A program made the translations under genes and the position numbers. Positions 1-64,000 of a stretch of DNA of 64,000 nucleotides are shown here, piece by piece. Each line of letters opens with the position of its first letter. The stretch's first letter is position 1. The notes below the pieces were generated by a model. The model was not told the DNA's origin. It did not search any database and saw only the letters and a program-made list of their open reading frames with translations. The stretch is from contig JANSYL010000006.1 of the NCBI GenBank assembly GCA_024742455.1, positions 62,001 to 126,000 on the forward strand. Reading direction: 5' to 3'. The stretch comes from Paracoccaceae bacterium (lineage in GTDB: Bacteria; Pseudomonadota; Alphaproteobacteria; Rhodobacterales; Rhodobacteraceae).

Positions 1-557
1 GCCTGTCCATGGCCTATGGCATCGTCAAGCAATCGGGTGGCTATATCTTCGTCGACAGCGAGGTGGATATCGGCACGACCTTCACGATCTACCTGCCGGC
101 CTTCGACACCGCCTGCGCCGCCGCCGAGGCGGGCGGCCCCGACCGCGCGGGTGAGGCCGCCGCCCCGCCCGAGGCCGTGGCGGCCAGTGGTGATGGTGCG
201 GTGGTTCTTCTGGTCGAGGACGAGGCGCCGGTGCGTGCCTTCGCGTCGCGCGCGTTGCAATTGCGCGGCTACTGCGTGATCGAGGCGCAGAACGCCGAGG
301 AGGCGCTGGAACGCCTGACCGACCGGTCGCTGGATGTGGACCTGTTCCTGACCGATGTGGTGATGCCGGGCATGGACGGCCCGTCCTGGGTGCGCCGCGC
401 GCTGGAGGACCGGCCGGGCACCAAGGTGGTGTTCGTGTCGGGCTATACGGAGGATGCGCTGGAGGACGGGCGGTTCGCGATCCCCAACTCGGTCTTCCTG
501 CCGAAACCCTTTTCCCTGGCTGAACTGACCGAAACGGTGCAGCGCCAGCTTCACTGA
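1..557 (+). CDS. cckA: CckA-type hybrid histidine kinase, C-terminal part (5' end outside window)
   Basis: The reading frame is already open at base 3, so only the last 185 or so residues are present. The first residues, LSMAYGIVKQSGG, are the G2-box end of a HATPase domain. After an alanine-rich linker comes a complete receiver domain with the acidic pair in LLVEDEAP, the phosphoacceptor aspartate in FLTDVVMPGMDG and the conserved lysine in LPKPFS. This order, and the wording of both motifs, match CckA, the membrane kinase that sends phosphate through ChpT to CtrA in alphaproteobacteria. The upstream sensory and kinase domains cannot be seen. The gene converges on the next one, with a 7-base overlap of the two stop ends. 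Confidence 0.88.
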   Translation, partial: LSMAYGIVKQSGGYIFVDSEVDIGTTFTIYLPAFDTACAAAEAGGPDRAGEAAAPPEAVAASGDGAVVLLVEDEAPVRAFASRALQLRGYCVIEAQNAEEALERLTDRSLDVDLFLTDVVMPGMDGPSWVRRALEDRPGTKVVFVSGYTEDALEDGRFAIPNSVFLPKPFSLAELTETVQRQLH

Positions 558-1153
558 CGGGCCGAAACCTTGGTCCAGAGGGCGAAATCGGCGGCGGCCT
601 CGTGCTGCAGTCGTGCCCGTGTTGCAGGCGAGAGGTCCAGCGTTGCGGCGGGCGAGACATTCTGCCGATCGAGGTGAAGCGCGACCCCGAGCCGGTCTTC
701 GAGAAACGCGATCGCGCGGTCGAACCGTTCATAGGCGAAGAGATGATCGACCCCGGTTCCGCCCGCGCCATCGGAGACAAAGCGCGACTGCCGGCCGACG
801 CGCGCATATTCCGGCGGCGGATCGGTGAGCCACCCCTCGACGAAGGTGTCGAAGCTGAGGCCCGCGGTCGAGACCGGGGTGCCTGCCACCGCCGCCCGCC
901 CGCGATACCGGTACCAGCTGCCCAGCCAGTCGACGGGGTCGCGGATGACCGCCATCACCTCCATCGGGCGCGCGCCCTTGTCCTCGAAGAACCGGGCCAG
1001 CTGGTTGCGGTAGCGCCGGTAGGGGACGTGTTTCATGCTGGGCGGGTTCACGATGGCCGCGTCGGCATGCGCAAGAAGGGCTGCCTCAAGCGCCGTCGTG
1101 CCGGTCTTGGGCACCGCCAGAAGGACCAGTTTTTGCTTCCAGAACACCAACAT
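551..1153 (-). CDS. Sulfotransferase family protein
   Basis: A 200-residue protein with the two PAPS-binding elements of sulfotransferases: an N-terminal P-loop-like VPKTGTTALEAAL (5'-phosphosulfate loop) and VIRDPVDWLGSWYR (3'-phosphate loop). There is no signal peptide or membrane segment, so it should be cytosolic. The acceptor is unknown; relatives in roseobacters modify polysaccharides or small molecules, but the neighbours (cckA and recA) give no clue. The ATG lies in a region with no other candidate. It is oriented away from recA, and the two share a spacer of about 190 bases. Confidence 0.72.
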   Translation of the reverse strand: MLVFWKQKLVLLAVPKTGTTALEAALLAHADAAIVNPPSMKHVPYRRYRNQLARFFEDKGARPMEVMAVIRDPVDWLGSWYRYRGRAAVAGTPVSTAGLSFDTFVEGWLTDPPPEYARVGRQSRFVSDGAGGTGVDHLFAYERFDRAIAFLEDRLGVALHLDRQNVSPAATLDLSPATRARLQHEAAADFALWTKVSARQ

Positions 1154-1271
1154 AGCCTGATCCTACCCGATCCGCGCGCGCCTGTAACGCTTTCTTAACC
1201 GCCGGCGCGCAGGGTCGGGGCGTGGAAATTTTTACTTGAAGTGTTCACGGTTTGTCTGCACAACTCTGTCA

Positions 1272-1286
1272 GAACAAGAGGTGAAC
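1272..1286. promoter_or_regulatory. LexA (SOS) box of recA
   Basis: GAAC-AAGAGGT-GAAC is a perfect GAAC-N7-GAAC, that is GTTC-N7-GTTC on the other strand, the known LexA operator of alphaproteobacteria. It lies 53 bases before the recA start codon. A larger inverted repeat, GTGTTCAC at 1241-1248 and GTGAACAC at 1281-1288, includes its right half. Confidence 0.85.
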
Positions 1287-1339
1287 ACGAGCACGTCATT
1301 GCTGCCCTTGGCAGCGTATGGAATAAGGGGCAGAACGCC

Positions 1340-2416
<1,077 letters not shown>

Positions 2417-2479
2417 GCCGCCGCGCGCAGCCCTTCCTGCTGCCCGACACCCCGGGACGACACCCCGTATGACGTCACG

Positions 2480-2505
2480 GACGGCCCCGCGCGGGCCGTC
2501 TTTTT
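2480..2505 (+). terminator. Rho-independent terminator of recA
   Basis: GACGGCCC and GGGCCGTC form an 8-bp stem around the 5-base loop CGCGC, followed directly by TTTTT. It lies 64 bases after the recA stop codon. Confidence 0.88.
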
Positions 2506-2622
2506 CGTTGCGACGGGCGGATGTCGGGGGCGTCCGGTGCGGCGCGCGTCCTCGGTGGACTTGGCTGCGGGGGGGCGCTACACCGCGCGTTGACCCCGTG
2601 ATCCAGGACCGACCTACCGCCC

Positions 2623-5283
2623 ATGGCCAGCCTCAACGACATCCGATCGACCTTTCTGAGCTATTTTGCCCGGCAGGGGCATGAAATCGTCGAAAGCTCG
2701 CCGCTTGTGCCGCGCAACGACCCGACGCTGATGTTCACCAATTCGGGCATGGTGCAGTTCAAGAACGTGTTCACCGGCCTGGAACACCGCGACTACAAGC
2801 GCGCCACGACGGCGCAGAAATGCGTGCGGGCAGGCGGCAAGCATAACGACCTGGACAATGTCGGCTATACCGCGCGCCATCACACGTTTTTCGAGATGCT
2901 CGGCAATTTCAGTTTCGGCGATTATTTCAAGGAAGACGCGATCCCCTTCGCCTGGGAGCTGATCACCGGCGATTTCGGCATCGACAAGTCGCGGCTTTAC
3001 ACGACCGTCTACCACACCGATGACGAGGCCTTCGGCATCTGGAAAAAGGTGGGCGTTCCCGAAGACCGGATCATCCGCATCGCGACGTCGGACAATTTTT
3101 GGCAGATGGGCCCGACCGGCCCCTGCGGCCCCTGTACCGAGATCTTCTATGATCACGGTGACCATATCTGGGGCGGCCCGCCGGGATCGCCCGAGGAAGA
3201 CGGCGACCGGTTCATCGAGATCTGGAACATCGTCTTCATGCAGAACGAACAGTTCGCCGACGGGTCGATGGTGCCGCTGGAGATGCAGTCGATCGATACC
3301 GGCATGGGGCTGGAACGGATCGGCGCGCTGCTGCAGGGCAGCCATGACAATTACGAAACCGACACGATGCGCGCGCTGATCGAGGCCTCGGCCCATGCGA
3401 CCAGCGTCGACCCGTTCGGGGACAAGAACGTCCATCACCGGGTGATCGCGGACCATCTGCGGTCGACCTCGTTCCTGATCGCCGATGGGGTGATGCCGTC
3501 GAACGAGGGGCGGGGTTACGTGCTGCGCCGGATCATGCGGCGCGCGATGCGGCACGCCCATCTGCTGGGCGCGGCCGACCCGGTGATGTATAGGCTGGTG
3601 CCCGCGCTGGTCAGCCAGATGGGCCAGGCCTATCCGGAACTGGGCCGCGCGCAGGCGCTGATCACCGAGACCCTGAAGCTGGAGGAGGAACGGTTCCGCA
3701 CCACGCTGGACCGGGGCCTCAAGCTTCTGGACGAGGAAGTGGCCGGGCTGGCCGATGGCGCCGACCTTCCCGGGGCGGCGGCCTTCAAGCTTTATGATAC
3801 CTATGGGTTCCCGCTGGACCTGACGCAGGACGCGCTGCGCGAAAAGGGGCGGGGCGTCGATATCGACGGGTTCGATGCCGCGATGGCCGAACAGAAGGCC
3901 AAGGCGCGCGCCGCATGGGCGGGGTCGGGCGAGACCGCCGATGCCGCGATCTGGTTCGACCTGGCCGAGGAACACGGATCGACCGAGTTCCTGGGCTATG
4001 ACACCGAAAAGGCCGAGGGGCAGGTTCTGGCGCTGGTGCGCGAGGCCGCGGCGGTCGAGGGCGCGAAGGCGGGCGAGGCGGTCACCATCGTGGTGAACCA
4101 GACCCCGTTCTATGCCGAGGCCGGGGGGCAGGTCGGCGACAGCGGCATGGTGAAAACCGATACCGGCGCGGCCATGATCACCGATACGAAAAAGGTCGAA
4201 GGCGTGTTCCTGCATGTCGCGCAGGTGACCGACGGCGAGATCAGGGCGGGCCAGGCCGCCGAGCTTGAGGTCGACCATGCGCGCCGGTCCACGATCCGCG
4301 CCAACCATTCCGCGACGCATCTTTTGCACGAGGCGCTCAGGCGTGCGCTTGGCGATCACGTGGCGCAGCGCGGATCGCTGAACGCGCCCGACCGGCTGCG
4401 GTTCGATTTCAGCCATGCCAAGGCGCTGAGCGCCGAGGAATACGGACAGGTCGAGCGCGAGGTGAACGAATTCATCCGCCAGAACGCGCCCGTGGAAACC
4501 CGGATCATGACGCCGGATGCCGCGCGCGATCTGGGCGCACAGGCGCTGTTCGGCGAAAAATACGGCGACGAGGTGCGGGTCGTGTCGATGGGCACGCTGG
4601 ACGGGTCGGGCAAGGGGCTGGATGGGCGGACCTATTCGCTGGAGCTTTGCGGCGGGACGCATGTGCGCAGCACCGGCGAGATCGGGGTCTTCGCGATCAC
4701 GTCCGAACAGGCATCATCCTCGGGCGTTCGGCGGATCGAGGCGCTGACCGGGGCGCCCGCGCTGGAGATGCTGCGCGCGCGCGACATGCAGCTGAGCGCG
4801 GTGGAACAGATCGTCAAGGCGCAGGGGCAGGACGCGGCGGCGCGGGTCAGCGCGCTGATGGAGGACCGGCGCAAGCTGGAAAACGAGGTGGCCCAGCTGC
4901 GCCGCGAACTGGCGATGGCCGGGGGCGGCGGACAGGCCGCGCCCGAAGCGCGCGCGGTGAACGGGATCGGGTTTCATGCCCAGGTCTTGGGCGGGGTGAC
5001 CGGCAAGGACCTTGCGGGCCTGATCGACGAACACAAATCGCGGCTTGGGTCCGGCGCGGTGCTTCTGATCGCCGATACGGGCGGCAAGGCAGCGGTGGCG
5101 GCAGGCGTGACCGCGGACCTGACGGACCGTGTATCTGCCGTGGACCTGGTGAAGGCGGCCGTCGAGAAACTGGGCGGCAAGGGCGGCGGCGGCCGCCCCG
5201 ATTTCGCGCAGGGCGGCGGCAAGGATGCCGCCAATGCCGAGGCCGCCATCGCAGCGGCGGAAACCGTGTTGAAGGAGGCGTAA
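2623..5283 (+). CDS. alaS: Alanine-tRNA ligase
   Basis: The enzyme charges tRNA-Ala and edits mischarged Ser- and Gly-tRNA. At 886 residues it has the full bacterial length and all domains: catalytic domain (about 1-440), editing domain with zinc ligands in HSATH (H562, H566) and CGGTH (C676, H680), and a C-Ala/DHHA1 domain (about 740-886) with a glycine-rich end. The start [15 protein letters not shown] matches the family start. recA followed by alaS is a frequent order in alphaproteobacteria. A DUF1330 gene follows three bases after the stop and may be co-transcribed. Confidence 0.97.
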
Positions 5284-5286
5284 ACG

Positions 5287-5577
5287 ATGCCCGGAGCCTA
5301 TTGGATCGCCCATGTCACCGTCACGGACGAGGCGGCTTACATGAAATACGCAGCCCTCGCGACGGAGGCGATCACCGCTCATGGCGGCACCTTCCTGGCG
5401 CGCGGGGGGCAGGCCATCCAGAAAGAGGGGCGCGCCCATCCCCGCAACGTGGTGGCGCATTTCCCAAGCCTTGAGGCGGCCAATGCCTGTTACGAAAGCG
5501 AAACCTACCAGGAGGCGCTGAGCCATGCGGCCGGCGCGTCGGAGCGCGACCTGGTGCTGGTAGAGGCGCTGGACTGA
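5287..5577 (+). CDS. DUF1330 domain protein
   Basis: A 96-residue protein starting MPGAYWIAHVTVTDE with the pattern of DUF1330, a small dimeric alpha/beta-barrel fold: an N-terminal beta strand, the YMKYAALATEAITAHGG helix, FLARGG, and NVVAHFPSLEAANACYES near the end. No enzyme activity is established for the family. It starts three bases after alaS and is likely translated from the same message. Its stop codon abuts the stop of the convergent YitT gene. Confidence 0.85.
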   Translation: MPGAYWIAHVTVTDEAAYMKYAALATEAITAHGGTFLARGGQAIQKEGRAHPRNVVAHFPSLEAANACYESETYQEALSHAAGASERDLVLVEALD

Positions 5578-6189
5578 TCAGCGCCCGATATAGCGATCGC
5601 GGCGGTGGTTCACGGCGATGATCAGGTTGACCACCACCGCGCCGAGCAGCGACAGGCCCACCATCACCGGGTCGAGCAGCAGAAAGGCTGCCGCGAACAG
5701 AACCGCATCAAAGCCAAGCTGCACCCAGCCGGCCTGCACCCCGAACCGGTCCTGCGCCCAATAAGCCACCACGCCGACGCCGCCGAGCGAGGCCCCGTGA
5801 CGGAACAGCACGATCAGGCCAAGCCCGATGCAGGCCCCGCCAAGGATCGCGGCGGTGACGGGGTCGACCCGGTCGAAGACGATCAGCAGCGGGAACAGTT
5901 CGGCCAGCCCCGACACCATCGCCACGGCGATGGCGGTTTTCAGCGTGAAGCGCGCGCCCAGTTGCGTCCAGGCCAGGATGTAGAAGGGCAGGTTGACCGC
6001 GAAGAACACCGCCCCGAAGCTGAGCGGTGTGAGGTAGCTGAGCAGCACCGCCAGCCCCGCCGTCTGCCCGGTGATGAGCCCCGTCGCCGTCAGGAATTGC
6101 AGGCCGAGTGCCGTCATCGCCGCGCCGAGCACGAAAGCCTGCGCATCGTCGGTCAGGCTGTGGGCGGCGGGGGTATGGGGTTCGGCCAT
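5578..6189 (-). CDS. YitT family integral membrane protein
   Basis: A 203-residue, strongly hydrophobic protein with about five or six membrane segments, starting at FVLGAAMTALGLQFLTATG. The segment GLITGQTAGLAVLLSYLTP and the GGACIGLGLIVLFRHGASLGG block are typical of the YitT membrane domain (formerly DUF161). The C-terminal DUF2179 domain of longer relatives is missing. The function of the family is unknown. The ATG at 6189 is preferred because AGG stands eight bases upstream; an in-frame GTG is three codons earlier. Confidence 0.8.
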   Translation of the reverse strand: MAEPHTPAAHSLTDDAQAFVLGAAMTALGLQFLTATGLITGQTAGLAVLLSYLTPLSFGAVFFAVNLPFYILAWTQLGARFTLKTAIAVAMVSGLAELFPLLIVFDRVDPVTAAILGGACIGLGLIVLFRHGASLGGVGVVAYWAQDRFGVQAGWVQLGFDAVLFAAAFLLLDPVMVGLSLLGAVVVNLIIAVNHRRDRYIGR

Positions 6190-6227
6190 GGCCCGCACCT
6201 AGGCCGCGCCGCGCGGCCGCGCAAGCC

Positions 6228-7442
6228 TCAGCCCGCCAGCGCGGCGTTCAGGTTCTCGTCGATCTTTTCCAGGAACCCCATCGTGGTCAGCCATTTCTGA
6301 TCGGGGCCGACCAGCAGCGCCAGGTCCTTGGTCATGTCGCCGCTTTCGACGGTTTCGACGATCACCCGTTCCAGCGTTTCGGCGAAATGCCTGAGCGGTG
6401 CGTTGTCATCGAGTTTCGCGCGGTGTTTCAGCGCGCCCGTCCAGGCGAAGATCGAGGCGATGGAATTGGTCGAGGTCGCCTCGCCCTTCTGGTGCTGGCG
6501 GTAATGGCGGGTGACGGTGCCGTGGGCGGCCTCGGCCTCGACGATCTTGCCATCGGGGGTCATCAGCTGGCTGGTCATCAGCCCGAGCGACCCGAACCCC
6601 TGCGCCACGGTGTCGGACTGGACGTCGCCATCGTAATTCTTGCAGGCCCAGACGAAGCCGCCGGACCATTTCATGGCGCTGGCCACCATGTCGTCGATCA
6701 GGCGGTGTTCATACCAGATGCCCGCCTCGTCGAACTGTTGTTTGAACTCCTCCTCGAAGATCTTCTGGAAGATCAGCATGAACTGGCCGTCATACTGTTT
6801 GAGGATGGTGTTCTTGGTGCTGAGATAGACCGGCCAGCCGAGGTTCAGGCCGTAGTTTAACGAGGCGCGGGCGAAATCCTCGATGGATTTGTCGAGATTG
6901 TACATGCCCATATAGACGCCCGAGGACGGCGCATCATACACCTCGTGTTCGATCACCGTGCCGTCCTGGCCCACGAATTTCATGGAAAGCTTGCCAGGAC
7001 CCGGGAATTTCATGTCGGTGGCGCGGTACTGGTCGCCGAAGGCGTGGCGGCCGATGACGATGGGCTTGGTCCAGCCGGGCACCAGGCGCGGCACGTTGCG
7101 GCAGATGATCGGCGCGCGGAACACCACGCCGCCCAGGATGTTGCGGATCGTGCCATTGGGGGACCGCCACATCTTTTTCAGGCCGAATTCCTCGACCCGG
7201 CCCTCGTCGGGGGTGATGGTGGCGCATTTCACCGCGACGCCGACTTCGAGCGTCTTTTCGGCGGCGTCGATGGTGACCTGGTCCTCGGTCCGGTCGCGCT
7301 CCTCGATCCCGAGATCGTAATAGAGCAGGTCGATGTCCAGATAGGGCAGGATCAGCTTGTCCTTGATGAACGCCCACATGATGCGGGTCATCTCGTCGCC
7401 GTCCATTTCGACGATGGGATTTGCGACCTTGATCTTGGACAT
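6228..7442 (-). CDS. icd: NADP-dependent isocitrate dehydrogenase
   Basis: This enzyme converts isocitrate to 2-oxoglutarate and CO2 in the TCA cycle, making NADPH. The 404-residue protein belongs to the dimeric eukaryote-like class common in alphaproteobacteria: it starts [20 protein letters not shown], has the substrate loop in [12 protein letters not shown], the helix [17 protein letters not shown], and the metal-site block [21 protein letters not shown]. The gene stands alone, about 40 bases upstream of the YitT gene in the transcription direction, with a spacer of about 100 bases to the next upstream gene. Confidence 0.97.
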
Positions 7443-7540
7443 GGGTGGGACTCCGGGTTCCTGCGTTGGCGCCGGTCTACCGGAGATTGTGCGGGCTGCC
7501 TAGTTGTATGCCGTGGTATACCGGCGGCGCGATGTCGCGG

Positions 7541-7768
7541 TCAGCTGCCAGCCCCGGCATGCCGGGCCCGCGCCTCGGCCAGCGTTTTTTCCGCCCGCGC
7601 GAGCGCCATCCGCACCCGGATCGCGGTGCGGAACAGTTCTTCGGTGGTGGGGGAGGAGGCCCCGATCGTCTGGGCGATGGTTTCGGGCAACCGGTCATCG
7701 CCGATTTCCTCGGACACCGCCAGCACCTCGACCGCCAGCTTGTCGACCATCTCGGCATAGATGCTCAT
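7541..7768 (-). CDS. Small conserved hypothetical protein
   Basis: A 75-residue soluble protein, mostly helical, starting MSIYAEMVDKLAVEVLAVSEE and ending in an alanine/arginine-rich helix. I do not recognise a named domain. It lies 12 bases after the alpha/beta hydrolase on the same strand, so the two are probably one transcript. Codon use is like its neighbours. The reading frame is supported by the close spacing and a regular amphipathic pattern, not by a known family. Confidence 0.6.
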   Translation of the reverse strand: MSIYAEMVDKLAVEVLAVSEEIGDDRLPETIAQTIGASSPTTEELFRTAIRVRMALARAEKTLAEARARHAGAGS

Positions 7769-7780
7769 GGCGGGGCGTCC

Positions 7781-8434
7781 CTAGCGGGTGTTTTCGGTCA
7801 GGCGGCGGCGCACATAGGTCTGCACGCTTTCGATCATCGGCTCCATGTGCGGGTCTTCGAAGAAATGGCCCGCGCCCTCGACCTCTTCATGGGTGATGGT
7901 GATGCCCTTCTGCTCGTGCAGTTTCTCGACGAGGATCCGGGTGTCCTGCGGTTTGGCCACGCGGTCGGCGGCGCCGTTGATGATCAGGCCCGAGGACGGG
8001 CAGGGGGCCAGAAAGCTGAAATCATACATGTTGGCGGGCGGGCTGACCGAGATGAACCCGGTGATCTCGGGGCGCCGCATCAGAAGCTGCATGCCGATCC
8101 AGGCGCCGAAGGAAAAGCCCGCGACCCAGCAATGCTTGGAATTGGGGTTGAGAGCCTGCAGGTAATCGAGCGCCGAGGCGGCATCGGACAACTCGCCGAT
8201 GCCCTGGTCGTATTCGCCCTGGCTGCGGCCGACGCCGCGGAAATTGAACCGCAACACGGTGAAGCCCATCCCGTGAAAGGCGTAATGCAGGTTGTAGACC
8301 ACCCTGTTGTTCATCGTGCCGCCGAATTGCGGATGCGGATGCAGGATGATCGCGATCGGGGCGTCCTTGGCCTTTTGCGGGTGGTAGCGGCCTTCGAGCC
8401 GGCCCTCGGGGCCGGCAAAAATCACCTCGGGCAT
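7781..8434 (-). CDS. Alpha/beta hydrolase
   Basis: A 217-residue serine hydrolase of the single-domain, cap-less kind. The nucleophile elbow is GFSFG with Ser108; Asp157 (in NGAADRVAKPQD) and His190 (in VEGAGHFFED) complete the likely triad, and HPHPQFGGT supplies the oxyanion-hole segment. Proteins of this type are often annotated as CocE/NonD-like or dienelactone hydrolases, but the substrate is unknown. No signal peptide is seen. It heads a two-gene unit with the 75-residue protein and is divergent from iscR. Confidence 0.85.
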   Translation of the reverse strand: MPEVIFAGPEGRLEGRYHPQKAKDAPIAIILHPHPQFGGTMNNRVVYNLHYAFHGMGFTVLRFNFRGVGRSQGEYDQGIGELSDAASALDYLQALNPNSKHCWVAGFSFGAWIGMQLLMRRPEITGFISVSPPANMYDFSFLAPCPSSGLIINGAADRVAKPQDTRILVEKLHEQKGITITHEEVEGAGHFFEDPHMEPMIESVQTYVRRRLTENTR

Positions 8435-8490
8435 TTCGCCTCCTCTCCGGGTTGCGCGGACGGCCTGACGCTTGACGGCGGCTTGGGAGA

Positions 8491-8511
8491 AACTTAGAAC
8501 AATTCCAAGTT
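8491..8511. promoter_or_regulatory. Putative IscR operator before the suf operon
   Basis: AACTTAGAA-CAA-TTCCAAGTT is an inverted repeat with eight of nine arm positions paired, AT-rich in GC-rich surroundings. It lies 125 bases upstream of the iscR start, between iscR and the divergent hydrolase gene. The TAGAA-N3-TTC core resembles the iron-sulfur regulator sites described for Rhodobacterales suf operons. Autoregulation by IscR is inferred. Confidence 0.65.
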
Positions 8512-8635
8512 TATGGGCCGGTCGCGGGGCGCGCGCGGAAGTGGCTCGCAGTTAAGCGCGCCCGTCAGCAAGGTCAATCATTCCCGGGCCCCGTGCTGCG
8601 GGAAACAGGCGCGGAATCCGGTCGGGAGAACGGCG

Positions 8636-9097
8636 ATGAAGCTCAGCACCAAGGGTCGCTATGCGATGATCGCGATGGCCGATCTTGCCAGCGTGGCCGA
8701 CGGGGCGCTGACACCCTTGTCCGAGATTTCGAGGCGGCAGGATATCTCCTTGCCCTATCTGGAACAGCTTTTCGTGAAATTGCGCCGGGCCGGGCTGGTG
8801 ACTTCGGTGCGGGGGCCGGGCGGGGGATACCGGCTGGCGAAATCGGCCAGCGACATCAGGGTGGTCGATGTGTTCGCGGCGGTCGATGAAACGGTATCGG
8901 CGCTGCATACCGGGGCCGGGGCGTCGGGGGCCGTATCGGGGAGCCGGGCGCAGAGCATGACCAACCGGTTGTGGGAAAGCCTGAGCGCGCATGTCTATGT
9001 CTATCTGCACCAGACGCGGCTGTCGGATGTTGTCGGCAACGACCTGACGCCATGCCCGGCGGTGCCCAACCTGTTCGAGGTCGTCGATGAGGCATGA
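8636..9097 (+). CDS. iscR: Rrf2 family regulator IscR, single-cysteine form
   Basis: A 153-residue Rrf2-type repressor that senses iron-sulfur status. It starts MKLSTKGRYAMIAMADLA and has the winged helix ISRRQDISLPYLEQLFVKLR followed by the wing VRGPGGGYRLAK. The canonical three-cysteine cluster motif of E. coli IscR is absent; the only cysteine is Cys140 (TPCPAVPNL). Rhodobacter sphaeroides IscR is known to bind its cluster with a single cysteine, so this is the expected family form. The start was chosen at 8636, where GGAG lies seven bases upstream; the frame is open further upstream. It heads the suf operon and likely controls it. Confidence 0.93.
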   Translation: MKLSTKGRYAMIAMADLASVADGALTPLSEISRRQDISLPYLEQLFVKLRRAGLVTSVRGPGGGYRLAKSASDIRVVDVFAAVDETVSALHTGAGASGAVSGSRAQSMTNRLWESLSAHVYVYLHQTRLSDVVGNDLTPCPAVPNLFEVVDEA

Positions 9098-9208
9098 GGC
9101 GGCGCCCCGTCCCGGGACCGTCCGCGGTGAGGGCGGGCGCCGGACGCCTTCGGCGGAGGTATCGGGAATGCAAAGGGGGCACGGGACCGGCGCGCAGGGG
9201 GCGGGCCG

Positions 9209-10252
9209 GTGAGCCGGGTCTACCTGGATTACAACGCCACCGCGCCGCTGCGCCCCGAAGCGCGCGCGGCGATGGTCGCGGCGATGGATGTCGTGGGCAA
9301 CCCCTCCTCGGTCCATGCCGAGGGGCGGGCGGCGAAGGCGCTGGTGGAAAAGGCACGCGCGCAGGTGGCGACGGCGCTGGGCGCAGAGGCGGCCGATATC
9401 GTCTTCGTTTCGGGCGCGACCGAGGCCGCGGCGCTGGCGATGGCCGGGCGCGGCCTGCATGGCGCGGCGGTCGAACATGACGCGGTGCGCGCCTGGATGG
9501 TGGAGGACCTGACCGTGGACGGTGCGGGGCGCGTGGCGGTGACGGAACCGTCGGAGGCCACCCTGCAGGCGGCCAATTCCGAGACGGGGATCCTGCAGGA
9601 CCTGCCCGAGGGGCTGGCGGTCAGCGACTGGAGCCAGGCCTTCGGTAAACTGCCGATGGCCTTTGACTGGTCGGGCGTGGATATGGCGCTGGTCAGCGCG
9701 CACAAGCTGGGCGGGCCCAAGGGGGTGGGCGCGCTGATTCTGCGCCGGGGTCTGGATGTCGCGGCCCAGATCCGGGGCGGCGGGCAGGAGATGGGGCGCC
9801 GGTCGGGCACCGAGAACATCATCGGGATTGCCGGATTCGGAGCCGCTGCCGAGGCCGCGACACGGGATTTGGCGGGCGGTGTCTGGGCCCGGGTCGAAAA
9901 ACTTAGAAATATTCTAGAAAAGACTCTGGAAGATGCGGTGCCTTCGACTATTTTTGTCGGGAAAGGCTCTGCGCGGCTGCCCAACACCTCCTGCCTGATG
10001 GTGCCGGGATGGAAGGGTGAGACGCAGGTGATGCAGATGGACCTGGCGGGGTTCGCCATTTCGGCGGGGTCGGCCTGTTCCAGCGGCAAGGTCAGGGCCA
10101 GCGCGTGCCTGCGTGCGATGGGATTTGACGAGGCCGAGGCCGCCAGCGCGGTCAGGGTGTCGCTCGGGCCGCAGACGACCGAGGCAGAGGTGCGCGCCTT
10201 TGCCGATGCCTGGGGAGCGGCCGCGACCCGCCATCTGGCCCGGGCCGCGTAA
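9209..10252 (+). CDS. Cysteine desulfurase, IscS/NifS type (class I)
   Basis: A PLP enzyme that takes sulfur from cysteine for cluster assembly. The 347-residue protein has the PLP lysine in SAHKLGG (Lys166) and the persulfide cysteine in SAGSACSSGK (Cys290), marking it as the class I form with a long active-site loop. It is shorter than IscS (about 400). The start is GTG at 9209 with CAGGGGG eight bases before it. It follows iscR and precedes sufB. Codons 231-240 are unusually AT-rich and use codons rare in the surrounding genes; they coincide with a palindrome listed separately. Confidence 0.92.
   Translation: MSRVYLDYNATAPLRPEARAAMVAAMDVVGNPSSVHAEGRAAKALVEKARAQVATALGAEAADIVFVSGATEAAALAMAGRGLHGAAVEHDAVRAWMVEDLTVDGAGRVAVTEPSEATLQAANSETGILQDLPEGLAVSDWSQAFGKLPMAFDWSGVDMALVSAHKLGGPKGVGALILRRGLDVAAQIRGGGQEMGRRSGTENIIGIAGFGAAAEAATRDLAGGVWARVEKLRNILEKTLEDAVPSTIFVGKGSARLPNTSCLMVPGWKGETQVMQMDLAGFAISAGSACSSGKVRASACLRAMGFDEAEAASAVRVSLGPQTTEAEVRAFADAWGAAATRHLARAA
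9900..9920. promoter_or_regulatory. Intragenic IscR-box-like palindrome
   Basis: AACTTAGAA-ATA-TTCTAGAAA lies inside the cysteine desulfurase gene. Its left arm is identical over nine bases to the left arm of the operator at 8491, with the same 3-base spacer, and the core TAGAA-N3-TTCTA is perfectly symmetric. It could be a second IscR site, or chance. Function is not proven. Confidence 0.4.
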
Positions 10253-10341
10253 CAGGATCGGGGGCAGCCCCGAAGGAAACGAAGCGGCCCGGCCGGGCCC
10301 GGGGACAAGGGGCGGCGACGCCCGAAAGGTGGAGGTGACCA

Positions 10342-11877
10342 ATGACCGCGTATGATGCAGAGACCGAGGCCCTGGACGTGCGCGACGGCGTCGACCGGGA
10401 GACCGTCGAAACCGTCCAGGCGATGGGCGGCAAGTACAAATACGGCTGGAACACCGACATCGAGATGGAATACGCGCCCAAGGGCGTGAACGAGGATATC
10501 GTCCGGCTGATCAGCGAGAAGAACGGCGAGCCGGAATGGATGACCGACTGGCGCCTGCAGGCGTTCAAGCGCTGGAAGCAGATGGACGAGCCGGAATGGG
10601 CGATGGTGAATTACCCGCCCATCGACTACCAGGACCAGTATTACTACGCCCGTCCGAAAAGTATGTCGGAAAAGCCGAAATCGCTGGATGATGTCGACCC
10701 GGCCCTTTTGGAGACCTACAAGAAACTGGGCATCCCGCTGAAGGAACAGATGATCCTCGCGGGCGTCGAAGGGGCCGAGGATGCCCCGGCCGAAGGCCGC
10801 AAGGTGGCCGTGGACGCGGTGTTCGACAGCGTGTCGGTCGGCACGACCTTCAAGAAGGAGCTGGAGAAGGCGGGCGTCATCTTCTGTTCGATCTCGGAGG
10901 CGATTCAGGAGCATCCCGAGCTGGTGAAGAAATACCTGGGCTCGGTGGTGCCGATCACCGACAATTTCTTTGCCACGCTGAACAGCGCGGTCTTTTCGGA
11001 CGGCTCGTTCGTCTACATCCCGCCGGGCGTGAAATGCCCGATGGAATTGAGCACCTATTTCCGGATCAACGCGGAAAATACCGGCCAGTTCGAACGCACG
11101 CTGATCATTGCCGACAAGGGCAGCTATGTCAGCTACCTGGAAGGCTGCACCGCGCCGATGCGCGACACCCATCAGCTGCACGCGGCGGTGGTGGAGCTGG
11201 TGGCGCTCGACGATGCCGAGATCAAGTATTCGACCGTGCAGAACTGGTACCCGGGCGACGAGAACGGCAAGGGCGGCATCTACAATTTCGTCACCAAGCG
11301 TGCCGATTGCCGGGGCGACCGGTCGAAGGTGATGTGGACGCAGGTGGAGACCGGGTCGGCGGTGACGTGGAAATACCCGTCCTGCATCCTGCGCGGCGAT
11401 GACAGCCAGGGTGAGTTCTATTCCATCGCCATCACCAACAACGCCCAGCAGGCCGATACCGGCACGAAGATGGTGCATCTTGGCAAGAACACGAAATCCC
11501 GGATCGTGTCGAAAGGGATCAGCGCGGGGCGGGCGCAGAACACCTATCGCGGGCTGGTGTCGATGCACAGGAAAGCCACCAATTCGCGCAACTATACCCA
11601 GTGCGACAGCCTGCTGATCGGCGACAAATGCGGGGCGCACACGGTTCCCTATATCGAGGTGAAGAACAATTCGTCCCGCGTCGAACACGAGGCGACGACA
11701 TCGAAGGTCGACGATGACCAGATGTTCTATTGCCAGTCGCGCGGCATGGACGAGGAAGAGGCGGTTGCGCTGATCGTCAACGGCTTTGCCCGCGAGGTGC
11801 TGCAGGCGCTGCCGATGGAATTCGCGATGGAGGCGCAGCAGCTGGTGGCGATCAGCCTGGAAGGGTCGGTGGGGTGA
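10342..11877 (+). CDS. sufB: Fe-S cluster scaffold complex subunit SufB
   Basis: SufB is the core scaffold of the SufBCD complex on which iron-sulfur clusters are built. The 511-residue protein is full length, starts after a strong GGAGG site eight bases upstream, and contains the beta-helix core with [18 protein letters not shown], the conserved LEGCTAP, and [12 protein letters not shown] near the C-terminal part. It is separated from the desulfurase by 89 bases. The stop overlaps the GTG start of the next small gene. Confidence 0.97.
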
Positions 11878-12098
11878 CCGGGGAGACCGAAAACCTGATC
11901 CTTGAACATCTGAAGCGGTTTCAGACGCAGATGACCCGGTTCGAGGAACGGCTCGACACCATGGGGGCCGATATGCGGGCGATGAAGCAGCACATGGCGG
12001 CGTTCATGGGATCGGAGGCGTCGCAGGATCAGGAGATCGCGTCGATCAAGGTGCAGCTTGAGCGCATCGAACGCCGTCTGGAATTGCGCGATAGCTGA
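11874..12098 (+). CDS. Small coiled-coil protein in suf operon
   Basis: A 74-residue, highly charged helical protein ([19 protein letters not shown] onward) with heptad-like spacing of hydrophobic residues throughout. I chose the GTG at 11874, whose GTGA overlaps the sufB stop and suggests translational coupling; the frame is open into sufB but that part is a shadow. No domain or function is recognised. Its place between sufB and sufC argues for co-expression with the cluster machinery. Confidence 0.7.
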
Positions 12099-12125
12099 AC
12101 GGCTAGGCAAGAATATGGGGCCTTT

Positions 12126-12320
12126 ATGAACTGGAAATTCTGGCTTACCGCCTCGGAACCCCGCGCGCGCTACGCGCTTTTGGTGGCGCTGGGGGCGATC
12201 ATCCTGATGACGCTGACCTACAGTGTCTGGTACCCCGGCGGTCCGGTTCTGGCGGCGTTCGCGGCGATCAGCTCGATCATCATCGCGCATGTGTCGGCCA
12301 AGCTTATCATGAGGAACTGA
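12126..12320 (+). CDS. Small membrane protein, two predicted membrane segments
   Basis: A 64-residue protein beginning [19 protein letters not shown] with two hydrophobic stretches (about 17-36 and 42-59) and a positively charged C-terminus. No family recognised. It sits 27 bases after the coiled-coil gene and 4 bases before the YbjQ gene within the suf operon, so it is very likely expressed with them. Confidence 0.65.
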
Positions 12321-12324
12321 GGCC

Positions 12325-12636
12325 ATGATCACCACAACCACCCCATCCGTCGAAGGCAAATCGATTACCGCCTATCACGGCATCGTCGTGGGCGAGGCGA
12401 TCCTGGGCGCGAACGTGTTCCGCGATCTTTTCGCCGGGATCACCGATATCATCGGCGGCCGGTCGGGCGCCTATGAGGAGGAACTGGCCAAGGCGCGCAC
12501 CGTCGCGCTGGAGGAAATGCAGGACCGCGCGCGTGATCTGGGGGCCAATGCGGTTGTCGGTGTCGACCTCGATTACGAGGTGATCAACAACATGCTGATG
12601 GTGTCGGCCTCGGGCACCGCGGTGAGCCTGGCCTGA
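12325..12636 (+). CDS. YbjQ family protein (UPF0145, putative heavy-metal-binding)
   Basis: A 103-residue protein of the usual YbjQ length with the family blocks [41 protein letters not shown], and [16 protein letters not shown]. The family forms pentamers and is labelled heavy-metal-binding by annotation only; its role is unknown. The start codon lies four bases after the previous stop. Presence inside an iron-sulfur operon is suggestive of a metal link but does not prove it. Confidence 0.88.
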
Positions 12637-12716
12637 ACCGATCCCCGAAACCATGCGATTTTCACCCCAATCCCGCCATAATGCCTTGCTGATCTGCCCG
12701 AGTAATCCGAAGGCAG

Positions 12717-13190
12717 ATGATGGCACATCCGACCGAGCAAAGCGTGGCGCCCGACTTCGCCGACCGCATCGCGCGGATCGAGGCGCAGCATCAGAGCATC
12801 CAGCGCAGGCGCGTCGCGCGCGCGCAGGGCACGCCCGGATATGCGCTGTCGCTGCTGGCGGCGGTGGGCGTGGGGTATATGATCCTGCTGATGGCCCGCT
12901 ATGCGCGGTTTCACCTGACCGGCCTTCTGCCCGGCGAGACCGGGGTGGATATCTCGGCGCTCGGGGTGGAAATGGCGATGGCGATGATGGCCAGCGTGAT
13001 CCTGGGATGGCTGTTCCAGTTCAACTCGGCCGAACATTCGGCGGCGCGGGGCTGCGGGATGGTGGCGGCGCTGTTCACAACGCATATGTGGGTACACGCC
13101 TATCCGGCCATGTTTTCGGTCGTGTTTTCGGAGGCCTGGGTGAACCGGGTGATCCTGCTGACCGATGCGGGGACGCTGGCGATCTTCTGA
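12717..13190 (+). CDS. Hypothetical membrane protein in suf operon
   Basis: A 157-residue protein with a charged N-terminus (residues 1-40, including RIARIEAQHQ) followed by about four hydrophobic segments (about 43-60, 84-103, 111-128, 140-157). No family is recognised. Two adjacent ATGs (12717 and 12720) are possible starts. It lies 80 bases after the YbjQ gene and 134 bases before sufC, in the same direction. Confidence 0.65.
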   Translation: MMAHPTEQSVAPDFADRIARIEAQHQSIQRRRVARAQGTPGYALSLLAAVGVGYMILLMARYARFHLTGLLPGETGVDISALGVEMAMAMMASVILGWLFQFNSAEHSAARGCGMVAALFTTHMWVHAYPAMFSVVFSEAWVNRVILLTDAGTLAIF

Positions 13191-13324
13191 TCGCGCCGCC
13201 CCCTCCGGCCGCGCCGCGCGCGCGGGTTTTGCTTCATCACTCAAATCCCTTTCCCGACAAGATGCGTGCCGCCGCCACGTCATCGACCCGTGTCGTTTGA
13301 GCGGCCCGCGAACAGGAGGACGAA

Positions 13325-14080
13325 ATGCTCGAGATCAAGAACCTGCATGTGAAACTGGAAGAAGAGGACAAGGACATCCTCAAGGGCGTCGACCTGAGCG
13401 TCGAGGCCGGCAAGGTTCACGCCATCATGGGGCCGAACGGGTCGGGCAAATCGACCCTGTCCTATGTCCTGTCGGGCCGCGACGGGTACGAGGTGACGGA
13501 CGGATCGGCCAGCCTTTTGGGCGAGGACCTGCTGGAGATGGACCCCGAAGACCGCGCCGCTGCGGGCCTGTTCCTTGCGTTCCAGTACCCCGTCGAGATT
13601 CCCGGCGTGGGCAACATGACCTTCCTCAGGACCGCGCTGAACGCGCAACGCAAGGCGCGCGGCGAAGACGAGGTGAGCGCGGGTGATTTCCTGAAACTGG
13701 TCCGCGAAAAGGCCAAGGCGCTGAATATCGATGCCGAGATGCTGAAACGCCCGGTCAATGTGGGGTTCTCGGGCGGCGAGAAGAAACGCAACGAGATCCT
13801 GCAGATGGCCGTGCTGGAGCCGAAGATGTGCATCCTGGACGAGACGGATTCCGGTCTGGACGTGGACGCGATGAAGCTGGTCTCCGAAGGGGTGAACGCG
13901 CTGCGCGATGCGGGCCGCGGGTTCCTTGTGATCACGCACTACCAGCGCCTGCTCGACCATATCAAACCCGATGTCGTCCATATCATGGCCGATGGCCGGA
14001 TCGTGAAAACCGGCGGTCCCGACCTGGCGCTGGAGGTCGAACAGAACGGCTATGCCGATATCCTGGGGGAGGTGGCGTAA
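13325..14080 (+). CDS. sufC: Fe-S assembly ATPase SufC
   Basis: The ABC-type ATPase of the SufBCD scaffold. The 251-residue protein has Walker A GPNGSGKST, the SufC-type signature FSGGEKKRNE, and Walker B CILDETDSGLD. The start has AGGAGG seven bases upstream. Its stop codon TAA shares one base with the sufD start, so translation is probably coupled. Confidence 0.97.
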   Translation: MLEIKNLHVKLEEEDKDILKGVDLSVEAGKVHAIMGPNGSGKSTLSYVLSGRDGYEVTDGSASLLGEDLLEMDPEDRAAAGLFLAFQYPVEIPGVGNMTFLRTALNAQRKARGEDEVSAGDFLKLVREKAKALNIDAEMLKRPVNVGFSGGEKKRNEILQMAVLEPKMCILDETDSGLDVDAMKLVSEGVNALRDAGRGFLVITHYQRLLDHIKPDVVHIMADGRIVKTGGPDLALEVEQNGYADILGEVA

Positions 14081-15378
14081 TGGCTTTGCCGCAAGCCAAG
14101 CTGGACCTGACCGAGGCGCGTCTGGCCGCGCTGAGCCTGCCCGATGGCGCGGGATGGGCGAATGCCGCGCGCGCCGATGCGGTGGCGCGGCTGCGGGCGA
14201 TGGGCCTGCCCACGCGCCGTGACGAGTATTGGAAATTCACCTCTCCCGAAACGCTGACCCGCGCCGATGCCCCCCGCGCAGCCCTTTTCCACGGCGACGA
14301 GACCCCGCTTTATGCCGGCATCGACCGGCTGAAGATCGTGTTCGTCGATGGTGTGTTCGATGCCGATCAATCCGATGACCTGAGCCTCGAACATGTGAGC
14401 ATCGAACATCTGGCCGATGTGACGGCCACCGATATCCACTGGGCCAGGGAGCTTTATGGCCAGCTGGAGATCGCGGGCCAGGACCCGGTGGACCGGCCCC
14501 TGGCCACGCTCAACACCGCCTTCGCCCGTGACGGGGTGGTGATCCGGGTGACCGGCAAGGTCGAAAAGCCGATCAGCCTGGTTTACCTCAATGCCTCCGA
14601 AAGCTCGGACGCGATCCTGCATCACCTGGTGCGGGTCGAGGCGGGCGGCGATGTCACCGTGCTGGAAAACGGCCCGGCGGCGGCGCGGTTCAACAAGGTG
14701 ATGGAGATATCCGTCGCCGATGGCGCAGCCTTTCACCATGTCCGCGCGCAGGGCCGCGACCACGAACGCCGCGCGGTGACGCATATGTTCGCGCGTCTGG
14801 GGCGGGAAAGCACCTACAAGTCGTTTACCCTGACGGCCAATGGCGTTCTGACCCGCAATGAACACGTGATCGAGCTGACCGGAGATGATGCCGTGGCCCA
14901 TGTCGCGGGCGCGGCGATGGGCGACGGCGCGCGCGCCGAGTTTCACCATGACGACACCGTGTTCATCACCCATGACGCCGAACGCTGCGAAAGCCGCCAG
15001 GTGTTCAAGAAGGTGCTGAGAAACGGGGCCGAGGGCGTGTTCCAGGGCAAGATCCTGGTCAAACCCGGCGCGCAGAAAACCGATGGCTACCAGATCAGCC
15101 AGGCCCTGATGCTGGATGATGAATCGAGCTTTCAGGGCAAGCCCGAGCTGGAGATCTATGCCGATGACGTGGTGTGTTCGCACGGGTCCACCACGGGCGC
15201 CATCGACGAGACCGCGCTTTACTACCTGCGCTCGCGCGGGGTGCCCGCCGATCAGGCGACCGATCTTCTGGTGCTGGCCTTCCTGGCCGAGGCGATCGAC
15301 GAGATCGAGGATGCGCGCCTGCAGGACGATATCCGCACCCGTCTGCAGGAATGGCTGGAACGGCGGCGGCAGGGCTGA
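14080..15378 (+). CDS. sufD: Fe-S cluster assembly protein SufD
   Basis: SufD pairs with SufB on the SufC dimer and is needed for iron entry. The 432-residue protein shows the N-terminal motif RRDEYWKFTSPETL, the beta-helix core, and the C-terminal block DVVCSHGSTTGAIDETALYY followed by YLRSRGVP, both characteristic of SufD. The start ATG overlaps the last base of sufC. An earlier in-frame start inside sufC is a shadow. Confidence 0.96.
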   Translation: MALPQAKLDLTEARLAALSLPDGAGWANAARADAVARLRAMGLPTRRDEYWKFTSPETLTRADAPRAALFHGDETPLYAGIDRLKIVFVDGVFDADQSDDLSLEHVSIEHLADVTATDIHWARELYGQLEIAGQDPVDRPLATLNTAFARDGVVIRVTGKVEKPISLVYLNASESSDAILHHLVRVEAGGDVTVLENGPAAARFNKVMEISVADGAAFHHVRAQGRDHERRAVTHMFARLGRESTYKSFTLTANGVLTRNEHVIELTGDDAVAHVAGAAMGDGARAEFHHDDTVFITHDAERCESRQVFKKVLRNGAEGVFQGKILVKPGAQKTDGYQISQALMLDDESSFQGKPELEIYADDVVCSHGSTTGAIDETALYYLRSRGVPADQATDLLVLAFLAEAIDEIEDARLQDDIRTRLQEWLERRRQG

Positions 15379-15381
15379 CGG

Positions 15382-15885
15382 ATGGGCGTGGCCAACGACA
15401 TCGTCGCATCCTGGCGGCGCCCGGCGCAGGTGATGCGCGGCCTTCTGGCGGCGGGCCAGCGCGAGGACCGGGCGCTGGCCTTCCTGATGCTGGCCTGTTT
15501 CCTGATCTTCGTCGCGCAATGGCCGACCCTGAGCCGCCAGGCCTTCGAGGACCCGTCGGTGCCCTTGCAGGCACGGATCGGCGGGGCGCTGTTCGGGTGG
15601 CTTTTCTGGGCGCCGATCCTGTCTTACGGTCTGGCGGCACTGACCCGGATCGCAGCAATGCCCTTTGGCGGGCGCGGCACCTGGTACACCGCGCGGCTGG
15701 CCCTGTTCTGGAGCCTTCTGGCCGCCACGCCCGGCTGGCTTTTCTACGGCATGATCACGGGGTTCATCGGGCCGGGGCCTGCGGCGAATGTGGTCGGCGC
15801 GGTGTTGCTGTTTGCATTCCTGTCGATCTGGGGCATCACCCTGCGCGTGGCCGAGACCGAAGGAATGACGGACGTGACCCCATGA
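15382..15885 (+). CDS. Yip1-like membrane protein 1
   Basis: A 167-residue protein with about five membrane segments, an N-terminal NDIVASWRRPAQVMRGLL that is typical of bacterial Yip1-domain proteins, and a YSVL-free short cytoplasmic tail. The family function is unknown. It begins three bases after sufD and overlaps the next gene by ATGA, so it belongs to the suf transcript. Confidence 0.75.
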   Translation: MGVANDIVASWRRPAQVMRGLLAAGQREDRALAFLMLACFLIFVAQWPTLSRQAFEDPSVPLQARIGGALFGWLFWAPILSYGLAALTRIAAMPFGGRGTWYTARLALFWSLLAATPGWLFYGMITGFIGPGPAANVVGAVLLFAFLSIWGITLRVAETEGMTDVTP

Positions 15886-16481
15886 CCGAGATGATGCGCC
15901 TCGGCAGCCTGCTCAGGCTGGCCCGCGATACCATCGCCAACCCCCGTGAGGGGGCGGAAACGGTGCTGAGCTTCGCGCCGCCGCGCCAGGCGCTGGCGCT
16001 GATGTTCGCCTTGGTGGTGGTGCTGTCGATCCTGATCGGCGAGGTGGTTCTGCTGGTGTCCCCGCCCACCGACGAGGGGCCGCTGACCGGGGCATCGCCG
16101 ATGGCGATGGGCGCGGTGCAGGCGATGTTTCTTTACCTGATGATCCACGCCATCCACATCGTGGGCCGCTTTTTCGGCGGCACCGGTGCCTTCGAGGAGG
16201 CCGCCCTTCTGGTGATCTGGCTGCAGGCGATTTTCCTTCTGGTGCAGGTCATCCAGCTGTTCGCCGTGGCGCTGATGCCGCCGCTTCTGGGCACGATCAC
16301 GATCCTGGCGCTGGTGCTGTTCGTCTGGCTTCTGGTGAATTTCATCGCCGTGCTGCACGGGTTCACATCGCTCGGGATGGTCTTCGTGATGACGGTGATG
16401 GGGGGCTTTACCATCCTGTTCTTCCTGTCGCTTACCCTGACGCTTCTGGGTCTGGTGCCCGATCCGGGGGCTGCGCCATGA
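15882..16481 (+). CDS. Yip1-like membrane protein 2
   Basis: A 199-residue membrane protein with about five segments. The N-terminal LRLARDTIANPREGAETVL is the Yip1-domain lead found in rhodobacterial paralogues, and it is related in layout to the gene just upstream. The start ATG lies in an ATGA overlap with that gene; the stop overlaps the sufS start in the same way. The three are thus translationally chained. Function unknown. Confidence 0.75.
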   Translation: MTEMMRLGSLLRLARDTIANPREGAETVLSFAPPRQALALMFALVVVLSILIGEVVLLVSPPTDEGPLTGASPMAMGAVQAMFLYLMIHAIHIVGRFFGGTGAFEEAALLVIWLQAIFLLVQVIQLFAVALMPPLLGTITILALVLFVWLLVNFIAVLHGFTSLGMVFVMTVMGGFTILFFLSLTLTLLGLVPDPGAAP

Positions 16482-17701
16482 GCTATGACGTAACCCGCAT
16501 CCGCGCCGATTTCCCGATCCTCGCGCGTGAGGTGAACGGCAAGCCGCTGACCTATCTGGACAATGGCGCCTCGGCGCAGAAGCCGCAGGTGGTGATCGAC
16601 GCGGTCGCGCAGGCCTATGGGCAGGAATATTCCAACGTCCACCGCGGCCTGCATTACCTGTCGACGCTGGCGACCGAGAAATACGAGGCCGTGCGCGGGA
16701 TCATCGCGCGGTTCCTTGGTGTGGCCGACGAGGACGAGATCGTCTTCACATCCGGCACCACCGAGGCGATCAACCTGGTGGCCTATGGCTGGGCCGCGCC
16801 CCGGATGGGCGCGGGCGACGAGATCGTTCTGACCATCGCCGAACATCACGCAAATATCGTGCCCTGGCATCTGCTGAGGGAACGGCAGGGCGTGGTGCTG
16901 AAATGGGTGGATGTCGACGCCAATGGCGACCTCGACCCGCAGGCAGTGATCGACGCGATCGGGCCTAAGACGAAACTGGTAGCGATGGCCCATATGTCGA
17001 ACGTGCTGGGCACGGTGTTCGACGTGAAGCCGATCATCGAGGCGGCCCATGCAAAGGGTGTGCCGGTTCTGCTGGATGGCAGCCAGGCTGCCGTGCATAT
17101 GCCCGTGGATCTGGATGATCTGGACGCGGATTTCTACGCCATCACGGGCCACAAACTGTACGGGCCTTCAGGCTCGGGCGCGATCCATATCAAGCGGTCG
17201 CGGATGGACGAGATGCAGCCCTTCATGGGTGGCGGCGACATGATCCGCGAGGTCCACCGCGACCACGTCACCTGGAACGATCCGCCGATGAAATTCGAAG
17301 CCGGGACCCCCGGCATCGTGCAACAGATCGGGCTGGGCGTGGCGCTGGACTACATGATGGGCGTCGGGATGGAGAATATCGCCGCGCATGAGGCGAAGCT
17401 GCGCGATTATGCGCGCGCGCGGCTGGAGGGGCTCAACTGGCTGAACGTGCAGGGCCAAAGCGCCTCGAAAGGCGCGATCTTTTCCTTCACGCTGGAAGGC
17501 GCGGCCCATGCCCATGACATCTCGACCGTGCTCGACAAGAAGGGCGTGGCGGTGCGTGCCGGCCACCATTGCGCGCAACCCCTGATGGCCCATATGGGCG
17601 TGCCCGCGACCTGCAGGGCCAGTTTCGGGATGTACAACACCGAGGCCGAGGTCGACGTGCTGATCGAGGCGCTGGAGCTGTGCCACGACCTGTTCGCCTG
17701 A
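16478..17701 (+). CDS. sufS: Cysteine desulfurase SufS (class II)
   Basis: A PLP enzyme that supplies sulfur to SufBCD. The 407-residue protein has Lys226 in ITGHKLYGPSG for PLP and the catalytic Cys365 in the class II motif RAGHHCAQP. The family normally needs SufE or SufU as sulfur acceptor, and none is present in this operon. It is the last gene of the unit, coupled to the upstream membrane gene by ATGA. A class I desulfurase is encoded at the other end of the same operon. Confidence 0.96.
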   Translation: MSYDVTRIRADFPILAREVNGKPLTYLDNGASAQKPQVVIDAVAQAYGQEYSNVHRGLHYLSTLATEKYEAVRGIIARFLGVADEDEIVFTSGTTEAINLVAYGWAAPRMGAGDEIVLTIAEHHANIVPWHLLRERQGVVLKWVDVDANGDLDPQAVIDAIGPKTKLVAMAHMSNVLGTVFDVKPIIEAAHAKGVPVLLDGSQAAVHMPVDLDDLDADFYAITGHKLYGPSGSGAIHIKRSRMDEMQPFMGGGDMIREVHRDHVTWNDPPMKFEAGTPGIVQQIGLGVALDYMMGVGMENIAAHEAKLRDYARARLEGLNWLNVQGQSASKGAIFSFTLEGAAHAHDISTVLDKKGVAVRAGHHCAQPLMAHMGVPATCRASFGMYNTEAEVDVLIEALELCHDLFA

Positions 17702-17813
17702 CCCGGGCGTGCTAACGCGGCTGCCCTGACGGGCGGCGGTGCGCGTGGGGGCCTGCGGCCCGTCCGCGCGGCGGGCCTTTCCGCCTGAGCCTGCGTTTTT
17801 CGTGAACCGGACT

Positions 17814-17846
17814 GCCTCCGGCGGGAGGTGTTTTGGACAAGAAGAC
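17814..17846 (+). terminator. Hairpin repeat, probable terminator of the suf operon
   Basis: CCTCC and GGAGG form a short stem with loop GGCG (17815-17828), followed by TGTTTTGG and ACAAGAAG. The arrangement (short GC hairpin, then TATTT/TGTTTT, then a purine-rich tail) is an intergenic element I associate with Rhodobacteraceae genomes; similar copies lie at 24875 and 46805. Confidence 0.5.
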
Positions 17847-17871
17847 GCCGGGGCCGCACGCGCCCCGCGTC

Positions 17872-19083
17872 CTACAGGCTCCGCCGGTCCACGACGCGGG
17901 CACCGTCGGTGATGGCGTCGCTGGGGTGGGTGACGATGACCGCGCCTTCCTCGAGCCCGCTGGTGATCTCGACCGTTCGGGCGCCGCGGCGGCCGAGGGT
18001 CACGGGGCGTTCGGTGGCGATGCCGTTCTCGGCCACGAAGACGGCCCAGCCCTCGCCCCGCCGCACAAGCGCGCCGAGCGGGACCTGAAGCGCGGCGGGG
18101 CTGTCCCATTCGACGATCCGAAGGAAAACGGAAAACCCGTGGCCGAGCGCGGCCCGATCCCCGGGCGGGGTGGTGATGTCGAAGATCGCGTCGACGCGCT
18201 GTTCCTCGATGCCCAGCGCCGAAACGATGGTTTCGGCCACCGGTTCGACCCGCCGCAGGACCGCCTGAAGCGGGGGATCGCCGCCCCAGCGTTCCACGCG
18301 CGCGCTTGTGCCGGGGGCGATGCGCACCGCATCCGAGGACAACAGATCGGCCACGATTTCAAGATCGCCCGGATCGCCGATGCTGACCAGCGGTGCGCCC
18401 GCCGTGACCGGGTGGGCCGAGATCATGGAGATATCGAGCACCACGCCATCGGCGGGGGCGGTCAGGTCGATGCAGCAGGCCCCGGCTGCCGCCACACCGG
18501 TATCGGGGCCCACCAGCGCTGCCTGGCTGCGGTCGAGCACGCCCTCGGCCATGGCGATCTGGGCATCGGCGGCGGCCAGCACGGCCTCGGCCACGGCCAG
18601 AGCTTGCGTGACGGTTTCAAGCTGCGTGACGCTGGCCACGCCGCGTTCCACCAGCGTTTGGGTGCGGTCGAATTGCAGCCGGGCGAAGCGCAATTCCTCT
18701 TCGGCGCGGGCGCGGTCGGTGCGGGCGGCGGTCAGGGCGGCGCGCGCCTCGGCGACGCTGGCCTCGGCCTGGGCGCGGCTGCGCGCGTCCAGCAGGGAGG
18801 GCTGCAGGGGTTCGACCCGCGCCACCACGGTTTCACCGGCGACCACCGGGTCACCCACCGACAACGGAGACCTGAGCGCGGTGCCCGCGATCGGGGCCGC
18901 CACCTCGTAGATGTCGCGGATGCGGGTGCGGCCATCGGCGTCGATCGTCACCTCCATCGGGGCGGCGGTGACCGTCACCAGGTCGACCGGGACCGGGGTG
19001 TCGCGCAGCGCCACCACCGCCAGCCCGCCCAGAAGCGCGACACCCGCCGCCGTCAGCCCGATTGTACGTGTGGTCCAGACCAT
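17872..19083 (-). CDS. Efflux ABC transporter periplasmic adaptor (HlyD/MacA-like)
   Basis: A 403-residue membrane fusion protein with one N-terminal anchor (about residues 8-26), a lipoyl-like half domain (VAAPIAGTALRSPLSVGDPV), a long helical hairpin rich in alanine and arginine (about 95-190), a second lipoyl half (LTAPADGVVLDI) and beta-barrel domains. It would link the inner-membrane permease to an outer component. It lies five bases after the permease gene on the same strand, last in a three-gene exporter unit. The substrate is not apparent. Confidence 0.87.
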   Translation of the reverse strand: MVWTTRTIGLTAAGVALLGGLAVVALRDTPVPVDLVTVTAAPMEVTIDADGRTRIRDIYEVAAPIAGTALRSPLSVGDPVVAGETVVARVEPLQPSLLDARSRAQAEASVAEARAALTAARTDRARAEEELRFARLQFDRTQTLVERGVASVTQLETVTQALAVAEAVLAAADAQIAMAEGVLDRSQAALVGPDTGVAAAGACCIDLTAPADGVVLDISMISAHPVTAGAPLVSIGDPGDLEIVADLLSSDAVRIAPGTSARVERWGGDPPLQAVLRRVEPVAETIVSALGIEEQRVDAIFDITTPPGDRAALGHGFSVFLRIVEWDSPAALQVPLGALVRRGEGWAVFVAENGIATERPVTLGRRGARTVEITSGLEEGAVIVTHPSDAITDGARVVDRRSL

Positions 19084-19088
19084 TGCCG

Positions 19089-21455
19089 TTACTCCCGCGT
19101 TTTCATGACGGCGACCAGGTCCATCCGGTCCACCCGGCGCCGGACCAGCATCACCGATACGAAACTGGCCGCCAGCACGATCAGGCTGGCGGTAGCGAAG
19201 GTGGAGGGCGTCAGAACGAGGGGGATGGCGTAGAGGTCGGAGGAAAAGGAATTGCTCAGCGCCCGTGCGATGCCTGCCCCCATCAGCCAGCCGGGCGGCT
19301 GTGCGAGGATCGCCAGAAGCATGGTTTCGCCCACCAGCACCCCCGACACCTCGCCGCGCGAAAATCCGAGAATGCGCAGGCTGGCCAGTTCGCGCGCGCG
19401 TTCCGACAGCTGGATGCGCGCCGCGTTATAGGCCACGCCGATGGTGATACAGATGGCGATGGCGGCATAGATGCCGTTGACGACCGAGATATTGGCATCG
19501 ATCGTCGCCTCGAAACTGCGCCGGTTGTCGGAGATCAGGATCAGGCCGGACAGCGCCGGGATGTCGCGCAGGGCAAGGTGCAGGTCGTCGGTGCGGATCG
19601 GGTCGAGCAGCACATTGGCGACCGAGACGCGCGCGTCGCGCCGTTCGAGCCGGTCGAGAAAATCCATATCGGCATAGGCGCCGAGGCCCAGATGCAGTTC
19701 GACCAGGGCGGTCACGACAAGGTCATGGGTTTCGCGCCGCCCGCTGAGGAATTCGACGCTGACGGTGTCGCCCGGGCCAAGATCCATCTGCCGGGCCAGC
19801 CGGTGTGACAGCATCAGCCCGCCCGGCGGCGCGTCGACCGCGCGCCCGTCCGGGGTGATCACCCGGCTGAGATCGGCATCGCGCGGGCGGGCCTCGAGCG
19901 CGACGCGCTTTTCATGCAGGCCGTGGCGCAGGATCACCGCGTGCATCTGTTGCGGCTCGACCTGCAGGATGCCGGGCAGCCGGGCGATGGTGGCAAGCGT
20001 GCTGAGCGGGACATCCTCGGTGAACAGGATCATCGCGTCCTGGCGCATGGATTGATCGAAGGTCTGGTCGATCACACGGTCGAGCGAATCCCACATGAAC
20101 CCCGCCGAGATGATCGAGGCTGTCGCGGCCCCCAGGCCAAGTGCCGTGAAAAGCGCGCGCAGCGGCCATCGGATCAGGCTGCGCAGGATCATGATGGTGG
20201 TCTGACGCAGGCGCAGCGCGGCCATCGCGACGTCGAGGATCGTGCGCCGGAACAGCGGCGGGGCAGGGGGTTGCATGGCCACGGCGGGCGCCAGCCGGGC
20301 CGCCATAAGCGCCGCCCTGAGCGCCCCGGCCATCGTCGTCACAAGCGCCGCAAGCCCCGACACGGCATAGACCCATGGCGGCACCCGGAACAGCAGGTAG
20401 GGAAAGTCGAAGAAGCGGGCGTATTGCCAGGCCATCGTGCGCGCCAGCAATGTGCCCAGCGCCCATCCCATCCCCACGCCGACCACCGCGATCATCGCGG
20501 CCAGCAGCAGGTAATGGATGCTGATTTCCACATCCGAATAGCCCAGCGCCTTCAACAGCCCGATCTCGGCCCGGTCCAGCGTGACGATCCGGCTCATCAC
20601 CATGCTGACGAGAAAGGCCGCGATGGCGAAAAAGACCGGCGGCGTCACCCGGGCCATGGCGGCCAGCTGATCGATCTCGGCGCTGAGGAAAGCGTCCGAG
20701 ACCTGCCGGTCACGCCCGTAGGCCCCCAGCCCGCCATAGGGATCGAGCAGCAGGTCGACGGCCTCGGTGACGTCCTGTTCCACCGCGTCGAGCGCCAGCG
20801 ACAGCGCCAGGTGGTTGAACGCGCCTTCCATGTCGAAAGCGGCGGCAAGCGCGGCCTCGGTCATCCAGAGGATGCCGAAATTGGCATTGTCGGGCATCAA
20901 CGCGCCGGGGCCGATGGTGTAGACAAACTCGGGCGTCAGGGCCGTGCCGGTGATCGTAAGCTCGCGCCTTTGGCCGTTGATATTGGCCGCGAACCCATCG
21001 CCGATCTCGTATCCGTTGGCTTCGGCGAAGGCGGCATTGACCATCACGTCGCCCGCGCGCGCAGGATAGGTGCCGCTGCGCAGAAGCGGGGCGTTGAGCG
21101 CAGGCTCGTCGCCCTCGGGCCAGCCGAGGATCTGGCCGGTGGCCATTTCGACCCGGCCCGGCAGATCGAGAACGGCAAGGCCCTGCACCCGGGGCGCCAC
21201 GGCGGCGACCCCGTCGATGGAGAGGATCGCGGGCAGGATCGTGTCGGGCGCGCGCCGCACATCGACGAACAGGTCGGCGAAGCGGTTCCTTTCGTAATAG
21301 GCCGCGCGGGTATCGCTGAGCGCGGTGAACATGCCGATCCCGGTCAGAAGGATCGCCACGCCGCAGGCCAGAACCGCCGCGATGGCCACACCCTGCACCC
21401 AGAGCCTTTGGAAATCGCGCAGGAGTTTCTTGTCGAGCGCCTGCATCGCCGTCAC
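19089..21455 (-). CDS. ABC transporter permease with two FtsX domains
   Basis: A 788-residue permease: N-terminal membrane segment (about 18-38), a large periplasmic region, a first FtsX block of about three segments near 265-400, a second segment near 430, another periplasmic region, and a final FtsX block (about 660-775) with the typical [18 protein letters not shown]. Such proteins act in export or extraction from the membrane rather than classic import. The start may be the GTG at 21455, which overlaps the ATPase stop, or the ATG at 21446. Confidence 0.88.
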
Positions 21456-22159
21456 CAGCTGATTTCATGGGGCGCGACGCGACGGGCGTTTTCACTGACC
21501 CCGCCGATGCGCCCGTCGGCAAAGCGGATCACCCGGTGGGCCATTGCCTGAATGCCCGCGTTATGGGTGATGACGATGGTGGAGGTGCCCAGCGTGTCGT
21601 TGATCGTGTTCAGCACCTCCAGCACCGCGACCCCGGTTTTCGAATCGAGCGCACCGGTGGGTTCGTCGCACAGCAAGACCTCGGGCCGTTTGGCGATGGC
21701 GCGGGCGATGGCCACCCGCTGTTGTTCGCCGCCCGACATCTCGGCCGGGAAATGGTCCAGCCGGTGCGCCAGCCCCACCATCTCCAGCGCTTCGGCGGCG
21801 TCCATCGGGTCGGCGGCGACATCGGTGACCAGTTGCACGTTTTCCCGCGCGCTGAGCGATGGCACCAGGTTGTAGAACTGGAAGACGAATCCGACATGGT
21901 CGCGCCGGTACCGGGTCAGGGCGCGGTCGCCCAGATCGGTCAGGTCCAGATCGCGGAACCAGACCCGGCCCGAGGTCGCGTGGTCGAGCCCGCCGAGAAT
22001 GTTCAGAAGCGTCGACTTGCCCGAGCCCGAGGCACCGAGCAGCACGGCAAGCTCGCCCGCGTAAAGTTCGAGATCGACCCCGTCGAGGGCGCGCACCTGC
22101 ACTTCTCCACTGTCATAGACCTTGGTCAGACCCTCGGTGCGAAACACGAACTGAACCAT
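21452..22159 (-). CDS. ABC transporter ATP-binding protein (LolD/MacB-like)
   Basis: A 235-residue ATPase with Walker [11 protein letters not shown]-loop in [13 protein letters not shown], signature [14 protein letters not shown], and Walker [12 protein letters not shown], the set typical of the LolD/MacB/FtsE class that works with FtsX permeases. The start was set at 22159 because AGGAG lies nine bases upstream; an ATG at 22168 is possible, and the frame stays open well upstream. It is first in the exporter unit and divergent from the MaoC-Pta gene. Confidence 0.92.
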
Positions 22160-22354
22160 TTCGTTCATCTCCTGCCGCGTGCTTGGCAGATTCGGACCCG
22201 GCAGGGATTGATCTGTCTCAAACGCGGGCAGGCGCGGTGTGCGGGCAGGCAGGCCGGACAGGATCACGGCAAGGCCGGGTTTTCTGATCTCCGTCAAGGT
22301 GTGGTCATGCTTTGGCGCTAGCCTGCGGGCAGCAGACCGTGCCACGAGGACCCG

Positions 22355-23731
22355 ATGACGATCCTGACCAGCATCCCCTATGACGACATCGCGATCGGGC
22401 AGGAGGCGACGGTGACCCGGCTCTGCCGGGCCGAGGACCTGTATGTGTTCGCCCACGCCAGCGGCAACCTGAACCCCATGCACCTGCCCAAGGAAGACGG
22501 CGATGGCGACGGGGCGGCCGAGGCGGTCGCGCCCTCGGCCTGGATCGCGGCGCTGATTTCGGGCGTGCTGGGCAACCAGTTGCCGGGACCCGGCACGCTA
22601 TATCTTAGCCAGAACCTCGAGTTCACGGGCCGCGCGCATGCCGGGGATACGCTGACCGTGACGGTCAGGGTGATCGAGAAACTGCCCGAGGCGCGGGTAC
22701 GGCTGGCCACGCAGGTGAACGGCCCCGGGGGTATGGTCGCCACCGGAGAGGCGCATGTGACCGCCCCCGACCGCGCCAGCGCCTTCGACGGGGCACATGT
22801 GCCGGGCCTGACGGTGCAGAGCCATGCCTTGTTCGATGCGCTGCTGGCGCGGGCCGAGAAACTGCCGCCGATGCCCACATCGGTCGTTGCCCCCGAAACC
22901 CCCGATGCGCTGATGGGCGCGATCCTGGGGCGTGATCACACGCTGATCGACCCGATCTTCGTCGGCGCCGAGGCCAAGATCCGCGCCGCCGCCGAGGAGG
23001 CGGGCGCAGATATCACCGGCATCGAGATCGTCGATATCCCCGACCACCGCGCCGCCGCCCTGCGGGCCGTGGCGCTGATCCATGAGGGGCGGGCGCGGGC
23101 CTTGATGAAGGGGCATCTGCACACCGATCAGTTGCTGCACGCGGTTCTGAAGAAGGAGGGGGGGCTGCGCCGCAACCGCCGCATTTCCCATGTCTTCGTG
23201 ATGGATGTGCCGGGGCGGGACCGGCTGTTGTTCGTCACCGATGCCGCGATCAACATCGCCCCCGATCTCGATTGCAAGGTCTCCATCGTTCAGAACGCCA
23301 TCGACCTGGCACTGGCGCTGGGGATCGAGACACCGCGCGTGGGCATCCTGTCGGCGGTTGAAACGGTCACACCCTCGATCCCCTCCACGCTCGACGCCGC
23401 GATCCTGTCGAAAATGGCCGACCGGGGGCAGATCACGGGCGGGCTCGTCGACGGGCCGCTGGCGATGGACAATGCCGTCGATCCCGAGGCCGCGCGCACC
23501 AAGGGGCTGACCGGGTCGGTGGCGGGGCGCGCCGATATCCTGGTCGCGCCCAACATGGAAGCGGGCAACATGATCGCGAAGGAGCTGACCTTCCTGGCCC
23601 ATGCCGAGGCGGCGGGCGTGGTCATGGGGGCGCAGGTCCCTGTGATCCTGACCAGCCGGGCCGATGATGAAAAGGCGCGTCTCGCCTCCTGCGCGGTGGC
23701 GGCGATCTATGGCGCGAGCATGGCGCGATGA
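22355..23731 (+). CDS. MaoC-like dehydratase fused to phosphate acetyltransferase
   Basis: A 458-residue fusion. Residues about 1-150 are a MaoC/hot-dog domain, and about 165-458 are a phosphate acetyl/butyryltransferase (acyl-CoA plus phosphate to acyl phosphate), with [17 protein letters not shown] and [19 protein letters not shown] as family blocks. In the hydratase motif the usual SGDxNPxH reads SGNLNPMH, so the catalytic aspartate is Asn38 while His43 is kept. The stop overlaps the acetate kinase start by ATGA; together they could turn acyl-CoA into acid and ATP. Confidence 0.9.
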
Positions 23732-24873
23732 GCCTGATCCTGACGCTGAACGCAGGGTCCAGTTCGATCAAGTTCGGCCTTTACAGGGCGGCGGCAGAGC
23801 CCGACGAGGTGCTGCGTGGCCAGATCGACGGGCTTGGCCCCGCCGCGCGCCTGGTGGTGGAGGCGGAAGGCGGCAGGACCGTCACAGGGATCGGCGCCGC
23901 CGATCATGCGACCGGTCTTGCCGCGCTGATGGAGGCGCTGGGCCCGCATCTGGCGGGGCAGGAGATTGCCGGGGTGGGCCACCGCGTGGTGCATGGCGGG
24001 CCGGATATCGACGGGCCGCGCGCGATCGACGATGCGCTGATCGCGCAGCTTGCCGCGCTGAACCCGCTCGCGCCGCTGCACCAGCCCCATAACCTCGCCG
24101 CCATCGCTGCCGCCCGCGCGGCCTTTCCCTGTGCGGTGCAGGTCGCCAGTTTCGACACCGCCTTTCATCGCGGTCACCCCTGGGTCAACGACACCTTCGC
24201 CCTGCCGCGCCGGTTCTATGACCAGGGCGTGCGGCGATACGGGTTTCATGGGCTGAGCTATGACTACATCACGGGAAAACTCAGCGCCGATCACCCGGAC
24301 CTCGCGCAGGGCCGCGTCATCATCGCCCATCTGGGCAACGGCGCCTCGCTCTGCGCCACGCAGGGCGGGCGGTCGATCGGGTCCACCATGGGGTTCTCGG
24401 CGCTGGACGGGATGCCGATGGGTACCCGGTCCGGCCAGCTCGACCCCGGCGTCCTTCTCTATTTCCTCGACCAGGGAATGACGGGCGAGGAGATCACGAC
24501 GCTGCTTTACAAAGAAAGCGGGCTCAAGGGTCTGTCCGGCCTCTCGCATGACATGCGCACGCTCTTGGCCTCGGATGCGCCGGAGGCGGCGCAGGCCATC
24601 GACTACTACGTCTTTCGACTGGGCCGCGAGATCGGCGCCATGGCCGCTGTCCTAGGCGGCATCGACGCGCTGGTCTTCACCGGCGGCATCGGCGAACATG
24701 CCGCCCCGATCCGCGCCCGCGCGGTGGACCGGCTCGCCTTTCTGGGCCTGACGGTCGATGAGGACGCCAACGCCATGAACGCCCCCCGGATCGACAGCGG
24801 CCCGGTGCCCATCCTCGTCATCCCCACCGACGAGGAACGCGTGATCGCCCGGGCCACCAATGCCCATCTCTGA
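23728..24873 (+). CDS. ackA: Acetate kinase
   Basis: This enzyme exchanges acetyl phosphate and ADP for acetate and ATP. The 381-residue protein has the ASKHA-fold motifs in order: LTLNAGSSSIKFGLY, PLHQPHN, ASFDTAFH, YGFHGLSYDYI, HLGNGAS, and FTGGIGEHAAPIR. It is coupled by ATGA overlap to the phosphotransacetylase fusion, forming a complete Pta-Ack pair. Propionate or butyrate could also be substrates. Confidence 0.95.
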   Translation: MSLILTLNAGSSSIKFGLYRAAAEPDEVLRGQIDGLGPAARLVVEAEGGRTVTGIGAADHATGLAALMEALGPHLAGQEIAGVGHRVVHGGPDIDGPRAIDDALIAQLAALNPLAPLHQPHNLAAIAAARAAFPCAVQVASFDTAFHRGHPWVNDTFALPRRFYDQGVRRYGFHGLSYDYITGKLSADHPDLAQGRVIIAHLGNGASLCATQGGRSIGSTMGFSALDGMPMGTRSGQLDPGVLLYFLDQGMTGEEITTLLYKESGLKGLSGLSHDMRTLLASDAPEAAQAIDYYVFRLGREIGAMAAVLGGIDALVFTGGIGEHAAPIRARAVDRLAFLGLTVDEDANAMNAPRIDSGPVPILVIPTDEERVIARATNAHL

Positions 24874-24874
24874 G

Positions 24875-24910
24875 CCCCTTTTTGTGTCCCGAATACCCCC
24901 GGGGGACGGC
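24875..24910 (-). repeat. Rhodobacteraceae-type intergenic hairpin repeat
   Basis: Read on the minus strand: CCCCCGGGGG hairpin, then TATTCGGGACACAAAAAG. It shares the GGTATT...GGACA(C)AA layout with the elements at 17814 and 46805. It lies just after the ackA stop; the direction is opposite to ackA, so it may not be its terminator. The rest of the spacer to 25070 shows only GC-rich sequence with no site I recognise. Confidence 0.4.
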
Positions 24911-25070
24911 GCGCCGGCGCCGGGGCAACGCCCCCGGCCGCCGTGCATGGCGCGGCGCCACCGCGGTCCTGGGCAGGGGACGCAGGCCCGAGCCACGCCG
25001 CCATGCCCCGTCACGCGCCTGTCATGAAAACATGCTTTCGCGCCGTCGGACCGCCACGAAAGACCCCGAT

Positions 25071-25688
25071 GTGACCAAAACCCTTTCCGAAACCCCGTTC
25101 ATCCACCCCGACGCCCGCATCACCAACACCACTCTCGGCCGCTATACCGAGGTGGGCGAGGGTACGATCCTGCTCAATTCGGCCCTTGGCGACTACAGCT
25201 ACACCACGCGGTTCTGCGACATCGCCAACACGACCATCGGCAAGTTCTGCAACATCGCCTCCTTCGCGCGGATCGGGCCGACCGATCACCCGCTCGACCG
25301 CGCCAGCCTGCACCATTTCATGTATCGCTCCGCCGATTACTGGCCGGACAAGACCCATGACGCGGCATTCTTCGCCCATCGCGAAAGCCGCCGCACGGTG
25401 ATCGGGCATGACACCTGGATCGGGCATGGCGCCATCATCCGGCCCGAGCTGATCATCGGCGATGGCGCGGTGGTCGCGGCGGGGGCGGTCGTCACCCGGC
25501 ATGTGGCGCCCTACACCATCGTGGGCGGCACGCCCGCCAGGCTGATCCGGGCCCGCCAGCCCGAACCCATCGCCACCCGGCTGCAGGCGCTGGCATGGTG
25601 GGACTGGCCGCATGACGCCATCGGCGCCGCGCTGGAGGATTTTCGCCATCTGCCGGTCGAGGCGTTCCTGGAGAAATATGGCGGCTGA
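25071..25688 (+). CDS. Hexapeptide-repeat acyltransferase (phosphonate-type DapH-like)
   Basis: A left-handed beta-helix acetyltransferase of about 205 residues. Isoleucine/valine-led hexapeptides run from IHPDARITNTTLGRYTEVG to NTTIGKFCNIASFARIG and again at IGHDTWIGHGAIIRPELIIG; YTIVGGTPARLIRAR is the usual C-terminal motif. It closely resembles the hexapeptide transferases tied to phosphonate (phn) clusters, but no phn genes are visible here. I chose GTG at 25071, which gives MTKTLSETPFIHP and the family length; ATG at 25032 is an alternative with no better ribosome site. Confidence 0.8.
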   Translation: MTKTLSETPFIHPDARITNTTLGRYTEVGEGTILLNSALGDYSYTTRFCDIANTTIGKFCNIASFARIGPTDHPLDRASLHHFMYRSADYWPDKTHDAAFFAHRESRRTVIGHDTWIGHGAIIRPELIIGDGAVVAAGAVVTRHVAPYTIVGGTPARLIRARQPEPIATRLQALAWWDWPHDAIGAALEDFRHLPVEAFLEKYGG

Positions 25689-25729
25689 TCCCCCTTGAAA
25701 CCGGGGCCGCGTCGGGCATGTTGCAAGCC

Positions 25730-26167
25730 ATGAGATATGTCTTGGTCGTCCTTGTCCTCATCGCCCTCGCGGTTGTCGCGGCCGCGATCTATTTCCGCCT
25801 GGCCCCGATGCCCGCCGAAACCTGGCATGTGGACCCCGCCACGGCGACCGCCCCCGACAGCCCGAATTTCACCCTGCGCCGGGGCGCGGATGCGATCATG
25901 CTGCCGGACGCGCCCGCCACTGTCGCCGCGCGCCTTGCCGCCACTGCAGAGGGCGAGGGCGCGCAGCTGATCGCCGGTTCGCTGGAGGACGGCTTTGCCA
26001 CCTATGTCGTGCGGTCGCGCCTTATGGGATATCCCGATGCGATCTCGATCCGCCTGACCGAGACCGAGACCGGCACACGGGCCGAGGTGTTTTCCCGCTC
26101 GCGTTTCGGCTATTCCGACATGGGCGTGAACGCCGCCCGCGTGGCGCGCTGGTTCGACCTGCCTTGA
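25730..26167 (+). CDS. DUF1499 domain protein
   Basis: About 145 residues with one N-terminal hydrophobic segment ([20 protein letters not shown]) serving as signal anchor, then a soluble domain with [29 protein letters not shown] and [16 protein letters not shown], characteristic of DUF1499. Function unknown. The in-frame ATG at 25718 is four codons earlier; neither has a clear ribosome site. It precedes prfA by 31 bases. Confidence 0.82.
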
Positions 26168-26198
26168 CGGCGGCGGGTGCGCCCGTCACATCACCCCG

Positions 26199-27254
26199 AT
26201 GTTGCCTGCCGACCGCCTGCATCAGATCACCCAACGCTTCGAATATCTCGAAGCGCAGCTGAATGCCGGACCCGCGGCCGACAAGATCGCCGAGATCAGC
26301 CGCGAATATGCCGAGCTGAAACCCGTCACCGACCAGATCGCCGCCTATTTGCAGCTGCAATCCGACCTTGCGGACGCCGAGGCGATGCTGGCCGACCCGG
26401 ACATGCGCGCGCTGGCCGAGGAAGAGCTGGACCGTGTCAAGGCCGCGCTGCCCGAGGCCGAGCGCGCGTTGCAGCTGGCGCTGCTGCCGAAGGATGCCGC
26501 CGATGCCCGCCCCGCGATGATCGAAATCCGCCCCGGCACAGGCGGGGATGAGGCGGCGTTGTTCGCCGGTGACCTTTTGCGCATGTATGAACGCTATGCC
26601 GAAAGCCGGGGCTGGCGGCTGGAGATCATCGACCTGCAGGACAGCGATCTGGGCGGGATCAGGGAGGTGACGGCCCGGATCGAGGGCGACAATGTCTTTG
26701 CCCGGATGAAATTCGAAAGCGGGGTGCACCGCGTGCAGCGTGTGCCGGAAACCGAATCCGGCGGGCGTATCCATACCTCGGCGGCCACCGTCGCCGTGCT
26801 GCCCGAGGCCGAGGCCGTCGATATCGACATCCCGTCACAGGACATCCGGATCGACACGATGCGCGCCAGCGGGGCAGGGGGGCAGCATGTCAACACCACC
26901 GACAGCGCGGTGCGCATCACCCATCTGCCGACAGGCCTCGTGGTGACCAGTTCCGAGAAATCGCAGCACCGCAACCGCGAGATCGCGATGGCCGTGCTGC
27001 GCGCCCGGCTGTACGACCTGGAACGGCAGAAGGCCGATGATGCCCGCGCCGCCGACCGGCGCGCGCAGGTGGGATCCGGCGACCGCTCCGAACGCATCCG
27101 CACCTACAACTTTCCGCAGGGCCGGATAACCGATCACCGGATCAACCTGACGCTCTACAAGCTCGACCAGGTGATGCAGGGCGATCTGGATGACATCATC
27201 GATGCGCTGACCGCCGAGGATCAGGCCCGCCGCTTGGCTGATCTGGACGCATGA
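26199..27254 (+). CDS. prfA: Peptide chain release factor 1
   Basis: RF1 reads UAA and UAG and releases the peptide. The 351-residue protein has the GGQ motif at 227-229 ([16 protein letters not shown]) and the stop-codon-recognition P-x-T form at residues 183-185 ([10 protein letters not shown]). Length is normal. It overlaps prmC by ATGA, which makes sense because PrmC methylates the GGQ glutamine. Confidence 0.97.
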
Positions 27255-28087
27255 CCGGAACCGTTCAGCGCGCCCTGAACCAGGGCCGCGCCCTGCTGGC
27301 CGAGGCGGGCGTCACGGGGGCCGACACCGATGCCCGTTATATCCTGGCCGCGATCCTGGGCCTGACACCCGACCGCGTGATCCTGCATCTGGCCGATGCG
27401 ATGGAGGAAGAGGCCGAGTTTCTCTACCTCAACGCCGTTCATGCCCGCATCGGCGGCACCCCGGTCAGCCATATCCTGGGCGGGCGCTGGTTTTACGGGC
27501 GCTGGTTCGAGGTGACGCCGGATGTTCTGGACCCGCGCCCCGAGACCGAGACCCTGATAGAGGCGGCCCTTGCCGCACCGTTTGACCGGGTGCTCGACCT
27601 TGGCACCGGGTCCGGCTGCATCCTGCTGACGCTTCTGGCCGAACGGAGGGCGGCGACGGGGCTTGGGGTCGACCTGTCCGAATCCGCATTGCAGGTGGCC
27701 CGGGCGAACCGGGCGGCCCTGGGCCTCAAGGACCGTGCGGTGCTGCGCGCGTCGGACTGGTTCGCCGATGTCGAGGGCCAATTCGACCTGATCGTGTCGA
27801 ACCCGCCCTATATCAGCGCCGCGGAATACGACGCCCTTGTGCCCGGAGTGCGCGACCACGAACCCCGTATGGCGCTGACGCCGGGGGGCGACGGGCTGGA
27901 CGCCTACCGCGCCATCGCGGCCGGGCTTCGCGCCCATCTGGCCCCGGGCGGGCGGGTGATGGCGGAGATCGGGCCCGGCCAGGCCGAACAGGTCACCGCG
28001 ATCTTTCGGGGCGCGGGTCTTGTCGATCCTGCCTGCCATCCCGACATGGATGGAAGGGACCGCGTGATCGCGGCCCGCGCGCCGTGA
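27251..28087 (+). CDS. prmC: Release factor glutamine methyltransferase
   Basis: A SAM-dependent methyltransferase that modifies the glutamine of the release factor GGQ motif. The 278-residue protein has an N-terminal helical domain, the SAM motif [13 protein letters not shown] (about 114-126) and the catalytic NPPY at 184-187. [18 protein letters not shown] is the family's linker motif. It is coupled to prfA. Confidence 0.96.
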
Positions 28088-28338
28088 CGGGCCTGTGCCC
28101 CGACCCTGAGACATCGCGGTCACAGGCCTGGCGCCGCGACAGGGCAGGTGTAAATCCCACTTGCCATCACGGGGCGCTCGTGCTTTGACGGGATCTGCAG
28201 GGCAGGCCGCGCAACATGCCGCCGCCCCGCTTCAGCCGCACACCCCTTGCCTGACGATTTGACCAGGCTTGGCCCAACGGATGACCCGCACGTCACCGGC
28301 GACGAAACCAACCCGGGCAACTGGACCAAGAACATAAC

Positions 28339-28893
28339 ATGAGATCATCGAAAAACCGCTCGCGGTCGAAGGGCAACCGCAACCGTTCCGTCGGCAATGT
28401 CGTCAACCGCGTGTTCGACAGTTCCGGCCCCGAGGGCAAGGTGCGCGGCACCCCGCAGCAGATCATCGACAAGTACAACCAGCTGGCCCGCGACGCGCAG
28501 CTGGGCAATGACCGGGTTGCGGCGGAAAATTTCCAGCAGCATGCCGAACATTACCTGCGCATGCTGGGCGAGGCGCAGCGCGAACAGGAAGCGCGGCGCG
28601 AGCAGCAGCAGAACCAGCAGCCCCAGAACCGCGGCGGCCAGGGCCGGGGTGACGGTGAGGCGGGCGGCGACAGTTCGGGCGGCGACAAACCCTTTGACGC
28701 GGTCATGGATGGCGGGCCCGAGGGCGGGTCGGGGCCGGTCGACACGCCCGAGGATGGCGGCAAACCACAGCGAAGCCGCAGCCGGTCGCGCCGCAAGCCC
28801 GATGACGGCCAGGGGCGCGCCGACGAAGACGGGTCCGGTCCGGATATCGGCGATGGCGGTCCCGACAATTCCCCGCAGGAAGCGGCCGAGTAA
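28339..28893 (+). CDS. DUF4167 domain protein
   Basis: A 184-residue protein starting with a basic tail (MRSSKNRSRSKGNRNRS), followed by the conserved DUF4167 core VFDSSGPEGKVRGTPQQII and LARDAQLGNDRVAAENFQQH, and a long low-complexity Q/G/D/S-rich end. The family is widespread in alphaproteobacteria, and its RNA-binding role is only guessed from the basic tail. The 250-base spacer after prmC shows no site I recognise. The stop abuts the stop of rsmA. Confidence 0.88.
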   Translation: MRSSKNRSRSKGNRNRSVGNVVNRVFDSSGPEGKVRGTPQQIIDKYNQLARDAQLGNDRVAAENFQQHAEHYLRMLGEAQREQEARREQQQNQQPQNRGGQGRGDGEAGGDSSGGDKPFDAVMDGGPEGGSGPVDTPEDGGKPQRSRSRSRRKPDDGQGRADEDGSGPDIGDGGPDNSPQEAAE

Positions 28894-29730
28894 TCAGCCC
28901 ATCTGCCGCGCCAGCGCGCAGAACCCCTCGATCGGCACCTGTTCGGCGCGATCGGTGGGCGACAGGCCGGCGGCGTGCAGACGATCCTCGATATCGGGGG
29001 CCAGCCCCTTGAGCGCGGCACGCAGCATTTTGCGCCGCTGGCCGAAGGCCGCCGCGACCACCCGGCTGAGCGTGTCGGCATCCGCCTCGAACCGGGGCCG
29101 GGGCAGGGCGGTCAGATGCACAACCGCCGACCGCACCTTTGGCGGCGGGGTGAAGGCCTCGGGCGGCAGCGACATGACGATCCGCGCCTCGGCCCGCCAT
29201 TGCGCCAGAACCGCCAGCCGCCCATAGGCCTTGCCGCCCGGCTGCGCCACGATCCGGTCTGCCACTTCGCGCTGGAACATCAGCGTCAGGCTGTCCCAGA
29301 CGGGTGGCCAGACCGCAGGCGTCAGCCAGCGCACCAGCAGTTCGGTGCCCACGTTATAGGGCAGGTTCGACACGATCCTGACCGGTGGCGTCAGCCGCGC
29401 TGCCCAGTCGACAGCCAGTGCGTCATCCTGCACCACCTCCAGCCGTCCCGGATAGGCCGCCGCGATCTCCTCCAGCGCGGGCAGGCAGCGGGCGTCCTTT
29501 TCCACCGCCACGACCCGCCGCGCGCCTTCGGCCAACAGGCCCCGCGTCAGCCCGCCGGGACCGGGGCCCACCTCCAGCACGTCCGATCCGGTCAGATCGC
29601 CCGCCGCCCGCGCGATCTTGGCGGTCAGGTTCAGATCCAGAAGGAAATTCTGTCCCAGGGCCTTTCGCGCGCTCAGGCCGTGCCTGGCGATCACGTCCCG
29701 CAAGGGGGGCAGGGTGTCGATGGCGCTCAT
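28894..29730 (-). CDS. rsmA: 16S rRNA dimethyladenosine transferase KsgA
   Basis: KsgA dimethylates two adjacent adenosines at the end of 16S rRNA helix 45. The 278-residue protein has the SAM-binding [15 protein letters not shown], the preceding [16 protein letters not shown], and the catalytic NLPYNVG motif. The ATG at 29730 was chosen because the 71 upstream in-frame codons do not resemble the family. In many relatives pdxA lies upstream; here it does not. rpsB is divergent. Confidence 0.95.
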
Positions 29731-29857
29731 GGCCCCTGTCTTGGCGTGCCGCCCCCCTGCTGGCAAGCCGTCTGCGCGGCTTGGCCTTGCAAATAGCTTG
29801 CAGGGCCAAAACCTCGCGCTCCCTCCCTTTGCCTGCGGGACAGCCGCCGACAAGGGG

Positions 29858-29886
29858 TTGCGCCTGCGCGCAAACCGCTCTAAGGC
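29858..29886 (+). promoter_or_regulatory. Candidate housekeeping promoter of rpsB-tsf
   Basis: TTGCGC (29858-29863) and TAAGGC (29881-29886) are spaced 17 bases apart and lie 113 bases before the rpsB start, inside the 269-base divergent spacer with rsmA. The long leader would leave room for translational autoregulation by S2. The match is moderate and unproven. Confidence 0.35.
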
Positions 29887-29999
29887 CCGGCTCACTTCAC
29901 AGGCGAAGGCGGGCTTGCGGGACAGACATCCCTCGAAGTCCACCGGTTGGGGAAACCCTGAACCTTCGTCCGAGGCGCAAACCGGAAAGGATATTTGGC

Positions 30000-30815
30000 A
30001 TGGCGCTCCCTGAGTTCACCATGCGTCAGCTGCTTGAAGCTGGCGTGCATTTCGGCCACCAGACGCAACGCTGGAACCCCCGCATGGCGGAGTTCATCTA
30101 CGGCGATCGCAACGGCATCCACATCATCGACCTGACGCAGACCTATGAAATGCTCGACGTGGCATTGAACGTGGTCCGCGAAACCGTCGCCAAGGGCGGG
30201 CGCATCCTGTTCGTGGGCACCAAGCGGCAGGCACAAAAGCCGATCGCGGACGCGGCGGAACGCTGCGCGCAGTTCTACATGAACCACCGCTGGCTGGGCG
30301 GCACGCTGACCAACTGGAAAACCGTGTCGAATTCGATCAACCGCCTCAAGGCGATCGACGACCAGATGGCCGAGGGGCTGGAAGGTCTGACCAAGAAGGA
30401 ACGCCTTGGCATGGAACGCGACCAGGCCAAACTGCAGGCCTCGCTCGGCGGGATCCGCGACATGGGCGGCCTGCCTGACCTGTTGTTCGTCATCGACGTC
30501 AACAAGGAAGACCTGGCGATCGCCGAGGCCAAGAAACTGGGCATTCCGGTCGTGGCCGTTGTCGACACCAACTGCGCGCCTGAAGGCGTGGATTACATCA
30601 TCCCCGGCAATGACGACGCCGCCCGCGCCATCGCGCTTTACTGCGACCTGGTCAGCCGGGCCGCGCTTGACGGGATGAGCACGCAGCTCGAGACCGCGGG
30701 TGTCGATCTGGGCGCGCTCGAAGAGGGCAGCGTGGAAGAGGCGATCGCCGAAGGCACCGAGGCCGCAGCAGCCGAGGCGCCCGCCGAGGCCGAGGCGCCG
30801 GCCGAAAAGGCCTGA
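30000..30815 (+). CDS. rpsB: 30S ribosomal protein S2
   Basis: A 271-residue S2 with the family blocks [28 protein letters not shown], and [11 protein letters not shown], and a C-terminal extension of about 35 acidic, alanine-rich residues (after 235) typical of alphaproteobacterial S2. The ATG at 30000 has GGAAAGGA ten bases before it. It is followed by tsf, the universal partner gene. Confidence 0.97.
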
Positions 30816-30907
30816 TCGGCCCGACTGTCACGTGTTTGATACGCGGGCCGGGCATGACCCGGCCCGAGCCAACAAGACCAACCCTCAAACCGATGAGGAG
30901 ACCCCCC

Positions 30908-31783
30908 ATGGCAATCACCGCCGCAATGGTGAAAGACCTGCGCGAGGCAACCGGCGCAGGCATGATGGATGCCAAGAAGGCGCTGACCGAAACCGATGGC
31001 GACATGGAAGCCGCGGTTGACTGGCTGCGCACCAAGGGCCTGGCCAAGGCCGCCAAGAAATCGGGCCGCACCGCCGCCGAAGGGCTGGTGGCCGTGGCCG
31101 TTTCGGGCGGCACCGGTGTCGCGGTCGAGGTAAACTCGGAAACCGATTTCGTCGCCAAGAACGCCGAGTTCCAGGCGATGGTCGCGGGCATCGCACAGGC
31201 CGCGCTGGCCGCCGACGATGTCGAGGCGCTGAAGACTGCGGACATGGGCGGCAAGCCGGTCGAGACCGTTATCACCGACAAGATCGCCACCATCGGCGAA
31301 AACATGGCGCTGCGCCGGATGGCGAAACTGTCGGGTGAAAACGTGGTCAGCTATGTCCACAACGCCGCCGCCGACGGCATGGGCAAGATCGGTGTTCTGG
31401 TCGCCTTCAAGGGCGGGGACGAGGGGTTCGCCCGGCAGGTCGCGATGCATGTCGCCGCCGTCAACCCGGCGTCGTTGAACGAGGATGACCTGGACCCTGC
31501 CGTGATCGAGAAGGAACGCACCGTCCAGATGGACATCGCGCGCGAAAGCGGCAAGCCCGAAGAGGTCATCGAAAAGATGATCGTGGGCCGGATGAAGAAA
31601 TACCTGTCGGAGGTCACGCTGGTGAACCAGGCCTTCGTGGTGAACCCCGACCTGACCGTGGGGGCCGCCGCGAAAGAGGCCGGCGTCGAACTGACCGGTT
31701 TCGTTCGTCTGGAGGTCGGCGAAGGCATCGTGGTGGAAAAGGAAGACTTTGCCGCCGAGGTTGCCAAGGCCGCCAAGGGCTGA
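30908..31783 (+). CDS. tsf: Elongation factor Ts
   Basis: EF-Ts recharges EF-Tu by exchanging GDP. The 291-residue protein has the UBA-like N-domain ([20 protein letters not shown]), the TDFVAKN motif and the normal length. AGGAG stands seven bases before the start. A 92-base spacer separates it from rpsB. A strong terminator follows. Confidence 0.97.
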
Positions 31784-31831
31784 GACCCACGGCCCGACGC
31801 GAGGCCCCGGGGCACGTCCCCTGAAAAAAGC

Positions 31832-31869
31832 AGCGGCGCCACCCGAGGGACATGGGAGGCGCCGCTTTT
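31832..31869 (+). terminator. Rho-independent terminator of rpsB-tsf
   Basis: AGCGGCGCC (31832-31840) and GGCGCCGCT (31858-31866) form a perfect 9-bp stem with a 17-base loop, followed by a run of T. It ends 86 bases after tsf. Confidence 0.85.
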
Positions 31870-32101
31870 GGTATCCGGCGCAAGGGGATTGGGACAGGCG
31901 CCGGATCGATGGTGGTGCAGGACGAGGGGCAATATCCCCGCGCCCGTCACCGTCCCGGTTACCCGGGTGGGGCCGGTGGAGGGGATCAATACCCGCATCG
32001 CGTGCCCGTGTGTTCCCGGCGCAAACGCCGTCACTCGTGGAACCCGACCTTTATGACAGGCCGGGGCGTTGCAGCGAAATTGCGGGAATCCTTACCGGTG
32101 C
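31870..32101. other. Gene-free spacer between tsf and the LuxR-type gene
   Basis: With the terminator, this is a gene-free stretch of 318 bases between two convergent genes. I see no further open frame with coding character, no strong hairpin with a T run for the leftward transcript, and no known site. Confidence 0.5.
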
Positions 32102-32866
32102 TCAGGCCGCGCTGGCATCGGCATCGTCCAGCCGGAAGATCTGGTTCAGGATCGACGCCTTGCGCACCGCCTGCGCCGTGGTTTCGACCCCGAGCGCGTC
32201 ACGCGCCCCGCGCAGGTGTTTCTCGATCGTGGCCACGTTGCGGTCGAGGATCAGCGCAACATCCTGCATCGTCTTGCCATCGGCCACCAGTTCCAGCACC
32301 TGCGCCTGCCGTTCGGTCAAAAGCCGCCGCTGGCCGGTGGCGGGCAATTGCGTGATACACAGATGCGCCACGTGATTGATGATCTGCAGGTCGGCGCCGT
32401 GTTCGGCCCAGATCGCATCGGCATCCGCCTGGGTCAGGCCGATGCGCGCCGCCAGCCCAATGCCCGCATTGGCGTTCTTCAGCGCCATGGGAAAGCTGAT
32501 CGTGTAGCCCGCGACGATGCCGTGACGCAGGTTCATCTCCATCATCGCGCGTTCGCCCGGGGTGGCGGGATAACCGGGCAGGGCGGCATGGATGTCGGCC
32601 CAGCTGGCCGCGCCGGTATGCTCGGTCGCCCAGCGCACGCTTGGCCCGTCGCGGAACATGCCGCCCGAGACATAGCTTTCGACATATTCGGTGGGCAGGT
32701 TGGTCAGCAAAAGCGCGTCTTCGGGGTTGTCATAGAGCCCCGCACCGCGAAACGCGTTGAAGGCATAGAACAGCCGGTCGAACCCGTATTCCGCCATCAG
32801 CGCGGTGTGATGCGCCCACAAATCCTCGACCGTGGTCATGGCGAGGTAGGGCGCCAGAACCTTCAT
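32102..32866 (-). CDS. LuxR family regulator with autoinducer-binding domain
   Basis: A 254-residue quorum-sensing-type regulator. The N-terminal autoinducer domain keeps Tyr65, Asp73 and Trp89 at the positions of TraR Tyr61, Asp70 and Trp85, but has Tyr61 where TraR has Trp57. The C-terminal GerE helix-turn-helix runs from [17 protein letters not shown] (about 183) to 238. No luxI is visible in the window, so it is a solo here. Its ATG overlaps the aroQ stop in an ATGA, so its translation is coupled to aroQ; an internal ATG at 32839 is a weaker alternative. Confidence 0.88.
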
Positions 32867-33297
32867 CCCCGCGCCTCGATCACGCCCTTGAGCGCGGTGA
32901 GGGCCAGCGGATAGCCCGCCGCGCCGAAACCCTGGATCACGCCTGCGCAGACCGGGGCGATCATCGAGACATGGCGAAACGGCTCGCGCGCATGGGTGTT
33001 GGACAGGTGCAGTTCCACGACCGGTTGCGCGATGGCGGCGATCGCGTCGCGCAGCGCGATGGATGTATGGGTATAGGCCCCGGCATTCAGTACGATGCCG
33101 CGGGCATCGGTGCCATGCAGCGTATCGACCAGCGTGCCTTCGTGGTTGGATTGCGCGCAGGACACGTCGAGCCCAAGGGTCTTGCCATGGGCGATGCAGG
33201 ACGCCTCGATCTCGGCCAGGGTGGTCGCACCATAGACCGACGGCTCCCGCTGGCCGAGCAGGTTCAGGTTCGGGCCGTTCAAGACGAGGATGCGCAT
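32863..33297 (-). CDS. aroQ: Type II 3-dehydroquinate dehydratase
   Basis: This is the third enzyme of the shikimate pathway, converting 3-dehydroquinate to 3-dehydroshikimate. The 144-residue protein has the type II signature [17 protein letters not shown] with the catalytic Tyr, [25 protein letters not shown] with the Asn, and [16 protein letters not shown] with the catalytic His. It is immediately upstream of, and overlaps, the LuxR-type gene. The upstream spacer of 261 bases contains an AT-rich palindrome. Confidence 0.97.
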
Positions 33298-33504
33298 GGC
33301 GAAGTCCTTTTCCGCGTGCTTATAGGACCTTGGCGCAGGCCATTAAACAATCGGGCGCGGACAGACCGGAGCGGGACAGGGTTTTTCGGCAACAGCGACA
33401 GGCCCCTGGTGACCCGGAAAATTCGCGCAGTTTCAGGGCGCTAGCGGCAGGGGCTGTTGTATTGAAAAAGGATCGGCCATGGTCGGATCTGCGTCAATAT
33501 TAAC

Positions 33505-33518
33505 ATAATAATGATTAT
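33505..33518. other. AT-rich palindrome upstream of aroQ
   Basis: ATAAT-G-ATTAT (33508-33518) is a perfect palindrome inside the strongly AT-rich stretch 33495-33519, in otherwise GC-rich DNA between phoB and aroQ. It could be a regulator site or a promoter UP-like element; the family cannot be assigned. Confidence 0.3.
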
Positions 33519-33558
33519 AGGACAAATGGAGATGCCGCTTGCCGCACGGACGGCCGGC

Positions 33559-34245
33559 CTATCCCAGGGCGTATCCCGCGCCGCGCACGGTGCGGATCGG
33601 ATCCTCAGCGCCATCCACGCGCAGCGCCTTGCGCAGGCGGCCCACATGCACATCGACCGTGCGGCTGTCGACATAGATGTCGCGGCCCCAGACCCGGTCG
33701 AGCAGTTGTTCGCGGCTCCAGACCCGGCCCGGACGTTCCATGAAGGCGGTCAGCAGGCGGAACTCGGTCGGCCCCAGGCTCAGCGACTGCCCTGCCCTGT
33801 AGACCCTGTGTTCGGTCATATCGAGCAGGATGTCGTCGAACTCCAGCCGCTCGCCCACCGCCGCCGGGCGGATGCGGCGCAACTGGGTGCGCAGCCGTGC
33901 CAGAAGCTCGGCCACCGAATAGGGTTTGGTGACGTAATCATCGGCCCCTGTCTCAAGCCCCCGGACCCGGTCCATTTCCTCGGACCGGGCGCTGAGCATG
34001 ATGATCGGGATGCGCGCGGTGTCGCCTGACATCTTCAGCTGACGGCACACCTCGATGCCCGAGACATGCGGCAGCATCCAGTCCAGCACGATCACATCGG
34101 GCGGCGTTTCGCGCACAAGGTCCAGCGCCTCGTCGCCCGCCTCGGCGGTGACGACCTGAAACCCTTCGGCCTTGATGTTGTAGGCCAGCACCTCGCGCTG
34201 TGCCGGTTCGTCTTCGACCACGAGGACGAGGGGTTCCCCTGCCAT
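33559..34245 (-). CDS. phoB: Phosphate regulon response regulator PhoB
   Basis: A 228-residue OmpR-type response regulator. The receiver domain has Asp55 (VLDWMLPH) as phosphate acceptor and Lys107 (VTKPYS); the winged-helix C-terminal domain contains LGPTEFRLLTAFMERPGRVWSRE-like text and the recognition helix SRTVDVHVGRLRKAL. It is the last gene of the pst/pho unit, 13 bases after phoU, and would bind the Pho box at 39825. Confidence 0.95.
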   Translation of the reverse strand: MAGEPLVLVVEDEPAQREVLAYNIKAEGFQVVTAEAGDEALDLVRETPPDVIVLDWMLPHVSGIEVCRQLKMSGDTARIPIIMLSARSEEMDRVRGLETGADDYVTKPYSVAELLARLRTQLRRIRPAAVGERLEFDDILLDMTEHRVYRAGQSLSLGPTEFRLLTAFMERPGRVWSREQLLDRVWGRDIYVDSRTVDVHVGRLRKALRVDGAEDPIRTVRGAGYALG

Positions 34246-34258
34246 CTTGTCCTATCCC

Positions 34259-34969
34259 TCAGGCACCCAGTTCATAGGGTGTGCGATCTTCCTTGGGCCG
34301 TTCGTCATCGGGCAGCTCGCCGGTGACGAGGTAGATCACCTGTTCCGAGATCGAGGTGACATGGTCGCCCATCCGTTCGATGTTCTTGGCCATGAAATGC
34401 AGATGCATGCAGGGCGTGATGTTGCGCGGATCTTCCAGCATGAAGGTCAGGTATTCGCGGAACAGCGCCGAATACATCTGATCGACCTCGACATCGCGCG
34501 ACCGGACGTCCTGGGCAAGCGCAGCATCATGCTGGATATAGGCATCCAGCGCGTCCTTCAGCATCAGTTCCACCTGCCGCGCCATCCGGCGCAGCGAGGA
34601 GGACGCGCCTTCGACGGGCGGGTGATCCATGATCGCCTCGGACCGCTTGGCGATGTTTTTCGCGTAATCGCCGATGCGTTCGAGATTGGTCGAGATGCGG
34701 AACACCGACAGCACGGTGCGCAGGTCGCTGGCCGAGGGCTGACGCAGCACCAGGATACGCGCGGCCTCTTCGTTGACCTGTTCCTCGAGCTTGTCGATGG
34801 CCTTGTCCTCGGCCCGCACGGTGCGTGCGAGGTCGATATCCTGCGTGTCCAGCGCGCGCGCCGATTTGGCGATCGCTTCCTCGACCAGACCGCCCATGCG
34901 CATGATCCGCGCCTGGATGGCCTCGAGGTCTCGATCGAAGGACGATACGATATGTTCGGAATTCGCCAT
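34259..34969 (-). CDS. phoU: Phosphate transport regulator PhoU
   Basis: A 236-residue protein made of two three-helix bundles, with the metal-binding E/D-rich repeats of PhoU (LERIGDYAKNIAKR in the first half and NIERMGDHVTSISEQ in the second). It restrains PhoR signalling and Pst uptake when phosphate is sufficient. It lies between pstB and phoB in the usual order. Confidence 0.96.
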   Translation of the reverse strand: MANSEHIVSSFDRDLEAIQARIMRMGGLVEEAIAKSARALDTQDIDLARTVRAEDKAIDKLEEQVNEEAARILVLRQPSASDLRTVLSVFRISTNLERIGDYAKNIAKRSEAIMDHPPVEGASSSLRRMARQVELMLKDALDAYIQHDAALAQDVRSRDVEVDQMYSALFREYLTFMLEDPRNITPCMHLHFMAKNIERMGDHVTSISEQVIYLVTGELPDDERPKEDRTPYELGA

Positions 34970-34996
34970 GATGTCCCCTGCCCTGTTCTGGGCCTG

Positions 34997-35791
34997 TTAG
35001 CCGATCCGCCCGGTGATGTAGCTTTCCGTGCGGCTGTCATCGGGATTGGTGAAAATCTTGCCCGTCTCGCCGTATTCCACCAGTTCGCCGAGGTGGAAAA
35101 ACGCCGTCTTCTGGCTGACGCGCGCGGCCTGCTGCATCGAGTGGGTCACGATGACCACGGAATAGCGGGTGCGCAACTCATCAATCAGTTCCTCGACCTG
35201 GGCCGTGGCGATGGGGTCGAGCGCCGAACAGGGCTCGTCCATCAGCAGGACCTCGGGGTTGGTGGCCACGGCGCGCGCGATGCACAGACGCTGCTGCTGG
35301 CCGCCGGACAGGCCGGTGCCCGGCTCCTGCAGGCGGTCCTTTGCCTCGTCCCAGAGCGCGGCGCGGCGCAGCGATTTCTCGACGATCTCGTCCAGTTCGC
35401 CCTTCGAGGTCGACAACCCGTGGATACGCGGGCCATAGGCCACGTTGTCATAGATCGATTTCGGGAACGGGTTGGGTTTCTGGAACACCATGCCGACCTT
35501 GGCGCGCAGCTGCACCGGGTCGACCTTGGGGTCATAGATATCCTCGCCGTCCAGCGTGATCTCGCCCTTCACGCGGGCCACGTCGATGGTGTCGTTCATC
35601 CGGTTCAGGCAGCGCAGGAAGGTCGATTTCCCGCAGCCCGAGGGGCCGATGAAGGCGGTGACGGTCTTGTCCTCGATATCGACATCGACCGACTTGATCG
35701 CGTGGGTGTCGCCGTAGAACACCTCGACCCCGCGCGCACGCATCTTGATTTCACCTGTATCCACGTCGCGGCTCACACTCATATCGTTCAC
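34997..35791 (-). CDS. pstB: Phosphate ABC transporter ATP-binding protein PstB
   Basis: The ATPase of the high-affinity phosphate importer. It has Walker [10 protein letters not shown], the PstB-specific [20 protein letters not shown], signature [14 protein letters not shown], and Walker [14 protein letters not shown] chose the GTG at 35791, giving 264 residues, because GGAGG lies eight bases upstream; an in-frame GTG at 35815 overlaps the pstA stop and ATG codons lie at 35806 and 35782. Confidence 0.96.
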
Positions 35792-35811
35792 GTTCCCATC
35801 CTCCATAGCGA

Positions 35812-37158
35812 TCACCAGCGGCGTTCGAAACGGCGGCGCAGCAGAACCGCCATGGCATTCATGAAAATAAGGAAGACCAACAGCACGATGATCGCGCCCG
35901 AGGCCCGTTCGACAAAGGCCGGATCGGATCGCTGCGTCCAGCTGTAGACCTGCACCGGCAGGGCCGAGGCCGGGTCGAACAACCCGTCCAGCGGGGCGGC
36001 CGGATATTCGCGCACGAAGGCCACCATGCCGATCAGAAGAAGCGGCGCGGTTTCGCCAAGCGCCTGCGCCAGCCCGATGATCGTGCCGGTCAGGATGCCG
36101 GGCGCGGCCAGCGGCAGCACGTGGTGGAAAACCGACTGCATCTTTGACGCGCCGATGCCCAGGGCCGCCTCACGGATCGAAGGCGGCACGGCACGCAGGG
36201 ACGCACGGGTGGCGATGATGATGGTGGGCAGCGTCATCAGCGTCAGCACGAGGCCGCCGACGATGGGCGCCGATTGCGGCAGGCCCGCGAAATTGATGAA
36301 AATGGCGAGACCGAGGATGCCGAAGACGATCGACGGCACCGCCGCAAGGTTCGAGATATTCACCTCGATCAGGTCGGTCAGCCGGTTCTTGGGCGCGAAT
36401 TCCTCAAGATAGATTGATGCCGCCACCCCGATGGGCAGGGCGAAGGCCAGCACCACCAGCATCATGTAGAACGACCCCATGATCGCCACGCCCAGGCCCG
36501 CCGCCTCGGGGCGCTGGCCGGAAGCGTCGGGGGCGGTGATGAAATCCCAGTTGAAGCGCGTGATGATGCTGCCCTCTGCGCGCAGCTGTTCGGCCAGGAT
36601 CAGCTGTTCCGGACTGATCAGCGCGTCGCGTTCGGCGCTTTCCATCGTGACGCGGCCCTTGAAGACCCCGTCGACACGGCCATTGGCCAGAAGCTGCAGA
36701 TCGATCGTTTCGCCCACCATCGCGGGGTTCGACAGCACCGCCGCGCGCAGCTGCGCCGGGGCCTGGTCCGAGATCATGTCGCCCAGGGCCGAGGCCGGCA
36801 GATCGGTCTCGATCCCCAGGGCGGCGACATGGTCGACGAAGGCCTGCTGGACAAGCGGGCCGTAGCTGAAGGTCAGCACGCTCTGCATTTCCTCGGGGTT
36901 GCGGTTGCCCGAGGGGTCGAGCACGTCGGCATCCAGCGTGATCGGGAACGACACGAAGGTCTGGCGGAACGAGCTGAGCCCGTTCGACAGGATCGACACC
37001 AGAAGCAGCACCAGCGCCATAACGGCAACGGTGACGGCGGCCAGCCCATAGGCGCGGAACCGCGCCTCGGACCGGTTGCGGCGCCGGGTGCGCGCGTCGA
37101 GTTCAAGCAGCGACGTGCGCCGTGGCTCGGGCGCGCCGCCTTCGGTCGTGACACTCAT
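35812..37158 (-). CDS. pstA: Phosphate ABC transporter permease PstA
   Basis: A 448-residue permease, about 150 residues longer than E. coli PstA. The extra N-terminal part has one membrane segment (about 35-60) and a periplasmic domain of the DUF3333 kind found in alphaproteobacterial PstA. The transport domain follows from about 220, with the EAA loop near [22 protein letters not shown]. It is coupled to pstC by a four-base overlap. Confidence 0.94.
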
Positions 37159-38615
37159 TCGTATTGCTCCCGGTATTTACGCACGATGTAGAGGGCGAGC
37201 ACGTTCAGCCCCAGGGTGATGACGAAGAGCGTCAGGCCCAGCGCGAACGCCACCAACGCCTCGGGGCTGGAGAAATTGGTATCGCCGGTCAGCTGTCCCA
37301 CGATCTTGACGGTGACCGTGGTCATCGCCTCGAACGGGTTGAGGTCGATCCGGCCCGCTGCCCCTGCCCCGAGCACCACGATCATCGTCTCGCCGATGGC
37401 GCGGCTGGCGGCCAGCAGGATGGCGCCGACGATACCGGGCAGCGCGGCGGGCAGGATCACCTGTTTGACGGTTTCGGACTGTGTCGCGCCCAGCCCGTAG
37501 GACCCGTCGCGCAGGCTTTGCGGCACGGCGTTGATTATGTCGTCGCTGAGCGACGAGACGAAGGGGATCAGCATGATGCCCATCACGATGCCCGCCGTCA
37601 TCACCGATGACGACGACGACCCGAGGCCGAGGGGTTCGGCGAAGTAATCGCGCAGCATCGGGCCCACGGTGATCAGGGCGAAAAGCCCGTAGACGATGGT
37701 GGGGATCCCGGCGAGGATCTCGATCAGCGGCTTGGCAAAGGACCGCACCCTCTTGGAGGCGTATTCAGCCATGTAGACGGCGGCGAACAGGCCCACCGGC
37801 ACCGCCACCAGCAGCGCGATCAGCGAGATGTACATGGTGCCCCACAACAGCGGTATCAGGCCCAGCTCGGACCCGCCCTCGAAACTCGGGCGCCATTCGA
37901 GGCCGAAGAAGAACTGCTGCCAGGGGTAGAGCTGGAAGAAATTCCAGCTGTCCCACAGCATCGACAGCACGATGCCCACCGTGGTCAGGATCGCGATGGT
38001 CGAGGCCAGCATCAGGATCACGAGGACCGAGGCCTCGACCCAGTTGCGGGCGCGGAAATCCCGGTTGGTGCGGGCATAGGAATACAGGAACCCGAGCGCT
38101 GCCAGCGTCAGCAGCGTGATGGTCATGAAAAGATTGCCCGACCGCGACAGTTCCCGGTAGCGCTGCGCAGCGCTCAGAACCTCGGGTGTCACGTCGCTTC
38201 CAAGGGCGACGCCGACACCGGCCAGCGTATCGCGGACATTGGTGAATTCGGTGCGGATGCTGCGCGCCTCATCCTCGGTCAGGGCGCCCTGTTCGATCGC
38301 GGTGTCGAGGCCACCGGCCACGCGGCGGACATCCGACATCACCAGACCGCGCGAACCCGCCTCTTCGATGGCGGAGGCCGGGATCATTTCGGTGACGCGG
38401 GTTTCGACGAGGATCGGCTGTATGATCAGCCAGACGGCCATGACCAGAAGCGCGGGCACGATGGTGATGATCGCGACATTGGTGCCGTAATAGCCCGGCA
38501 GGGAATGCAGGATGCGTGCGTTACCGCCCGCCGTGGCGACCGCGCGTTTGCGGCCCATCACATAGCCTACGACCCCGAGGGCCAGGATTATCGAAACGGT
38601 CCAGAGCAGGGGCAT
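37155..38615 (-). CDS. pstC: Phosphate ABC transporter permease PstC
   Basis: A 486-residue permease with an enlarged N-terminal part: a first membrane segment at once, a second near 50-66, a periplasmic helical region (about 70-160) and further segments before the core domain starting near 250. The EAA loop SLRDGSYGLGATQSETVKQ confirms the family. The long N-terminus is usual for Rhodobacteraceae. It lies after an intercistronic hairpin downstream of pstS. Confidence 0.94.
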   Translation of the reverse strand: MPLLWTVSIILALGVVGYVMGRKRAVATAGGNARILHSLPGYYGTNVAIITIVPALLVMAVWLIIQPILVETRVTEMIPASAIEEAGSRGLVMSDVRRVAGGLDTAIEQGALTEDEARSIRTEFTNVRDTLAGVGVALGSDVTPEVLSAAQRYRELSRSGNLFMTITLLTLAALGFLYSYARTNRDFRARNWVEASVLVILMLASTIAILTTVGIVLSMLWDSWNFFQLYPWQQFFFGLEWRPSFEGGSELGLIPLLWGTMYISLIALLVAVPVGLFAAVYMAEYASKRVRSFAKPLIEILAGIPTIVYGLFALITVGPMLRDYFAEPLGLGSSSSSVMTAGIVMGIMLIPFVSSLSDDIINAVPQSLRDGSYGLGATQSETVKQVILPAALPGIVGAILLAASRAIGETMIVVLGAGAAGRIDLNPFEAMTTVTVKIVGQLTGDTNFSSPEALVAFALGLTLFVITLGLNVLALYIVRKYREQYE

Positions 38616-38663
38616 GAGGGGCAGTCCGGCAGGGAAATTGGGGGCAGGCGTATGGGGGTGACA

Positions 38664-38683
38664 GGGCCGCCCGAAGGCGGCCC
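38664..38683 (-). other. Intercistronic stem-loop between pstS and pstC
   Basis: On the transcribed (minus) strand GGGCCGCC-TTCG-GGCGGCCC forms a perfect 8-bp stem closed by a UUCG tetraloop, 20 bases after the pstS stop. There is no T run, so it is more likely an mRNA-stabilising or partly attenuating hairpin than a full terminator. Confidence 0.75.
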
Positions 38684-38702
38684 CGCCGGGATCAGGTCAG
38701 GC

Positions 38703-39737
38703 TCAGTTGCCCATCGTCACTTCGTTGGCGACGGTGGCCTGCACGGCAGCCAGTTCCGGGTCGGAAACCAGGCCGTAGGCGGCCAGCGGGCCGTCGGGGC
38801 CTGCCATTGCGTCGGAGACGAAGAATTCGGCGTATTCCTTCAGACCGGGGATGACGCCGATATGCGCTGCCTTGATGTAGAAGAACAGCGGACGCGACAC
38901 CGGGTATTCACCCGACGCGATGGTCTCGGTTGAGGGGGTCACACCCGACATGGTGGCAACCTGCAGCGAGTCGGTGTTGTTCTGGTAGAACGCCAGACCG
39001 AACACGCCGATGCCTTCGGGGTTGGCCGCGATGCGGGCCAGGGTCTCGGTGTAGTCACCGTCGATGTCGGTCGACACGCCATCGGCGCGGATTTCCATGC
39101 ACGCCTCTTCGGCGGCATCTTCGTCCATGCCCATTTCCATCATGGCAGCCATGGCGCCCGAGTCTTCGCAACCCTGCAGGATCACGTTTTCGTCGAAGAC
39201 TTCACGGGTGCCGTGACGGGTGCCGGGGATGTAAGCCGCGATTTCCTGAGCCGGAAGATCGGGGTTCACTTCGTTCCACATGGTGTTGGGGTTGGCAACC
39301 ATCGCGCCGTCGACGGGCAGGTTGGCGGCCAGGGCCAGGTACCAGTCGGAGGGAACGAATTCGAACGAGTTGCCGTTGATGTCCGATGCGAACACGATGC
39401 CGTCATACCCGATGCGGACCTCGATGATGTCGGTCACGCCGTTTTCGGCACAGGTGGCGATTTCCGATTCGCGGATCGGACGCGATGCGTTTGCGATGTC
39501 GGTGGTGTTTTCGCCGACGCCCTCGCAGAAACGACGCAGGCCGGTGGACGAGCCACCCGATTCGACGACGACGGTGAAGTCGAAGTTTTCCTGGAACGCT
39601 TCGGCCACGATGTTGGCGTAGGGCAGAACGGTCGACGAACCGGCAACCTGCACGGTGTCACGGCTTTGCGCGGCAGCGGCGGTGGCCGAAACGGCAGCAA
39701 CCGCCAGCGCAGAAACGGTGAGTTTTGCGAGCGACAT
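38703..39737 (-). CDS. pstS: Phosphate ABC transporter substrate-binding protein PstS
   Basis: A 344-residue periplasmic phosphate-binding protein. A signal peptide (MSLAKLTVSALAVAAVSATA) ends near residue 24 with AAAAQ. Phosphate-contacting motifs AGSSTV (about 32-37) and ESGGSSTG (59-66) are present. An insertion around 190-220 is rich in Met, Asp and Glu and is bounded by Cys190 and Cys213. The ATG at 39737 has AGGAG eight bases upstream; the frame is open 16 codons earlier. It is first in the operon after the Pho box. Confidence 0.95.
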   Translation of the reverse strand: MSLAKLTVSALAVAAVSATAAAAQSRDTVQVAGSSTVLPYANIVAEAFQENFDFTVVVESGGSSTGLRRFCEGVGENTTDIANASRPIRESEIATCAENGVTDIIEVRIGYDGIVFASDINGNSFEFVPSDWYLALAANLPVDGAMVANPNTMWNEVNPDLPAQEIAAYIPGTRHGTREVFDENVILQGCEDSGAMAAMMEMGMDEDAAEEACMEIRADGVSTDIDGDYTETLARIAANPEGIGVFGLAFYQNNTDSLQVATMSGVTPSTETIASGEYPVSRPLFFYIKAAHIGVIPGLKEYAEFFVSDAMAGPDGPLAAYGLVSDPELAAVQATVANEVTMGN

Positions 39738-39824
39738 AAAGGACTCTCCTTGGGGTTCTGAGATTTCGGAACACGCCTCTCTCACGCGCGTCCTGACCCG
39801 CCGCGTAACGATGCGGTGCTATGC

Positions 39825-39857
39825 TTTTGTGACAGGTGTGTAACGGTTTTATGACAG
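39825..39857 (-). promoter_or_regulatory. Pho box (PhoB site) of the pst operon
   Basis: Read on the minus strand there are three contiguous 11-base units: CTGTCATAAAA, CCGTTACACAC and CTGTCACAAAA. The outer two match the classic PhoB half-site CTGTCAT/C plus an A-rich 4-mer. The site ends 88 bases before the pstS start. Similar TGTNA words continue nearer the gene (GTTACGCG). Confidence 0.88.
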
Positions 39858-39916
39858 GGCTTGTTGCCCCCGCGTTGCGTGGGCCCGCCGCACATCCGCC
39901 CTGCCCCGAATTTGCC

Positions 39917-40975
39917 TTAATTCGCAGGGAGCAAGACGGTGAAGGTGCTGCCCGCCCCCTTTTCCGATGCGATCCTGAGCCGTCCGCGATGGCGGTTCAC
40001 GATATGCTTCACGATCGCCAGCCCAAGGCCCGTGCCCCCCATCGCCCGCGACCGGTGGGTGTCGATTCTGTAGAAGCGTTCGGTCAGGCGCGGCAGGTGC
40101 AGGCTGTCGATTCCCTCGCCGCGGTCGGTGACATCGACGCGCACCAGCGGCCCTTTCAGGCCCCCGGTCCCCTCTTCATGGCCCAGCGTCAGGGTGATGG
40201 GCCGGTCCGGCCCCCCGTATTTCAGGGCGTTCTCGACAAGGTTCAGAAACACCTGCATCAGCTGATCGCGGTCGCCCTTCACGCGGTGCCGCCCCTCGGG
40301 CGCATCTGCGGCGATGACCAGGTCGAGACTGTTGCCCCGGTCCTCGGCACTGGGCCTGAGCGCCGCGATCACCCCGTCGAGCACCGCGTGAAGATCGACA
40401 TCCTCGGACGGGCGGACCCGTTCCTGCCCCTCGACCCGGCTGAGCGACAACAGGTCGGAGACAAGCCGGTTCATCCGCCGTGCCTCGTCTTCCATGATCG
40501 CAAGGAACCGGGCCTGCGCCTCGGGGTCGTCGCGCGCGGGGCCGCGCAGGGTTTCGATGAATCCCAGAACCGCGGTCAGCGGCGTGCGCAATTCATGGCT
40601 GACATTGGCCACGAAATCGCGGCGCATTTCCTCGGCCTCGCGCAGATGGGTGATGTCGTTGAAATGCAGCAGCACCGGGAACGGGGATTGCCCCTCGCCC
40701 GGCAGGGGCGTGATGCGCACCCGGTACTGCGTCTCACCGGCGTGATCGGCGCGGTGGAACCGCACATCCGCGCCCGGCCCGCCCGCCTGCGCCGCCTCGA
40801 TCCGGTCAAGGATGCCCGGCTGGCGCAGCACCGCAGCATAGCTTCGTTGCGCGATCCAGTCGCCGAACAGCGCGCGCGCGGCATCATTGCTGGCCGCGAT
40901 CAGGCCGTCCGAGCCGATATGCAGCATCGGTTCCGGCACCGCATCGATCAGGGCCTGGAGGGTCGCATCGGTCAT
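39917..40975 (-). CDS. phoR: Phosphate regulon sensor kinase PhoR (no membrane segment)
   Basis: A 352-residue kinase: PAS-like domain (about 1-110), HisKA with His127 in FVANVSHELRTPL, and HATPase with N box NLVENALKYGG and G box [14 protein letters not shown]. Unlike E. coli PhoR (about 430 residues) it has no N-terminal membrane segments, so it must be cytosolic or rely on partners such as PhoU and Pst. It is upstream of pstS in the same direction, separated by the Pho box spacer. Confidence 0.9.
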   Translation of the reverse strand: MTDATLQALIDAVPEPMLHIGSDGLIAASNDAARALFGDWIAQRSYAAVLRQPGILDRIEAAQAGGPGADVRFHRADHAGETQYRVRITPLPGEGQSPFPVLLHFNDITHLREAEEMRRDFVANVSHELRTPLTAVLGFIETLRGPARDDPEAQARFLAIMEDEARRMNRLVSDLLSLSRVEGQERVRPSEDVDLHAVLDGVIAALRPSAEDRGNSLDLVIAADAPEGRHRVKGDRDQLMQVFLNLVENALKYGGPDRPITLTLGHEEGTGGLKGPLVRVDVTDRGEGIDSLHLPRLTERFYRIDTHRSRAMGGTGLGLAIVKHIVNRHRGRLRIASEKGAGSTFTVLLPAN

Positions 40976-41094
40976 GGCTTGGTCAGGCTCCGTGCTGTGG
41001 CGCGGCCGGTTCCGGTCGCAACAGCCGGGCGCTGCTGCGACATCTCGCCCAATCCGGATGCGCTTTCAATCCATGGCGCCATATAGTTGTGCGT

Positions 41095-41110
41095 GCAAAG
41101 TTTTCTTTGC
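41095..41110. other. Short inverted repeat in phoR divergent spacer
   Basis: GCAAAG-TTTT-CTTTGC is a perfect 6-bp inverted repeat with a 4-base spacer in the 243-base region between phoR and the divergent gene at 41219. It may be an operator or an RNA hairpin of either transcript; nothing else supports a role. Confidence 0.3.
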
Positions 41111-41218
41111 GGAGAATCCCCATCCGCGTTACATTTCCCATCGAGGGTAGCGCGGCAGGTGTTGCCCTTAGGGCGGCACCGTCCGCGAACGACCCGACCT
41201 GCCACAAGGCGCTGAACC

Positions 41219-41641
41219 ATGATGGACGGCCCTGACAGGCGCCAGACGGCGCGACCACCTGATGTAACGGGCGGCTCTGAAACACGGGCGCGCCGGGTGG
41301 TGACCATTGGGCTGTCGCCTGAGGCGCTTTCGGTCCTGCCGCGCAACATTCTCGACCCCAAGGCCCATATCGTGCAGTCGAGCTATGAAGGGCTGGACAT
41401 GGTCGTGCTGAGCGGTCCCAACGCGCCCGATCTGGTGCTGACCCCGCTTCTGACGCCGGTTTTCGATGCGCTGGACCTGGCGCGTTACCTCAGCCAGGCG
41501 GGGTATCGCGGGCGGTATCTTGCGCTGGTCGATGCGCTGCCCAGTGCGAAACTGATCCGGGCCGAGGTCGAGGCCCAGTCGCCCGATCTGAATTTCGACC
41601 TGATCGTTCTGGATGGCACCACGCCGCTGCATTCGCTATGA
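41219..41641 (+). CDS. Conserved hypothetical protein, receiver-like pattern
   Basis: A 140-residue soluble protein. After a disordered N-terminus of about 25 residues it alternates hydrophobic strands and helices (RRVVTIGLSPEAL, AHIVQSSYEGLDMVVLSG, YLALVDALPSAKLIRAEVE, FDLIVLDGT), which resembles a CheY-like fold without a clear phosphoacceptor site. No named family recognised. It is divergent from phoR and eight bases upstream of the next gene, likely its operon partner. Confidence 0.65.
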   Translation: MMDGPDRRQTARPPDVTGGSETRARRVVTIGLSPEALSVLPRNILDPKAHIVQSSYEGLDMVVLSGPNAPDLVLTPLLTPVFDALDLARYLSQAGYRGRYLALVDALPSAKLIRAEVEAQSPDLNFDLIVLDGTTPLHSL

Positions 41642-41648
41642 ATCCCGC

Positions 41649-42032
41649 ATGACGACTCGATTGACCGGCGCCCTTCTGGCCCTGACCCTCGCCTTTGCCC
41701 TGCCCCTGCCCGCCGCCGCCCAGACGCTGCTGGACCGGATACAGGGGCTTTACTACCCGCAAGGCATGGCCGGGGCGTGGAACTGCCGTGATCTCGGCTC
41801 GGACGGGGGCGCGGTCGGCTTCGTGGGTGACCAGATCCGCGGTGTCGAAAGCGCCTGCCAACTGAAAGAGCCGTTTCCTATTCCCGGCATGGACGCGGTG
41901 CGTTTCACCACCACCTGCTCGGGTGAGGGCGAAACCTGGGAGGCGGGGCCGGTGATCATCGTGCCCCATTTCGACGGGGTCACCCTCGTCTATCAGGATT
42001 TCGCCAATACCTGGCTGCGCTGCCCCGGCTGA
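41649..42032 (+). CDS. Secreted hypothetical protein with four cysteines
   Basis: A 127-residue protein with a clear signal peptide (MTTRLTGALLALTLAFALP, cleaved near AAAQ) and four cysteines in the mature part (in WNCRDLG, ESACQL, TTCSGE, LRCPG), which could form two disulfides. No family recognised. The ATG at 41649 follows the previous stop by seven bases. It converges with the trans-sulfuration gene, four bases between stops. Confidence 0.7.
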   Translation: MTTRLTGALLALTLAFALPLPAAAQTLLDRIQGLYYPQGMAGAWNCRDLGSDGGAVGFVGDQIRGVESACQLKEPFPIPGMDAVRFTTTCSGEGETWEAGPVIIVPHFDGVTLVYQDFANTWLRCPG

Positions 42033-42036
42033 CGGG

Positions 42037-43224
42037 TCAGACGGCGGCCAGCCCCGCCTCGAAATCGGCGATAATCAGCTCTACCTCCTCGATCCCGACG
42101 GACACGCGGAAGAACCCGTCGCTGATGCCCAGCGCGGCCCGCCCCTCGGGCGTCAGACCGCGATGCGACGAGGATGCCGGGTGGCTGAGCGTCGTGCCCA
42201 CATCGCCGAGCGTCGGGGCAAAGGCCAGATCGGGCATCGCCTGCACCATCCGGTCGGCGGCGGCCTCGTCACCCCTGATCTCGAAACTGACCATGTTGCC
42301 GAACCGGCCGCCCAGAAGCGCCCTGGCGCGCGCATGATCGGGGTGGTCGGCGCGGGCGGGGTAAAGGACGCGCGCGACCTTGGAATGACCCGCCAGCGCC
42401 TCGGCCAGCTGTGCGGCATTCGCCTCGGCCCGGTCGGCGCGCAACGCGAAGGTGTAAAGCCCGCGCTCGGCCAGCCAGCAGTCATAGGGGCTGGGCGTGA
42501 GGCCGGTTGTGACCGCGAAATCATAGATCGCGCGTGCCTGCTCCGGGTCGCGCGCCGCCACATAGCCCAGCGTGACATCGGAATGCCCAGCCAGAAGCTT
42601 CGTTACCGAATGGATGACGATATCGGCGCCATGATCGAAGGGCCGGTAGCCGAGCGGCGTGGTGAAGGTATTGTCGACGGCGAGCGGCACGCGGGCCTCG
42701 GCCGCGACGCGGGCTATGCCCTCCATGTCGGCGACCCGCAGCGTGGGGTTCGACACGACCTCGACCAGGATCATCTTCGTCTCGGGCCGTATCGCGGCCT
42801 TCAGGGCATGGGCATCGGTCGGGTCGACCAGCGTGGTGGCGATGCCGAACCGCGCCAGGTCCTGGTGCATCAGCCTGAGCGACCGGCCGTAAAGCTGATC
42901 GGCCCCGATGATATGGTCCCCTGCCCCCAGCAGGCCCATGATCGCGGCGGTGACGGCGGCCATGCCGGACCCGGTGATCAACCCGCCCCCGGCCCCTTCG
43001 AGCGCGTCGATCTTCTGCGCCAGAAGCGTCGCGTTCGGGTGGCCTTCGCGGGCATAGGTATAGCCATCGGCGCGGCCTTCATATTGCGCATGCAGCGTCT
43101 CGATCGAGGGCGAGGCATAGACGACCGAGGGCTGCAGCGGCGTGACCACGGCGCGGCTGACGCTGCCGGGGAACGGGGTGCGGCGGACCAGCGTGTTGGC
43201 GCGCGCGTTCGGTCGGTCTGTCAT
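42037..43224 (-). CDS. Cys/Met metabolism PLP-dependent enzyme (trans-sulfuration family)
   Basis: A 395-residue PLP enzyme with Lys209 in SVTKLLAGHSD, the phosphate-binding TGSGMAA, and the N-terminal Tyr/Arg pair in YTYAREGHPNATLL. It belongs to the cystathionine gamma-synthase / cystathionine beta-lyase / methionine gamma-lyase family; the exact reaction cannot be set from motifs. The gene stands alone, 72 bases upstream of the proA stop but transcribed separately in sense (same strand, last). Confidence 0.88.
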   Translation of the reverse strand: MTDRPNARANTLVRRTPFPGSVSRAVVTPLQPSVVYASPSIETLHAQYEGRADGYTYAREGHPNATLLAQKIDALEGAGGGLITGSGMAAVTAAIMGLLGAGDHIIGADQLYGRSLRLMHQDLARFGIATTLVDPTDAHALKAAIRPETKMILVEVVSNPTLRVADMEGIARVAAEARVPLAVDNTFTTPLGYRPFDHGADIVIHSVTKLLAGHSDVTLGYVAARDPEQARAIYDFAVTTGLTPSPYDCWLAERGLYTFALRADRAEANAAQLAEALAGHSKVARVLYPARADHPDHARARALLGGRFGNMVSFEIRGDEAAADRMVQAMPDLAFAPTLGDVGTTLSHPASSSHRGLTPEGRAALGISDGFFRVSVGIEEVELIIADFEAGLAAV

Positions 43225-43296
43225 GATATCTCCATGATTTGGGAACCGGGTTTTCTGGAAAACCCGGAGGCGGCAGGGCCTTCCAGAAAGCTCTGA

Positions 43297-44565
43297 TCAG
43301 GGGCGCACGGTGCCGTCGCCGGTCACCAGGTATTTGAACGAGGTCAGCTGTTCCGCCCCCACCGGGCCGCGGGCATGCATCTTGCCCGTGGCGATCCCGA
43401 TCTCGGCGCCCATCCCGAACTCGCCCCCATCGGCGAACTGGGTCGAGGCGTTGCGCATCAGGATCGCGCTGTCGAGCTCGGCGAAGAACCGGGCGGCGGC
43501 GGCATCATCTTCCGTCAGGATGCTTTCGGTATGGCTGGAGCCATGGGTGCGGATATGATCGAGCGCGGCGTCGATATCGTCAACGACCCGGGCCGCGATG
43601 ATCATGTCGAGGAATTCGCGGCCCCAATCATCCTCGGTCGCCGCCCTCACGCCCTCGATGGCCTGCAACGTCTTGTCGCCCCGCACCTCGACCCCGGCGT
43701 TCAGAAGCGCACGCACCACCCCCTGCCCCACGGTATCAAGAGCCGCCCGATGGATCAGCAGGCATTCCGCCGCCCCGCAGATTCCGGTGCGCCGCGTCTT
43801 GGCGTTCAGCGTGACGGCCAGCGCCTTGGCCGGGTCGGCCGCGGCGTCGATATAGATGTGACAGATGCCTTCGAGATGGGCGAAGACGGGCACCCGCGCC
43901 TCGCGCTGGACCAGCCCCACCAGACCCTTGCCGCCGCGCGGCACGATCACGTCGATCGCATCGGTCATGGTCAGCATCTCGGACACGGCGGCGCGGTCGC
44001 GGGTCGGCACGCGCTGCACCGCATCCCCGGGCAGACCCGCATCCGCCAGACCGGCGCGCAGGGCATCCACCAGCACGCCCGAGGAATGAAAGCTTTCCGA
44101 TCCGCCACGCAGGATCACGGCATTGCCCGATTTCAGGCACAGCGCCCCGGCATCCGCGGTCACGTTGGGCCGGGATTCGTAGATCACACCGATCACGCCC
44201 AGCGGCGTGCGGACGCGCTGGATGTGCAACCCGCTGTCCATGTCCCATTCGGCGATGACCCGTCCCACGGGATCATCCTGCCCGGCCACGGCGCGCATCC
44301 CTTCGACGATGCCCGCGATGCGCCGCTCGTCGAGCTTCAGACGGTCGAGCATTGCGGCGCTCAACCCCTTGTCGCGCCCGAAGGCCATGTCCTTTTCATT
44401 GGCCGCCAGGATGTCGGGCGTCTTCGCCTGCACCGCGTCGGCGGCGGCCATCAGGGCCGCGCGTTTGACATCGGCCGGGGCGAAGGCAAGGGCTGCGGCG
44501 GCGGTTTTCGCGCGCGCGCCGATCTCGGCCATCAGGGCGGGGATGTCGGGGGTCATGTCGTTCAT
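43297..44565 (-). CDS. proA: Gamma-glutamyl phosphate reductase
   Basis: The second step of proline synthesis, reducing glutamyl-5-phosphate with NADPH. The 422-residue protein has the catalytic cysteine in [12 protein letters not shown] (Cys263), [15 protein letters not shown], and the C-terminal [19 protein letters not shown] block. The ATG at 44565 has AGGAGG nine bases upstream; the longer open frame is a shadow. It lies 64 bases after proB. Confidence 0.97.
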
Positions 44566-44629
44566 GGTGAAACGCCTCCTTCGGGGCGGCGGCAGCATAG
44601 GCGCATTTGGGGAAAGAGGAAGGGGGTGA

Positions 44630-46905
<2,276 letters not shown>

Positions 46906-46913
46906 CTACGCGG

Positions 46914-47453
46914 TCAGGCCAGCCGTTTCAAATAGGTCCATGTCGGCAGGCTGGCCCCGCGCGCCACGGAATAGCTTTCGGCATCGCCCAGATACTCGAA
47001 GCCTGCATTGGTCAGCACCCGCGCCGACCCGGGATTGTCCTGGAACACGCTGGCGAAAATCGTCTTGTTGTCCAGCGGGTTGGCGTGGATCAGCGCCTTC
47101 ACCGCCTCGGAGGCAAAGCCGGTGTTCCAGATCGCGGGCGCGGTCCAGTATCCGATCTCGGACTGGCCCCGGTCCATCTCCTTGAGCGCGATCACGCCCA
47201 AAAGCTCGGATCCCCCCTGTTCGGTCCCGTCGAGCGCCCAGGCGGTCTCGGTCCGGTCGGGTTTGGTGACCGACTGGATATAGGCCTCGGCGGCGCCGCG
47301 CGGATAGGGATGCGGGATCGAACGGGTCATCTGCGACAGGGCCCGGTCGGACAGGTAGAGCGTCATGAGCCCGGCATCCGACAGGCGCAGCGGGCGCAGG
47401 ATCAGCCGCGGCGTTTCGATGACCGCTTGGGTCGGGATCGTTTCTTGTTTCAT
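46914..47453 (-). CDS. GNAT family N-acetyltransferase (RimJ/RimL type)
   Basis: A 179-residue acetyltransferase with [17 protein letters not shown] at the start, the strand [19 protein letters not shown] that leads into the acetyl-CoA-binding helix, and [14 protein letters not shown] near the end, all typical of the RimJ/RimL class that acetylates protein N-termini or small amines. In place of the usual Q/RxxGxG loop it reads WNTGFAS. Substrate unknown. It follows rpmA on the same strand after a terminator. Confidence 0.85.
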
Positions 47454-47541
47454 CCTCGGCTCTCCTCCGAACCAGATGCCGCCTCCACCCGGATCCTGCG
47501 GATCAGGTGGGGCGTGGGATGCGCCGCCACAAGGGGCGCGG

Positions 47542-47578
47542 GAAAAACGAAAAGGGGCCGGTCGTTTCCGCCGGCCCC
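47542..47578 (-). terminator. Rho-independent terminator of rplU-rpmA
   Basis: On the minus strand GGGGCCGG and CCGGCCCC form an 8-bp stem with loop CGGAAACGA, followed by TTTTCGTTTTT. It begins 32 bases after the rpmA stop. Confidence 0.88.
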
Positions 47579-47609
47579 GTGGTTTCGAAAAACCTGTGAT
47601 GCGCTGGCG

Positions 47610-47879
47610 TTACTCGGCGGCCTCCTGGGCCGGGAGTACCGAAATGAAGGTGCGGCCCCTGAAGCCCTTGGAAAAGGTCACGCGGCCTTCTTCGGTGGCG
47701 AAGATGGTGTGGTCCTTGCCGATGCCGGTGCCCGCGCCCGGATACCACCGGGTGCCGCGCTGGCGCACGATGATGTTGCCGGGAATGACGGCTTCACCGC
47801 CGAATTTCTTGACGCCCAACCGGCGGCCGGCGCTGTCGCGGCCGTTGCGGGAGCTGCCACCTGCTTTTTTATGTGCCAT
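47610..47879 (-). CDS. rpmA: 50S ribosomal protein L27
   Basis: An 89-residue L27 with the canonical start [20 protein letters not shown] and [17 protein letters not shown]. There is no N-terminal extension that needs cleavage. It lies 12 bases after rplU, in the universal L21-L27 order. Confidence 0.97.
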
Positions 47880-47891
47880 GGGTCGGTCTCC

Positions 47892-48605
47892 TTAGCCTTT
47901 TGCCAGTTTCTTGGCCTGCTCCACCCAGCCTTCACGTTCGATCCGGCCCTTGAAGCTGAGTTTCTCGTCGAACTCGGCGATATCCGCCTCGGTCCATGCG
48001 GCGATCTGTGCGAAAGTGGTGATGCCCGCGGCCAGCAGTTTCTTTTCCAGCGCCGGACCCACGCCGGACAGCTGTTTGAGATCATCGGCAGCAGCCGGTG
48101 CGGCGTCTGCCTTGGCCTTGGGCGCGGCTTTCGCTTTCGGTGCGGCCTTCGGTTTGGCCTCTGTCTTCGGTTCCGCTTTCGCCTTGGGCTCGGCCTTGGC
48201 TTTCGGCGCGGCTTTTGCCGCAGGGGCGGCGGTCACTGCATCGGGGGCGCTGCCCGCGCCGATCGCGGCCTTCACGCCGGACTTGTCGGCGCCCGAGGTC
48301 AGGATCTGGGTGATCTCCAGCAGCGTCAGCTGCTGGCGGTGACCCTTGGTGCGCTTGGACGAATGCTTGCGGCGGCGCTTGACGAAATGAATGAGCTTTT
48401 CGCCCTTCACCTGGTCGACGACCAGCGCCTGCACGGCGGCGCCACTGACCAGCGGCGCACCCACGGCGGGTTTGTCGCCGCCAAGCATCAGAATGTCGTT
48501 GAACTGGACGGTTTCACCCGCCTCCGCGGCCAGCTTTTCGACCCGCAGGGTATCGCCTGCACGGACCTTGTATTGCTTGCCGCCGGTTTTCATCACCGCG
48601 AACAT
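47892..48605 (-). CDS. rplU: 50S ribosomal protein L21 with C-terminal helix-hairpin-helix extension
   Basis: A 237-residue protein, more than twice the usual L21 length. Residues 1-103 are ordinary L21 ([40 protein letters not shown]). Residues 110-173 are an Ala/Lys/Pro linker built from imperfect [10 protein letters not shown]-like repeats. Residues 174-237 are a helix-hairpin-helix domain ([19 protein letters not shown]) as seen in DNA/RNA-binding modules. Such tails are known in Rhodobacteraceae L21; the purpose is unknown. Confidence 0.95.
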
Positions 48606-48799
48606 GCGCGTCTTCCTTTTTTCTCATCCGCGTCCTGTGGCCCGCCTGGGGCACCCGGCCCCATTGCGTGTTTCGGGGATGTCCCCGCCTCGGACGGCGC
48701 GCCCCGGTCGGGACGATCATTGCCGTGGCACGGCCCCGGGGCCACACCAGAGGCGCCCGTATCGAGATTTGCACCACGCCTGTCAAGCGGTTTCGGGGT

Positions 48800-49684
48800 T
48801 CAGGTCTCCTCGCCCGCGATGAAAATGCCAGCGTCATAGCCCAGCTCATAGCTGACCTCTTCGAAGACGACGTCAAAGGCCGAAAACAGCGCCCGGTTCA
48901 GCACCCGGCCGGCCTCGGTCTGCGACAGGGCGGTGTAGGCGTCGATCTCGGCTTGCGACAGGTCGGAATAGGCGGTGACGAGGAAGGCGAACAGCCAGTC
49001 GATCGTGGTTGCGCGGATCTCGGCCTCCTGGCCCCAGACCTCGGCGATCATCAGGTCCTCGGGCATCTCGACGGCGAAGGCCTCGCCATCCGAGAGACCC
49101 AGAAAGAAGGCGAAATTGGAATTGAGCGCGCCCTGCACGTTGCGTTCGACAAGGGAATTGGCCTCGATGAACCGGCTGATGCTGTCCAGCCGGGGATCGC
49201 CCTCGGCACGCATCGCGGCCACGATCTCGTTCGCCCGTTCCTCGACGCCAGGGTCAAGGAAGGCGCGGCGCGCGGCCACCTCGCCGGCGGCGATGCGCCG
49301 GCCGGTGTCGGAGGTGAAGAACTCGGTCAGGTCGGCAATGGTCGCCGGGTCGAATTCCTCAACCGGCAGGGCGCTTTCGAAATCCCGCACCAGACGTTCG
49401 GCCGAGTTGATGCTGGCCGCCACCGCCTGCCAGGCCGCCCCGCCCCGGTCGGGGAACATGTCGCCCTCCAGCTGCGCGGCCGCGTCGGTCTGTTCGACCG
49501 ACATGATCTGCAGGATGTCATAGAGCCCCATCGCATCGACGATGGCGTGCACCTCGGGCGCCTCCTGGGCCAGCATGCTGCCGGGCACGATCACCTGCGC
49601 CTCGCCCGGGCCCGACTGGGCAAGTGCGGCGGGCACCGGGGCAAGGGCAAGGGCCATGGCTGTGAGAAGGCGCAGAACGGTCAT
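48800..49684 (-). CDS. DUF2059 domain protein, exported
   Basis: A 294-residue protein with a signal peptide (MTVLRLLTAMALALAPVPA, cleavage near ALAQ) and helical sequence. DUF2059-like text appears around ADLTEFFTSDTGRRIAAGE and again in the C-terminal half. The ATG at 49684 has AGGAG seven bases upstream; the 160 upstream in-frame codons cross the tRNA gene and are rejected. Function unknown. It lies upstream of rplU but in a separate unit, with about 190 bases between them. Confidence 0.75.
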   Translation of the reverse strand: MTVLRLLTAMALALAPVPAALAQSGPGEAQVIVPGSMLAQEAPEVHAIVDAMGLYDILQIMSVEQTDAAAQLEGDMFPDRGGAAWQAVAASINSAERLVRDFESALPVEEFDPATIADLTEFFTSDTGRRIAAGEVAARRAFLDPGVEERANEIVAAMRAEGDPRLDSISRFIEANSLVERNVQGALNSNFAFFLGLSDGEAFAVEMPEDLMIAEVWGQEAEIRATTIDWLFAFLVTAYSDLSQAEIDAYTALSQTEAGRVLNRALFSAFDVVFEEVSYELGYDAGIFIAGEET

Positions 49685-49872
49685 CGGCAGGCTCCTGAAC
49701 GGTTTGAAGCTGAGATGGGTCGGGTGGTGGGCGATTTCCACCATGCCGTCCGCCCGCTGGCGCGGATGTGAGCGGCCCGCCGCCGCCCGGCCGGCCGGGT
49801 TTTGCAAACCTGCCCCTTGCACGTGCCCCCGCCCGTCGGTAACAGGCACCCCCACAAGCCCTGACCAAGCGC

Positions 49873-49962
49873 GGAGAGGTGCCGGAGTGGTCGAACGGGG
49901 CGGTCTCGAAAACCGTTGTCCCTTCACGGGGACCCAGGGTTCGAATCCCTGTCTCTCCGCCA
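49873..49962 (+). tRNA. tRNA-Ser (anticodon CGA)
   Basis: The full cloverleaf is visible: acceptor GGAGAGG with TCTCTCC, D-arm, anticodon loop CTCGAAA on stem GCGGT/ACCGT giving anticodon CGA (reads UCG), a long type II variable arm TGTCCCTTCACGGGGAC as expected for tRNA-Ser, T-arm CAGGG-TTCGAAT-CCCTG, discriminator G and an encoded CCA (49960-49962). No integrase or duplicated tRNA end is seen nearby. Confidence 0.95.
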
Positions 49963-50045
49963 CTGTCCCTTTGCATCCCTGACCGGTGCGCCGGGTCCGG
50001 CGCGACATGCCCGACAGGCATGCCGTCATACGGATCGCGCGGCGG

Positions 50046-52595
50046 CTACGGCCGCGCCTGCCCTGCCCTGTGCCGCGCGATCGCCGCGGTTGTCGCCGCC
50101 CAGACCGCCCGCAGGTGCGCCGCGCTGCCTTCGGCCACCGGGTGCCCGCCGCGCAGCGCCGTTTCAAGCGTCGCCAGCTCCGTCCGCAGGTCCGTGGCTC
50201 CGATCAGGGCCGACGACCCGGCGGCGTGATGGATACGGTCGGCAAGGTCCGGGTCATGGGGGGGCGCGTCGAGGCGGGCGGCGATATCGGCCACCGCCGC
50301 CTCGGTCTCATCCAGGAAATCATCCAGCAGCGCATCCAGCCTGTCCCGGCCGAGCGTTTCGGCCAGGTCGTCCAGCTGCGCGATGTCCAGCGTGGCCACT
50401 GGTTCGGGTGTTGCGGGCACCTGCGGACGGCCCGAGGACCGCGCCAGGATCCGGCGCAGCGCGTCGCGGGTGATCGGTTTGACGAGGATGTCGTCCAGTC
50501 CCGCCACCTTGAACCCTTCGCGATCAGCCTCGCCCGCATGGGCGGTCAGCGCCACGATGGGCAGGCGGGTGCCGCGCGCCTCGGCCGCCCGGATCTCGCG
50601 CGTGGCCGCGACCCCGTCGAGCACAGGCATGGAAATATCCATCAGCACGATGTCATAGGAATTGCGGCTGGCCATCGCCACGCCCTCGCGCCCGTCATGG
50701 GCCTCGGCCACGCTATGGCCGTCGCGTTCCAGAAGCTCGCGCAGCACCAGCCGGTTGATCCGGTTGTCCTCGACGATCAGCACCTTCATCGGGGCGACTG
50801 GGGCTGCGGGGGTATCGCTGTCGTCGCTGCCCGGCAGGGGCATGTCGGCGGGCGCCGCCGGCAGCGGCAGGCGCACGTGAAAGGTGCTGCCCTGCCCCTT
50901 GGCGCTGTCGACACCGATCTCGCCGCCCATCGCGGTGACCAGGCGGCGCACGATGGCAAGCCCCAGCCCGGTGCCCCCCGCGGCGCGCGCATAGGAGGTG
51001 TCGAGCGTCACGAAATCCTCGAAAATGCGGTCCTGGTCCGCGGGGTCGATCCCGATGCCGTCATCGCGGACGCTGAAACTGACCATGTCACCGGTGCCCG
51101 TCCGGGCGACCTGGATATCCACGGTGCCGTTGCGGGTGAACTTGATCGCGTTGCCCACGAGGTTGGTCAGCACCTGCCTGATCCGCGTCGGATCGCCCAG
51201 AACCCGGTCGGGCCCGTCGGGCGCGACCCGTTGCACCAGCGCATTGCCCCGGTGTTCGGCCACGCCGCGCAGGCCCTCGACCAGTTCGCGGGTCAGAGCC
51301 GACAGCGAGAACACCTCGGTTTCCGGCACGATCTTGCCCGCTTCGGCGCGCGACACTTCCAGCACCGTGTCGACATGATGCAGAAGCTGGCGCCCCGAGT
51401 TGCGGATGATTTCAAGGTATTCGGCGTCGCGCGGGGTGCGGGGGTCGTGCTGCAGCAGGTCGAGCGTGCCGAGCATCCCGTTGAGCGGCGTGCGCATCTC
51501 GTGGCTCATGACCGCGATCAGGTCGGCCTTGGCGCGTTCCCCCGCCACGGCGCGGTCACGCGCCTCGATCAGTTCCCGTTCCTCGGCGACGCGCTGCGTG
51601 ATGTCGCGCGCATAGGCCACGAAGATTTCCCCGTCGCGGGTTTCGGCCTGCGAGATCGACAGCTCGATCGGAAACACCTCGCCCGAGGCACGCAGCGCTT
51701 CCAGCCGCACCCGCCCCTTGCCGATCACCCGGCGTTCGCCGGTGCGCTGGTACCGCGCCATGCCCCGGCGATGGGCATCGCGCATGTGATCGGGGATGAT
51801 CAGGTCTTCCATCCGGCGACCGATCACGGCGTCGCGTGCATGGCCGAAGATGGTTTCCGCCGCGCCGTTGAATTCGATCAGCCGCCCGTGCTGGTCGGCC
51901 ACGATCACCGCGTCGAGCGATGTCGCCACGATCGCGGCGAGACGGGCCTTGGTATGGGCCTCGGCCCGGGTCCGATCCCGTTCGAGGCGCACGAAATGCA
52001 CCAGAAGCGCCAGAAGCAGGATCAGCACGACGAACAGCGTCACGGTCAGCGCCGACACCAGCGTCAGCGTATCGGCGACCCCGCTGCGCTGCCGGTCGGC
52101 ATCGCCCGCAAGGATCGCCACCCCCCTCAGCGTGATCACCCGGACATCGTCGCGGATCGCGCCGGTCCGCTGCACCAGTTGGTCGAGCCTCCCGGCCAGC
52201 ACGGCATCGGGGGCGTCGATCAGCGGGACCATCTCGGTCAGGAACAGGTCGATCCTTGCAAGGGCCGCGTCGACATCGGCATCCGCGCGCAGCGGCGCGT
52301 AAAGCGGGCTTTGTGACAGGATCTGGACCCGGCTGTAGAAGATGTCGAACCGTTCGCGGATATCGTTCAGCGTGACGGCGCCGTCACCGGCCAGAACCGC
52401 GGTGGCTGCGGTCTGCAGCGTCAGGATCTCGACATCGGCCTGGGCGAGCGACCATTGGGTGTTGTCGGAATTCGCGGTGGCCAGCGCGTCGATCTGGCGG
52501 CGGACGTCCTGGCCTGTCTGAACCAGCACCAGAAGCAACAGGCCCACCACGAAGGCCGCGACCGCGCCCCCGGCGATGCGCAGGACGCGGAACAC
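50046..52595 (-). CDS. Hybrid sensor histidine kinase with receiver and HPt domains
   Basis: An 849-residue kinase. Membrane segments lie at about 8-26 and 176-200, enclosing a periplasmic helical domain. Then come a PAS domain (about 215-335), HisKA with His365 in [13 protein letters not shown], HATPase (N box [12 protein letters not shown] box [13 protein letters not shown]), a receiver with Asp653 (VLMDISMP), and an HPt domain with likely His789 in [15 protein letters not shown]. The protein thus carries all relay steps up to a separate response regulator, and the regulator encoded divergently at 53453 is the natural partner. It lies 41 bases after the periplasmic gene and is in its operon. 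Confidence 0.92.
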
Positions 52596-52636
52596 CCGGC
52601 GCCGCCGGGCGCCGGGCCGTGATGCGCGTTGTCCGC

Positions 52637-53152
52637 TCAGGGACGGACCTCGATCCGGTTCAACTGCCAGATGCTGCGGGCATAGATCGTCTCGCTCTGG
52701 TAATCGGGGTTGGCGTCATAGGGATAGACGATCCAGAGCGGCCCGTTGTTGCGCAGGCTCATCGGCGCGCCGTTGCGCAGGTAAGCGATGATCGGCCCGT
52801 CCGTGACCGCGTCCGATGCGGGAATGTCGACGGCGTAGTCGTTGAAGGCCACCGCGCTCAGCGTTTCACCCTCGGCCCCCACGGCCTCCAGCAGATCGCT
52901 CAATGCGACCCCTTCGAAGGTCTGCACGCCTTCGGTCCAGATGGTCGTGGTTTCGAAGCTGACGGCCGGCAGGCCCTGCAGCATCTCGAGGTCGAAGGCC
53001 GCGCTGTCGCCGTCATTGGTTTCGGTGATCGCCCCGGTCACGGTCAGAAGCACCTCGCCCTGCGCCGGGTCGAGCGCGGCAGCGGGTGTCGCCAGACCGC
53101 CAAGTCCGGCGAAGGCAAAGGTCAGCAGCATGATCAGGCGGCGGAAAGGCAT
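52637..53152 (-). CDS. Periplasmic molybdopterin-oxidoreductase-like protein without cysteine
   Basis: A 171-residue exported protein (signal peptide MPFRRLIMLLTFAFAGLGGL, cleavage near PAAALD). The mature part matches the short sulfite-oxidase-fold proteins annotated as molybdopterin-dependent oxidoreductases (MLQGLPAVSFETTTIW, FEGVALSDLLEAVGA, APMSLRNNGPLWIVYPY). It contains no cysteine at all, so the ligand that binds molybdenum in true enzymes is missing; a sensory or binding role is more likely. The ATG at 53152 has AGGAT seven bases upstream. It is the first gene of the operon with the hybrid kinase. Confidence 0.8.
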   Translation of the reverse strand: MPFRRLIMLLTFAFAGLGGLATPAAALDPAQGEVLLTVTGAITETNDGDSAAFDLEMLQGLPAVSFETTTIWTEGVQTFEGVALSDLLEAVGAEGETLSAVAFNDYAVDIPASDAVTDGPIIAYLRNGAPMSLRNNGPLWIVYPYDANPDYQSETIYARSIWQLNRIEVRP

Positions 53153-53253
53153 GGCGATAATCCTCAGGATGCGGGCGCGGGCGGGCGCGATCAGGTTTCC
53201 CGCGTGGTGCCATATCGGCAGCAGTTCGTCACCGGCGCAAATGGAGCGACCGG

Positions 53254-53270
53254 CTATACTTTCGGATAGG
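53254..53270. promoter_or_regulatory. Shared palindrome, copy 1 (sensor operon / response regulator spacer)
   Basis: CTATAC-TTTC-GGATAGG. An imperfect inverted repeat (CTAT/ATAG arms) in the 300-base divergent spacer 53153-53452. It lies 101 bases before the start of the periplasmic gene and 182 bases before the response regulator start. The same motif recurs at 54079 and 62417. Nothing else recognisable is seen in this spacer. Confidence 0.65.
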
Positions 53271-53452
53271 TCCGCTGTGCCGATGCCCGCCGCCGCCGCG
53301 TTGACGCAAGCGGGCACTGTCCGCTAGATTTCGCGACCGTGACCGATGTGTTACGACAGACTGCCGCAATCTGGCTTCATTCCGGCCAGAATCCCCGTCT
53401 AACAGAACCTAGGCCTGCCGGTTACCCGCCGGCCCAGCAGGAGTCGATCCCC

Positions 53453-54055
53453 ATGCGCGTCCGCGTCGCCGACGATCACGACCTCGTCCGCGAAACCATC
53501 GCGGCCTTCCTCGCCGCCGAGGCCGAGGCCGAGGTGGTCACGGCCGGCAATCTCGGGGATGCGCTTGACGAGGTTGCCCTGAGGGGCGCGTTCGACCTGG
53601 TGCTGCTCGATTACAACATGCCTGGCATGAACGGCCTCGACGGTCTGTCGAAGATGCGCGGCGCCAATGGCGGCAAACCGGTGGCGATCCTGTCGGGCAC
53701 CGCGACACGTGCCTTGGCCGAGGAAGTTCTTTCCGCGGGCGCGGCCGGGTTCGTGCCCAAGACGCTCGCCTCGAAATCTATGGTCAGCGCCGCGCGCTTC
53801 ATGGCGGCAGGTGAGGTCTATGCCCCGTTCCAGCTTGTCCGCGACCGCGACGAGGCCGCCGCTGGCCTGCTGACGGCCCGCGAAACCGACGTGCTGCGCG
53901 GCATCTGCCGCGGTCAGTCCAACAAGGAGATCGCGCTGGACCACGATCTTCACGAGGCGACGGTGAAGCTGCATGTCAAGACGCTCAGCCGCAAGCTCGC
54001 CGCCAAGAATCGCACCCATGCCGCGATGATCGCCCGCGACCGCAACCTGGTCTGA
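53453..54055 (+). CDS. LuxR/NarL-type response regulator, putative exopolysaccharide regulator
   Basis: A 200-residue response regulator. The receiver (1-118) has the acid pocket ADDHD, phosphoacceptor Asp53 in LVLLDYNMPGMNG and Lys103 in FVPKT. The GerE helix-turn-helix (about 139-195) contains LTARETDVLRGICRGQSNKEI and the recognition helix EATVKLHVKTLSRKL. The ATG at 53453 has AGGAG nine bases before it. It is divergent from the kinase operon and directly upstream of the polysaccharide genes; a shared palindrome flanks it on both sides. Regulation of that cluster is inferred. Confidence 0.9.
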   Translation: MRVRVADDHDLVRETIAAFLAAEAEAEVVTAGNLGDALDEVALRGAFDLVLLDYNMPGMNGLDGLSKMRGANGGKPVAILSGTATRALAEEVLSAGAAGFVPKTLASKSMVSAARFMAAGEVYAPFQLVRDRDEAAAGLLTARETDVLRGICRGQSNKEIALDHDLHEATVKLHVKTLSRKLAAKNRTHAAMIARDRNLV

Positions 54056-54078
54056 CCGACCGCGCCCCCCGCGCGATC

Positions 54079-54095
54079 CTATCCTTTCGGGTAGG
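54079..54095. promoter_or_regulatory. Shared palindrome, copy 2 (before first polysaccharide operon)
   Basis: CTATCC-TTTC-GGGTAGG, followed by TCCCCCCC. It ends 98 bases before the start codon of the pyruvyl transferase gene, in a 138-base spacer. The arms CTAYCC and GGRTAG are complementary if G-T pairs are ignored. Confidence 0.68.
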
Positions 54096-54193
54096 TCCCC
54101 CCCTCCGACCGATCCCCGATCTCGTCTGTTGCGCAGGCGACGCGCGGGCGGTGTGCCGCCTATCCTGCAGGCCAGATGAACGAGGCCTGTCCC

Positions 54194-55435
54194 ATGATCA
54201 CACTTCTCAATGCCGCGCCGGATACCGGCAACCAGGGCGTCAGCGCGCTGTGCCAGTCCGTCGTTGCCGGGCTGCGGCAGCGGGGCGCGGACGATATCGC
54301 CGTGGCCGATCATGGCCGGGGGCTGCGCCGCGGTGATCTGGGCGGCACACCGGTCACGCTGATGGGGCTGACGCATCACCGGCGGCTCTGGCGCGGCGAC
54401 AACCTGCGCCTGTCGCAGGCGACCGCGCGGTTCGGCCTGACCGCACCGGCGCGGGTGGTGGCCCGGTCGCGCGCCGTGCTCGATATCTCGGGCGGCGACA
54501 GTTTCACCGATCTCTACGGGCCGAAACGGTTCAACGCGATGGTGCTGACCAAGCGGCTGGCGCTGAGCTCGGGCGTGCCGCTGATCCTTCTGCCGCAGAA
54601 GCTGGGGCCGTTCCGCGACCCCGCGAACGAAGCCGTGGCAACCGGCATCCTGCGCCGTGCCGCCGCCGTCTGGGTCCGCGATGCGGGCAGTTTCGCCTTT
54701 CTGCAATCGGCCATGGGCGATGGTTTCGACCCCGCGCGGCACCGTCTTGCCGTCGACGTGGCCGTCGCCCTGCCTGCGGAGGCGCCGCAGGGGCTGGACC
54801 GCGAAACGATGGCGTGGCTTTCGCCCGGGCGTGATTTTCCGCTGGCGGGTCTGAACGTGTCCGGCCTGCTCTGCAATGACGCGGCGGGGGCGCGGGACGG
54901 GTTCGGCCTTGCCGAAGGCCATGATGCACAGATCGAGGCCGTGGCCCGCGCGCTTCTGGCCGCCGATCCGGCCCTGCGCCTGCTGCTTCTGCCCCATGTC
55001 CACCGCCCCGAGGGGGACCCCGAAAGCGACCTCGGCGCGGCGCGCGCCCTGCTGCAGCGCCTTGGCGCCGAGGCCCGGGGACGGGTGCGGGTGCTCGACA
55101 CGCCCCTGCCCGCAATGCAGCTGAAAGGCGTGCTCTCGCGGCTCGACTGGTTCGCGGGCGCCCGCATGCATGCCACGATCGGCGCGTTTTCCTCGGGCAC
55201 GCCGACGCTGGGGTTCGGGTATACCGACAAGGCCGAGGGCGTTTTTGCCGAATGCGGGATCGCCCGCGATGTGGCCGACCTGCGCAGGCTGGACGCGCGC
55301 GCGCTGTCCGGGCGTGCCGTCGCCTCCTACACCGCGCGAAGCGACCGTGCCGCCGATCTTGCCGCCCGCGTCGCCGGGCTGCGTGCCCGGGCCGCGTCCG
55401 AGATGGACGCCATCGCGCATCAGGCGGGCCTGTAG
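54194..55435 (+). CDS. Polysaccharide pyruvyl transferase family protein
   Basis: A 413-residue enzyme of the CsaB/WcaK type, which adds pyruvate ketals from PEP to sugars of exopolysaccharides. The start MITLLNAAPDTGNQGVSAL has the GNxG loop; LDISGGDSFTDLYG, LLPQKLGPF, and WFAGARMHATIGAFSSGTP are the other family blocks. I prefer the ATG at 54194 (GAGG eight bases upstream, family-like start); ATG at 54176 is possible. It is the first gene of a tight six- or seven-gene operon. Confidence 0.88.
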   Translation: MITLLNAAPDTGNQGVSALCQSVVAGLRQRGADDIAVADHGRGLRRGDLGGTPVTLMGLTHHRRLWRGDNLRLSQATARFGLTAPARVVARSRAVLDISGGDSFTDLYGPKRFNAMVLTKRLALSSGVPLILLPQKLGPFRDPANEAVATGILRRAAAVWVRDAGSFAFLQSAMGDGFDPARHRLAVDVAVALPAEAPQGLDRETMAWLSPGRDFPLAGLNVSGLLCNDAAGARDGFGLAEGHDAQIEAVARALLAADPALRLLLLPHVHRPEGDPESDLGAARALLQRLGAEARGRVRVLDTPLPAMQLKGVLSRLDWFAGARMHATIGAFSSGTPTLGFGYTDKAEGVFAECGIARDVADLRRLDARALSGRAVASYTARSDRAADLAARVAGLRARAASEMDAIAHQAGL

Positions 55436-56668
55436 ATGATCCGCCGCGCTCAGAAGGGCCGCGTGCTGGCATGGGGGGTGCCGATCCTGGCCGAGGCGGC
55501 AGCCCTTGGTCGTTCGATAGCCTTCGCCTGGGCGATCGGCCCCGATGAACTGGGCCGCGCGATGATGCTGGCGCTGACCGTGCGGCTGGTGGAAATGGCA
55601 AGCGACCTTGGCGCCGACCGGCTGATGCTTCAGGCGCGTGACGGCAATTCAGCGGCGCTTCAGGCCGAGTTGCAGGGGGCTTTCGTGCTGCGCGGGCTGC
55701 TGGGCGCGCTGGTGCTGCTGGCGCTCGCCCCGGTGCTGGCGGTGCTTTTCGCCGATGGGCCCGCCGCGTCCTCCTACGCGCTTCTGGCGCTGGTGCCGCT
55801 GTTGCGCGGGCTGGCGCATCTTGATTTCCGCCGCGCCGAGCGGGGCTTTCGCTATGGCCCGATGGCGGTGGTCGAGGGCGGCGCGACGCTGGCGATGGCC
55901 GCGGCGATCCTGCCTGCCGCGGCAATGCTGGGCGATCACAGGGCGATGGCCTGGGTTCTGATCGCCCATGCCGCGGCGCTGGTGGGTCTGTCCCATGCCG
56001 TTTCCTTGCGCCGCTACCGCCTGCGCGTGTCGATCCCGTCGCTGAGCCGCGTCTGGCGTTTCGGTGCACCGCTGATGCTGAACGCGCTTCTGATGTTCGT
56101 GACCTTCTACGCCGACCGGCTGATCGTCGCGTCCGCCTATGACTGGGCGACGCTGGCGCTCTACGGCGTGGTGCTGCAGCTGGCGCTTCTGCCTGCCCAG
56201 GTCGTGGGCCGGGCGGCGGGGTCGCTGGTGCTGCCGCGCCTGCGGGCCGCGCTGGCGCAGGGGCAATTGCACGCGGTCTGGCCCCGGCTCGTTACCGCCC
56301 ATGCCGGGCTTGCTGCCCTTCTGTGCCTCGGTTTCGCGAGTCTGGCCGCCCCCGTCATCGCGCTGGTCTATGGCGCAGACTTCCGCCCCGATGCCGCGCT
56401 GGCGCTGGCGGTGGGCCTTGCTGCCGGGTTCCGCGTGCTGCGCACCCCGTTTTCACAACTGGCCGTCGCCACCGGGCGCACCGGCGATCCCGGCCGTGCC
56501 AACCTGATCCGAGCGCTTGCCCTGGTCCCTGCCGCGATCGCCGCCGGTCTGGGCCTGCCGCTGGCCGCCATCGCCGCTGCCGCCGCCCTGGGCGAGGCGG
56601 GGGCGACATGGCGGGCCTGGTGTCTGACCCTGCCCCGCCGCCCTGCCAACCGGGAGAGTTTCGCATGA
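55436..56668 (+). CDS. Polysaccharide flippase (Wzx/oligosaccharide flippase family)
   Basis: A 410-residue membrane protein with about twelve segments. It would move lipid-linked repeat units across the inner membrane. Typical features are the N-terminal VPILAEAAALGRSIAFAWAI, the ADRLIVASAYDWATLALYGV stretch and no ATPase motif. The ATG follows the previous stop directly, and its own stop overlaps the next start by ATGA. Confidence 0.83.
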   Translation: MIRRAQKGRVLAWGVPILAEAAALGRSIAFAWAIGPDELGRAMMLALTVRLVEMASDLGADRLMLQARDGNSAALQAELQGAFVLRGLLGALVLLALAPVLAVLFADGPAASSYALLALVPLLRGLAHLDFRRAERGFRYGPMAVVEGGATLAMAAAILPAAAMLGDHRAMAWVLIAHAAALVGLSHAVSLRRYRLRVSIPSLSRVWRFGAPLMLNALLMFVTFYADRLIVASAYDWATLALYGVVLQLALLPAQVVGRAAGSLVLPRLRAALAQGQLHAVWPRLVTAHAGLAALLCLGFASLAAPVIALVYGADFRPDAALALAVGLAAGFRVLRTPFSQLAVATGRTGDPGRANLIRALALVPAAIAAGLGLPLAAIAAAAALGEAGATWRAWCLTLPRRPANRESFA

Positions 56669-57921
56669 CCACAGATCCGATCACCAAGATGGTTGCCTGC
56701 AATCTTTGCACCGGCTGCGGGGCCTGTGCCGGGGCCTATCCCGGGCTGATCCGCATGGTCGACGACCCGGTGAACGGCCGGCGCCCGGTGGTCGCGGCCA
56801 CCCCCAATGGCCGTGCCGCGGCCCGGGGCGCGGTCGCGCTTTGCGCGGGCGCCGACAGCGACTGGACCACGCTTGACCGGACGGATGCCATCGATGCCGA
56901 CTGGGGCCCGGTGCTGGCCGCATGGGAAGGATGGGCCGCCGATACCGAGATCCGCCATCGCGGATCGTCCGGCGGGGCGGTGACGGCGCTGGCCGCCTTC
57001 GCGCTGGACAGCGGGCTGGCCGGGGGTGTTGCCCATATCGCCGCGCGTGCCGATGATCCGCGCCTGAACGAGGCCGTCATCAGCCGCGACCGCGCGGGCC
57101 TGCTGCGCGGGGCGGGGTCGCGTTACGCACAGGCGAGCCCGGCAGAAACCCTTGGCCGCATCGCCGCCGACGACCACCCGATAGCCTTCATCGGCAAGCC
57201 CTGCGATGTCGCCTCGACCCACAAGGCCATGCGCGGGGACAAGGCGCTGGCCGACAAGATACCGCTGACCATCGCCATCTTCTGCGCCGGGGCGCCGAAC
57301 CTCAACGCCACCGACAGGCTGCTCGACCGGCTGGGCGTGCCGAAGGACGGCACCCTTGTCGATCTGCGCTATCGCGGGCAGGGCTGGCCGGGGCTGATGC
57401 AGGCGGAATGGCTTGACGGCGACGGTGCTCGCCACCGTTCTGAGGGCATCCCCTATGCCGAGGGCTGGGGCCGTATCCTTCAGGCCGAACGCCGCTGGCG
57501 CTGCCGGGTCTGCGCCGACCATACCGGTGCCTTTGCCGATATCTCGGTGGGCGACCCGTGGCACAACCCGCCCGAAGGCAACACCAATGCGGGCCGGTCG
57601 CTGATCGTGGCGCGCACGCCGCGCGGTCGGGCCTTTGTCGAAGCCGCGATCGCAGCAGGCGTGCTGTTGGCCCAGGCGCGCGGGCGGGACGTGATCGCGG
57701 CGGCGCAGCCGAACCTGAAGGCCACGCATGGCGCGGTCTGGGGCCGGCGGATCGCGATGCGGGCCATGGGCCTTGCCGCGCCGCGCGACCGGGGGCTGGC
57801 GCTGTTTGCGATGTGGCGGGGGCTGAGCCTGCGCGCCAAACTGCAATCGGTCGCGGGCACGTGGAAACGGGTCATCCGCGAACGGCTCTGGCGCCCGGTC
57901 GTGATCGAAGGGGCTGAGTGA
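56665..57921 (+). CDS. Coenzyme F420 hydrogenase/dehydrogenase beta-subunit-like protein
   Basis: A 418-residue FrhB-family flavo-iron-sulfur protein of the type found in polysaccharide clusters. N-terminal cysteines form C12-x2-C15-x2-C18-x2-C21 (ACNLCTGCGACAGAYPG); in most relatives a cysteine stands before the proline where Tyr25 is here. RHRGSSGGAVTAL, FIGKPCDVASTHKAM, and RVCADHTGAFADISVGDPW are the family blocks. It may reduce or tailor a sugar; the electron donor is unknown. It is coupled on both sides by overlapping start and stop codons. Confidence 0.87.
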   Translation: MTTDPITKMVACNLCTGCGACAGAYPGLIRMVDDPVNGRRPVVAATPNGRAAARGAVALCAGADSDWTTLDRTDAIDADWGPVLAAWEGWAADTEIRHRGSSGGAVTALAAFALDSGLAGGVAHIAARADDPRLNEAVISRDRAGLLRGAGSRYAQASPAETLGRIAADDHPIAFIGKPCDVASTHKAMRGDKALADKIPLTIAIFCAGAPNLNATDRLLDRLGVPKDGTLVDLRYRGQGWPGLMQAEWLDGDGARHRSEGIPYAEGWGRILQAERRWRCRVCADHTGAFADISVGDPWHNPPEGNTNAGRSLIVARTPRGRAFVEAAIAAGVLLAQARGRDVIAAAQPNLKATHGAVWGRRIAMRAMGLAAPRDRGLALFAMWRGLSLRAKLQSVAGTWKRVIRERLWRPVVIEGAE

Positions 57922-58904
57922 TGACGCTGGACCGGGCCTTTGCCTCAGGGCGCAGTGTCAACCTCGACGCGCTCCGGCTGCTGCTGGCGGCCGCCGTCGT
58001 GGTCAGCCATGCCTGGCCGCTGGCGCTGGGTCCCGGCACGGCCGAGCCGCTGTCGGCGCTGACCGGGCACGCGCTCGGCGGATGGGCCGTCGGGCTGTTC
58101 TTTTTCCTGTCGGGGCTGCTGGTGACCGCCAGCGCCGAACGCCGCGGGCCGCGGGCCTTCTGGGCCGCGCGGGCGCGCCGGATCCTGCCGGGCCTGGGTG
58201 TCGCGCTGCTGGTCACGCTTGGCCTTGCCTATGCAAGCGGGGCGGTCGCCGGCCCGTCCGAGGCCGGGTCCTGGTTCCTCCGTGCCCTCACCCTTGTCTC
58301 CATCGAACACCGCCTGACGGGAGCCTTTGCCGCAAACCCGTACCAGCTGGTTCTGAACGGCCCGCTCTGGAGCCTGTTTCACGAGGTCGCGGCCTACGTC
58401 GTCTGCTTCGTCTTCGTCTCTCTCGGCGGGGCGCGGCGCCCCGGGGCGGTGGCGGCGCTGCTGGTGCTGTCGGTGCTGGCCGCCCTGTTTGCCGAAGTAT
58501 TGCCCGGCCGGATCGGCACCTTCGCGCCGCTTTTCGCGGCCTTCGCCCTCGGGATGGCCGCCCATGTCTTCCGCGACCGGCTGCGCCTGTCGCCCGCGCT
58601 GGCGCTGGCCGTTCTGCCACTGGCCGCGCTTGCGCCCTGGCCGCTGGCCATCGCTGCGCTCGGCTATGCGGTGTTGACGCTGGCGCTTTGCGCGCCCGCG
58701 CTGCGGCTGCCCGGCGACATTTCCTATGGTGTCTATATCTATGGCTGGCCCGTGGCGCAGACCGTCGTGAATCTGGCCCCGGGCATCGCCCCTGCCACGC
58801 TGGCCGCCGTCAGCCTTGCCGCCACCCTGCCCTTCGCCATCGCAAGCTGGCACCTTGTCGAACGCCCCGCACTGCCGCGCCGCACCCGGCAGGTGACGCC
58901 ATGA
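57921..58904 (+). CDS. Acyltransferase family 3 (OafA-like) membrane protein
   Basis: A 327-residue protein with about ten membrane segments and the family start RSVNLDALRLLLAAAVVVSHA containing the catalytic His, and GLFFFLSGLLVTAS. Proteins of this family O-acetylate or otherwise acylate cell-surface sugars. It starts in a TGATG overlap with the upstream gene (a GTG one codon earlier is possible) and overlaps the next gene by ATGA. Confidence 0.88.
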   Translation: MTLDRAFASGRSVNLDALRLLLAAAVVVSHAWPLALGPGTAEPLSALTGHALGGWAVGLFFFLSGLLVTASAERRGPRAFWAARARRILPGLGVALLVTLGLAYASGAVAGPSEAGSWFLRALTLVSIEHRLTGAFAANPYQLVLNGPLWSLFHEVAAYVVCFVFVSLGGARRPGAVAALLVLSVLAALFAEVLPGRIGTFAPLFAAFALGMAAHVFRDRLRLSPALALAVLPLAALAPWPLAIAALGYAVLTLALCAPALRLPGDISYGVYIYGWPVAQTVVNLAPGIAPATLAAVSLAATLPFAIASWHLVERPALPRRTRQVTP

Positions 58905-60250
58905 CCACCGCAACCATGACCGCTGCCGCACTGCCCGCCGCGGCCCCGTCCGCGAAAGGCCGCCGCATCTTCGGCGTGCCGGTGCCGGTCGTTATGTTTC
59001 TGGTGGCGATGATGCTGCCCACCGCCGCCTCGGTGCATCTGGGCGGGCTCAGGCTGTCGGCCTATCGCATGGTTCTGATCGTCATGATCCTGCCGATGCT
59101 GATCCAGCTTCTGTCAGGGCGCGCCGGGCGCATCCACATCTTCGATGTGCTGGTCTTTGCCCATTGCGCCTGGGTCGTTCTGGCGCTGATGAAATGGGGC
59201 GGGATCGCGCAAGGCATCGAATCCGGTGGCATCTACGCCGTGGAATTCGCGGGCGCCTACCTGCTCGCACGGGTTTATATCCGCAGCTATGACGATTTCA
59301 CCGCCGTTGCCCGGCTTTACGTGATGCTGGTGCTCGGCACGCTGATCTTCACCATTCCCGAAGCGCTGACCGGGGTGCATGTGCTGCATGACACGATCTC
59401 GGGCGCGCTTGGCGGGGCGATGGCCCCCTATATCGACCCGCGCATGGGGCTGGAGCGGGCCTTCGGCCCGTTCGATCACCCGATCCTTTACGGCGTCTTC
59501 TCGGCGGCGGCGTTTTCGCTGGCCTATTTCGTGATCGCCGAGCGGCGGCTGATGAATTTCGGCGGCATGGCGCAGGTTGCCGGGGTGGCGCTGGCCACCT
59601 TCCTGTCGGCCTCGGGCGGGCCCTATGTCGTGTTCATCATGCAAGGCTTTGTCGCCGCGTGGGAGCGGGTTCTGGGCCGCGTGCAGGGCCGGTGGGCGGC
59701 GCTGTTTTCGTTCTTTGCGCTGATCTATATCGCCATCGATCTGTTTTCCGAACGCACGCCCTTCCATGTCTTCGTCAACAATTTCTCCTTCTCGCGGCAA
59801 TCGGCCTATAACCGGATCCTGATCTTCGAATTCGGCTCGGCCGAGGTGGCGCGCCATCCGGTTTTCGGCATCGGCCTCGGCGATTGGGAACGCCCGGCCT
59901 GGATGTCGGACAGCATGGACAATTTCTGGCTGGTGACGGCGGTGCGCTACGGGCTGCCCGCGTTGTTCCTGCTGGTGGCGCTGCTTCTGGGGCTGGTCTG
60001 GGCCGTGGGCCAGAAAAAGGGCCTGCCGCCCGAATGGCGCCGCGCGCGCCATGCCTGGGCCTTCACGCTGTTCGGCATCACCGTGGCCGCCGCGACCGTT
60101 CACCTGTGGAACGCGCTTTTCGTGCTGTTCCTGTTTCTCATCGGCGCAGGCGCATGGTTGCTGGATGCCCGCCCCCCGCGCCCCGGTGCAAACCGCACCC
60201 TGCGCCCCCGTGCCGCCCGGCCACCCGCCCGCGTCGCGCGGCTTTTCTGA
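58901..60250 (+). CDS. Putative polysaccharide polymerase (Wzy/O-antigen-ligase-like)
   Basis: A 449-residue protein with ten or more membrane segments and a large outer loop (about 285-320, with FVNNFSFSRQSAYNRILIF). The AYNRILIFEFGSAEVARHP-GIGLGDW block resembles the R-x10-H loop region of O-antigen polymerases and ligases. With a flippase in the same operon it is the natural Wzy candidate. The C-terminal tail is Arg/Pro-rich. Confidence 0.75.
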   Translation: MTTATMTAAALPAAAPSAKGRRIFGVPVPVVMFLVAMMLPTAASVHLGGLRLSAYRMVLIVMILPMLIQLLSGRAGRIHIFDVLVFAHCAWVVLALMKWGGIAQGIESGGIYAVEFAGAYLLARVYIRSYDDFTAVARLYVMLVLGTLIFTIPEALTGVHVLHDTISGALGGAMAPYIDPRMGLERAFGPFDHPILYGVFSAAAFSLAYFVIAERRLMNFGGMAQVAGVALATFLSASGGPYVVFIMQGFVAAWERVLGRVQGRWAALFSFFALIYIAIDLFSERTPFHVFVNNFSFSRQSAYNRILIFEFGSAEVARHPVFGIGLGDWERPAWMSDSMDNFWLVTAVRYGLPALFLLVALLLGLVWAVGQKKGLPPEWRRARHAWAFTLFGITVAAATVHLWNALFVLFLFLIGAGAWLLDARPPRPGANRTLRPRAARPPARVARLF

Positions 60251-60273
60251 TAGAAGAACAGAAGGCTTCCCCC

Positions 60274-61203
60274 ATGGACCTGTCCATCGTCATCGTGAAC
60301 TGGAACACAAGCGACCTGCTGCGCGACTGCCTGCACAGCGTCTTTGCCGGGCTCGGGTCGCTTGAGGCCGAGATCCTCGTCGTCGACAATGCCTCCTCTG
60401 ATGGATCGGTGGCGATGGTGCGGGAGGAATTCCCGGCCGTCCGGCTGATCGAGACCGGTCGCAACCTGGGCTTTGCCGGCGGAAACAACGTGGCACTGCG
60501 CCATGCGCGGGGGCGGCATGTCATGCTTCTGAATACCGACACCCTGGTCCATGGCGACGTGCTGGTGCGTGCCGTGGCCTGGATGGATGCGCACCCGCAG
60601 GTCGGCGTGATGGGGCCGCGTGTTCTGAACACCGACGGCAGCGTACAGGCCTCGGCCAGTGCCTTTCCGTCGCTGAAACACCTGGCCATGCAGACACTGG
60701 GCCTGACGCGGATCGCCCGGCTGGACAGCTACCGCCTGACCGGGTGGGACAGGACGACCGAGGCGCGGGTCGAGGTGATATCCGGTGCGGCGATGGTCGT
60801 GCGCCGCGCCGCGATGGATGAGGTCGGCCTTCTGGACGAGGCGTTCTTTTTTTACGGCGAGGAAACCGACTGGTGCCACCGCTTCGCCCGCGTGGGGTGG
60901 GAGGTGCGTTTTGTCCCGCTGCCCGCGATCACCCATTTCGGCGGCGGCGCTGTGCGGCAGATGAACCACAAGCGCGACGTGCTGCTGACGCAAGGGACGA
61001 CGCGGCTGCACCGCAAGCATGGCGGGCTGGCCGCCGCGCTGGCCTGTTTCGCGATCCTTGCCGCGCACAATGCCTCGCGCGCGGTGCTGTGGTCGGTGCT
61101 GGCGCTGGTCCGCCGCCCCGGGGCCGCCGACCGCGCCCGCCATTTCCGCGCCGTCACTGCCGACCTGCCCCGGGCCTGGCCCGCGCGGGAGATGCGGGCA
61201 TGA
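60274..61203 (+). CDS. Glycosyltransferase family 2 (rhamnosyltransferase-like)
   Basis: A 309-residue GT-A enzyme: LSIVIVNWNTSDLLRDCLHSV, nucleotide pocket LVVDNASSDGS, and a metal-binding LLNTDT motif (DxD-like). FFFYGEETDWCHRFARVGWEVRF is the C-terminal signature of WbbL-type transferases. The ATG at 60274 was chosen because the GT-A fold begins there. It lies 23 bases after the polymerase gene and overlaps the next by ATGA. Confidence 0.9.
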   Translation: MDLSIVIVNWNTSDLLRDCLHSVFAGLGSLEAEILVVDNASSDGSVAMVREEFPAVRLIETGRNLGFAGGNNVALRHARGRHVMLLNTDTLVHGDVLVRAVAWMDAHPQVGVMGPRVLNTDGSVQASASAFPSLKHLAMQTLGLTRIARLDSYRLTGWDRTTEARVEVISGAAMVVRRAAMDEVGLLDEAFFFYGEETDWCHRFARVGWEVRFVPLPAITHFGGGAVRQMNHKRDVLLTQGTTRLHRKHGGLAAALACFAILAAHNASRAVLWSVLALVRRPGAADRARHFRAVTADLPRAWPAREMRA

Positions 61204-62399
61204 AGGTTCTCCTGATCGCCCCGAATGTCGACGGCACCGATGTGGGCGAGGCGCTGATGGCCTTCAAATGGGCCGAGGCACTGGCCGCGCATGTCGACCT
61301 GACGGTGCTTTGTTCCCAGCGCCCCGGCCGGGCCGATATCGCCGCGCAACTGCCCGGCGCCCGCGTCGTGACCTGGCCCGAACCCGCCTGGGCGCTGAGG
61401 CGCGAACGCCTGAACGCGATGCTGAAACCGGCCTGGCCGGTCTTTGCGGGCCATGTCCGGCGCTGGATCGCGGCGGCCGGGGCGCGGGGCGACCGGTTCG
61501 ACATCGCCCACCAGTTGATGCCTCAGGCCGCGCGTTACCCCTCACCGCTCCGGCATTTCGACACGCCCTACATCATCGGCCCCCTTGGCGGTGCGCTCGA
61601 CACGCCCGCGGCGTTCCGGGCCGAGGCGGGCAGCGCGCCGATGTTCACCCGGCTGCGGTCGCTCGATGCGCTGCGGTTCCGGCACGACCCGTGGCTGCGC
61701 GCCAGCTATGCCCGTGCCGCCTATATCCTGGGTGTTGCGCCCTACATGCAAGACGTGCTGGCCGATGTGCCGATCAAACGGTTTGAACCCGTTCTGGAAC
61801 TGGGCGTCGATGCCGTTGCCCCCGACCGGACGCGCCTGATGGAGCCGGGCCACCTGAAGGTGCTGCATGTCGGCCGCGCCGTCCGCACCAAGGGGTTGCG
61901 CGACGTGGTGCGGGCCTTGGCATTGCTGCCCGACCTGCCCCATGTGACGCTGACCAGCGCCGGGGCGGGCGAGGAACTGGCGCCCTGCCGGGCCGAGGCC
62001 GAACGGCTGGGCGTTGCCGGCCGGGTCCGGTTCCTTGGCCGGGTGCCACGCGATGAGGTCGAGGCGCTTTACGAAACCCATGACGTGTTCTGTTTCCCGT
62101 CCTTCCGTGAACCGGCGGGCGGCGTGCTGTACGAGGCGATGCGCCAGGGCCTGCCGGTGATCACCGCCGATCGCGGCGGCCCGGCCTCGATCGTGGACGA
62201 GACGTCGGGCCTGAAAATCGCCGTCACCGACCCCGACACCTATGCCGCCGATATCGCCGCTGCGCTGCGTCGCCTGGCGGGTGCACCGGACCTGCGGGCC
62301 CGTTTGGGCGCGGGCGCACGTGCCAAGGTCGCCCGCGAAGGTCTGTGGACCGAAAAGGCGCGGAAGATGGTCGATCTCTACGGTCGGATCGTGGCGTGA
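61200..62399 (+). CDS. Glycosyltransferase family 4
   Basis: A 399-residue GT-B enzyme. The N-terminal domain starts MKVLLIAPNVDGTDVGEAL; the C-terminal domain has the donor-binding LHVGRAVRTKGLRDVVRAL, FCFPSFREPAGGVLYEAM with the conserved E-x7-E pattern, and GLPVITADRGGPASIV. It would add one sugar to the lipid-linked repeat unit. It is the last gene before a 143-base gap with the third shared palindrome. Confidence 0.9.
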   Translation: MKVLLIAPNVDGTDVGEALMAFKWAEALAAHVDLTVLCSQRPGRADIAAQLPGARVVTWPEPAWALRRERLNAMLKPAWPVFAGHVRRWIAAAGARGDRFDIAHQLMPQAARYPSPLRHFDTPYIIGPLGGALDTPAAFRAEAGSAPMFTRLRSLDALRFRHDPWLRASYARAAYILGVAPYMQDVLADVPIKRFEPVLELGVDAVAPDRTRLMEPGHLKVLHVGRAVRTKGLRDVVRALALLPDLPHVTLTSAGAGEELAPCRAEAERLGVAGRVRFLGRVPRDEVEALYETHDVFCFPSFREPAGGVLYEAMRQGLPVITADRGGPASIVDETSGLKIAVTDPDTYAADIAAALRRLAGAPDLRARLGAGARAKVAREGLWTEKARKMVDLYGRIVA

Positions 62400-62416
62400 T
62401 CCTCCTGCGCCGCCGT

Positions 62417-62433
62417 CTACCCGAAAGGATAGG
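62417..62433. promoter_or_regulatory. Shared palindrome, copy 3 (before second polysaccharide operon)
   Basis: CTACCC-GAAA-GGATAGG, followed by ACTCCCCC. It ends 109 bases before the start of the PssD-like gene. Its arms and the length of the centre equal those of copy 2; the centre is GAAA instead of TTTC, as if read from the other strand. Confidence 0.68.
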
Positions 62434-62542
62434 ACTCCCCCGCCGATTGCGCCGCTGAACCAGCTTTTTACGCAGTAACATCATGGGCTTAGCCCGGGTT
62501 ATCCGTTCTGTGACACACAGATCAACCGCCCGGACTGCCCCG

Positions 62543-63022
62543 ATGCCTCACCCTTCTCCATCCGCCCGCCGCACCCGCCCGGTCGTGCTTGCCGTCTCGT
62601 CGGGCGGCGGCCACTGGGTGCAGCTGCAACGCCTCAGCGCCGCCTTCGCCGGGGCCGAGGTGCATTTCGCCACCACCGATCCAACGGCCGCACCCGCCCT
62701 GCCGGATGCGCGTCTTCACGTCTTTCCCGACGCCAACAAGGACACGCCGCTCAGGCTGCTGGCCTGCCTGTGCAGCATCGGCTGGATCGTGCTGCGCGTG
62801 CGCCCCGATGTCGTGGTCTCGACCGGGGCTGCGGGCGGGTTCCTGGCGATCCGGCTGGCCCGGCTGATCGGGGCCCGGACCATGTTCATCGATTCCATCG
62901 CCAATGCGCGTGAGCTGTCGATCTCGGCCCGGCTCAGCCTGGGCGTGGCCGACCGCGTGCTGTCGCAATGGCCCCAGGTCGCCGCCCGGTCGGGTGCCGA
63001 ATACCGCGGCGCCGTTCTGTGA
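62543..63022 (+). CDS. PssD/Alg14-like glycosyltransferase subunit
   Basis: A 159-residue protein with VVLAVSSGGGHWVQLQRL, VVVSTGAAGGFLAIRLARL, and ARTMFIDSIANARELS, the pattern of the membrane-anchoring half of split GT28 enzymes (eukaryotic Alg14, bacterial PssD/Cps14F). It is 29 bases upstream of the PssE-like partner. The ATG at 62543 was chosen as the first close to the fold; a longer form from 62483 has no support. Confidence 0.87.
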   Translation: MPHPSPSARRTRPVVLAVSSGGGHWVQLQRLSAAFAGAEVHFATTDPTAAPALPDARLHVFPDANKDTPLRLLACLCSIGWIVLRVRPDVVVSTGAAGGFLAIRLARLIGARTMFIDSIANARELSISARLSLGVADRVLSQWPQVAARSGAEYRGAVL

Positions 63023-63051
63023 GCGCCCTTCATCCCACCGGAGCCCGTCCC

Positions 63052-63570
63052 ATGATTTTCGCCACCGTCGGCACGCAACTTCCCTTTGACCGTCTTCTGG
63101 CCGGGCTTGACAGCTGGGCCGCCGCCAATCCTGGCGTGCCGGTCTTCGCCCAGACCGGGCCGACCGACCGGGCCTTTCCGCATCTCGCCTGTATCGAACA
63201 GATGGGTCAGGCGGCGTTTCTGGCCCGGCTCGGCGCGGCGCGGCTGATCGTGTCGCATGCCGGGATGGGCACCATCCTGACCGCTGCAGATCTGGGCAAG
63301 CCGGTCATCGTGATGCCGCGCCGCGCCAAGTTCGCCGAACACCGCAGCGACCACCAGCTGGCCACCGCCGCCGAGATGGGCGCGCTCGACCATGTCAGCG
63401 TCGCCGAGGATGGCGAGGCGCTGCACAAGGCGCTCGATTGCGCACTCGCCTCGGGCTTTCCGACGGTTCCCCTTGCCCCGGCATCCGGGGCCGACCGCCG
63501 TGCGCCGCTGGTCGATTGCATCCGCGATTTCGTCTGGCACCGCCCCCCGCAGCGGGGGGCCGCAGCATGA
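63052..63570 (+). CDS. PssE/Alg13-like glycosyltransferase subunit
   Basis: A 172-residue protein with IFATVGTQLPFDRLLAGLD and IVSHAGMGTILTAADLGKPV, the catalytic GT28 C-terminal half (Alg13, PssE/Cps14G). With the PssD-like gene just upstream it should make a complete transferase that adds an early sugar, often glucuronate or galactose, to the lipid carrier. CCGGAG precedes the start. The stop overlaps the next start by ATGA. Confidence 0.88.
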   Translation: MIFATVGTQLPFDRLLAGLDSWAAANPGVPVFAQTGPTDRAFPHLACIEQMGQAAFLARLGAARLIVSHAGMGTILTAADLGKPVIVMPRRAKFAEHRSDHQLATAAEMGALDHVSVAEDGEALHKALDCALASGFPTVPLAPASGADRRAPLVDCIRDFVWHRPPQRGAAA

Positions 63571-64000
63571 CCCGCGCCACCATCCTGATCCCCGCCCATA
63601 ACGAGGCTGCCGTGATCGGCCGCACGCTGTGGTACATGTCGCGCGGTCTCGACCTCGGGGCGATGCAGGTGATCGTGATCGCCAATGGCTGCGATGACGC
63701 CACCGCCGCGCGCGCCCGCGCCGCCTTGCCCCAGGCCCAGGTGATCGAGACCGCCACGCCCGGCAAATGCCACGCGCTGAACCTTGGTTACCGGTCCGCG
63801 ATGCCGGATGCGCCGGTGATCTGTCTCGACGCCGATCTCGACGTCACGGCCGAGGCGCTTGCCGAACTTCTTGCGCCGATCGCTGCGGGAAGGGCGCAGG
63901 CCGCCTGCGGGCAGATGGACGTCGATACCTCGGCCGTCGGCGGCATGGTGCGCGCCTTTTACCGGGGCTGGCGCGCGCATCCCTATTTCACCAATGGCAA
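63567..64000 (+). CDS. Glycosyltransferase family 2, N-terminal part (runs off window)
   Basis: The first 144 residues of a GT-A enzyme: ATILIPAHNEAAVIGRTL, nucleotide pocket VIANGCDDATA, and DxD-like motif CLDADLD. The gene starts in an ATGA overlap with the PssE-like gene and continues beyond base 64000, so the polysaccharide cluster is longer than what is seen here. Confidence 0.85.
   Translation, partial: MTRATILIPAHNEAAVIGRTLWYMSRGLDLGAMQVIVIANGCDDATAARARAALPQAQVIETATPGKCHALNLGYRSAMPDAPVICLDADLDVTAEALAELLAPIAAGRAQAACGQMDVDTSAVGGMVRAFYRGWRAHPYFTNG

Follow-up and report, generated by a model that had tools for sequence, protein, structure and literature searches.

The palindrome at positions 9900–9920 of the window (the whole 64,000-nt stretch of DNA from a Paracoccaceae bacterium analysed here) very likely serves as a binding site for Irr, an iron regulator, located inside a cysteine desulfurase gene and beside a putative internal promoter for the iron-sulfur genes downstream. 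Most of the relatives whose genomes we sampled retain this box, and in them it appears even to fix some amino acids of the enzyme. The element itself is known, having been published for Rhodobacter sphaeroides; its regulator was misnamed as IscR in the initial annotation of this DNA, a guess that can now be replaced by a documented Irr operator.

Results

Gene content of the operon

An iscR-like gene for an Rrf2-family regulator (8636–9097, + strand) scores 121.2 bits against TIGR00738 (cut-off 73.3) and 140.4 bits against the IscR model TIGR02010, below the cut-off of 207.55. The iscS gene (9209–10252, + strand) encodes a NifS/IscS-type cysteine desulfurase that scores 237.6 bits against TIGR03402, below the cut-off of 530.75. 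sufB (10342–11877, + strand; 626 bits against TIGR01980, above cut-off) is the first gene downstream of the putative internal promoter, and a second cysteine desulfurase gene, sufS, lies at 16478–17701 (+ strand; 533.9 bits against TIGR01979, above cut-off). The open reading frame at 13325–14080 (+ strand), with an operon order as in R. sphaeroides, and the checked open frame at 14077–15378 (+ strand) are named sufC and sufD by synteny. Small extra open reading frames occur inside the suf operon at 12325–12636 and 15382–16481, and one extra frame presumably resembles the YbjQ family. iscS is the first desulfurase gene after iscR, the order given for R. sphaeroides in the available text of PMC6956336, and two membrane-protein-like frames occupy the place of the two Yip1-family genes described there.

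A palindrome within iscS

The palindrome AACTTAGAAATATTCTAGAAA at 9900–9920 is the sole match at up to three mismatches in the window, where 0 were expected. Its core, TTAGAA-N3-TTCTA, occurs without mismatch a single time in the 2.88 Mb genome, namely within iscS at 9903–9916; one-mismatch matches are not in excess genome-wide, with 9 rows versus 11 for a reversed-pattern control. We re-drew iscS synonymously 20,000 times, keeping the protein and using the codon usage of four neighbouring genes: no re-draw came within one mismatch of the palindrome anywhere in the gene, and 40 reached two. Unique in the window, with a core unique in the genome, and unreached in the re-draws, the palindrome lies far beyond chance, and a chance origin was rejected.

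The palindrome is written in unusual codons. In eight neighbouring genes (iscS included, minus the palindrome patch) CTA accounts for 0 of 224 leucine codons, AGA for 1 of 150 arginine codons, ATT for 8 of 132 isoleucine codons and CTT for 15 of 224 leucine codons. AAT, which had been counted with these four as rare, provides 24 of 79 asparagine codons and is not. The lowest-GC 69-nt stretch of iscS falls in the patch (GC 0.38 vs a median of 0.72). The patch is also longer than first described, with a second conserved block at ~9946–9963.

A match to a published Irr site

Within the palindrome, CTTAGAA-ATA-TTCTAGA (9902–9918, + strand; iscS codons 232–237, centre 9910) is a predicted Irr box, or iron control element. 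It has two mismatches to TTTAGAA-N3-TTCTAAA, the 17-mer Irr-box consensus used here for scoring. The 16-mer of the window is identical, letter for letter, to TTAGAAATATTCTAGA, which the available text of PMC6956336 gives as the Irr site in R. sphaeroides iscS, ~50 nt upstream of the start of promoter P3; the R. sphaeroides region with TTAGAAATATTCTAGA was gel-shifted specifically by Irr in vitro.

A related palindrome precedes iscR (8491–8511, + strand). It shares with 9900–9920 the left arm AACTTAGAA and the length of the 3-nt spacer, a resemblance that the initial annotation had described correctly; that site is itself Irr-box-like, with three mismatches at 8493–8509 to the 17-mer consensus. 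Before iscR (8472–8511), TTGACG (8472–8477) is followed 19 nt on by the Irr-like palindrome AACTTAGAACAATTCCAAGTT, where a −10 element would lie. Of the 188 loci scored (duplicates included), 141 have an Irr-like 17-mer, at up to two mismatches, between 300 and 1100 nt before iscS, and many relatives have TTGAC and then an Irr-like box upstream of iscR. As this layout recurs, Irr and an IscR-type site may share the iscR promoter. R. sphaeroides Irr did not bind the region before iscR in vitro, according to the accessible part of PMC6956336, so the box at 8491 may be weak or species-restricted.

Anatomy of the putative internal promoter

In R. sphaeroides, the available sections of PMC6956336 predict P3 within iscS, report dRNA-seq and describe transcripts that start at P3 and span the suf genes. 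P3 has an A at −10, TTG around −34 and, around its start site, the motif GACTATTTCTGTCGG, which is part of a fragment bound by IscR. By comparison with this published promoter, the putative −35 region of the window is TGGAAG (9927–9932, + strand), which is weak in sequence; among the 151 boxed relatives this hexamer opens with TTG in 96 and, as in the window, with TGG in 46. The first T of the box core precedes the start of the putative −10 element TATTTT (9949–9954, + strand) by 46 nt. TATTTT stands at the same offset in 138 of 151 boxed relatives, and the distance from box to −10 block is 46 nt in 132 of the 133 boxed loci with a recognisable block.

Over the −10 lies an IscR-box-like dyad, GAC-TATTTTT-GTC (9946–9958, + strand), the counterpart of GACTATTTCTGTCGG: GACTATTTTTGTCGG at 9946–9960 differs from the R. 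sphaeroides motif by one base over 15 nt. Of 154 boxed loci, duplicates included, 82 preserve both dyad halves. The GAC-N7-GTC reading of this IscR-like motif is our own; in P3, the reported IscR-bound motif sits ~40 nt downstream of the palindrome. The predicted transcription start is at 9960–9961 (+ strand), as judged by spacing from the −10 with R. sphaeroides P3 as guide, and the centre of the predicted Irr box would be ~50 nt upstream of it. Since sufB starts at 10342, a P3 leader would be ~380 nt long. Of the P3-type features in the window, box, −10 block and dyad thus fit in spacing, and the −35 has TGG, not TTG. A sigma-70 consensus scan of 9850–10350 found no promoter, and the same interval holds one terminator-like site on the − strand vs 0.4 expected.

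Conservation of the box at the DNA and protein levels

We aligned iscS from 110 loci and calculated, for windows of nine codons, how far synonymous codon identity exceeded the chance expectation. Synonymous conservation is highest at codons 229–240 and 243–255 (observed minus expected up to 0.29), compared with a mean of 0.063 and a maximum of 0.200 in the rest of the gene. Synonymous-site conservation in relatives was the test named in the initial annotation for its idea that the DNA itself is selected, and the result speaks for selection.

The best match to the 11 fixed bases of the box within 30 nt splits 192 loci into two groups, 155 at 0–2 mismatches and 37 at 4–7, with none at three. All but one of the 155 loci at 0–2 mismatches share one register, the exception (L220) being 11 nt off. 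Subtracting three loci whose iscS is identical to another leaves 189 distinct family genes, among which near-duplicates may remain; 151 are boxed and 38 boxless. The loci comprise best matches (one set being the best 80 of at least 507), the 16 genomes without detected irr, 14 low-scoring irr-bearing and 30 second-in-genus or divergent ones; such a sample is not random, and the share of 151 in 189 should not be read as how common the box is in the family. In 37 of the 38 boxless loci, a coding-strand scan from iscS start to locus end for the 17-mer, allowing up to two mismatches, found no displaced replacement box; L220, with a match elsewhere in iscS, is the exception.

The encoded residues follow the box. 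At position 235, 148 of the 151 boxed genes encode Ile and the remaining three Val; the 38 boxless genes have Leu (14), Arg (6), Gly (3), Lys (3) or others. At position 234, 137 of the 151 boxed genes encode Asn, and 29 of the 38 boxless ones have Asp. The drop in variety at position 235 between boxless and boxed genes (2.93 bits) is the largest among 338 positions compared. Because boxless genes diverge more overall (the difference averages 0.49 bits across the gene, s.d. 0.53), it is the size of the effect at 235, not its sign, that is informative.

That codon conservation here merely follows conserved desulfurase residues is therefore very improbable. Arg233, which never varies among the 151 boxed or the 38 boxless genes, is what such a protein-level constraint would produce; the choice of codon is not, with AGA at this arginine in 96 of 110 genes vs 44 of 2138 arginine codons elsewhere, and CTA at position 236 in 96 of 110 genes vs 38 of 2516 leucine codons elsewhere. 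Codon choice, together with the change of residues 234 and 235 in genes without the box, led us to reject it. We give virtually no credence to a function-less patch, AT-rich by chance or recently acquired: the low GC content of the patch would suit it, but the same register in 151 of 189 distinct genes and the nearly invariant spacing to the −10 block do not, nor does the lack of any match at up to two mismatches at this place in 14 loci that belong to other families of the same class.

Association of the box with irr

Irr is encoded in this genome (L112:1402–1821, − strand), with 194.6 bits against NF045678 (cut-off 150) and 192.9 bits against NF045677 (cut-off 170); the gene adjoins a fabA-like gene. 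The 395 family genomes with a completeness of 97% or more include 16 that gave no irr match at E ≤ 1e-25 (G013, G016, G022, G082, G132, G190, G217, G229, G232, G271, G411, G439, G455, G465, G505 and G506); a divergent Irr is possible in these, since two of the 16 alone were also tested at E 1e-8. A perfect box is present in 116 of 144 genomes with irr vs 0 of 16 without (Fisher p 1e-10, relatedness ignored), and a box at up to two mismatches in 121 of 144 irr-bearing genomes. Relics in the irr-less set have one mismatch (L132) or two (L182). These counts cover 144 + 16 of the 189 distinct loci; the other 29 comprise 5 in less complete genomes, 20 named, 2 others and 2 MAGs without an irr match. 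Both MAGs carry a perfect box (L044/L074, genomes G527/G554).

A FastTree phylogeny of IscS plus SufB for the sampled loci requires no fewer than 9 changes of irr and 20 of the perfect box. For the perfect box, 7 supported independent pairs gave on average 4.1 changes the same way, 0 opposite and 2.9 without difference (median p 0.125); for the looser box, the corresponding values were 2.4, 0.3 and 4.3 (median p 0.5). The association is nearly uniform in direction but not significant after tree correction, and we regard it as suggestive only. G190, in which irr was not found, has a box decayed by one base and a degraded −10 block, and G490 has irr, a perfect box and a perfect block; the two share a genus code and fall in one 18-leaf clade of the tree, not as sisters. 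A further pair, G465 (no irr, no box) and G097 (irr, perfect box), was dropped, as its members do not group on this tree.

Irr does not need the box everywhere, as 23 of 144 irr-bearing genomes are without it. One boxless irr-bearing group consists of Shimia, Cognatishimia and Pseudopelagicola (L050, L061, L084, L093 and L097, with L086 and L092 near by), and two other Cognatishimia (L105, L110) carry the box. In this group the −10/IscR block is kept at 0 to 3 mismatches, a loss of the Irr site alone.

Two other Irr-like sites show the same tendency. The Irr-like site upstream of iscR is found at up to two mismatches in 0 of 15 irr-lacking loci scored. A further Irr box, TTTAGAACCGTTCCAAA, is located at L247:1500–1516 (G000:C21), 76 nt upstream of an nfu-like gene at 1576–2139, encoding an NfuA-like iron-sulfur carrier. 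Allowing up to two mismatches, 14 of 23 family loci have this site, between −69 and −82; three of the 23 lack irr, and none of these three has it.

Probable regulator and mode of action

We consider it very likely that the palindrome is the Irr operator of an internal promoter P3 inside iscS that drives sufB and the later suf genes. Internal control of these genes had been proposed in the initial annotation, and such an element has been published at this place in R. sphaeroides. Irr, a Fur-family iron regulator of alphaproteobacteria, would bind at about −50 of P3, as shown in vitro for the orthologous region of R. sphaeroides, and P3, lying wholly within iscS, would drive sufB and the following genes. 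IscR would act as a second repressor at P3 through a motif over the −10 and start, binding and repression having been shown in R. sphaeroides, where the motif is the authors' assignment. Under iron shortage, Irr would damp the suf genes more than the upstream iscR and iscS, through P3 and perhaps, in addition, by standing in the way of polymerase arriving from upstream. For the window species, we infer that Irr and IscR bind these sites, where transcription starts and in which direction control acts.

Published data on R. sphaeroides bear on this model. When iscR was disrupted by a cassette that eliminates expression of iscS, strong expression of sufCD and RSP_0439 persisted, driven by an additional promoter. 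Without iron, the ratios of irr deletion to wild type were 2.74 for sufB, 2.86 for RSP_0439, 2.42 for sufC and 2.60 for sufD, and 1.39 and 1.34 for RSP_0442 and RSP_0443, the genes before the site, which we have taken as iscS and iscR. These ratios come from one microarray table, in which the iron-replete values of RSP_0442 and RSP_0443 failed the authors' quality criterion; the contrast between genes before and after the site is our reading, the authors treating RSP_0434–0443 together. P3 itself, in the available text of PMC6956336, showed no significant iron response in wild type and rose ~2-fold on depletion without Irr, a small effect, and Irr repression was stronger with all upstream promoters present. 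From the mutant ratios and the P3 responses we take Irr as a damper of suf under iron shortage.

The initial annotation had instead made the palindrome an IscR box, serving as internal operator or as IscR roadblock, a reading that is now hard to credit. The operon does start with iscR, R. sphaeroides IscR binds a P3 fragment, and without IscR P3 is up 2.8-fold under iron depletion and 2.5-fold under iron repletion, as the accessible part of PMC6956336 reports. Its authors, however, give IscR to GACTATTTCTGTCGG around the start and Irr to TTAGAAATATTCTAGA; the IscR-shifted fragment may contain both motifs. Of the 16 loci without detected irr, 12 have an iscR-like gene (a tblastn match within the fetched locus), three are without one and one is cut off; none has a perfect box, the one-mismatch relic L132 being among the 12. 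The box is thus not kept with IscR independently of Irr, and on this ground and the published assignment we rejected the IscR box.

If the palindrome belongs to Irr, it might still work mainly by roadblocking polymerase from the iscR promoters, so that suf output is separated from that of iscR-iscS, whether in addition to an effect on P3 or in place of one. The steeper rise of the genes past the site in the R. sphaeroides irr mutant would fit, and a centre at ~−50 is, by general knowledge, unusual for a repressor of P3 itself. Set against this is the constant 46-nt distance to the −10 block, from which we argue that the box works together with P3. The long fusion also contains an iscR copy, a possible cause of its behaviour according to the authors in the available text of PMC6956336. 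On balance, we consider a predominant roadblock, which would be one for Irr rather than IscR, somewhat unlikely. Doubtful, too, and offered tentatively, is a broader proposal that an intragenic operator has captured part of a protein: across most of the family, desulfurase residues 234–236 would be dictated by the Irr site, bound Irr would be an iron-dependent roadblock uncoupling suf from iscR-iscS, and these residues would drift after loss of the site.

Discussion

Judged by the comparative signs tested here, the palindrome in iscS is functional. An element described in one species is shown to be kept in most family members sampled, with DNA and protein read together. As far as our literature searches go, this family-wide double constraint is new, and so, with suggestive evidence only, is the lack of an intact box in genomes without detected irr. 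The searches found no paper on family-wide conservation of the iscS Irr site; a 2006 bioinformatic paper, which is said to have defined the Iron-Rhodo-box, may mention it. Conserved residues of this enzyme, our data warn, can be conserved for the sake of the DNA. Relatives that hold irr and the P3 block without the box, together with genomes without irr, offer a natural test system for operon splitting by an internal Irr site.

The closest known system is R. sphaeroides P3 (PMC6956336, in its available text), which lies in the same gene, has the same 16-nt Irr site, precedes similar downstream genes and places a GAC-TATTT-TGTCGG block in the same order and at roughly the same distance. P3 and its binding sites in the window species are predicted from sequence, whereas R. 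sphaeroides offers binding and start data. The Irr boxes before mbfA and ccpA of R. sphaeroides (available part of PMC3413700) share their regulator with the predicted window box, and the ccpA start ~40 nt downstream of its box gives a similar geometry; those boxes are predicted in upstream regions, while the window box is intragenic and shares its bases with codons. The Iron-Rhodo-box, at which IscR acts in Rhodobacteraceae, controls this operon as well as iron genes and is described in the accessible text of PMC4618611 as a 19-bp palindrome resembling the RirA box; the palindrome at 9900–9920 is not assigned to IscR, although an IscR motif is reported in R. sphaeroides P3, the promoter that contains the published Irr box as well.
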